From positions 1 through 34,432 of the forward strand of contig JAQYVP010000165.1 of assembly GCA_030145485.1 (NCBI GenBank): DNA of 34,432 nt. The letters are read 5' to 3'. Under the pieces are notes generated by a model. The model did not search any database and was not told where the DNA came from. It saw nothing but the letters and a program-made list of their open reading frames with translations. Of this stretch, positions 1-34,432 are shown one piece after another. The position numbers and the translations under genes are program-made. Position 1 is the stretch's first letter, and the number at the start of each line of letters is the position of its first letter. The DNA comes from Chromatiales bacterium (lineage in GTDB: Bacteria > Pseudomonadota > Gammaproteobacteria > Chromatiales > Chromatiaceae).

Positions 1-28
1 CGCTTATTGACAGCCTGCGAACTGCCCT

Positions 29-235
29 TTAATCCCGGTAATGGACATCGACCCAGCAACGCGGCAGAGACTCGCCTGATGGAAAAACCAGCTCAGTCTT
101 GCTGAATGCATTGACATCCTGCATCTCCTCGCCGGCATGAAAACGACCGGATACTGCATCTTTATCTGGATCAAACAACGCACCCACATCGGTGATTTCC
201 ACAAGGTCATTACTTTTTTTATCCCGCAAAAACAT
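29..235 (-). CDS. Small conserved protein of unknown function (68 aa)
   Basis: A 68-residue soluble protein reading MFLRDKKSNDLVEITDVGAL at the start and ending in PRCWVDVHYRD. It has no signal peptide or membrane segment. It resembles, from memory, a family of about 70 residues found in many gammaproteobacteria and sometimes labelled acetyltransferase in databases; it is far too short to be one, so I assign no function. The start is supported by a purine-rich ribosome site (AGAGGAAA) a few bases before the ATG. A longer overlapping frame (4-273) has unlikely composition and was dropped. The gene is divergent from grxC with about 230 bp between them, where I see no further gene. Confidence 0.7.
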   Translation of the reverse strand: MFLRDKKSNDLVEITDVGALFDPDKDAVSGRFHAGEEMQDVNAFSKTELVFPSGESLPRCWVDVHYRD

Positions 236-466
236 CTCGAATTTCCTCTTTGTCTAAATTGATTTCGCTTCACTTGCAGTATAGATCATCCTGAACCCCG
301 GGCACGCTCCATTTTCTTTCCGGGTGTCTCATTTCACAATGGCTTCCGCCATGAAAACCCTACGATTAACAGCATTTGCGCACATATCCATTGATAAACG
401 TTATAATACTTCGCTGTTAGGATTGCCCCAATTCTTTTTTATTCTCTCTTTTTCTCAGGTGTAAGA

Positions 467-751
467 ATGCCCAAGGTTGTTGTCTATAGCACTGCTTATT
501 GTCCCTACTGCGTACGCGCCAAAGATCTGTTGAGCCGCAAATGTGTCGAATATGAGGAGATCAGAATCGATCTGGATCACTCGAAGATGGCGCAAATGGT
601 AGAGCTCAGCAAGCGGCGAACAGTGCCGCAAATCTTTATTGATGATTTTCATGTCGGCGGCTTCGATGATATGGCCGCACTGGAGATGGATGGCAAACTC
701 AACGACCTGCTCGGTCTTGGTGATGAAATCGAGGAAGATGCAGTCACCTGA
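467..751 (+). CDS. grxC: Glutaredoxin 3-type glutaredoxin
   Basis: A 94-residue dithiol glutaredoxin. Residues 12-15 are the active site CPYC in the context STAYCPYC, and the conserved TVP cis-proline loop (RRTVPQIFI) and GGFDDM glutathione-binding turn follow, in the normal thioredoxin-fold order. The enzyme uses glutathione to reduce protein disulfides and mixed disulfides in the cytoplasm. It is about ten residues longer than the E. coli protein because of an acidic tail (GDEIEEDAVT). Its last 14 bases overlap the start chosen for hslR, so the two are probably co-transcribed. A glutathione-synthesis gene (gshA) lies about 18 kb away. Confidence 0.93.
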   Translation: MPKVVVYSTAYCPYCVRAKDLLSRKCVEYEEIRIDLDHSKMAQMVELSKRRTVPQIFIDDFHVGGFDDMAALEMDGKLNDLLGLGDEIEEDAVT

Positions 752-1139
752 CAACATGCGTCTCGATAAATGGCTGTGGGCGGCGCGTTTTTTCAAGACC
801 CGCAAGCTGGCTTGCGAGGCGATCAACGGCGGCAAAATCCATCTGCATGGTCAGCGCACCAAACCCGGCAGGGAGGTCAAACCCGGCGCCCTGGTGCGCA
901 TTCACAAAGGCGCGCTGGAGTGGAATATCGAGGTGTTGATCATTCCAAAACAGCGCCGTCCTGCATCCGAGACACGAACCTTTTATAGTGAAGCAGCCGG
1001 GAGTATTTCCCAACGCGAGACAGTGATCGAGCAGCAGCGCCTGTTGCGCGCCGCCTCCCCCGCCAGGCCGCCTGGACGTCCAGGCAAACGCGACCGTCGC
1101 CTGATACACCGCTTCAAGAATAAACACGCGGAATCCTGA
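738..1139 (+). CDS. hslR: Ribosome-associated heat shock protein Hsp15
   Basis: A 133-residue S4-domain RNA-binding protein. The N-terminus MRLDKWLWAARFFKTRKLA is the characteristic Hsp15 segment, followed by the S4 alpha-L motif (GGKIHLHGQRTKPGREVKPGA) and a basic C-terminal tail rich in Arg and Lys. Hsp15 binds stalled 50S subunits that still carry peptidyl-tRNA and helps recycle them. I chose the ATG at 738 because GAGG lies three bases upstream and E. coli Hsp15 also has a short extension before RLDKWLWAARF; the ATG at 756 is the alternative but has no ribosome site. It overlaps grxC by 14 bases. Confidence 0.9.
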   Translation: MQSPDNMRLDKWLWAARFFKTRKLACEAINGGKIHLHGQRTKPGREVKPGALVRIHKGALEWNIEVLIIPKQRRPASETRTFYSEAAGSISQRETVIEQQRLLRAASPARPPGRPGKRDRRLIHRFKNKHAES

Positions 1140-1164
1140 GCAGACTGACAAGGCATGAAAAAAA

Positions 1165-1430
1165 CATTTTCTCTCGCAAAGGCGCAAAGCTTCCGCATCT
1201 GCCGTATACGGATGTACAAATGCCGTGAGCGCATGGACGCGCAGGAACGGCCTGCTTACGCCCCTGACCTACGTCGTACAGGGATGTACGAGTGTCACAA
1301 GAGGGCAGGAGCCCGGAATGACCATCCATGTAGGCCAAGCTCGCAAAGAAAAACCTTTGCGTTCTTGGCGTCTTGGCGAGAGTCATTTTTTAAATTCAAC
1401 TCATTTGTAAAGATTTCAGCGACTCAAGGA
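1165..1430 (+). repeat. CTCTCGCAAAG palindromic repeat, copy 1, with internal insert
   Basis: The gap between hslR and the next gene (1140-1437) holds no gene. It contains CTCTCGCAAAGGCGCAAAG at 1171-1189, matched imperfectly in inverse by bases 1355-1382, with about 165 bp of unrelated sequence between the arms. An extension (about 1393-1430) containing TCAACTCATTTGTAAAG and ending CTCAAGGA is also found at 13120-13155 and, inverted, at 8685-8720. The AAGGA at the end of this extension serves as the ribosome site of the gene at 1438. Confidence 0.75.
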
Positions 1431-1437
1431 TCCTAGT

Positions 1438-1914
1438 ATGGACCAGGATGCCTTTCGCCAAACCTATCAAGACATCAATGAACGTTTCTGTGCCTTTGAA
1501 AAAGCGATTCTGACTCTGCAATGCCAATGCAGTGAAGCACATAAATTCTGTATCGCCGAGCGAGAAGGCGTGCATTGCAATTCAGATACGGGACAGCAGC
1601 ATTGTCTGCAACTGCTTGAAGTGCTGCGTACCCAGGCGCGTTTTGCGCTGCGGGCAAGCCCTGAAGAGCACATGAACCTGCTGCCGCATGGCAAGGCGAT
1701 TCGCATCCAGGTTGGCGGCTTGCGCGGCCTGCATGTCGCGCTCAATCCCGGACAGCCCGCCCCCTCCAGTATTGAAAATGTGATCGATCTGGTAAACCGC
1801 GCTATCAAACACTATGGCAGTCTCAAGCAACTCCCCTTCTCATTGATCATGCAGCAGATATCAGCATATCAATCCAGGATCCGTTCCCGCCGCAGTAAAA
1901 GGAAAAGACCTTGA
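1438..1914 (+). CDS. Cys-rich conserved protein of unknown function
   Basis: A 158-residue protein I do not recognise with certainty. The N-terminal third carries six cysteines: C18, C29, C31, C38, C47 and C56. The spacing C-x-C-x6-C-x8-C-x8-C, within CQCSEAHKFCIAEREGVHC, suggests a metal or Fe-S site or structural disulfides. The middle is hydrophilic to mixed, and the tail (IRSRRSKRKRP) is strongly basic. There is no signal peptide. AAGGA eight bases before the ATG supports the start. Its stop overlaps the TTG start of the QueD-like gene (TTGA), so the two are translationally coupled and may act together, possibly in nucleic-acid or pterin chemistry; that is inference. Confidence 0.8.
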   Translation: MDQDAFRQTYQDINERFCAFEKAILTLQCQCSEAHKFCIAEREGVHCNSDTGQQHCLQLLEVLRTQARFALRASPEEHMNLLPHGKAIRIQVGGLRGLHVALNPGQPAPSSIENVIDLVNRAIKHYGSLKQLPFSLIMQQISAYQSRIRSRRSKRKRP

Positions 1915-2750
1915 GTACGCTGTTTGTCAAAGGCCTGACAGTCGTCGACTTCTCCTATCTTCATGCACAAAGAGGGCTTCTTGGTGAGAGCTGGAGACTG
2001 GATATCAGCCTCACCGGCGATCTCGACCAGCAGGGAATGGTGCTCGATTTTTCTGCTGTCAAACGCCAGGTCAAACAGCTGGTCGACCTGGCGTTCGACC
2101 ACAAATTGATCGTACCGTTAAAATCTTCTGCCGTGGCGCTCACACAGCATCGAGAGCGCTGCACGGTGTTTTTTGAATACGGCGACTGTGCCACAATTGA
2201 ACATGACTCCCCTGCTTCAGCACTGTGCCTGTTGCCGGCGACGCGTGTCAGCCACGAAACAGTAGCCGCAGCCATCACTGACTCACTGTTAAAGGAGATG
2301 CCCGCGAATGTCTCACAACTGGAAATCATGCTCTCACCCGAGCATATCGAAGGCTCCTTTTATCACTACAGTCACGGCCTCAAACGTCACGCTGGAAATT
2401 GCCAGAGGATTGCTCACGGTCACCGCTCTATCATAGAAATCCGGCGCAACGGCGTCCGTGATCCCCAGCTTGAAAGTGACTGGGCTGCTAAATGGCGGGA
2501 TATTTATATCGGCAGCAGAGAAGATCTGATCAGTGAAAATCACCAGCAACAGACCTACCGCTACCAGGCATCCCAGGGGGAGTTTAAACTGCAGCTTCCT
2601 GCTGACAGCTGTTATCTGATCGACAGCGACTCAACAGTCGAGAATCTGGCGCAGCATATTGCCGACTCACTGAAGAGGCGTTATCCGCGGAGTCATTTCG
2701 AAGTCTATGCTTACGAGGGGATCGGAAAAGGGGCTGTCGGCAGGAGTTAG
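1911..2750 (+). CDS. Long 6-carboxytetrahydropterin synthase (QueD/PTPS)-like protein with two T-fold halves
   Basis: A 279-residue protein, about twice the size of a single-domain QueD. Residues 9-70 (VVDFSYLHAQ...VLDFSAVKRQVKQL...AFDHKLIVP) match the first part of the PTPS fold, including the Asp-His of the LDH-type motif (H64), but have no HGH zinc motif. Residues 150-178 (SFYHYSHGLKRH...NCQRIAHGHRSIIEI) carry candidate zinc ligands H155, H169 and H171 and a candidate catalytic C164. QueD makes 6-carboxytetrahydropterin for queuosine and other deazapurines; whether this long form does so is unproven. The start is TTG, with AAGGAAAA upstream, overlapping the previous stop. Confidence 0.75.
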   Translation: MSTLFVKGLTVVDFSYLHAQRGLLGESWRLDISLTGDLDQQGMVLDFSAVKRQVKQLVDLAFDHKLIVPLKSSAVALTQHRERCTVFFEYGDCATIEHDSPASALCLLPATRVSHETVAAAITDSLLKEMPANVSQLEIMLSPEHIEGSFYHYSHGLKRHAGNCQRIAHGHRSIIEIRRNGVRDPQLESDWAAKWRDIYIGSREDLISENHQQQTYRYQASQGEFKLQLPADSCYLIDSDSTVENLAQHIADSLKRRYPRSHFEVYAYEGIGKGAVGRS

Positions 2751-2920
2751 AAGCTGGCAGTTGGCAGTTGGCAAAGAGTCTATGAAGCGTTTTTTCCTGC
2801 TGTTACCTTATTCGATTCCTGAATTTTCTCCATTTGCGCTATTATGTGCGCATATAAGACGGCCATTTGCTGCAGGGAACAGCGAATGTCTCTTCTCCGT
2901 CAACGCAAAGCTGAGAGATC

Positions 2921-4384
2921 ATGAAAGTTCTATTCGCTGCCAGTGAAGCCTATCCGCTGATAAAAACAGGCGGACTAGGCGACGTCATCTACAGTCTTCC
3001 ACGCGCACTGAATGAAGCCGGCGCCGACGTTCGGGTTATTCTGCCTGCCTATCGCGCTCTTCTCGAGAAGGCTCCGCAATCAAAAATCATCGCCTGGATA
3101 GATGTCATTGGCATGGAACGGACGCATAGCGTGCGCATCCTGCAGAGCAACGACACATCTCTCGACGTACCGCTTTACCTGGTTGACTGCCCGCAGCTCT
3201 TTGGCCGGCCGGGAAATCCCTATCAGCATCCTGACGGTTATGACTGGCCGGATAATGCCGAGCGTTTTGCAGTATTCTCGCGTGCTGTCGCCGCATTGAC
3301 ATCTTCCGTTGTCGATATCGGCTGGCAGCCGGATGTCGTTCATTGCCACGACTGGCAGACAGGCCTGATACCCGCGCTGCTGAAACACCAGCAGGACGCA
3401 CCGAAAGCAGTCTATACGATTCACAATCTCGCCTATGGCGGCATTTTTTCACATCATGATTACATCAGCCTGGGACTTCCTGATTTATGGTGGAGCGCCG
3501 AGGGACTGGAATTCTACAATAATTTCTCCATGCTCAAGGCGGGAGTCATCTACGCCGACCAGGTGACAACCGTCAGCCCCACCTATGCAAAAGAAATCCT
3601 GACGTCACAATTCGGCTATGGATTTGAGGGTGTACTGCACTCGATTGAATACAAGCTGAGCGGTATCCTCAATGGAGTCGATCAAGACGCATGGAACCCC
3701 AAGAGCGATGCATACCTCTCCTCGCACTACTCTCACAAATGGAGAACCTTCAAAGGCAAATGCGAGAATAAGGCAGCTTTGTTGACAGAGATGGGGCTAG
3801 AAGCAACAAACGAGCGCCTGCATACTCCCCTTATCGGTTTTATTGGACGCATGGTGGAGCAGAAGGGGATAGATCTGATCGCCGAGGTTATTCCGCCTCT
3901 CATCGAGAACAGCAATGCCAGCTTCATCATTCTCGGCTCGGGACAGGATGCCTATGAATACGCCTTTACTGAACTTGCACGCCGTTACCCTGAACAGGTG
4001 TTACTCTATCTCGGTTATTCCGAAGGACTGGCTCACCGTATCGAAGCCGGCGCCGACCTTTTTCTGATGCCATCGCGCTTCGAACCTTGCGGCCTCAACC
4101 AACTATACAGCCTGCGTTATGGAACACCGCCGATCGTTCATCATACCGGCGGACTTGCCGATACCGTTGTCGATACCAATGGTGAAACAATATTAAACAA
4201 CAGCGCAACCGGCTTTGTCTTCAACCAACCCTCTACCGCCGCGTTACAATACACCATCGAAAGGGCTATCGCCTGCTATGAAGATGGCGACTGCTGGAAG
4301 CAAATCGTACGCACCGGCATGCAGCAGGACTTCAGCTGGACCCAAAGCGCCGCAAGCTACCTCGCCCTCTACCAGCAGAAATAG
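2921..4384 (+). CDS. glgA: Glycogen synthase (ADP-glucose type)
   Basis: A 487-residue GT5 glycogen synthase that transfers glucose from ADP-glucose to the non-reducing end of alpha-1,4-glucan. The N-terminal Rossmann domain opens MKVLFAASEAYPLIKTGGLG with the ADP-glucose-binding KTGGLGDV motif. VVHCHDWQTGLIPALL and the C-terminal GT-B signature RFEPCGLNQLYSLRYGTPPI, containing the catalytic Glu, are all in place. The length is normal. It is the first gene of the plus-strand glycogen block. The 170-bp gap before it holds a TATTAT sequence inside the inverted pair TGCGC/GCGCA (2835-2852), a possible promoter-operator, but no convincing -35 box. It feeds GlgB and is degraded by GlgP immediately downstream. 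Confidence 0.96.
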   Translation: MKVLFAASEAYPLIKTGGLGDVIYSLPRALNEAGADVRVILPAYRALLEKAPQSKIIAWIDVIGMERTHSVRILQSNDTSLDVPLYLVDCPQLFGRPGNPYQHPDGYDWPDNAERFAVFSRAVAALTSSVVDIGWQPDVVHCHDWQTGLIPALLKHQQDAPKAVYTIHNLAYGGIFSHHDYISLGLPDLWWSAEGLEFYNNFSMLKAGVIYADQVTTVSPTYAKEILTSQFGYGFEGVLHSIEYKLSGILNGVDQDAWNPKSDAYLSSHYSHKWRTFKGKCENKAALLTEMGLEATNERLHTPLIGFIGRMVEQKGIDLIAEVIPPLIENSNASFIILGSGQDAYEYAFTELARRYPEQVLLYLGYSEGLAHRIEAGADLFLMPSRFEPCGLNQLYSLRYGTPPIVHHTGGLADTVVDTNGETILNNSATGFVFNQPSTAALQYTIERAIACYEDGDCWKQIVRTGMQQDFSWTQSAASYLALYQQK

Positions 4385-4436
4385 CAGTAAACCCAAAACA
4401 TATGGCAACTATTCAGCACACTATGAGATCGTTAGT

Positions 4437-4474
4437 GACAAACCTAAAACTTAAAACCTAAAACCTAACCCCCC
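4437..4474 (+). repeat. Short CTAAAAC direct repeats before glgP
   Basis: The 93-bp glgA-glgP gap ends in tandem-like units (ACCTAAAACTTAAAACCTAA and on into ACCTAACC), followed by a run of seven C residues a few bases before the glgP start. There is no Shine-Dalgarno-like purine stretch here, so the repeat array makes up the whole translation-initiation region of glgP. Confidence 0.6.
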
Positions 4475-4477
4475 CTA

Positions 4478-6979
4478 ATGAATAAAAGAATCAATACCGA
4501 TCATTGCAACCCCTCCGATATCCGTGAACTTCCGGTAGATCCGGACTCGCTGGAAAAAGATTTCGATCACACCCTGATCTACCATCTGGGACGTTTTCTG
4601 GGCTGCGACCCCTACTATCTCTATGAGACCCTCTCGCTGGTGATTCGCAAGCGCGTCATGACGGACTGGCGCAACACCTGGCTGCAACACAAAAAAAAGG
4701 GCGTCAGGCGAGCCTACTATATATCACTGGAATTTCTCATTGGACGTTCTCTGGGAAATCATCTGTTAAATCTCGGCATTCAGGAGCAAACCGCCGAAGC
4801 GATGCAGAAAGTCACCAACGAACTTGAGCGCATACTTGAACTGGAACCCGATGCAGGTCTCGGCAACGGCGGTCTCGGTCGCCTTGCCGCATGCTTCATG
4901 GACAGTTGCGCAAGCCTGAGACTGCCGGTTACCGGCTATGGAATTCGCTATGAATACGGCATGTTCCGTCAGATCATCGAGGATGGCCGTCAACTGGAAG
5001 AGCCTGATCACTGGCTGCGCAACGGCAATCCGTGGGAACTGGAGCGCCCGGAGTATATTCAGCAGATTCAGTTTGGAGGACGCACTTACCATGACATCGA
5101 TCACAATGGCCAACAAAGGGTCCGCTGGATAGAGACAGATGATGTGCTTGCCGTCCCCTACGACGTACCGGTTTCCGGCTACAACAACAACGTCGTCAAT
5201 ACGCTGCGGTTGTGGAAGGCAACCGCAACAGACCTGTTCAATCTGGATGAGTTCAACGCCGGCAGCTACCCTGAAGCGGTTGCGCAGAAAAACGATGCCG
5301 AACACATCACCATGGTGCTCTATCCCAATGACGCAAGTGAATGCGGCAAAGAGTTGCGCCTGCGCCAGCAATACTTCCTCGCAGCAGCCAGTCTCAAGGA
5401 CATTTTTCGCCAGTGGGACAAGGTTGAGGGCCGTAGCTACTCCAACTTTGCTGCACAGAATGTCTTCCAGATGAACGATACCCATCCCACCATCGCCGTA
5501 GCGGAACTGATGCGCATCCTCGTCGATGAGAAGCGCCTCAGCTGGGACAAGGCCTGGCAGATCACTACCCGCACCATGGCCTACACCAACCATACGCTGC
5601 TTCCCGAAGCACTGGAGAAGTGGCCGGTGAGACTGTTTGAACGACTACTGCCGCGGCACCTGGAGATTATTTACAGAATCAATGCAGACTTTCTACATCA
5701 GGTGGCGATGCGCTGGCCCGGTGACGTCTCGCGTTTGCAAAGCATGTCGATTATTGAAGAGGGAGCTCAAAAATCCGTACGCATGGCATACCTTGCGATT
5801 GTCGGCAGTTTCTCCGTGAATGGTGTGGCTGCACTTCACTCCGCATTGATCAAAAGCGGACTATTTCATGATTTTTACCAGATGTGGCCTGAAAAATTCA
5901 ATAACAAGACCAATGGCGTAACGCCTCGCCGCTGGATCGCCCATGCCAACCCCCTGCTGACAGAGCTTATTACCACGACGATCGGCAGTGAATGGATTGC
6001 AGATCTCTCGCATATAAAAGCGCTCAATAATTACACCTCAAAAAAGAGCAGCAAATTCCAGCAGCGCTGGCATCAGATCAAACAACAGAATAAGCAGCGG
6101 CTTGCCGATCTGGTAGAACAGGAGTGCGACGTCACATTCAACACCGACGCCATGTTTGATGTCCAGGTCAAACGCATTCATGAATACAAGCGTCAACTGT
6201 TAAATGTCCTGCACATCATCCATCTCTACAATCGTATCAAGCAGGGAGACACTCACAACTGGACCAAACGCTGTGTTCTCATTGGCGGCAAGGCGGCTCC
6301 AGGCTATCTCATGGCGAAAAACATCATCAAACTGGTCAATGATGTTGCCAACGTGGTCAACAACGATCCGGACGTCGGAGATCTGCTGAAGGTTGTCTTT
6401 TTTCCCAACTACTGCGTCTCCAGCATGGAGATCATCGCTCCCGGAACCGATCTTTCGGAACAGATTTCGACAGCCGGAAAAGAGGCATCCGGCACCGGCA
6501 ACATGAAATTCATGATGAACGGCGCCGTCACCATCGGCACCTATGATGGCGCCAATATCGAAATCCTCGATGCAGTCGGAGAGGAGAACTTTTTCCTCTT
6601 CGGCTTGCGTGAAAATGAAGTCGAGGAACTTCGCTATCACTATAACCCACAGGCGCTGATCGAGAATGAACCACGCCTCTCGGCAGTCATGGGGCTACTC
6701 GAAAGCGGTCATTTCAACACCTATGAGCCGAGGATCTTCAATGATCTCATCGCCTCGCTGAAAACCCCCCATGATCCGTGGATGACCCTGGCAGACTTCG
6801 GCAGCTATATCGATTCCCAGGAGATGGCAGCCACGGCTTTCCGCGATCGGGAGCACTGGATCCAGATGAGCATCAGGAACACAGCCAACAGTGGCTTTTT
6901 CTCTACTGACCGCACCATTTCCGACTATAACAACGAGATCTGGAAGCTTGAACCCATCGAGGTGCAAGCTCCTGCGTAG
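4478..6979 (+). CDS. glgP: Glycogen/maltodextrin phosphorylase
   Basis: An 833-residue GT35 phosphorylase that releases glucose 1-phosphate from glycogen with pyridoxal phosphate. It shows YYISLEFLIGRSL, the LGNGGLGRLAACF active-site loop, and the PLP-lysine signature EASGTGNMKFMMNG with Lys677 as the cofactor lysine (rabbit enzyme K680). Length and C-terminus are normal for the family. The ATG at 4478 fits the family N-terminus but has no recognisable ribosome site; the preceding bases are CTAAAAC repeats and a C run. Its product would need phosphoglucomutase, which is not in the window, to reach Pgi, which is encoded next. Confidence 0.96.
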   Translation: MNKRINTDHCNPSDIRELPVDPDSLEKDFDHTLIYHLGRFLGCDPYYLYETLSLVIRKRVMTDWRNTWLQHKKKGVRRAYYISLEFLIGRSLGNHLLNLGIQEQTAEAMQKVTNELERILELEPDAGLGNGGLGRLAACFMDSCASLRLPVTGYGIRYEYGMFRQIIEDGRQLEEPDHWLRNGNPWELERPEYIQQIQFGGRTYHDIDHNGQQRVRWIETDDVLAVPYDVPVSGYNNNVVNTLRLWKATATDLFNLDEFNAGSYPEAVAQKNDAEHITMVLYPNDASECGKELRLRQQYFLAAASLKDIFRQWDKVEGRSYSNFAAQNVFQMNDTHPTIAVAELMRILVDEKRLSWDKAWQITTRTMAYTNHTLLPEALEKWPVRLFERLLPRHLEIIYRINADFLHQVAMRWPGDVSRLQSMSIIEEGAQKSVRMAYLAIVGSFSVNGVAALHSALIKSGLFHDFYQMWPEKFNNKTNGVTPRRWIAHANPLLTELITTTIGSEWIADLSHIKALNNYTSKKSSKFQQRWHQIKQQNKQRLADLVEQECDVTFNTDAMFDVQVKRIHEYKRQLLNVLHIIHLYNRIKQGDTHNWTKRCVLIGGKAAPGYLMAKNIIKLVNDVANVVNNDPDVGDLLKVVFFPNYCVSSMEIIAPGTDLSEQISTAGKEASGTGNMKFMMNGAVTIGTYDGANIEILDAVGEENFFLFGLRENEVEELRYHYNPQALIENEPRLSAVMGLLESGHFNTYEPRIFNDLIASLKTPHDPWMTLADFGSYIDSQEMAATAFRDREHWIQMSIRNTANSGFFSTDRTISDYNNEIWKLEPIEVQAPA

Positions 6980-7008
6980 ATTTTTAATAAGGGATGAGAC
7001 AGAAATAA

Positions 7009-8634
7009 ATGAGTAAGCCAAGACTGACAACTCTCCCCGCCTGGAGCGCACTCCAGGCGCATTTCCAAAACGTTTCAAAGCTGCATCTTCGCGATCTGTT
7101 TGACGAGGATAAGAGACGCTTCGACCGGTTTTCTCTGCAGTTCAATGACCTGCTTGTGGATTACTCGAAAAATCGAATCACCGATAAGACTCTAAAATAC
7201 CTCACAGCACTGGCAACAGAGTGCCATCTCGATGAAGCCATCCAGAAGATGTTTTCGGGTTGTCAGACTAACACCACCGAACATCGGGCGGTGTTGCACG
7301 TCGCTCTACGCAACCGCACCAATACACCAGTCATGGTGGGCGGCAAAAATGTGATGCTCGGCATCAATCGTGTCCTGGAGCAGATGCAGCACTTTACCGA
7401 GGCCATCCACAATGGCGTCCGCAGAGGCTTCACGGGAGACAAGTTTACCGATATCGTCAACATTGGTATCGGCGGCTCGGATCTTGGCCCGCACATGGTG
7501 ACAACCGCCCTCAAACCCTACTGGAAAGAGGGGATAAACGCCCACTTCGTCTCCAATGTCGATGGTTCCGACATGGTAGAGACACTCAATAAACTCAATC
7601 CGGGAACCACCCTCTTTATTATCGCCTCCAAAACATTTACCACCAGGGAGACCATGACCAATGCGCATACGGCCAGGCGCTGGTTCCTGGATCATTTTGG
7701 CAACAACACCGACGTCATCAAGCACCATTTTGTCGCTGTCTCGACCAACACTGCAGCCGTGCGGGATTTTGGCATCGACACCGGCAATATGTTTGAATTC
7801 TGGGACTGGGTCGGGGGACGCTATTCACTCTGGTCAGCCATAGGACTGCCCATTGCACTCACCATTGGGATGGAAAATTTCAAACAGCTGCTCAAGGGCG
7901 CCCATGAGATGGATCTCCATTTCCGCAATACCCCGTTTGAAAAAAACCTGCCGGTGCTGATGGCGATGATCGGCATCTGGTATCGCAATTTCTTTGCCGC
8001 CACGAGCCATGTCATTCTGCCCTATGATCATACCCTGCGCCTGCTGCCGGCCTACCTGCAACAGGCTGATATGGAGAGCAACGGCAAGAGAGTCACTATC
8101 GATGGAGAGAGTCTCGATTATGACAGCGGCCCGATCATCTGGGGACAACCGGGAACCAATGGCCAGCATGCTTTCTATCAACTGATTCACCAGGGAACCC
8201 AGATGATTCCCGCAGATTTTATGATTCCTCTCGAATCACATAACCCGATAGGAGAGCATCATACGATTCTGCTGGCCAACTGCCTTGCGCAAACTGAAGC
8301 GCTGATGAAGGGAAAAACCGCAGCCGAAGTGGCGCGGGATACGCCTGATTCACTGGTTGCGCACAAAGTCTTTCCCGGCAACAAACCAAGCAACACAATT
8401 TTGATCAATAAATTGACGCCGCGAAGCCTGGGCAGCCTGGTTGCCCTCTACGAGCATAAAATATTCGTACAGGGTGTCATCTGGGACATCAACTCTTTTG
8501 ACCAGTGGGGCGTCGAACTCGGCAAGCAGCTGGCAGGGGTTATCGAAAAGGAACTGGAATCCGACACCCCTGTTGGAGAGCATGACAGCTCCACCGCAGG
8601 ATTAATCGACTATTGCCGAAAACATATGCCCTGA
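7009..8634 (+). CDS. pgi: Glucose-6-phosphate isomerase
   Basis: A 541-residue cytoplasmic phosphoglucose isomerase that interconverts glucose 6-phosphate and fructose 6-phosphate. Family motifs appear in order: [51 protein letters not shown], the catalytic-Glu region [28 protein letters not shown], and the C-terminal [15 protein letters not shown] with the conserved Lys. The length is typical. It follows glgP by 29 bases, so the two probably share a transcript, and it connects glycogen breakdown and Glk to glycolysis. Confidence 0.96.
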
Positions 8635-8684
8635 AGATGATCCTGCGCAACATTGTTGCCACATTTACAGTGTATGCTGATCAT

Positions 8685-8830
8685 CCTTGAGTGGCCCACA
8701 CCATTACAAATGAATCAAACTTTACTAATCTGTCATTGCGAGCGACAAAAACACCGGGAGTGGTTTTGAACGCACGAAGTGCGGCCCGTAGGGTGGAGCC
8801 CAAGGATAGGCGCAGTAACCGCGGCAATCC
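8685..8830. repeat. Composite repeat between pgi and glk
   Basis: The 205-bp gap holds no gene. Bases 8685-8720 are an inverted copy of the TCATTTGT...CTCAAGG extension seen at 1393-1430 and 13120-13155. Bases 8732-8831 run from GTCATTGCGAGCG to CGGCAATCCAG, the two ends of the CATTGCGAG-type palindrome also present at 16909-16986, with a smaller palindrome CGCACGAAGTGCG inside. The repeat ends only eight bases before the glk start codon. Confidence 0.65.
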
Positions 8831-8839
8831 AGTAGCATC

Positions 8840-9808
8840 ATGAACATCATCGTTGCAGACATTGGCGGAACCAACAGCAGACTGGCATGGATCGAGCGCC
8901 CAGCGACAGGAGAAGCTGTGATCCGTCATCAGCAAAGCCATGTCAATGCCCGGTTTCCCGACTTTGAAACCCTGCTGGCGAGTTTTATTGCCGAGTGTGG
9001 TGATATCTCAACGATCTCACTCATGTGTCTCGCCCTTCCCGCCCCGCTCAGGGGCGAGAGTGTCACACTGACCAATATCGACTGGAGTCTGCATCGCAAG
9101 CATCTTGCTGAGCAGTTCAATATTAAAGAGGTCATCTTTATCAATGATTTCCAGGCGGCAGCACTAGGAACAACAGTCGTCGAGCCATCAAAACTGATCA
9201 CTCTCAATGACGCCCCCGTCGAACCTCTGGGACCACGCGCTGTTATCGGCGCCGGAACCGGCCTTGGGGTCGCCTATATGCACTGGCTGCAATCAAATTT
9301 TCGCGCCTTTGCGACAGAGGGCGGGCATGTCGACTTTGCCCCCGGAGATGATATACAGGAGGAGTTGTATGACTATCTCGAAAAAAAATATGACCGTGTC
9401 TCCTACGAGCGAATTCTCTCTGGTCCCGGCTTGATCGATCTTTACAACTTTTGCAAAGAGTCAAATGGCAACGGACTGACTGCCGGCTGGATCAATCAAC
9501 AGGCCATGCAGGGAGATAATCTCGCTGCAGTCACAGCGATGCGCCTGTATGCCACGATTTATGGCTCCTTTGTCGGAAACATTGTGCTGATGTTCCGCCC
9601 TACCGGAGGAATCTACCTGGTTGGTGGCGTCACAGCAAAAACAGCCTACTGGCTGCAGTCTGAGTTTTTCCTCGATGCATTTCTGAACAAAGGCCGCATG
9701 AGTTCACTGGCCGCACAAACTCCGCTTTTTCTGGTCACTGATGAAGATACAGGTCTGAAAGGTATAATTGAGTTTGCACTCAACCAGAGTTTGCAAGAGA
9801 ATAGCTAA
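8840..9808 (+). CDS. glk: Glucokinase
   Basis: A 322-residue bacterial Glk-type glucokinase of the ASKHA fold, phosphorylating glucose with ATP. The phosphate-1 loop VADIGGTNSRLAW is at residues 4-16, the catalytic Asp is in INDFQAAALG, the adenosine loop is VIGAGTGLGVAYM, and the glucose-contact EGGH segment is FATEGGHVDFAP. The length matches E. coli Glk (321). There is no purine-rich ribosome site before the ATG; the upstream DNA is repeat-derived up to eight bases from the start. In this block it would capture free glucose released by the GH57 and MalQ enzymes. Confidence 0.95.
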   Translation: MNIIVADIGGTNSRLAWIERPATGEAVIRHQQSHVNARFPDFETLLASFIAECGDISTISLMCLALPAPLRGESVTLTNIDWSLHRKHLAEQFNIKEVIFINDFQAAALGTTVVEPSKLITLNDAPVEPLGPRAVIGAGTGLGVAYMHWLQSNFRAFATEGGHVDFAPGDDIQEELYDYLEKKYDRVSYERILSGPGLIDLYNFCKESNGNGLTAGWINQQAMQGDNLAAVTAMRLYATIYGSFVGNIVLMFRPTGGIYLVGGVTAKTAYWLQSEFFLDAFLNKGRMSSLAAQTPLFLVTDEDTGLKGIIEFALNQSLQENS

Positions 9809-9908
9809 CATAGTACTGCTCGGGATCTTCATCAATGCGGAAGCGCTGAGGCTGATTTCCCCACAATAATTCTTCTTCATATGCCCTTCATAAAAAGGAG
9901 TCATAAGC

Positions 9909-11225
9909 ATGGCCAGAAATCCATCAAAGGTCACCCAAAGCAAGCTCTATCAATATTACGTCGAAACCAAAACTGCGACCGAATATACGCGCAAGACGCT
10001 GGTGCTGGTGCTTGCCGGGGGCGAGGGTTCACGCCTCAAGGGGTTGACCCAATGGCGTGCGAAACCGGCGGTGCCATTTGGCGGCAAATATCGCATTATT
10101 GATTTTGCACTCTCCAACTGCATCAACTCCGGCCTGCGCCGCATCGGCGTATTGACTCAGTACAAATCCCACTCGCTGATTCGCCACCTGCACCGCGCAT
10201 GGGGGTTTATGCGTGCTGAAATTGGTGAATTTGTCGAAATACTGCCTGCACAGCAGCGCACCGCGAAGAAGGAGTGGTACAAGGGAACGGCTGACGCCCT
10301 GTTTCAAAATATCGATATCATGCACCGTCACTCTCCGGATTATGTCATCGTACTCGGCGGGGATCATATCTACACCATGGATTACTCCAAGATGCTGATG
10401 AAGCACGTTCTCTCCGAAGCGGATCTCACTGTCGGCTGCATTGAAGTTCCCTGTGAAGAGGCGACCGATTTTGGGGTGATGTCCGTCGATGAAGAGTTGA
10501 ATATCACCAAGTTCACGGAGAAACCCTCCGAGCCTGACTCCATTCCCGGCAAACCCGGCACTGCAATGGCATCCATGGGAATCTATATCTTCTCCTCATC
10601 ATTCCTCTACAACGTCCTGATGCACGATGCGGATGACGAAACATCATCCAATGATTTTGGCAGGGACATCATTCCCAACTCCATTGAAAGCCACAAGGCA
10701 ATCGCCTATCCATTCCTCAACAAGGAGGGCAACCCTGATTTCTGGCGTGATGTAGGTACAATCGACTCCTACTGGGAAGCCAATATGGATCTCTGCTCGG
10801 TGGACCCTGAACTCAATCTCTACGACCGCAACTGGCCGATCTGGACCTACCAAACACAGCATCCGCCGGCAAAATTTGTTTTTGACGATAAAGGACGCCG
10901 CGGTGAAGCCATTGACTCACTGGTCGCAGGGGGAGTCATTATCTCCGGCGCCCGCATCAAACGCTCGATCATCTTCTTCGGTACACAGGTCCACAGCTAT
11001 GCGCATGTCAAAGACAGCGTCATTCTGCCAAAAGTCAGCATTGGCAGAAACTGCACCATTCACAAGGCCGTCATTGACAAGGGATGCTTTATTGCCGAAG
11101 ACACAGAAATTGGAGTCGACCACGATGAAGACAGGCGCCGGGGTTTTCATGTCACCAACAAAGGGGTGGTCATGGTGACTCCGGAGATGCTCGGACAAAA
11201 CCTCTTCACCGGCATCACATCTTAA
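9909..11225 (+). CDS. glgC: Glucose-1-phosphate adenylyltransferase (ADP-glucose pyrophosphorylase)
   Basis: A 438-residue enzyme making ADP-glucose from glucose 1-phosphate and ATP, the committed and allosterically controlled step of bacterial glycogen synthesis. The nucleotide-binding start LVLAGGEGSRLKGLTQWRAK and PAVPFGGKYRIIDFALSN are intact, VLGGDHIYTMDY carries the catalytic Asp region, and the C-terminal left-handed beta-helix (GARIKRSIIF, VHSYAHVKDSVILPKVSIG) is complete. The length is close to E. coli GlgC (431). A strong ribosome site, AAAGGAG, precedes the ATG. GH57 follows after 16 bases. Confidence 0.96.
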   Translation: MARNPSKVTQSKLYQYYVETKTATEYTRKTLVLVLAGGEGSRLKGLTQWRAKPAVPFGGKYRIIDFALSNCINSGLRRIGVLTQYKSHSLIRHLHRAWGFMRAEIGEFVEILPAQQRTAKKEWYKGTADALFQNIDIMHRHSPDYVIVLGGDHIYTMDYSKMLMKHVLSEADLTVGCIEVPCEEATDFGVMSVDEELNITKFTEKPSEPDSIPGKPGTAMASMGIYIFSSSFLYNVLMHDADDETSSNDFGRDIIPNSIESHKAIAYPFLNKEGNPDFWRDVGTIDSYWEANMDLCSVDPELNLYDRNWPIWTYQTQHPPAKFVFDDKGRRGEAIDSLVAGGVIISGARIKRSIIFFGTQVHSYAHVKDSVILPKVSIGRNCTIHKAVIDKGCFIAEDTEIGVDHDEDRRRGFHVTNKGVVMVTPEMLGQNLFTGITS

Positions 11226-11241
11226 TCACGGAAACAGACCC

Positions 11242-12969
11242 ATGACTCAACCTGTCAACCTGGTGCTGTGCTGGCACATGCATCAACCCTACTACCAGGA
11301 GGGCCTGGATGGCGAATACCGCCTGCCATGGGTCTATCTGCATGGTATCAAGGATTATACCGATATGGCCGCCCATCTGGAGAATAACCCGCAGATGCGC
11401 ACCGTGGTCAACTTTGCGCCGATCCTGCTCGAGCAGTTGGATGACTACTCCAGGCAATTGCGCGGCTACCTCAAAGATGGCGCCGCCATGCATGACCCGC
11501 TGCTCAATACCCTGGCGGGTGCTACGCCAATACCAAAGCACTCCGAAGAACGCCAGCAGCTGATAAACGCCTGCCGCAGGGCGCATGCGCCGCGCATGAT
11601 CGATCCCTACAAGCACTTCAGCATGCTCAGCCATATCTTTGATGATATGCCGGAAGAGATCCCTGAAATGCGCAGCTTCTGCCTCGACTATCTGCATGAG
11701 CAGTTTTTTATCGACCTGCTGATGTGGTACCACATCGCCTGGCTGGGCTGCTCCCTGAAGCAGAGTGATGTCGTCAAGTCGCTGATGGAGAAGAGCAAGC
11801 AGTTTTCACTGCAGGACCGTAAAACGCTGATCGAGGTGATTCACGAAGCGATAGCGGGATTGATTCCACGCTACAGGACGCTGGCTGAGAGTGGTCAGAT
11901 TGAACTCTCGATGTCCCCCTATGCGCATCCGATCGTTCCTCTGCTGAATGATTTCGCCAACATGCGCGACGCCCAGCCTGAAGACCCAGCGCCTGAAAAC
12001 AGTAGATATCCCGGAGGAGAGGAACGCTCCCGCTGGCACCTGCAGCATGGCATCGAGGTTTTTGAAGGTTTTTTTGGCCGCAAGCCCAAAGGTGTATGGC
12101 TTTCTGAAGGTGGTCTCAGCGATGACGCCATCACTCAACTCGATGAGATACATGTCGAGTGGACTGCCTCGGGTGAAGCACTGTGGAGAAACAGCTGCAA
12201 GCAAGAGAACAGCTGCACAGCAGATGATGCGACAGGAGTACGCCCGCTGTTTATGCCATACCGACTCAAAGAGTTGAATCCCCGGATCTATTTTCGTGAC
12301 GATGGTCTCTCGGATCTGATCGGTTTTGAATACAGTGACTGGCACGCGGATGATGCAGTAGCCGACTTTGTCAAACATGTCGAAACAATTGCAGATGGCC
12401 TTGGCGAAGATGCTGAAAAACATGTCATTTCGGTTATTCTCGACGGTGAGAATGCATGGGAATACTACCCGAACAACGGCCATTATTTCCTCGACGGGCT
12501 CTACAAGGCATTGATCAAAAGCAAAAAAATCAGGGTCTCTACTTATGCGGAGATGGATCATACTATTCGTGAAAAGCCACTCACCTCGCTGGTGGCGGGC
12601 AGTTGGGTGTATGGTACTTTCTCGACCTGGATCGGCAGCGAAGATAAAAACCGCGCCTGGGATCTGCTGGTTGATGCCAAACAGACCTATGATGAGGTGA
12701 CGGCTGGAGCAAAGTTTACTAAAGCGAAACGTGCGCGTATCGAAAAACAACTGGCTGTGTGTGAAAGCTCCGACTGGTTCTGGTGGTTCGGCGATTACAA
12801 CCCGTCAGGCAGCGTCAATGATTTCGATACACTGTTTCGCATACAGCTCAAGAGTCTCTATCAAATGCTCGGAAAAACGCCTCCTGAGAGTCTCGACTCG
12901 CCAGTCTCTGTCGGTGGCGGTGACATGGAGAATGCCGGCACCATGCAAAGGGGTTCCTCAGGCGCATGA
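11242..12969 (+). CDS. Glycoside hydrolase family 57 protein (alpha-amylase/amylopullulanase type)
   Basis: A 575-residue cytoplasmic GH57 enzyme with no signal peptide. The first family motif is HMHQPYY (H12-H14). The segment GVWLSEGG holds the candidate nucleophile E289, and VILDGENAWEYYP holds the candidate acid/base D401, by alignment with the known E/D pair of GH57 amylopullulanases. The type fits COG1449 rather than the GH57 branching enzymes, so alpha-1,4 and possibly alpha-1,6 glucan hydrolysis or transglycosylation is likely; the exact activity cannot be read from sequence. It sits 16 bases after glgC, so it is probably co-transcribed, and may supply debranching in a cluster without glgX. 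Confidence 0.88.
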   Translation: MTQPVNLVLCWHMHQPYYQEGLDGEYRLPWVYLHGIKDYTDMAAHLENNPQMRTVVNFAPILLEQLDDYSRQLRGYLKDGAAMHDPLLNTLAGATPIPKHSEERQQLINACRRAHAPRMIDPYKHFSMLSHIFDDMPEEIPEMRSFCLDYLHEQFFIDLLMWYHIAWLGCSLKQSDVVKSLMEKSKQFSLQDRKTLIEVIHEAIAGLIPRYRTLAESGQIELSMSPYAHPIVPLLNDFANMRDAQPEDPAPENSRYPGGEERSRWHLQHGIEVFEGFFGRKPKGVWLSEGGLSDDAITQLDEIHVEWTASGEALWRNSCKQENSCTADDATGVRPLFMPYRLKELNPRIYFRDDGLSDLIGFEYSDWHADDAVADFVKHVETIADGLGEDAEKHVISVILDGENAWEYYPNNGHYFLDGLYKALIKSKKIRVSTYAEMDHTIREKPLTSLVAGSWVYGTFSTWIGSEDKNRAWDLLVDAKQTYDEVTAGAKFTKAKRARIEKQLAVCESSDWFWWFGDYNPSGSVNDFDTLFRIQLKSLYQMLGKTPPESLDSPVSVGGGDMENAGTMQRGSSGA

Positions 12970-13040
12970 TCAATCCTTCATCACCAAATACACAGTTACT
13001 CTAGCGAGATCAGGTCTCAGACTTACGATGCAAAAAAACA

Positions 13041-13155
13041 TTATAGTCTCTCGCAAAGACGCAAAGCATGCCAAGAAAACCCTTTGCGTCTTTGCGTCTT
13101 TGCGAGAGTCATTACTTATATTTGACTCATTTGTGAAAATGTTGATCTCTCAAGG
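13041..13155 (+). repeat. CTCTCGCAAAG palindromic repeat, copy 2
   Basis: A perfect 19-bp inverted repeat, CTCTCGCAAAGACGCAAAG at 13048-13066 and its complement at 13090-13108, encloses 23 bases. The extension at 13120-13155 (TTGACTCATTTGTGAAAATG...CTCAAGG) is shared with copies near 1393 and 8685. It fills most of the 207-bp gap between the GH57 gene and malQ and ends 21 bases before the malQ start. Confidence 0.8.
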
Positions 13156-13176
13156 TTTACTAGTAATCTCTGAACC

Positions 13177-14538
13177 ATGCCTCCATTTCAAATGAACCAA
13201 CGCCGAGCAGGCGTCCTCCTGCACCCCACATCCCTGCCCTCGCATACCTTTGACGATGCGGAGAAGTGGCTTGATTTTCTGGCGCTTTCAGGCATCACTG
13301 TCTGGCAGATGCTGCCGCTTGGCGTCCCGCTGGACGGGCTCTGCCCCTACCAGTGCACCTCCGCATTCGCCACCAATCCGGTGCTGCTGGAAGAGATTCC
13401 GCGGCTGGATGAGAACGATCCCGGCTTTGCAGCATTTTCAGAGAGTCAGCATTTCTGGCTGGATGACTATGCGCTGTTCGTTCTCCTCAAGGAGCGTTTC
13501 TCCCAAAAAGCCTGGTATCAATGGCCCGGGGAGTATAAATCTCGCAACACTGCCACACTGGATGCATTACGCCGCTCACATCCGCAACAGTTGCAGCTGA
13601 TTTGCTGGGAGCAATACCAACTCCATGCCGCCTGGCAAAAGATCCGCCAGCATGCCGCCAAATTAGGAATAGCCTTGTTCGGCGACATCCCTATCTTTGT
13701 CGCCCATGACAGCGCCGATGTATGGGTGTGGCCGGAACTCTTCCTGCTCGATGAAGAGGGCATGCCGACCGTTGTCACCGGCGTCCCGCCGGACTACTTC
13801 GCTGAAACCGGGCAACGCTGGGGCAATCCCCACTATGACTGGGAACGCATGCAGGAGGATGGTTTCAAGTGGTGGCTGCTGCGGCTGCAGCATCACTTCG
13901 AATGGTTTGAGCTGGTGCGCATCGACCACTTTCGTGGTCTGGTTGCCGTGTGGGAGATCGACGCACAGTGTGAAACAGCAATTGATGGTTTCTGGCAGGA
14001 GACCCCCGGAGAACAACTGCTGACTGCGCTGCAGCAGAAGATAGGCGACTTGCCGCTGGTTGCAGAAGATCTCGGCATCATCACCGATGAAGTGATTGCA
14101 CTGAAACAGCAGTTTCACCTGCCCGGTATGGCGGTGCTGCAATTCTCATTCGACTACTTCGATGACAACCCGCACAAGCCCCGGAATATCCTTCCCTGTA
14201 CGGTCAGCTATACAGGCACGCATGACAATGATACGACGCTCGGCTGGTATCGCTCCCTGGAAGAAGATGAGCAACAGCATGTGCTCGAAGTCCTGGAGAT
14301 CGACTTAGAAAGCCAGGTCGTCGACGCCATGATTTCCATTGCCCTTGACAGCAAGGCCAACCTGGCTGTGATTCCACTTCAGGATTGCCTCTCGCTGGGT
14401 TCAGAAGCACGCATGAACACCCCCGGCACCATCGAAAACAACTGGCTGTGGGCATTCACCTGGGAACAGCTGGATATCCCGACAATAAGCCAAAAAACAT
14501 ATCGAAGATTGGAAGACTCCAACAGGATCATCACATGA
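13177..14538 (+). CDS. malQ: 4-alpha-glucanotransferase (amylomaltase), compact form
   Basis: A 453-residue GH77 enzyme that transfers alpha-1,4-glucan segments and releases glucose. RAGVLLHPTSLP opens the barrel, and the catalytic triad is visible as D250 (VRIDHFRG), E297 (VAEDLGIITDEV) and D350 (GTHDNDTTLGWY). GDIPIFVAHDSADVW and GVPPDYFAETGQRWGNP are also canonical. It is about 45 residues shorter than Thermus amylomaltase: the segment after LLEEIPRLDENDPGF lacks roughly 35 residues including the usual VDY stretch, and the Gly-rich loop after HPTSLP is shortened. ATG 13177 or 13192 could be the start; neither has a clear ribosome site. Its stop overlaps glgB. Confidence 0.92.
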   Translation: MPPFQMNQRRAGVLLHPTSLPSHTFDDAEKWLDFLALSGITVWQMLPLGVPLDGLCPYQCTSAFATNPVLLEEIPRLDENDPGFAAFSESQHFWLDDYALFVLLKERFSQKAWYQWPGEYKSRNTATLDALRRSHPQQLQLICWEQYQLHAAWQKIRQHAAKLGIALFGDIPIFVAHDSADVWVWPELFLLDEEGMPTVVTGVPPDYFAETGQRWGNPHYDWERMQEDGFKWWLLRLQHHFEWFELVRIDHFRGLVAVWEIDAQCETAIDGFWQETPGEQLLTALQQKIGDLPLVAEDLGIITDEVIALKQQFHLPGMAVLQFSFDYFDDNPHKPRNILPCTVSYTGTHDNDTTLGWYRSLEEDEQQHVLEVLEIDLESQVVDAMISIALDSKANLAVIPLQDCLSLGSEARMNTPGTIENNWLWAFTWEQLDIPTISQKTYRRLEDSNRIIT

Positions 14539-16700
14539 ACAACAGCTTACAGCAACTGCAGAATGGCACCCACCACGACCCGTTCGAAACACTCGGCCGC
14601 CATCCCGAAGGTGATGGCGAGGTATTTCGCGCCTTCATGCCGATGGCTGAGAAGATCGAACTGATCGGCTATGGCGGCATGACCCGTATTGAAGGCAGTG
14701 AGATGTTTGAAGCGCATCTCGGCAGCAGGGAAGCCGCTGCGATCCCACACCATTTCAAACTTCGATGCATCGACAAAGCGACAGGCAAAGGCAGGGAGTT
14801 TCACTCGCCCTACAGCTTTGACCCGCAGGTAGGGAATGTCGATATTCATCTGTTTGCACAAGGCAAACACAAGCAGGCGTGGAAATTTCTTGGCGCACAT
14901 CTGAAGACAATCGATGGCGTCAGCGGCTGTCAGTTCGCTATCTGGCTGCCAGACGTCCAGCGCATCAGCGTGGTCGGTGATTTCAATGGCTGGAACGGAC
15001 TGCGCCACCCGATGCGCAACCGTGGTCATTCCGGTATCTGGGAACTTTTTATCCCCGGCCTGCAGGCTGGTGACAGCTATAAGTATGAGATCTTCACCCG
15101 TGACGGTAACATCAAGTTGAAAGCCGATCCTTATGGCCAGCAGATGGCGCAGCGCCCCGACACAACCTCGGTTATTGCCAGCAAGGAGCCCTACGAATGG
15201 CGCGACAGCGCCTGGTTGGAGAGGCGCACCAGCAGCGACTGGCAGCACCAGCCGATGTCTGCCTATGAAGTGCATATCGGCTCCTGGAGGCTGGATGAAG
15301 AGGGGGGGTTCCTGAACTTCCGTGAGATTGCCGATCAGATGGTTCCCTATGTGAGCAATCTGGGTTACACCCATATTGAGCTGCTGCCAATCATGGAACA
15401 TCCACTGGATGAGTCCTGGGGCTACCAGGTGAGTGGCTATTTCGCACCCTCCTCGCGTTATGGGACGCCTGATGATTTCCGCTACTTCATCGATCTCTGC
15501 CACCAGCATGACATCGGCATAATTCTTGACTGGGTTCCCGCCCACTTCCCCAAAGATGACTTTGCACTGGCCAGACTCAATGGCAAAACCCTGTATGAGC
15601 ATGCCAATCCCAAGCGCGGTGAGCACATGGACTGGGGTACGCTGATCTTTGACTATGGACGCAACGAAGTGCGCAACTTCCTGATTGCCAATGCGCTCTA
15701 CTGGATCGAGGAGTTTCATATCGACGGACTGCGCGTCGATGCCGTCGCCTCGATGATCTATCTCGACTACTCGCGCGAACAGGGGCAGTGGGAACCGAAC
15801 GAGTTCGGCGGACGCGAGAATCTCGAAGCCATCGCCTTTCTGCGCGAGACCAACGAAGTGATCCACGCAGACTTCCCCGGCGTCGTCACCATAGCGGAAG
15901 AGTCCACCGCATTTGCGATGGTGTCGCGCCCCACCAGCATGGGTGGACTGGGATTTTCCATGAAATGGAACATGGGCTGGATGCACGACACCCTCTCCTA
16001 TTTCGAAGCCGACCCTGTCTACAGGCAGCATCACCAGGACAGCCTGACATTCAGCCAGCTCTACGCCTGGACAGAGAATTTTGTACTCCCCTTCTCACAT
16101 GACGAAGTCGTACACTTGAAAGGCAGCATGCTGGAGAAAATGCCGGGCGACAACTGGCAGAAGTTCGCCAACCTGCGCCTGATCTACACCTACCAGATGA
16201 CGCATCCAGGCAAAAAACTGATCTTCATGGGAAGTGAATTCGGACAATGGGAGGAGTGGAATGAAAAAGCCGCACTGGACTGGCCGCTGCTGGAAGTCGA
16301 TACCCATCAGGGCATCAGCAAACTCACTGCTGACCTGAATCATCTCTACAGGGAGTCGCCGGCGCTCCACTATTACGACTTCGACTCCCAGGGCTTTCAG
16401 TGGATCGACTGCACCGACAAACACCAGTCGGTCATCAGCTTTCTGCGCCATGGTCCGCAGGGATCACTGGTGATGATCTTCAATTTCACCCCGGTTCCGC
16501 GCGACAATTATCGCATCGGCGTGCCGGCGGCATCCGCCTACAAGGAGATCCTGAATTCAGACTCCAGCTACTATGGTGGATCGAACATGGGCAACCAGGG
16601 AAAGATCAAAACCGAAGCAGTCGCAGACATGGGATTCGCGGACTCCATCGTGCTGACGCTTCCACCTCTCTCCGGTGTTATTCTGCAGGCGGTTGATTAA
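14535..16700 (+). CDS. glgB: 1,4-alpha-glucan branching enzyme
   Basis: A 721-residue GH13 branching enzyme that cuts alpha-1,4 chains and rejoins them as alpha-1,6 branches. An N-terminal domain (HHDPFETLGRHP) and a CBM48 domain (FAIWLPDVQRISVVGDFNGW) precede the barrel. The catalytic residues are D402 (DGLRVDAVASMIY), E455 (TIAEESTAF) and D523 (PFSHDEVVH), each three less than in E. coli GlgB. The start at 14535 overlaps the malQ stop (ATGA) and has AACAGGA seven bases upstream. An in-frame extension upstream to 14385 lies inside malQ and was rejected. It is the last gene of the glycogen block and is followed by repeats. Confidence 0.96.
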   Translation: MNNSLQQLQNGTHHDPFETLGRHPEGDGEVFRAFMPMAEKIELIGYGGMTRIEGSEMFEAHLGSREAAAIPHHFKLRCIDKATGKGREFHSPYSFDPQVGNVDIHLFAQGKHKQAWKFLGAHLKTIDGVSGCQFAIWLPDVQRISVVGDFNGWNGLRHPMRNRGHSGIWELFIPGLQAGDSYKYEIFTRDGNIKLKADPYGQQMAQRPDTTSVIASKEPYEWRDSAWLERRTSSDWQHQPMSAYEVHIGSWRLDEEGGFLNFREIADQMVPYVSNLGYTHIELLPIMEHPLDESWGYQVSGYFAPSSRYGTPDDFRYFIDLCHQHDIGIILDWVPAHFPKDDFALARLNGKTLYEHANPKRGEHMDWGTLIFDYGRNEVRNFLIANALYWIEEFHIDGLRVDAVASMIYLDYSREQGQWEPNEFGGRENLEAIAFLRETNEVIHADFPGVVTIAEESTAFAMVSRPTSMGGLGFSMKWNMGWMHDTLSYFEADPVYRQHHQDSLTFSQLYAWTENFVLPFSHDEVVHLKGSMLEKMPGDNWQKFANLRLIYTYQMTHPGKKLIFMGSEFGQWEEWNEKAALDWPLLEVDTHQGISKLTADLNHLYRESPALHYYDFDSQGFQWIDCTDKHQSVISFLRHGPQGSLVMIFNFTPVPRDNYRIGVPAASAYKEILNSDSSYYGGSNMGNQGKIKTEAVADMGFADSIVLTLPPLSGVILQAVD

Positions 16701-16714
16701 AGCCCCTGGAGTGT

Positions 16715-16858
16715 CAGCAATTCCCAATGTGCCAAGTAGGGTATCGACATTTTAAAAGACTTTTACCACGAAGCGCACGAAGGCCACGAAGAATCAACTG
16801 GATAGAAAATATCTTCGTGTTCTTCGTGGTGAGTCTCTTTCTACATTGAGAATTGCTG
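16715..16858. repeat. Family A element (CACGAAG palindrome with 16-bp terminal inverted repeats)
   Basis: A 144-bp element bounded by CAGCAATTCCCAATGT (16715-16730) and ACATTGAGAATTGCTG (16843-16858), inverted repeats with one mismatch. Inside are palindromically arranged CACGAAG units (CCACGAAGCGCACGAAGG and TCTTCGTGTTCTTCGTGG) and the side motif AAAAGACTTTTACCACGAAG. A second copy lies at 21391-21557 in the other orientation. No ORF is present. It follows the glgB stop by 14 bases and is most likely non-autonomous. Confidence 0.75.
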
Positions 16859-16868
16859 AGTAACATCC

Positions 16869-17008
16869 CAATAACTCCGTGCATTGAATAGATTTTGTTA
16901 TAAGCGATGTCATTGCGAGGAGCCGGAGGCGACGCGGCAATCTGGTTTGGAGATTGCCGCGGTCGCTTAGACTCCCTCGCAATGACAACATTCACACGGG
17001 CTTTTTGA
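16869..17008. repeat. Family B element, copy 1 (CATTGCGAG core)
   Basis: The outer arms are CAATAACTCCGTGCA (16869-16883) and a degenerate inverse ending in TTTTTGAGAACTTAC (from about 16992). Between them is an independent palindrome running from GTCATTGCGAGG (16909-16920) to CCTCGCAATGAC (16975-16986). The outer arms recur at 26230-26321 and 26346-26500, and weakly at 28742-28905, around different inner sequences. Together with the family A element it fills the 357-bp gap between glgB and the lipoprotein gene; no gene is seen. Confidence 0.7.
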
Positions 17009-17057
17009 GAACTTACATTTTGCAGGGTGCAATAAGCGACAGCGCATTGACGGACAT

Positions 17058-17996
17058 TCAGGGGTTATCATCTGTTCTCGTTTTTTGGGTTTGCTCTCCC
17101 GGCTGATCAACACCGGTGAATACAGCGACCAGATTGGCCAGTTCAACCATGAACTCTTCAGCCAGTTGTTCCCATCTCTGCATATAATGCTGCAATTTTT
17201 CATCACTAAGTCGGGCAAGTTTTTCTGTCACGAGGATCAATTGCTGCCCGGCGCTGGCGATGCTGTCGATAGTAGGGTTTTTCAATGCGTCACTGGATGA
17301 CTGCAGGGCTGCAACCGACTCCTTGATGTCCGAGCGTTCTGTATCTCCAGGTTGCCCGCCCTCATCACCTGGCTCCTGCAACTCTTTCACCGCCTCTTCC
17401 AGAGAACGGACAAATTCGTCAAGCAGCCGTTGCATTCTGCCAGCGGTAGCATCAATGGCCTTGTTCGTTTGCTTCTGGTACTCCCCGGCCATCTGCTCGA
17501 GTTGACCGACGAAGGCTGCAATTTGTCTCACAGCACTTTCAGAGGAGGCTTCGACCTGCCGCTGGATATTCTGCCCCAGCGATGTCAACTGGCCAACAAA
17601 ATCCACGACTGCGCCGCTGACGCTGACAGCCTCAGCCGTGCGCTGGTAGTCGACTCTCCACCCTTCATCCGTATTAACCAGGTAGGTCACGAAATAAAGG
17701 ACATCCGCGTGTTCCCCACCCGATTTGGAGATCTCTGTATCGATTTGCGCAACATCTCCATCGATGACAATCTTCCCCCATGTCGTTGCCATATCCCGCC
17801 ACTCACGATCAAATCGCTCATAGCCTTCGACACTCTGCAGAGTTGAGTACGCAACAACATCATCACTGTCATCAGTGATGACAGCCTGCCAAAATGCCTC
17901 GCTGACCTCCGGGGCACTCTTCGGTTTTTGCTCACAGGCGCTCAGCAGCGCCCCAACGAGCAGTAAACTGATTATCTGAATCACGCGACGACGCAT
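17058..17996 (-). CDS. Predicted lipoprotein with NTF2-like N-terminal region and coiled-coil domain
   Basis: A 312-residue exported lipoprotein. The signal sequence MRRRVIQIISLLLVGALLSA is followed by the lipobox Cys (LSAC), so it is probably anchored to a membrane on the periplasmic side. Residues 25-120 (SEAFWQAVITDDSDDVVAYS to GWRVDYQRT) resemble the NTF2-like/DUF4878 fold of small lipoproteins. The remainder is long, Gln/Glu-rich and alpha-helical, compatible with coiled coil, with an acidic GDEGGQPGD hinge. The start at 17996 was chosen over 18110 because GAGGAG lies six bases upstream and the signal peptide starts there. It is a single gene; its function is unknown. Confidence 0.82.
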   Translation of the reverse strand: MRRRVIQIISLLLVGALLSACEQKPKSAPEVSEAFWQAVITDDSDDVVAYSTLQSVEGYERFDREWRDMATTWGKIVIDGDVAQIDTEISKSGGEHADVLYFVTYLVNTDEGWRVDYQRTAEAVSVSGAVVDFVGQLTSLGQNIQRQVEASSESAVRQIAAFVGQLEQMAGEYQKQTNKAIDATAGRMQRLLDEFVRSLEEAVKELQEPGDEGGQPGDTERSDIKESVAALQSSSDALKNPTIDSIASAGQQLILVTEKLARLSDEKLQHYMQRWEQLAEEFMVELANLVAVFTGVDQPGEQTQKTRTDDNP

Positions 17997-18281
17997 GTTC
18001 TTCTCCTCAAGTACTGTGATCAATAACAGGGAAGTTATTAATGGACACCCCCTTAACAGTTGCCCTGCCAATCCAGGAGCATACATCATACAGCAGCTGT
18101 AGCGTTTCATTTACTGGTAAAACATACCATCAGAAAGCTGTCGAATGTGCTGCTGTCAATTCCACAAATCCTACCTAACCCTGCTTCCCGGTACTGAATC
18201 TGTGCGGCGAAAGACTGACTGATTGTGGCTTTACCCTATTGACTGCCCCGTATACTTCGGTAAAACCTGATTTTCTAATAT
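17997..18281. other. Intergenic gap with no gene seen
   Basis: Together with 18282-18422 this forms a 426-bp divergent spacer between the lipoprotein gene and the HMA-like gene. Bases 17997-18110 could be read as an N-terminal extension of the lipoprotein, but the ribosome site and signal peptide argue against it. I see no RNA gene or long palindrome in this part. Confidence 0.5.
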
Positions 18282-18296
18282 TGAGAATTATTATCA
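18282..18296 (+). promoter_or_regulatory. Fur box
   Basis: TGAGAATTATTATCA matches the Fur 7-1-7 consensus TGATAATnATTATCA with a single mismatch (G at position 4). It is extended to ATTGAGAATTATTATCAAT, which is nearly symmetric. It lies 127 bases upstream of the HMA-like gene in the long divergent spacer, so the likely target is that gene, repressed when iron is sufficient. The box could also act on the divergent lipoprotein gene. Confidence 0.65.
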
Positions 18297-18359
18297 ATAG
18301 AGATACGTTGGTAAATAAAAACAATAATGATGCCTACTATGCTTATTTCAATTGATGCT

Positions 18360-18394
18360 ATATCCTTCGAGATACCAAAGGATATTACCTTTGG
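18360..18394 (+). promoter_or_regulatory. Two mutually exclusive leader hairpins
   Basis: ATATCCTT (18360-18367) pairs with AAGGATAT (18378-18385). CCAAAGG (18375-18381) pairs with CCTTTGG (18388-18394). The two stems share AAGG, so only one can form at a time. The pair sits between the Fur box and the ribosome site (GAGGAG at about 18407) of the next gene, where a switch could expose or hide the ribosome site. Function is inference; the pairings are seen. Confidence 0.4.
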
Positions 18395-18422
18395 CATAAC
18401 CGTATGAGGAGAGAAAAGAGAT

Positions 18423-18656
18423 ATGAGTCACAATGCCGTGGTCATCGTACATATCGATGAAACATTGTCAGATTGCGAGATCCATAATGTAGAACGGAAC
18501 GTCTCCACAGAAGATGGCGTGCATTCTGCCTGTATGAATAGTCGCACCAGACATCTGATGATCGTTGACTATGACGCAAAGCGAATCAAATCGGTTCAGT
18601 TACTCGGGCAGATTCGCTCACAAGGGCTGAATGCTAAATTGGTTGGGGGGATATAG
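18423..18656 (+). CDS. HMA-fold-like small protein lacking the CxxC metal motif
   Basis: A 77-residue protein with the beta-alpha-beta-beta-alpha-beta pattern of heavy-metal-associated domains (VVIVHIDETL, then VERNVSTEDGVHSACMN, HLMIVDYDAKRIKSVQLLGQ and LNAKLVGGI). The CxxC loop that binds copper in such domains is absent; the cysteines present are C18 and C37. A strong ribosome site (TGAGGAGAG) precedes the ATG, and a Fur box lies upstream. I infer a role in iron or metal handling, or in binding a protein partner, because of the regulation and fold. It is a single gene followed by a strong hairpin. Confidence 0.75.
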   Translation: MSHNAVVIVHIDETLSDCEIHNVERNVSTEDGVHSACMNSRTRHLMIVDYDAKRIKSVQLLGQIRSQGLNAKLVGGI

Positions 18657-18664
18657 AGGGTTGT

Positions 18665-18703
18665 GCCGGGTTGGGAGTTCTGCAAAATAACTCCCAACCC
18701 GGC
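18665..18703. terminator. Strong hairpin after the HMA-like gene
   Basis: A perfect 15-bp inverted repeat, GCCGGGTTGGGAGTT (18665-18679) and its complement (18689-18703), with a 9-base loop starts eight bases after the stop codon. There is no T run on either side, so it is an RNA-stabilising or Rho-assisted end rather than a classical intrinsic terminator. It also lies at the 3' side of the convergent gene at 18745. Confidence 0.55.
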
Positions 18704-18744
18704 TCTCTGCACAGATGATTGAGAATACACGGATATTCTGTTTG

Positions 18745-19050
18745 CTATCCCCCCTTCCCATTGCGGAATCCCCTCCAGCTGACGCGCATCGAGCTTCTCT
18801 TCAAAAGTCTTGAACAGGGCATACTGCTTGACATCACATAATAACGGGAATCCGTGCCGTACTTTGCTATTGCCTGCAGAGACTCCGGTTTCCTCGGCGC
18901 ATCTATCGCCTCAGCGATACGCTTCACCATTACTCCGATTTGATACTCTTCCGCTACGCAGGGATTCTCAAGGTTTTCACCGGCTAATGTCGATATGGGT
19001 GTGCAGCACATGAATCCCGCAAATAGAATTCCCTGAAGTATTGTTTTCAT
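18745..19050 (-). pseudogene. Secreted protein with probable frameshifted C-terminus
   Basis: The intact part is an exported protein: signal peptide MKTILQGILFAGFMCCTPIS, cleaved near LAG, then a soluble helical segment (ENPCVAEEYQIGVMVKRIAE and KYGTDSRYYVM). After RYYVM the frame turns into the unlikely SSSMPCSRLLKRSS tail. One added base at about 18829 would instead continue into KQYALFKTFEEKLDARQLEG in the next frame, which looks like protein. That frame then lacks a nearby stop and runs into the hairpin and the HMA-like gene, so the locus is probably decaying. The start at 19050 was chosen for the signal peptide; the ribosome site is weak. The family is not identified. Confidence 0.5.
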
Positions 19051-19098
19051 GGGATCAGGAGTCTCTCTGCATGCAATATACAAATACTCGCCGCAGAT

Positions 19099-20688
19099 TT
19101 ATGACCCACTGGCGAAATAATCCGCCAGAAAATCATCAAAAGTCCCGTTATCCGCTGCCTCTTTCTGCTGCTGGCGCTGCAATGAGTTGACTACCTCATC
19201 GATGAAACGCTGCTCGGTTTCTCTACTGATTTCGCGTTGATGGAAATAGCGGTTGTGCTGCAACGACTTGCGTCGGGCAAAATGATAGAAACTCTCGCCA
19301 TTATCACGCATCTCATCCAGCATGAGAGCAGATGGTGTCTCTGCAGCGTTCTCGATCTTGCGGCGCTGCAGATTCAGGGCTTCCTGATAGGGAGCGTCAC
19401 TCTCATTGGCATCCAGAAGAGAGCTGACAGCTTCCATGCTGCAGAGTAGTTGTTCTCCCCAGGCTTTGAGCGTGATATCAGCCCCATTGCGACGCAATTT
19501 CAACCCCGGCTCCCTGCCGCGACGTGCACTCAACAACAGGTTGTTATCGATCTCAGGGCGTTCATCGGGAGTGATCGCAGGGCTCTCCTGAAACATGCAT
19601 GTCAGCAGAAATGCTTCCAGAAACAGCATCTGGGTTTCATCGATACCCTGTGGTTGATAGGCATTGACATCCAGTGAACGCAGTTCGACGTAGCGGATGC
19701 CACGCGCACTCAGTGCACTGGTGGGTTTTTCCATCCCCTGCAACAACTGCTTGGGCCTGACTGTGCTGTAATACTCATTTTCAATTTGTAGAATGTTGGT
19801 GTTGAGTTGTTTGTAGTGGCCATCCTCATCCTTGAGACCAATCTGCTCCCACACCGGTGATGAGGTGTTGATGGCGCATTGCAACGAGTCGATGTAGCTT
19901 TCCAGGCTGTTGTAATTCGCCTTGATGCCAACACTCTCCTCCTTCTGATTCTGATAGCCGATGTCACTCATACGCAGTGAGGTCGCATAGGGTTCGTAGT
20001 ATGTCCCCTCGTCAAACTCCTGCATATTCGTGCCTTGCTCGCCAAAGAATGTTTTACACACTGCCGGGGAGGCGCCGAAAAGATAGGGGATGATCCAACC
20101 GTAACGCTGCAGATTACGCACCATCCCCATGTAACTGGCATCAATCAGACGCTGCGGCTCTCCTGCCTGGGAGCCGGCCACATGCTTGAGAGTTGCCCAC
20201 AGCGGCCAAAAATCTTCAGCGACCGAGTAGTTATAATGCACCCCGGAAATAACCTGCATCACTTTGCCATAACGATGCCCCAGGCCAACCCGATAAATAT
20301 GCTTCATACGCCCGGCATGCGACTCACCATAGCGGGCGATAGGAATATGCGTCTCACCGGCCAGTACGCATGGCATCGACGTCGCCCACAGAATCTCATC
20401 ACCCAGGTTGTTATAGACATGGGTATGAATATCATTGAGACAATCGAGGCTCTGTTTGGCGCCATGCAGTGGCGGTGTGATCAGCTCCAGCATCGCTTCC
20501 GAGTAATCGGTCGTAACACAGGAGTGCGTTAGCGCAGAACCCAGCGCCAGCGGATGCGCCTGCTGTGACAGGCTGCCGTCAGGCGCCACGCGCAAACTCT
20601 CTTTTTCAAGTCCGATGAATGGAAGTTGCAGCAACTCCGCTGCCCCGCTGCGGTGCAATTCCGTGACCAGATCCTCCTGATTATTCAC
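19099..20688 (-). CDS. gshA: Glutamate-cysteine ligase
   Basis: A 529-residue proteobacterial-type GshA that joins glutamate and cysteine with ATP, the first step of glutathione synthesis. Family segments are LPFIGLEKESLRVAPDGSLS, DYSEAMLELITPP, GVHYNYSV, IENEYYSTVRPKQ and RGIRYVELRSLDVNAYQPQG. The length is near the E. coli enzyme (518). The start codon is GTG, overlapping the stop of the upstream HAD gene (GTGA), so expression is translationally coupled to it. No gshB is seen here. Its product supports the glutaredoxin encoded at 467 and the thiol chemistry of the TusA region. Confidence 0.95.
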   Translation of the reverse strand: MNNQEDLVTELHRSGAAELLQLPFIGLEKESLRVAPDGSLSQQAHPLALGSALTHSCVTTDYSEAMLELITPPLHGAKQSLDCLNDIHTHVYNNLGDEILWATSMPCVLAGETHIPIARYGESHAGRMKHIYRVGLGHRYGKVMQVISGVHYNYSVAEDFWPLWATLKHVAGSQAGEPQRLIDASYMGMVRNLQRYGWIIPYLFGASPAVCKTFFGEQGTNMQEFDEGTYYEPYATSLRMSDIGYQNQKEESVGIKANYNSLESYIDSLQCAINTSSPVWEQIGLKDEDGHYKQLNTNILQIENEYYSTVRPKQLLQGMEKPTSALSARGIRYVELRSLDVNAYQPQGIDETQMLFLEAFLLTCMFQESPAITPDERPEIDNNLLLSARRGREPGLKLRRNGADITLKAWGEQLLCSMEAVSSLLDANESDAPYQEALNLQRRKIENAAETPSALMLDEMRDNGESFYHFARRKSLQHNRYFHQREISRETEQRFIDEVVNSLQRQQQKEAADNGTFDDFLADYFASGS

Positions 20689-21287
20689 CGGAAGATCTCT
20701 TGTGTTGCAATAATTTTCATAATCTCTTGTGGTGACTCAACCCGCCACGCCTGCCAACCCGATGCAATAGCAGCATCGACATTGATGCGCGCATCGTCAA
20801 AAAAGGCAATCTCTGCTGCATCACTCTGAAGTTCGCTTACGACCAGTTGGTAAACATCTGCTACAGGCTTCATTTTACCAAGATCACAGGATAAAAAACG
20901 GCGTGAAAATTGACGTTTCAGATCCACGCGTTCATCCAGATGTTGAATATGCGCATGGCTGATATTGGAGAGCATGGAGAGATCAAAGCGTTCGCCAACT
21001 GCGGCCAGCATCGACTCAGTGTGTGGCTTTAGCATTCCCAGAAGCGACAGAAATGCTGCTTTTGCCGCTTCATGGGAATCGAGCTGAAGTTGCTCACACC
21101 ATGCGCTGACAAACTGATCCAGATCCAGGCTTCCAGTTTCATGCGCCTGGACCAGTGAAGAGTTTGACCAACAATGCTGTGCCTGTGCCAGGGAGAATTG
21201 CTCACCAAAAAGAGCTGCAATATTCTGCCGCCACTCAAGCTCGATCAGAACGCCGCCAAGATCGAGAACAATGTGTTTGATGGTCAT
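20685..21287 (-). CDS. HAD-superfamily hydrolase, YihX-like
   Basis: A 200-residue HAD subfamily IA phosphatase. Motif I is HIVLDLGGVLIELEW, with the nucleophile Asp at residue 9 and Gly in place of the usual second Asp, as in YihX. Motif II is SMLSNISHAH (Ser/Asn), the Lys is in CDLGKMKPVADVY, and motif III is AEIAFFDDARINVDAA. E. coli YihX hydrolyses alpha-glucose 1-phosphate, which would fit a glycogen-accumulating cell, but related HADs are broad-specificity, so the substrate is inference. It is translationally coupled to gshA, which lies downstream. Confidence 0.85.
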   Translation of the reverse strand: MTIKHIVLDLGGVLIELEWRQNIAALFGEQFSLAQAQHCWSNSSLVQAHETGSLDLDQFVSAWCEQLQLDSHEAAKAAFLSLLGMLKPHTESMLAAVGERFDLSMLSNISHAHIQHLDERVDLKRQFSRRFLSCDLGKMKPVADVYQLVVSELQSDAAEIAFFDDARINVDAAIASGWQAWRVESPQEIMKIIATQEIFR

Positions 21288-21322
21288 TGATTCGAGCCCT
21301 AAAGCACAAATAACATATACAA

Positions 21323-21578
21323 ACCACGAAAGTCACGAACCACACGAAAAAACACAACCATCCATTTTGTCAATATTTTGTGCTTTTCATCAACAATTCT
21401 AAATGTAGGTAGAGAGATATTCACCACGAAGGACACGAAGAGCACGAAGAGCACGAAGACATTTTTGTATCCATTTGATTCTTCGTTGTCTTCGTAATCT
21501 TCGTGGTAAAAGTCTTTTTAAGATGCTGGCACTTTATTGATACATAGAAAATTGCTAGCTTTTCATGACTTTCGTGGT
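21323..21578. repeat. Older ACCACGAAAGTCACGAA palindrome, split by a family A insertion
   Basis: ACCACGAAAGTCACGAA (21323-21339) is matched in inverse, with one mismatch, by TTCATGACTTTCGTGGT (21562-21578). Removing 21391-21566 (the inner element plus one copy of the 9-bp duplication) brings the two halves together as a CACGAA-type palindrome of about 80 bp. It occupies most of the 388-bp gap between the HAD gene and pnp, in which no gene is seen. Confidence 0.65.
21391..21557. mobile_element. Family A element, copy 2, with 9-bp target duplication
   Basis: The element starts CAACAATTCTAAATGT and ends ACATAGAAAATTGCTA. These are degenerate inverse copies of the terminal repeats seen at 16715-16858. 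The interior holds CACGAAG units and the side motif TCGTGGTAAAAGTCTTTTTA, also shared with copy 1 in inverse. GCTTTTCAT occurs directly before it (21382-21390) and directly after it (21558-21566), as expected of a target-site duplication. No transposase is encoded, so it would have been moved in trans like a MITE. Confidence 0.6.
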
Positions 21579-21616
21579 AAAAATTGTTTGCTTGTCGAAT
21601 AGTAGTGTGAAACCAC

Positions 21617-21641
21617 AAAAAAGGGACCTCGCGGTCCCTTT
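21617..21641 (-). terminator. Intrinsic terminator of the rpsO-pnp operon
   Basis: On the minus strand AAAGGGACC and GGTCCCTTT (21620-21628 and 21633-21641) form a 9-bp stem with a four-base loop, followed by a T run. It lies 35 bases beyond the pnp stop codon, oriented to end pnp transcription. Confidence 0.9.
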
Positions 21642-21675
21642 GATGCAGATTCAAACAGTCTCAGAGCAAGGCTTT

Positions 21676-23772
21676 TTACTCGCCCTCTTCAACAGCCTTC
21701 ATACTCAAACGCACACGACCCTGCTTGTCCAACTCCAGCACCTTGACCTTGACGATATCACCTTCGGACAACTTGTCGGTCACCTTCTCGACCCGCTCGT
21801 TGCAGATCTGGGAGATATGCACCAGGCCGTCCTTGCCGGGAAGAATGGTGACAAAGGCGCCGAAATCCATGATGCGCGCAACCTTGCCTTCGTAGACCAT
21901 GCCGACCTCAACGTCTGCAGTGATTTGCTCGATGCGCTTGATTGCTGCTTCCGCGGCAGCCTTGTCGGCAGAGGCCACTTTGATGATGCCATCATCACTG
22001 ATATCGATGGAGGCGCCGGTCTCTTCGGTGATGGATCGAATGGTGGCGCCGCCCTTGCCGATGACATCACGAATCTTGTCAGGGTTGATCTTGACAGTGG
22101 TGATGCGTGGCGCATGCTCGGACATGTGATCGTTTGTCGCCGAGATAACCTTGTTCATCTCATCAAGAATGTGCAAACGGGCACTCTTTGCCTGCTCCAG
22201 TGCAATCTCCATGATCTCTTTGGTGATGCCCTCGATCTTGATATCCATCTGCAGGGCGTTGACCCCTTCAGCAGGACCGGCAACCTTGAAATCCATGTCG
22301 CCGAGATGATCCTCGTCTCCCAGGATATCAGTAAGAACGGCAAAATCATCGCCCTCCTTGATGAGGCCCATGGCGACACCGGAGACCGGGGATTTCAACG
22401 GCACACCGGCATGCATCAATGACAGACTGGTGCCGCACACAGACGCCATCGAAGAGGAGCCGTTTGACTCTGTAATCTCCGAGACAACACGAATCGAATA
22501 GGGAAATTCATCCATGTCTGGCATCGATGCCTGCACACCGCGCTTGGCAAGACGTCCGTGACCAATTTCACGCCGCTTGGGACTGCCGACACGGCCAGTT
22601 TCACCGACGCAGTAGGGAGGAAAGTTGTAGTGCAGCATGAAGTGCTCTTTATAAGTGCCCTCCAGCGCATCGATAATCTGTGAATCCCGTTCAGTACCCA
22701 GCGTGGTAACGACCAGCGCCTGGGTCTCACCGCGGGTGAAAAGTGCGGAACCGTGTGTGCGTGGCAATACGCCTGTGCGTACTGTAATCGGGCGTACCGT
22801 TTTGGTATCACGGCCATCGATACGGGACTCTCCCGCCAGAATGCGGCTGCGGACAATCTTTTTCTTCAGTTTGCCAAGCACCTCGCCAACCTCGGAGCTA
22901 CTCCATTTCGGATCGTCACCACCACAAAGTTTCTCGACAACCTCTGCCTTGACCTCATCAAGCCGTGCATAACGAGCCATTTTATCGGCAATCTGATAGC
23001 CCTCAACGACACCGTGTGTCGCAGCAGCCTCTACAGCTGCTACCAGTTCCTCATCAACTTCAGGCGCCGCCCACTGCATCACCGGCTTATTGACCTCTGC
23101 AGCCAACTCCTTGATTGCTTCGATCACTACCTGGCTCTGCTCATGACCATACAGAACCGCGCCCAGCATGACATCCTCAGGCAGGGCATTGGCTTCAGAT
23201 TCAACCATCAGCACAGCATCTTGAGTACCGGCAACAATCAGATCAAGATCACTAGCCTCACTCAGTCCAACCTGAGGGTTGAGCAGATACTCTCCATCTT
23301 TGTAGCCAACTCGCGCCGCACCCACTGGACCGTTGAACGGCAAACCGGATATTGATAATGCGGCAGAAGCGCCAATCAGAGCCGGTATCTCAGGATCGAC
23401 ATCGGGATTCAGAGAAACCACGGTCAGAATTATCTGCACCTCATTGGTGTAACCCGTGGGAAACAGCGGACGAATCGGCCGGTCAATCAGGCGACAGGTG
23501 AGGATCTCCTTCTCGCTGGGGCGCCCTTCACGACGAAAGAAACCACCGGGTATTTTACCGGCAGCATAGGTTTTTTCCTGATAATCAACGGTCATTGGAA
23601 AAAAGTCACGTCCTGAATCCGCATCTTTACTAGCAACGATTGTTGCCAGAACGATGGTTTCATCCATGTTGACCATTACCGCGGCATCAGCCTGACGGGC
23701 TATTTCTGCCGTCTCCAGCGTTACGCTATTGTTGCCAAATTGAAATGATTTTCTAATCGGTGTGAGTGTCAC
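21676..23772 (-). CDS. pnp: Polyribonucleotide nucleotidyltransferase (PNPase)
   Basis: A 698-residue phosphorolytic 3'-5' exoribonuclease, part of RNA turnover and the degradosome in relatives. Two RNase PH domains ([60 protein letters not shown]) are followed by a KH domain ([20 protein letters not shown]) and an S1 domain ([20 protein letters not shown]). It is slightly shorter than E. coli Pnp (711) at the C-terminus. The start codon is GTG, with GAGG upstream. It lies 38 bases after rpsO in the conserved rpsO-pnp order and ends at a clear terminator. Confidence 0.96.
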
Positions 23773-23810
23773 AAGTGCATCCTCGACAGGTGTTATTGAG
23801 TAATTATTAG

Positions 23811-24080
23811 TTAGCGGCGCAGGCCAAGACTTGAAATAAGGTCACTATAACGCTGCAGATCCTTCTTCTTCATGTAGTCGAGCAGCTTGCGACGGGAGTT
23901 AACCATATGCACCAGTCCACGTCGTGAGTGGTGATCTTTTTTGTGAGTTTTGAAATGTTCGGTCAGGTAGATGATACGAGAAGTGAGCAGCGCCACCTGA
24001 ACCTCGGGAGAGCCTGTGTCAGTCTCAGAACGCTTGTATTTGTCAATGACAGCCTGTGTGTCTGTTGCACTCATTGCCAT
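23811..24080 (-). CDS. rpsO: 30S ribosomal protein S15
   Basis: An 89-residue S15, the normal length. The protein reads [20 protein letters not shown] and continues with [33 protein letters not shown] and [13 protein letters not shown], the conserved 16S-rRNA-binding helices. I chose the ATG at 24080, preceded by GGAGA; upstream in-frame ATGs give a Trp/Cys-rich extension not seen in S15. In E. coli S15 represses its own translation through a leader pseudoknot; whether that holds here cannot be judged. It forms an operon with pnp. Confidence 0.96.
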
Positions 24081-24156
24081 GATATTTCTCCATTGATTGA
24101 TGTTAGAAAATGGCCCCCGGCAATGAGTCCAGGATGACCATGGATAAAGCCATGGA

Positions 24157-24185
24157 ATAATAACACAGAGCAACCTGTAGTTCAG
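24157..24185 (-). promoter_or_regulatory. Candidate sigma-70 promoter of rpsO-pnp
   Basis: On the minus strand CTGAAC (24185-24180) and TATTAT (24162-24157) are separated by 17 bases. The -10 is one base from consensus, while the -35 matches only three of six. Transcription would begin about 70 bases before the rpsO start, with a CCATGG-stem hairpin immediately after it. Confidence 0.4.
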
Positions 24186-24206
24186 CAGTAGATTACAGTT
24201 TTTTAA

Positions 24207-24277
24207 CCACAGATAGACATGATGCACACAGATCATTTTGCACCCCATCATCTGTGTCTATCTTGGTGCATCTGAGG
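24207..24277. repeat. CCACAGAT/ATCTGTG palindromic repeat
   Basis: CCACAGATAGACATGATG and a further CACAGAT on the left are mirrored by CATCATCTGTGTCTATC and GCATCTGAGG on the right. This is a fourth type of imperfect palindrome in the window. It fills the spacer between the rpsO promoter and the tetR promoter region. Confidence 0.6.
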
Positions 24278-24293
24278 AAAAACAAGAAACCCC

Positions 24294-24322
24294 TTGTGCT
24301 AGACCGACCGGTCTACTATAAT
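24294..24322 (+). promoter_or_regulatory. tetR promoter overlapped by a NemR-type operator
   Basis: TTGTGC (24294-24299) and a perfect TATAAT (24317-24322) are 17 bases apart. The palindrome TAGACCGACCGGTCTA occupies 24300-24315, filling the spacer, so a bound repressor would block RNA polymerase. It fits the TAGACC-n4-GGTCTA form that I recall for the E. coli NemR operator. The predicted transcription start falls at or next to the ATG at 24330. Confidence 0.75.
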
Positions 24323-24329
24323 CCTCAAC

Positions 24330-24929
24330 ATGCAGACAGCAATCGACACTCGCCAGAGAATCATCGACGCCGCCAAGACGCGCTTTCATAGCCGCAGCTA
24401 TGCTGACGTCGGAGTCAAAGAAATTTGTGACAGCGCCGTGGTGCAAAAGGGGAGCTTTTACCACTTTTTCCCCTCCAAACGCGATCTGGCGATAGCCGTC
24501 ATCGAGGAGTTCGCCGATGATTGGGCGACAGGCTTTATTGCCGAGGCATTTGACCCCAAACTGCCGCCCATGGAACGCTTCGAGTACCTCATCGATGCCG
24601 CCTATTTCTGGCAAAAGGCTGCCAGGGATATTCTGGGGCACATGCCCGGCTGTCTTTTCGGCAATCTGGCTCTGGAGGTCAGCACCCAGGATGACATCCT
24701 GCGCGCCAAGTTAAATGCAGTTTTCATCATGGCGAAAAAGCGCATCATGGAGACACTGGAGGAAGCGGTTGCCAATGGCAGCATAGAACCACTGGATAGC
24801 GAAAACAGTGCCGAAGCGATGCTGGCCTATCTCGAAGGACTGATCCTGCTGGCAAAAACACAGAACAATCCGGATGTCATCTACAGACTCGGCAAGGCGA
24901 TTACCAGCATCCGTATCGAAACAGATTAA
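24330..24929 (+). CDS. TetR-family regulator, NemR-like
   Basis: A 199-residue TetR repressor. The N-terminal helix-turn-helix includes TRQRIIDAAKTRFHSRSYAD and QKGSFYHFFPSKRDLAIAVI. The ligand domain carries C108 in GHMPGCLFGNLALEVSTQDD, matching in context the redox- and electrophile-sensing Cys106 of E. coli NemR (SGCLTVKLSAEV). C33 is the only other cysteine. The gene lies directly behind an operator-overlapped promoter and has no ribosome site, so its mRNA may be leaderless. The same operator core precedes tusA. I infer autorepression and control of tusA, relieved when C108 is modified. Confidence 0.88.
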   Translation: MQTAIDTRQRIIDAAKTRFHSRSYADVGVKEICDSAVVQKGSFYHFFPSKRDLAIAVIEEFADDWATGFIAEAFDPKLPPMERFEYLIDAAYFWQKAARDILGHMPGCLFGNLALEVSTQDDILRAKLNAVFIMAKKRIMETLEEAVANGSIEPLDSENSAEAMLAYLEGLILLAKTQNNPDVIYRLGKAITSIRIETD

Positions 24930-24978
24930 TTAAAGAACGTACTTACGACATATTGATGAATTAATCCGCCATCCGTCT

Positions 24979-24992
24979 TGACCGACCGGTCA
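24979..24992 (+). promoter_or_regulatory. Second TetR operator, upstream of tusA
   Basis: TGACCGACCGGTCA shares the 12-bp core GACCGACCGGTC with the operator at 24301-24314. It lies 60 bases before the tusA start. No strong promoter is obvious around it, so it could control either a weak tusA promoter or read-through from tetR. Confidence 0.7.
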
Positions 24993-25052
24993 CTTTAATT
25001 GGCACATCAGCAAACTCTAACACATGTGGAGTTTCAACAACACTGGAGAACC

Positions 25053-25292
25053 ATGATGACGACAGTAACAACTGCAACAACCCTGGATACACGCGGACTC
25101 AACTGTCCGCTGCCAATCCTGCGCACCAGAAAAGCTCTCTCAGCCATGGCAAGCGGCGAAGCCTTGCTGGTGCAATCAACAGACCCCGGTTCCGTAAAGG
25201 ATATTGAATCCTTCTGCGAGCAAACCGGTCACGAGTTGCTCACCACCTCAAATGACGATCACGAATTTCAATTCATTATCCGTAAATCCTGA
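25053..25292 (+). CDS. tusA: TusA-family sulfur carrier protein
   Basis: A 79-residue sulfur-relay protein. The motif LDTRGLNCPLPILRTRKAL has the persulfide-carrying Cys18 in CPLP, followed by the usual beta-alpha-beta pattern (ALLVQSTDPGSVKDIESFCE and FQFIIRKS). TusA proteins carry sulfane sulfur for tRNA thiolation, molybdopterin synthesis or, in sulfur oxidisers, dissimilatory oxidation (Dsr or sHdr routes). Pairing with a DsrE2-like gene points to the dissimilatory role. I chose the ATG at 25053 because GGAGAA lies just upstream; an in-frame start at 24999 lacks one. Confidence 0.92.
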   Translation: MMTTVTTATTLDTRGLNCPLPILRTRKALSAMASGEALLVQSTDPGSVKDIESFCEQTGHELLTTSNDDHEFQFIIRKS

Positions 25293-25468
25293 GGAAACTC
25301 TGATCAAGTCGCTACGCGCCTCGACCAGAGCATCCCCACAAGTTTTTCTACGGTGGAAGGGTTTAATTCCAATGACTTTAACTAACTTCCAGTTGCCCCT
25401 TCCCCCGAACCCCCATCCCAGGGACATATTTAATTGATTCCCTGACAAACAATTCACAGGAGTACGAC

Positions 25469-26092
25469 ATGAACGCAACAGCACAACAAATCTCTTCTCA
25501 GATATCATCTGAATATGACCAGACCAATTTTCAACAGCTCTTTGACCAACGTTTTGATGAGCGCATGGCGCAAATCGAGGCAGATCATATCCCCTCGATG
25601 TCGATCATCTCAACCAAAGGCACCCTCGACATGGCCTACCCTCCCTTCATCCTGGCTGCGACAGCAGCAGCCCTTGGCTGGGAGGTCTCGGTTTTCTTCA
25701 CCTTCTACGGCCTCAGCCTGCTGAAAAAAAATCTTGATCTTGAAATCAGCCCACTCGGCAACCCCGCCATGCCGATGAAAATGCCGGTTGGACCCGAATG
25801 GCTGAAGAACATGGACATCAAAGTCCCCAACCTGGTGATGGCCGGAGTACCAGGATTTGAAAAAATGGCGACCAAAATGATGAAAAAGAGCCTCGACGTG
25901 AAAGGTGTCGCATCAATCGAGGATCTACGCTCGCTGAGCCTGGAAGCCGATGTCAAGCTGTTTGCATGCCAGATGACTGTCGATCTCTTCAACATGGATC
26001 AGGATGAGTTCATTCCGGAAATCAGCGGCTGGATTGGAGCGGCAAGTTTTCTGCCAACGGCGCAGAAGTCTGATGTAACACTGTTTGTGTAG
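25469..26092 (+). CDS. DsrE/DsrF-like (DsrE2-type) sulfur-transfer protein
   Basis: A 207-residue member of the DsrE2-type DsrE/F/H-like family. An N-terminal helical region precedes SMSIISTKGTLDMAYPPFIL and AATAAALGWEVSVFFTFYGLSLL, the hydrophobic core strand-helix that may associate with membrane. The C-terminal LFACQMTVDLFNM holds the only cysteine, C167, which would carry the persulfide. A very good ribosome site (AGGAG) precedes the ATG. In sulfur oxidisers such genes lie in rhd-tusA-dsrE2 sets; here no rhodanese gene is adjacent, and the tusA-dsrE gap is 176 bp with no gene in it. Confidence 0.88.
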   Translation: MNATAQQISSQISSEYDQTNFQQLFDQRFDERMAQIEADHIPSMSIISTKGTLDMAYPPFILAATAAALGWEVSVFFTFYGLSLLKKNLDLEISPLGNPAMPMKMPVGPEWLKNMDIKVPNLVMAGVPGFEKMATKMMKKSLDVKGVASIEDLRSLSLEADVKLFACQMTVDLFNMDQDEFIPEISGWIGAASFLPTAQKSDVTLFV

Positions 26093-26229
26093 GAGACACA
26101 CTCCCCAACCAGGCGGCAGAGAGATTCTGGTGATATTCGCCCGGGCTCCTTTGCCGCCATAGCGACTTCGCCCCAACAACGCCATAAACATAGACGTATC
26201 AGTCCCTTACACTGCAAACCTGTAACTGC

Positions 26230-26321
26230 TCAATAACTCTGTGCATTGAATACGCATCTTCCGGCTGTAGGTTGGGCAAAGGAGCGAAGCGACGTGCCCA
26301 ACGGATGCACGGGGTTATTGA
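26230..26321. repeat. Family B element, copy 2 (GTTGGGCA core)
   Basis: The terminal inverted repeats are TCAATAACTCTGTGCA (26230-26245) and TGCACGGGGTTATTGA (26306-26321). The core holds GTTGGGCA (26271-26278) and its complement TGCCCAAC (26295-26302) around GGAGCGAAGCGACG. This core differs from those of the other family B copies. It lies in the 419-bp gap between the DsrE2-like gene and proB; the part of the gap before it (26093-26229) shows nothing I can name. Confidence 0.75.
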
Positions 26322-26345
26322 GAACTTACGTAAACCCATAACTTC

Positions 26346-26500
26346 TCGATAGCCCCGTGCAGGAAGCAGGGTCGGGATCAGCTTTTCAGGGCTGTATAAA
26401 ACAGGGACGTTTTATCAGAGCGTACATGGATGTATTCACAGCGGAGCTGAAAGGATGATCCCGACCCTGCACAGACTCTAACAATGCACGGGATTATTGA
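26346..26500. repeat. Family B element, copy 3 (ACATGGATGTATT core)
   Basis: The outer arms are TCGATAGCCCCGTGCA (26346-26361) and TGCACGGGATTATTGA (26485-26500). Nested inside is a perfect 15-bp pair, GCAGGGTCGGGATCA (26366-26380) and its complement (26456-26470). The centre (26382-26441) includes AAAACAGGGACGTTTTATCA and TACATGGATGTATT, shared with copy 4 at 28785-28843. It ends 12 bases from the proB stop and may serve as its transcript end. Confidence 0.75.
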
Positions 26501-26511
26501 GAACATACGAT

Positions 26512-27632
26512 TTACAGCAAAACCAGGTCATCGCGGTGAATCAGTTCATCATCGTCGATATAACCGAGGATTTCTCGTATACGTGTTGACGGCTCCCCCT
26601 TGATAAGCCGTACTTCATCACCGCTGTAATTGATCAAGCCTCTGGCGATTTCGGCTCCATGTTTGTCAATGCAGGTAACGACCTCTCCGCGTCGAAAATC
26701 CCCGCTTGCTTCGGTGACCCCTATTGCCAGCAGGCTCTTGCCTCTGTTGCGCAACATCACTACTGCGCCATCATCCAGCGTCAATGACCCCTTGACCTGG
26801 AGTTGACCGGCAAGCCAGCGTTTTCTGGCCGTAGTGCTTTGTTGTGCCGGTTTCAGCAGCGTGCCTATCTCCTCACCCGATGCGATGCGATGTAAAACCT
26901 GCGGCTCGATGCCGCCGGCAATAATGGTCGCTGTTGCAGACCTCGCTGCGACACGCGCGGCTCGAATCTTGGTGATCATGCCACCTAGCCCCAGGCCACT
27001 GCAACTCTCACCTGCTGCTTCATCCAGCTGTGCTGAGTTAACACTCGACTCCTTGATCAGCCGGGCATTTTCATATCTGCCGGGATCCCTGTCATAGAGC
27101 CCCGGCTTGTCTGTAAGCAGCACCAGCAGATCAGCTTCAACCAGGTTTGCCACAAGCGCAGCAAGGGTGTCATTATCACCGAAGCGCAACTCATCATTTG
27201 CGACCGTGTCATTTTCGTTGACCACAGGAATAACGCCCAGCGACAACAGAGTCCTGAGTGTACTGTGTGCATTCAGGTAGCGTTTACGATTTGAGAGGTC
27301 ATCATGGGTCAGCAGGATCTGCGCAGTATGCAGGCCACGCCTGGAAAAACAACTCTCCCAGGCCTTGATAAGCCCCATCTGACCGATGGCAGCCGCCGCT
27401 TGCAAATCATGTAGAGAGGTAGGGCGGTGCTTCCATCCCATTCGAGACATGCCCTCTGCAACGGCGCCGGATGAAACCAGTACCAGCTCATGACCCTGGT
27501 TCGCCAGGTCAGCCATCTGCTCGACCCATACCCCAAGACGTTCGTGATCGAGGCCCCGACCATCCGCAGTCAGCAGCGCGCTGCCAATCTTGATCACCCA
27601 GCGGGATGCGGCAGGAATCCTTTCCCGTAACA

Positions 27633-27633
<1 letters not shown>
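26512..27633 (-). CDS. proB: Glutamate 5-kinase
   Basis: A 373-residue enzyme phosphorylating glutamate in the first step of proline synthesis. The amino-acid-kinase domain begins [17 protein letters not shown] and includes [23 protein letters not shown] and [16 protein letters not shown]-terminal PUA domain ([20 protein letters not shown] onwards) is present, as in E. coli. The start at 27633 overlaps the obgE stop (TAATG), which suggests coupled translation; an in-frame ATG at 27651 inside obgE is the alternative. It follows the common obgE-proB gene order. Confidence 0.95.
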
Positions 27634-28706
<1,073 letters not shown>

Positions 28707-28741
28707 TTATTCTAACTTTCCGGCTTTGTTTAAACTCTGCT

Positions 28742-28905
28742 AACTCCTCAATACCTCCGTGTAGGAAAGCAGGGTTAGTATTTGCCTTTCAGGGCTGTAG
28801 AAAACAGGGATGTTTTATCAGAGCATACATGGATGTATTTACGCGTCCCTGAAAGGCGAATTCTAACCCAGCACAGACTCGATAAGAATACACGAATTCT
28901 AAAAA
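28742..28905. repeat. Family B element, copy 4 (degenerate arms)
   Basis: The left arm is TCAATACCTCCGTGTA (28748-28763); the right arm near 28889 is worn. A 26-bp inner inverted pair (28769-28794 with 28847-28872, three mismatches) flanks the same centre as copy 3 (AAAACAGGGATGTTTTATCA, TACATGGATGTATT). With the rpmA terminator it accounts for nearly the whole gap between obgE and rpmA; no gene is seen. Confidence 0.7.
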
Positions 28906-28951
28906 TGCTGTGGCTATTCAGTCCATGTGGATCGTCGTAGCTCTCGCGCAT

Positions 28952-28979
28952 AAAAAAAGCCCCGTGATCAGCGGGGCTT
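28952..28979 (-). terminator. Intrinsic terminator of rplU-rpmA
   Basis: On the minus strand AAGCCCCG (28979-28972) and CGGGGCTT (28964-28957) form an 8-bp GC-rich stem with a seven-base loop, followed by T residues. It lies 23 bases beyond the rpmA stop codon. Confidence 0.92.
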
Positions 28980-29002
28980 CTTGTACAGAACCGGAAACCA
29001 GT

Positions 29003-29260
29003 TCAGGCTGGAACCACGCTTACGAACTGGCGGCTCTTAGGCCCTTTGATCTTGAATTCCACAAAGCCATCTGCTGTTGCGAACAGCGTGTGGTCTCGAC
29101 CGCAACCGACATTCTCACCGGCATGCACTTTGGTGCCGCGCTGACGAATGATGATATTGCCCGCGCTGATCTTCTGGCCGCCATACATCTTGACGCCAAG
29201 GCGTTTCGATTCTGAATCGCGACCGTTGCGTGTACTACCGCCTGCTTTTTTATGTGCCAT
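29003..29260 (-). CDS. rpmA: 50S ribosomal protein L27
   Basis: An 85-residue L27 of normal length. It starts [20 protein letters not shown], the tail that reaches the peptidyl-transferase centre, and continues with [20 protein letters not shown] and the [17 protein letters not shown] fold. It lies 13 bases after rplU in the standard L21-L27 operon and is followed by a strong terminator. Confidence 0.97.
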
Positions 29261-29273
29261 GGTTGTTTACTCT

Positions 29274-29585
29274 CTAGCCGTTAATGCCTGTAATCTCAAG
29301 TTCAGTGTACCATTGACGATGGCCCTGACGCTTCATGTGATGCTTGCGGCGTTTGAACTTGATGATTGTGACTTTTTTGCCTCGCCCATGGGACTTAACA
29401 GTTGCCGTCACTTTGCCGCCATCGACATAGGGAGCTCCAATCTTGACATCTTCACCTTCACCAATCATCAGCACCTTATCAAGATCAATAGAGGCGCCTT
29501 CGTCAGCATTTAATTTTTCTACACGGAGGGTCGCACCTTCGGTTACCCGATATTGCTTGCCACCTGTCTGGATCACGGCATACAT
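29274..29585 (-). CDS. rplU: 50S ribosomal protein L21
   Basis: A 103-residue L21 of normal length: [20 protein letters not shown] at the start, [19 protein letters not shown] in the middle, and the basic RNA-binding loop [21 protein letters not shown] chose the ATG at 29585 as in homologues, with GGAG about ten bases upstream, rather than the GTG at 29600. It is transcribed from the promoter at 29651-29679 together with rpmA. Confidence 0.96.
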
Positions 29586-29650
29586 ACCCTGAATCTCCAC
29601 AAAATAGTTCTATAGACGAGATATCGAATCCCGTGAAATCAAGAGCGGGA

Positions 29651-29679
29651 ATTCTAGTGAGTTAATGCTCTCACGTCAA
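29651..29679 (-). promoter_or_regulatory. Sigma-70 promoter of rplU-rpmA
   Basis: On the minus strand TTGACG (29679-29674), 17 bases, then TAGAAT (29656-29651): five of six matches at each box with ideal spacing. Transcription would start near 29644, giving a leader of about 60 bases before rplU. Confidence 0.85.
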
Positions 29680-29696
29680 GTAAAAGCGAGTGTTTG

Positions 29697-30788
29697 TTAC
29701 ACATTAAAGCGGAAATGCACCACATCACCATCCTGCACAATGTAATCCTTGCCCTCCAGACGCAGCTTTCCCGCCTCTTTGGCGCCCTGCTCGCCATTGC
29801 AGGCGATAAAGTCATCGAAAGCCGTTACTTCTGCGCGAATAAACCCACGTTCGAAGTCAGTATGAATGACTCCGGCAGCCTGAGGCGCCGTCGCACCGAC
29901 AGGAACAGTCCATGCTCGCACCTCTTGGACCCCAGCTGTAAAATAGGTCTGCAAACTCAGCAGTTTGTAACCAGCGCGAATAACCCGGTTCAGGCCAGGC
30001 TCATCCAGCCCCAGATCATCGAGAAACTCCTGGCGCTCCTCATCATCGAGTTCAACCATCTCCATCTCGATCTCTGCGCACACCGCGACCGCTGCAGCCC
30101 CCTCCTCCGCAGCAAGCTGCTGTACCGCTTCCAGCATCGGGTTATTGTCAAAACCATCCTCGGCAACATTGGCAATATAGAGCGTTGGCTTGATGGTCAA
30201 CAGATGCAGATCATAAAGTTCGGCGCGAGAGTCGTCTTCGAGATCAAGAGAGCGCACCGGCTTGCCGCTATCCAGATGATCCACCACTTTTTGCAGCAGC
30301 TCTTTTCTGGCGACAATCTTCTTGTCACCGGTCTTAGCCTGGCGCTCCGTCTTGTTCAAAGCTTTCTCGACCGATTCCAGATCAGCCAGCGCCAGTTCGG
30401 TGTTAATCACTTCGATATCAGACAATGGATTAACCTTGCCCGCAACATGCACCACGTCATCATTCTCGAAACAGCGCACCACATGGCAAATCGCGTCAGT
30501 TTCACGAATATTGGCAAGGAATTTATTCCCCAACCCTTCGCCTTTGGATGCGCCGGCGACCAGCCCGGCAATATCCACGAATTGCATGGTGGTGGGAACA
30601 ATTTTTTCGGGATTGACAATTGCAGCGATCTGATCCTGACGCGGATCAGCAATTGGAACTATGCCCACATTGGGATCAATGGTGCAGAAGGGATAGTTAT
30701 CCGCAGCAATGGTTGCTCTGGTGAGTGCGTTGAAGAGTGTGGATTTCCCCACATTCGGCAGACCTACGATGCCGCATTTAAAACCCAT
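29697..30788 (-). CDS. ychF: Redox-regulated ATPase YchF
   Basis: A 363-residue Obg-family P-loop protein. G1 is [18 protein letters not shown], switch and G3 are [12 protein letters not shown] and [16 protein letters not shown], and the usual NKxD is replaced by NVAE (IANVAEDG), the NxxE feature linked to ATP preference in YchF/OLA1. The C-terminal TGS domain ([20 protein letters not shown] to [11 protein letters not shown]) is complete. I chose the ATG at 30788; the upstream in-frame extension runs through the tRNA terminator and scar. The gene next to it was once an intact tRNA-Thr. Confidence 0.95.
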
Positions 30789-30810
30789 GAATCCAACCCG
30801 TCCTGTAAAC

Positions 30811-30837
30811 AGAAAAAGCCCGATACGGGCTTTTTCT
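30811..30837 (-). terminator. Terminator of the former tRNA-Thr gene
   Basis: A 12-bp stem, AGAAAAAGCCCG/CGGGCTTTTTCT, with a three-base loop lies nine bases past the tRNA 3' end on the minus strand, between it and ychF. The T-rich arm would end tRNA transcription; it is symmetric enough to act in both directions. Confidence 0.85.
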
Positions 30838-30845
30838 TCTGAAAG

Positions 30846-30890
30846 TGGAGCCGGCGAGAGGAGTCGAACCCCCGACAAGCTGATTACAAG
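30846..30890 (-). other. 3' half of tRNA-Thr(UGU): attachment-site scar of an integrated island
   Basis: On the minus strand these 45 bases run from the anticodon loop CTTGTAA through the 3' anticodon strand TCAGC, the variable loop, a T-arm with TTCGACT, and acceptor strand CGCCGGC to T and an encoded CCA. The preceding bases do not complete the anticodon stem, D-arm or 5' acceptor, so this is no functional gene. A 3' tRNA fragment starting at the anticodon loop is the classic product of tyrosine-integrase insertion. The chromosomal side (terminator, ychF) is intact, so the island extends to higher coordinates and the restored tRNA should lie beyond the window. Confidence 0.8.
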
Positions 30891-30913
30891 AGCCAAAAGG
30901 GTGACTCTTCAAC

Positions 30914-31028
30914 AAAACGTAACACTGTGAATCACGCAATATCAACATATTAACATAGTTAAAATCAGTTTGTCTTAGTTTAAAAGTGTTACGTTTTTTT
31001 TGTGGTGTTACGTTTTTGTTACGTTTTT
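30914..31028. repeat. GTGTTACGTTTTT repeats next to the att scar (integrase-arm-like)
   Basis: GTGTTACGTTTTT occurs at 30986-30998 and 31005-31017, GTTACGTTTTT at 31018-31028, and the inverse AAAACGTAACAC at 30914-30925. The stretch is AT-rich and lies 24-138 bases from the tRNA scar on the island side. This is where arm-type integrase or Xis sites would be expected. Confidence 0.6.
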
Positions 31029-31138
31029 GAAGTCCGTTTTTCGATCATGGAAGGCATTTTCCTGACACAAAAGCACCTGTTTTACGGAGGCCATACTGCA
31101 GATTCTACGCTTGCCGGCGTTGCCATTATCCATGACAG

Positions 31139-31315
31139 TTATTTGTCCCAATCTTTCACATCCCTCTCCATTTTTTCAGCGGGAGGACGCCTACCTCTGC
31201 AAGCATCCAGTCGAACCTTCTCTTCGTTAACCACAACATCAGCGATGACTGGAGCCCAAGTCAACGAGTTGAGCTGACAAAATGCTTGGCGCTGACCCCC
31301 GTTAAGCCATTATTA
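31139..31315 (-). pseudogene. Broken small ORF with a single-base insertion after the start
   Basis: On the minus strand the frame ending at TAA 31139-31141 encodes LNGGQRQAFCQLNSLTWAPV, then IADVVVNEEKVRLDACRGRR and PPAEKMERDVKDWDK, a protein-like sequence with no start codon; TAA lies two codons upstream of the Leu. Removing one G from ATGGCTTAACGG joins ATG directly to this frame, giving MLNGGQ and a 55-residue protein. I do not know the family. Its position, divergent from the AlpA-like gene and inside an island with other broken genes, fits an accessory island protein. Confidence 0.45.
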
Positions 31316-31324
31316 TCGGAAATG

Positions 31325-31410
31325 TTATGACAGAGATAATTTATATCCCATAGAAAAATAACAGCTTACAGTCTGTCATAAAAACAGCCTGTGACAGAGA
31401 GTGTGACAGA
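31325..31410. promoter_or_regulatory. Cluster of TGACAGA sites between divergent island genes
   Basis: TTATGACAGA (31325-31334) and its inverse TCTGTCATAA (31372-31381) form a perfect 10-bp pair. TGTGACAGA occurs twice in direct orientation (31390-31398 and 31402-31410, 12 bases apart). They lie between the broken ORF and the AlpA-like gene. They could be binding sites for an island regulator or excisionase. Confidence 0.45.
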
Positions 31411-31463
31411 CTCGAGACTGTGCAACATTAGGTCTCACATCACAATCCTGTGGGGCCTTTTTT

Positions 31464-31685
31464 ATGCAAACTCAAAATGTCATTGACCCTTCCGATCTGA
31501 TACCAGTCGCCCTGGTTGCCGATGAATACCCGCACCTCTTCAATCAAAAGCAATTTACCTGGATGCTGCGCCGCCGTGACCGCAATGGCCTGGATCACGC
31601 CATCGTCAAGATGGGGGAGCGCCGCCTGTTTCTCCGCAACCTGACGCGACATGGGAACGTGAGCTCCTGGCTGCAAAGCGACTGA
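31464..31685 (+). CDS. AlpA/excisionase-like small DNA-binding protein
   Basis: A 73-residue protein, MQTQNVIDPSDLIPVALVAD and onward, with the pattern of small winged-helix proteins of islands: FNQKQFTWMLRRRDRNGLDH as the helix-turn-helix part, then AIVKMGERRLFLRNLTRHGN as the wing, and a closing VSSWL. Such proteins act as excisionases or activators of integrase. A GGGG stretch lies 10 to 13 bases before the ATG. It is followed after 21 bases by the DUF3631 pseudogene, the usual neighbour in such islands. It is the only island gene here that looks intact. Confidence 0.6.
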   Translation: MQTQNVIDPSDLIPVALVADEYPHLFNQKQFTWMLRRRDRNGLDHAIVKMGERRLFLRNLTRHGNVSSWLQSD

Positions 31686-31706
31686 CAAAGGCACTGAGGG
31701 GACGCT

Positions 31707-32919
31707 ATGCAATTAGATAAAGAGGATCCGAATGCATGGCTGGATGATGATCATAACAATCCCGGCATCGATCTACAGCAGCAGGTCACCCTCCTTGCCG
31801 GATTCACACCACTCTAGTATGACCAGCAACGCGACGCTGCGGCCAGGCGTCTGGGCGTACGTGCAGTAACGTTGGATAAGGAGGTTGCCAAGCTGCGTAG
31901 CAGTATTGCCGAAGAGGCATCCGCTGAAGTAGTCGAAGAGATCCCACCATGGGATGATCCGGTTGACGGCGCAGCATTGCTCAATAACATCGCACGAACA
32001 ATCAGCAGGCACGTCATTCTACCCACAGGTGCGATTGCCGCCTTGTCTGTTTGGGCACTGGGTTCTTTCTGCATGGATGCCTGGCGAGTATGGCCCAAGC
32101 TGCTGATTTCTTCACCAGAGAAGCGCTGTGGCAAGTCAACGCTACTGGAAACCATGGAGGGCATTGTCTATCGTGCGCTGCTGACGTCCAACATCATCCC
32201 GTCTGCCGTGTTTCGCAGCATCGAGGAGTGGTCCCCTACCCTCTTGATTGACGAAGCGGACACATTCGCAAAGAACAATGACGAACTCAACGGTGTCATC
32301 AATGCGGGTCATACCAGGCGCACAGCAGTCGTTATCCGCACTGAAAAACAGGACGATGGCTTCAAGCTGGTCAAGTTTAGCGTATGGTGCCCCTCAAGTC
32401 ATCTCCGGGATCGGTGAACAACGCGACACCCTGCATGACAGATCCATCCATATTGAGATGCGGCGTAAGTTGCCGGGCGAGAAATCACGCAAGTTGCCCG
32501 CTGAATACTACGAGCAACAGGTAGCAATCAGACGGCGTTGTCTGCGATGGGCCGAGGATAACGCACCCAGGCTGAAAAACACATCCCTACAGGCACCGGC
32601 ATGTTGCAATGACAGAGCACAGGATAACTGGACGCCACTATTCGCCATGGCGGCTATTGCTGGAGACGACTGGCCTGAGAAAATCAGCAGTGCCTACCTG
32701 ACATTCAATGCGTCAGCAGAGCATGATACCGACAATGCAGGCGTGCTGAAGCCCTATCACATCACTCCCGGAACGATCCGAATGAGTGATCACTACACGC
32801 CGAAAGGCTACAAATTATCCAGTTTCAACGATGCTTTTACCCGCTATCTCTCAATATCCCCTCAACAAACCGCCACATCGCCACAACCCATACAGGGCAA
32901 GGTTTGCAGCCCTATTTGA
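31707..32919 (+). pseudogene. DUF3631-domain helicase/primase-like protein, inactivated
   Basis: The reading frame starts MQLDKEDPNAWLDDDHNNPG with 36 codons, then an amber codon (31815-31817) in LAGFTPL*YDQQRDAAARRL, where relatives have Glu or Gln. It continues through WPKLLISSPEKRCGKSTLLE (Walker A-like) and PTLLIDEADTFAKNNDELNG (Walker B). Near 32380 a shift (one extra base or two missing) moves the rest into the +1 frame: YGAPQVISGIGEQRDTLHDR, SIHIEMRRKLPGEK and YTPKGYKLSSFNDAFTRYL. Both halves are well preserved, so inactivation is recent, unless read-through occurs. DUF3631 proteins accompany AlpA-like genes in integrated islands. Confidence 0.82.
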
Positions 32920-33001
32920 AAGCGCCACAAGAAAAATAGTGTGGCGGTTTAAAAAACTCCTAACCCATTGATAGATATCGAATGTGGCGATGTGGCGGTT
33001 T
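32867..33001. repeat. 19-bp inverted repeat around the 3' end of the DUF3631 pseudogene
   Basis: AAACCGCCACATCGCCACA (32867-32885) is exactly mirrored at 32983-33001, and GTGGCGGTTT recurs at 32941-32950. The left arm is inside the coding frame. The spacing is 97 bases. It may reflect a duplicated 3' coding end, or a regulatory or replication site. Confidence 0.6.
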
Positions 33002-33362
33002 GAAACGCCAGAATAGCTCACTAATGCGTCCTTCCCGCAAAAATACGGCCACTTCGCTATGGATAGATAGATCTCATATAGGGGAATCATGCTCAATGGC
33101 GAGTGTTTAGCTGACGCTATTACAAGCAAACAGAAGTGAATCCATGGCATGTTCGAATGACCACCATTGCTCCAATCCGGTCATTCACATCATTAGGTTG
33201 ATACACCCTCTGCAGCCATTTCAGTCAACGAAACAGCAACATTGAATGGGTAATAGTAAGATAAGCTTGTGGAGTGATATTGATCTGACAGACAAGCCGT
33301 GAAAAACGGTTACTGTCAGATCAAGTCTGAACTACCGTAGACAAATGGAATTGGCATCAAAT
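33002..33362. other. Gap without a gene; two hairpins
   Basis: No supported coding frame is seen. An 8-bp pair, GAATGACC (33155-33162) and GGTCATTC (33179-33186), forms a small hairpin. A larger one at 33280-33324 is listed separately. No copy of the tRNA-Thr 3' half and no integrase remnant was found here. Confidence 0.5.
33280..33324. terminator. Two-tier hairpin with 12-bp outer stem
   Basis: TTGATCTGACAG (33280-33291) and CTGTCAGATCAA (33313-33324) form a perfect 12-bp stem. Inside it CCGT/ACGG forms a second short stem around a five-base loop, GAAAA. It lies 39 bases beyond the stop of the minus-strand glycine-zipper gene and could protect or end that transcript, but there is no T run. 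An element end is the alternative. Confidence 0.4.
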
Positions 33363-33695
33363 TTATCTGCGCTTGCGCTTGGCGCGTTTTTTATGCCTCT
33401 TGATTCTCTTACGATGCCGCTTCGTTCCCTTTCGATGGTGTTTATGTCGCTTGTAATGACGCCTGTTGTCGCTAGCACCTGATATCACACCAATAGCGCC
33501 ACCGATCGCCGCACCCGTGGCAGCACCATCGCTGCCGTTGGCGACCGCGCCGACCAGTGCGCCGACTGCTGCACCCTGGATGCCTTTTCTCAAGGCTCTG
33601 CCGGCATGTGCGTCAGTGATCGAAACAACGATGATTACGGTTGAAATTAGCGCGGCAATAATAGTGCGCCTCAGTTGAATTCTCTGCATCATCAT
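33363..33695 (-). CDS. Exported glycine-zipper protein with highly basic tail
   Basis: A 110-residue protein. The signal peptide (RTIIAALISTVIIVVSITDA, cleaved near AHA) is followed by a glycine-zipper region (GIQGAAVGALVGAVANGSDG, AATGAAIGGAIGVISGA) of the membrane-associating 2TM type. The last 34 residues (from NRRHYKRHKHHRKGTKRHRK) are almost all Arg, Lys or His. Such a tail could bind polyanions, lipopolysaccharide or metal ions; function is unknown. The start overlaps the stop of the MORN gene (ATGA); three consecutive ATG codons make the exact start uncertain by two residues. GGAGAAG lies upstream. Confidence 0.75.
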   Translation of the reverse strand: MMMQRIQLRRTIIAALISTVIIVVSITDAHAGRALRKGIQGAAVGALVGAVANGSDGAATGAAIGGAIGVISGASDNRRHYKRHKHHRKGTKRHRKRIKRHKKRAKRKRR

Positions 33696-34432
33696 TTTTG
33701 CTTCTCCCCGTCTACCCAGGTTTCAACCGACTGACTGCCGTCTTCTTTGGTCACCAGCACCAGTCCATCAGCCTTGCCATCCTTGAAAATCCCTTGGTAG
33801 GAGTCGCCATTCACAGCGATGACAGTTGCGGCCCCATTGGGCGAGCCTTTTGCAAACTGACCGATCACAAGGGCGCCATTTGCATATTCATAGTATCCGC
33901 TGCCGGACGCGACGCCTTCTTCAAACTCACCCACATAAGTATCGTCATTGGCATGCACCAGGGTGCCAAACCCGTCCCTGGCGCTGTTTGCGATCTCACC
34001 GAAATAGGTCTCGCCCTCCTTGGTTTCGTAATAGATCAAGGCATCGTCAACTAGTTTGCCGTCTTTGAACTCACCCTTGATCACAGCCTCATCCTTGTCC
34101 ATGTAGAGCGTGCCGTCGCCAGAGTCAAAAGCGCCGTCAAAATAGCCCTCCAGACGCCAACCCTCGCTGGAATCATAAATCCCGTTTCCCATGGGGGTGC
34201 TGTTCTCAAAATTGCCGATATAGCGGTCATAGTCGCCGGTATCATCGTTCCGGAACTTGATCGACCCCCAGCCATCCATTTTTCCGGCTTTCATCTCACC
34301 ATTGAAGACGACTGCCAGGCCATCCTTATCATTCGCAACAAGGGAGCCCACGCCGATAGCTTTGTCATCTACGCAAGCGCCTGACCAGCTGATGACCTCT
34401 TTCGCACTGCCGTCGTCGTCAGACCAGACCTG
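33692..34432 (-). CDS. MORN-repeat protein (partial, 5' end beyond window)
   Basis: At least 246 residues, open to the window edge; the GTG at 34351 is internal. It consists of MORN-type repeats of about 23 residues: YIGNFENSTPMGNGIYD, LEGYFDGAFDSGDGTLY, YFGEIANSARDGFGTLVHAN, YVGEFEEGVASGSGYYEYAN and YQGIFKDGKADGLVLV. Bacterial MORN proteins often sit at membranes or serve as scaffolds. The visible C-terminus is complete (VETWVDGEKQK). It is translationally coupled to the exported glycine-zipper gene, so the pair may act at the envelope. Whether both belong to the island or the old chromosome is unclear. Confidence 0.8.
   Translation of the reverse strand, partial: QVWSDDDGSAKEVISWSGACVDDKAIGVGSLVANDKDGLAVVFNGEMKAGKMDGWGSIKFRNDDTGDYDRYIGNFENSTPMGNGIYDSSEGWRLEGYFDGAFDSGDGTLYMDKDEAVIKGEFKDGKLVDDALIYYETKEGETYFGEIANSARDGFGTLVHANDDTYVGEFEEGVASGSGYYEYANGALVIGQFAKGSPNGAATVIAVNGDSYQGIFKDGKADGLVLVTKEDGSQSVETWVDGEKQK

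Follow-up and report, generated by a model that had tools for sequence, protein, structure and literature searches.

CACGAAG-type palindromes are common in this bacterial group, and the literature searched contained no paper that explains how they spread; searches of papers for the strings CACGAAG, CACGAA and CAGCAATTCTC likewise returned nothing relevant. The window considered here, a stretch of 34,432 nucleotides that is one entire contig out of the 260 in a 3.02-Mb draft genome of a Chromatiales bacterium, carries such a repeat between a HAD gene and pnp. The original prediction read this repeat as a mobile element lodged within an older palindrome. Is it a transposon, and if so, what moved it?

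The nested element in the HAD-pnp gap

The element is 167 bp long (21391-21557), lies between perfect 9-bp copies of GCTTTTCAT on the plus strand (21382-21390 and 21558-21566), a sequence that occurs nowhere else on either strand of the window, and interrupts a ACCACGAAAGTCACGAA palindrome. It starts with CAACAATTCTAAATGTA and ends with ATAGAAAATTGCTA; the left terminal inverted repeat (21391-21407, plus strand; consensus YAGCAATTCTMAATGTA) is supported by the sequence, by counts of the terminal pattern and by flank statistics, and the right one (21541-21557, minus strand) by the sequence and flank statistics. Between them, the core palindrome at 21423-21507 consists of four CACGAAG units, a loop and three TTCGT units (inverted repeats I1 and I3; single-strand fold z -3.3) and corresponds to consensus positions 46-128 of a repeat family, here called family A. 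The element holds no ORF of at least 100 aa and is far below the size of a transposase gene. On the plus strand, the left outer arm of the surrounding palindrome (21323-21339, ACCACGAAAGTCACGAA) and the right outer arm (21562-21578, overlapping the right duplication) are complementary at 16 of 17 positions (inverted repeat I7), such that removal of the element restores the outer palindrome, as had been predicted. The remainder of the left arm, the loop and the beginning of the right arm occupy 21340-21381, as judged by alignment to the empty site described below.

Two other features of the window were observed alongside. A GGGACC...GGTCCC stem with a minus-strand T run (21617-21642), directly after pnp, is probably the pnp terminator, and an ORF translation at 12731-13195 that includes SRKDAKHAKKTLCVFASLRES points to a palindrome of the GACGCAAAG type downstream of the glycosidase gene.

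HAD and pnp are adjacent in three related genomes, G003, G001 and G005 (the G-numbered comparison genomes are drafts). The orthologous gap of G003 contains the intact palindrome with a single GCTTTTCGT and no insert, which is the empty site that the original prediction called for; G001 has the right arm of the outer palindrome, a different insert in its left part and no family A element, and in G005 the gap is without the palindrome. Both duplicates in the window read CAT where G003 and G001 read CGT, and this change therefore most simply predates the insertion: the sequence TTCGTGAC in the right arm probably became TTCATGAC before family A inserted, so that both duplicates carry CAT. The locus thus offers a relative dating, with an outer palindrome common to several species and an inner element that is not.

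Family A copies and the older palindrome

A blastn search of the genome itself gave 142 candidates, of which 40 places were scored; almost every one was a family A copy, either full-length or partial. The terminal pattern AGCAATTCTNAATGTA, with at most two mismatches, matched 94 times forward and 91 times in reverse (185 in all), against 2 for a reversed control, and on this ground the number of copies with YAGCAATTCTMAATGTA ends is estimated at about 90-100. Among 42 copies with both ends recognised, the flanks agreed at k=9 with an identity of 0.717, against 0.276 with shuffled flanks and a maximum of 0.341 over 200 shuffles, although the loci were chosen by best match and such copy statistics favour well-conserved copies. 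At k = 4-8 and 10-13 the identity was at or near background, and 11 of the 42 carried perfect 9-mer duplications. The 9-bp duplication pattern is not chance. The genome-wide expectation of the original prediction is hence borne out, and together with the G003 site so is its view of a nested, transposition-like insertion. Among 38 aligned copies, those of this genome diverge by about 1% to 14% from the consensus, and the insertions are therefore of mixed age. Family A has the attributes of a MITE: it is short and gene-less, with conserved terminal repeats, a duplication at k=9 only, insertion polymorphism and ends common to an autonomous element. Rfam gave chance-level matches only.

A second copy in the window (16715-16858, 144 bp) shares ends and core with the HAD-pnp element, as was noted at the outset. 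No 9-bp duplication is recognisable around it, and a family B repeat (GTAACATCCCAATAAC...GAGAACTTAC; 16860-17022, ends approximate and read by eye), which has many partial copies in sister genomes, abuts its right end. G001, G002 and G005 lack the element at this place, in a gap too diverged to align the precise site. Elsewhere, family B (GTAACTTCTCAATAAnCCCGTGCA..., GTAA ends) has inserted inside family A copies, at L031, L032, L044 and L048; two of these insertions show duplications of about 8 bp by eye (ATGCCTTC and ATTCCTTC), reminiscent of IS66-type ends. The idea that family A favours palindromic targets was considered and rejected: of 41 insertions, 8 restore an inverted repeat, the corresponding figures being 14 of 492 for random positions and 41 of 372 for positions that lack long ORFs (p = 0.09), and the difference is not significant once intergenic location is taken into account.

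It could be argued that the 9-bp repeat at this single site is a coincidence within a low-complexity region, given the repetitive, GCTTTTC-like stretches of the palindrome arms, but the genome-wide duplication statistics and the empty site refute this. An ancestrally occupied site, from which the element was later precisely excised in G003, is very improbable. Some transposons do excise precisely through short direct repeats; however, G001 too is without family A there and yet retains the right arm, and a loss would therefore need independent events or a loss in a common ancestor.

A third alternative, to which we give equally little credence, is that the CACGAAG palindrome itself is mobile, like a REP moved by a REP-associated (Y1) transposase, with the terminal repeats incidental. 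CACGAAG palindromes without YAGCAATTC ends do exist, both as the outer palindrome, family P (ACCACGAAAGTCACGAAAAG...), with many copies in the genus, and in the genomes G019 and G009. However, the family A duplications adjoin the YAGCAATTC ends exactly and at length 9 only, and an element of only 60 bp in G005 (L072:3010-3069), which has these ends and lacks the CACGAAG core, carries its own 7/9 duplication; this short element sits in a CACAGATG-type palindrome. Family P itself, made up of CACGAAA palindromes, lacks terminal repeats and, in 34 copies without family A ends nearby, gave no clear target-site duplication: the highest score for one reached 0.56, compared with 0.45 for controls, with a weak A/T-flank signal only. 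For family A, the duplications at the outer ends largely refute a mobile palindrome. The suggestion that CACGAAG-rich repeats are mobile thus stands for the unit bounded by YAGCAATTCT and does not extend to such repeats in general.

Family P copies occupy orthologous sites, each shared by two or three species (L168/L172/L181, L175/L191, L178/L184/L198 and L202/L203), and P is therefore the older layer, a family separate from family A. Eleven of 36 P copies, that of the window included, have grown past 140 bp through other sequence. At one intergenic place, G002 (L080:2840-3340) has a CACAGATG-type palindrome with nested repeats and G001 (L177) a P palindrome.

Candidate transposase and comparable elements

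A transposase with matching ends, the remaining expectation of the original prediction, was found in other bacteria, with 9-bp duplications, and not in the genome itself, where no relative was detected; as this draft is 93% complete, absence is unproven. A class-wide pattern search led to two genomes, G266 and G281. In the latter, Methylotuvimicrobium buryatense 5G, 1435-bp elements with CAGCAATTCTCAATTTA ends encode a 443-residue transposase and are flanked by 9-bp duplications (agaattgta and gcaggggYc, with agttaatac at a deleted copy), and a MITE in the same genome has the duplication cgaattttg. The closest IS ends, CAATGTGG of G266, differ from those of the MITE, CAATGTAC, and no duplication was seen at the best G266 copy (L136). 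Within the genus, the only remnant found, in the sister species G002, is a fragment of a decayed transposase together with a right end that matches. An ORF resembling IS200/IS605 TnpA, named by eye, lies within that remnant (L158:1723-2151). Beside the transposase in the G266 element is a DruA-domain (PF14236) ORF (L136:610-1578), to which an ORF ahead of a distant transposase in G003 (L160:1870-2676) bears a likeness by eye. Transposases of the IS4 type (PF01609) were rejected as partners; there are five in the genome itself and relatives, none with matching ends.

Eighty loci of the transposase were collected from bacteria and archaea, and 67 of them have a candidate CAGCAATTCTC-like end at either side with up to three mismatches allowed; in 52, neither end shows more than one mismatch, and the weakest of the 67 may be chance. 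These insertion sequences, found in several phyla, are mostly 1.4-1.9 kb long and many have perfect 9-bp duplications (22 of 62 scorable loci, against 0-2 at other lengths), leaving 40 of the 62 without a perfect one. Cyanobacterial plasmid homologues also carry the ends and the duplications. One homologue, WP_013335080.1 of Gloeothece verrucosa, bears the annotation 'ISNCY family transposase'; the name ISNCY denotes a holding category, and the group label used here comes from this single GenBank annotation. Pfam DDE_Tnp_1 matches are weak (24 of 34 members, best E 9e-7; the first member falls below the cut-off). Structure prediction gives the transposase a Tn5-like fold: the model (pLDDT 90.9) matches Tn5 transposase with Z 22.4 over 362 residues and an rmsd of 4.4, although sequence identity in the structural alignment is about 10%. 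Inspection of alignment A1 finds the acidic residues D135, D223, D224 and E347 invariant and the Y of the YREK motif absent. The Tn5/IS50 transposase also makes a 9-bp duplication.

Like family A, the CAGCAATTCTC-ended insertion sequences have terminal repeats from YAGCAATTCT and 9-bp duplications; unlike them, family A encodes no transposase (theirs is of about 440 residues) and carries the CACGAAG core. Being non-autonomous, it is therefore a MITE related to this ISNCY-annotated group and not a member of it. We are highly confident that family A is a non-autonomous MITE inserted in an older palindrome, most likely by a CAGCAATTCTC-type transposase acting in trans, given the directly observed nested structure, 9-bp duplications, empty site, and ends and duplication length common to MITE and IS. 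For the window copy, palindrome P would have been at the site first. A DDE transposase of about 440 residues, from the IS group with CAGCAATTCTC ends and 9-bp duplications, most likely moved this copy: it would have excised the MITE of about 150 bp by cutting at the YAGCAATTCT ends, and inserted it into the right arm of the pre-existing palindrome at a target cut with a 9-bp stagger, where gap repair would have produced the two GCTTTTCAT copies. The chemistry would presumably be cut-and-paste like that of Tn5.

Several described MITEs invite comparison. For Nezha of cyanobacteria, ISNpu3-like elements are the proposed mover (PMC3049150), and like family A it was assigned to an IS via common terminal repeats; CAGCAATTCTC-type IS occur in cyanobacteria too, though a shared IS group is a lead only. 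Chunjie of Geobacter uraniireducens is described as 178-235 bp long, in dozens of mostly intergenic copies with terminal repeats and duplications (PMC10969869), and by this description resembles family A. BrickBuilt of Porphyromonas gingivalis also has an internal repeated unit between terminal repeats (PMC4596501), but in a different host and as a 23-bp minisatellite, whereas that of family A is a palindrome of 9-bp period. Palindromes mobilised as REP/RAYT, on the other hand, make no target-site duplication, which sets family A, with its 9-bp duplications, apart.

The CACGAAG palindrome as possible cargo

Both this genus and G029 have YAGCAATTC-ended MITEs, flanked by 9-bp duplications, that contain the CACGAAG palindrome. 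In another genus, that of G024, homologous cores occur within MITE-like elements of an unrelated type, which have a short TA-rich duplication. Ten of 11 elements with TAGTGYCCRTCCGGAAAC-like ends collected from G024 carry the core (L319-L325, L327, L330 and L331), and the eleventh, L328, has a different core and essentially only the ends in common with L320. The family A consensus resembles the six aligned G024 elements only over its positions 46-128 (E down to 4e-17). The flanks of the 11 elements match at 2 bp beside the ends (0.86 vs 0.23), within a TANNTA-like target, and their insertion chemistry therefore differs from that of family A. Tentatively, and as something close to an even call, the palindrome could be regarded as an exchangeable cargo module, present within MITEs of unrelated ends or without recognised ends, and one and the same hairpin may have been captured by transposon ends that belong to unrelated families.

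If MITEs that differ in their ends truly contain homologous cores, several transposon families would have the palindrome as a common passenger, and such cargo pick-up would be one route by which the common CACGAAG repeats spread. For one class of these repeats there is now a defined transposon end, a duplication of constant length, a relative with the empty site and a transposase family that can be recognised.
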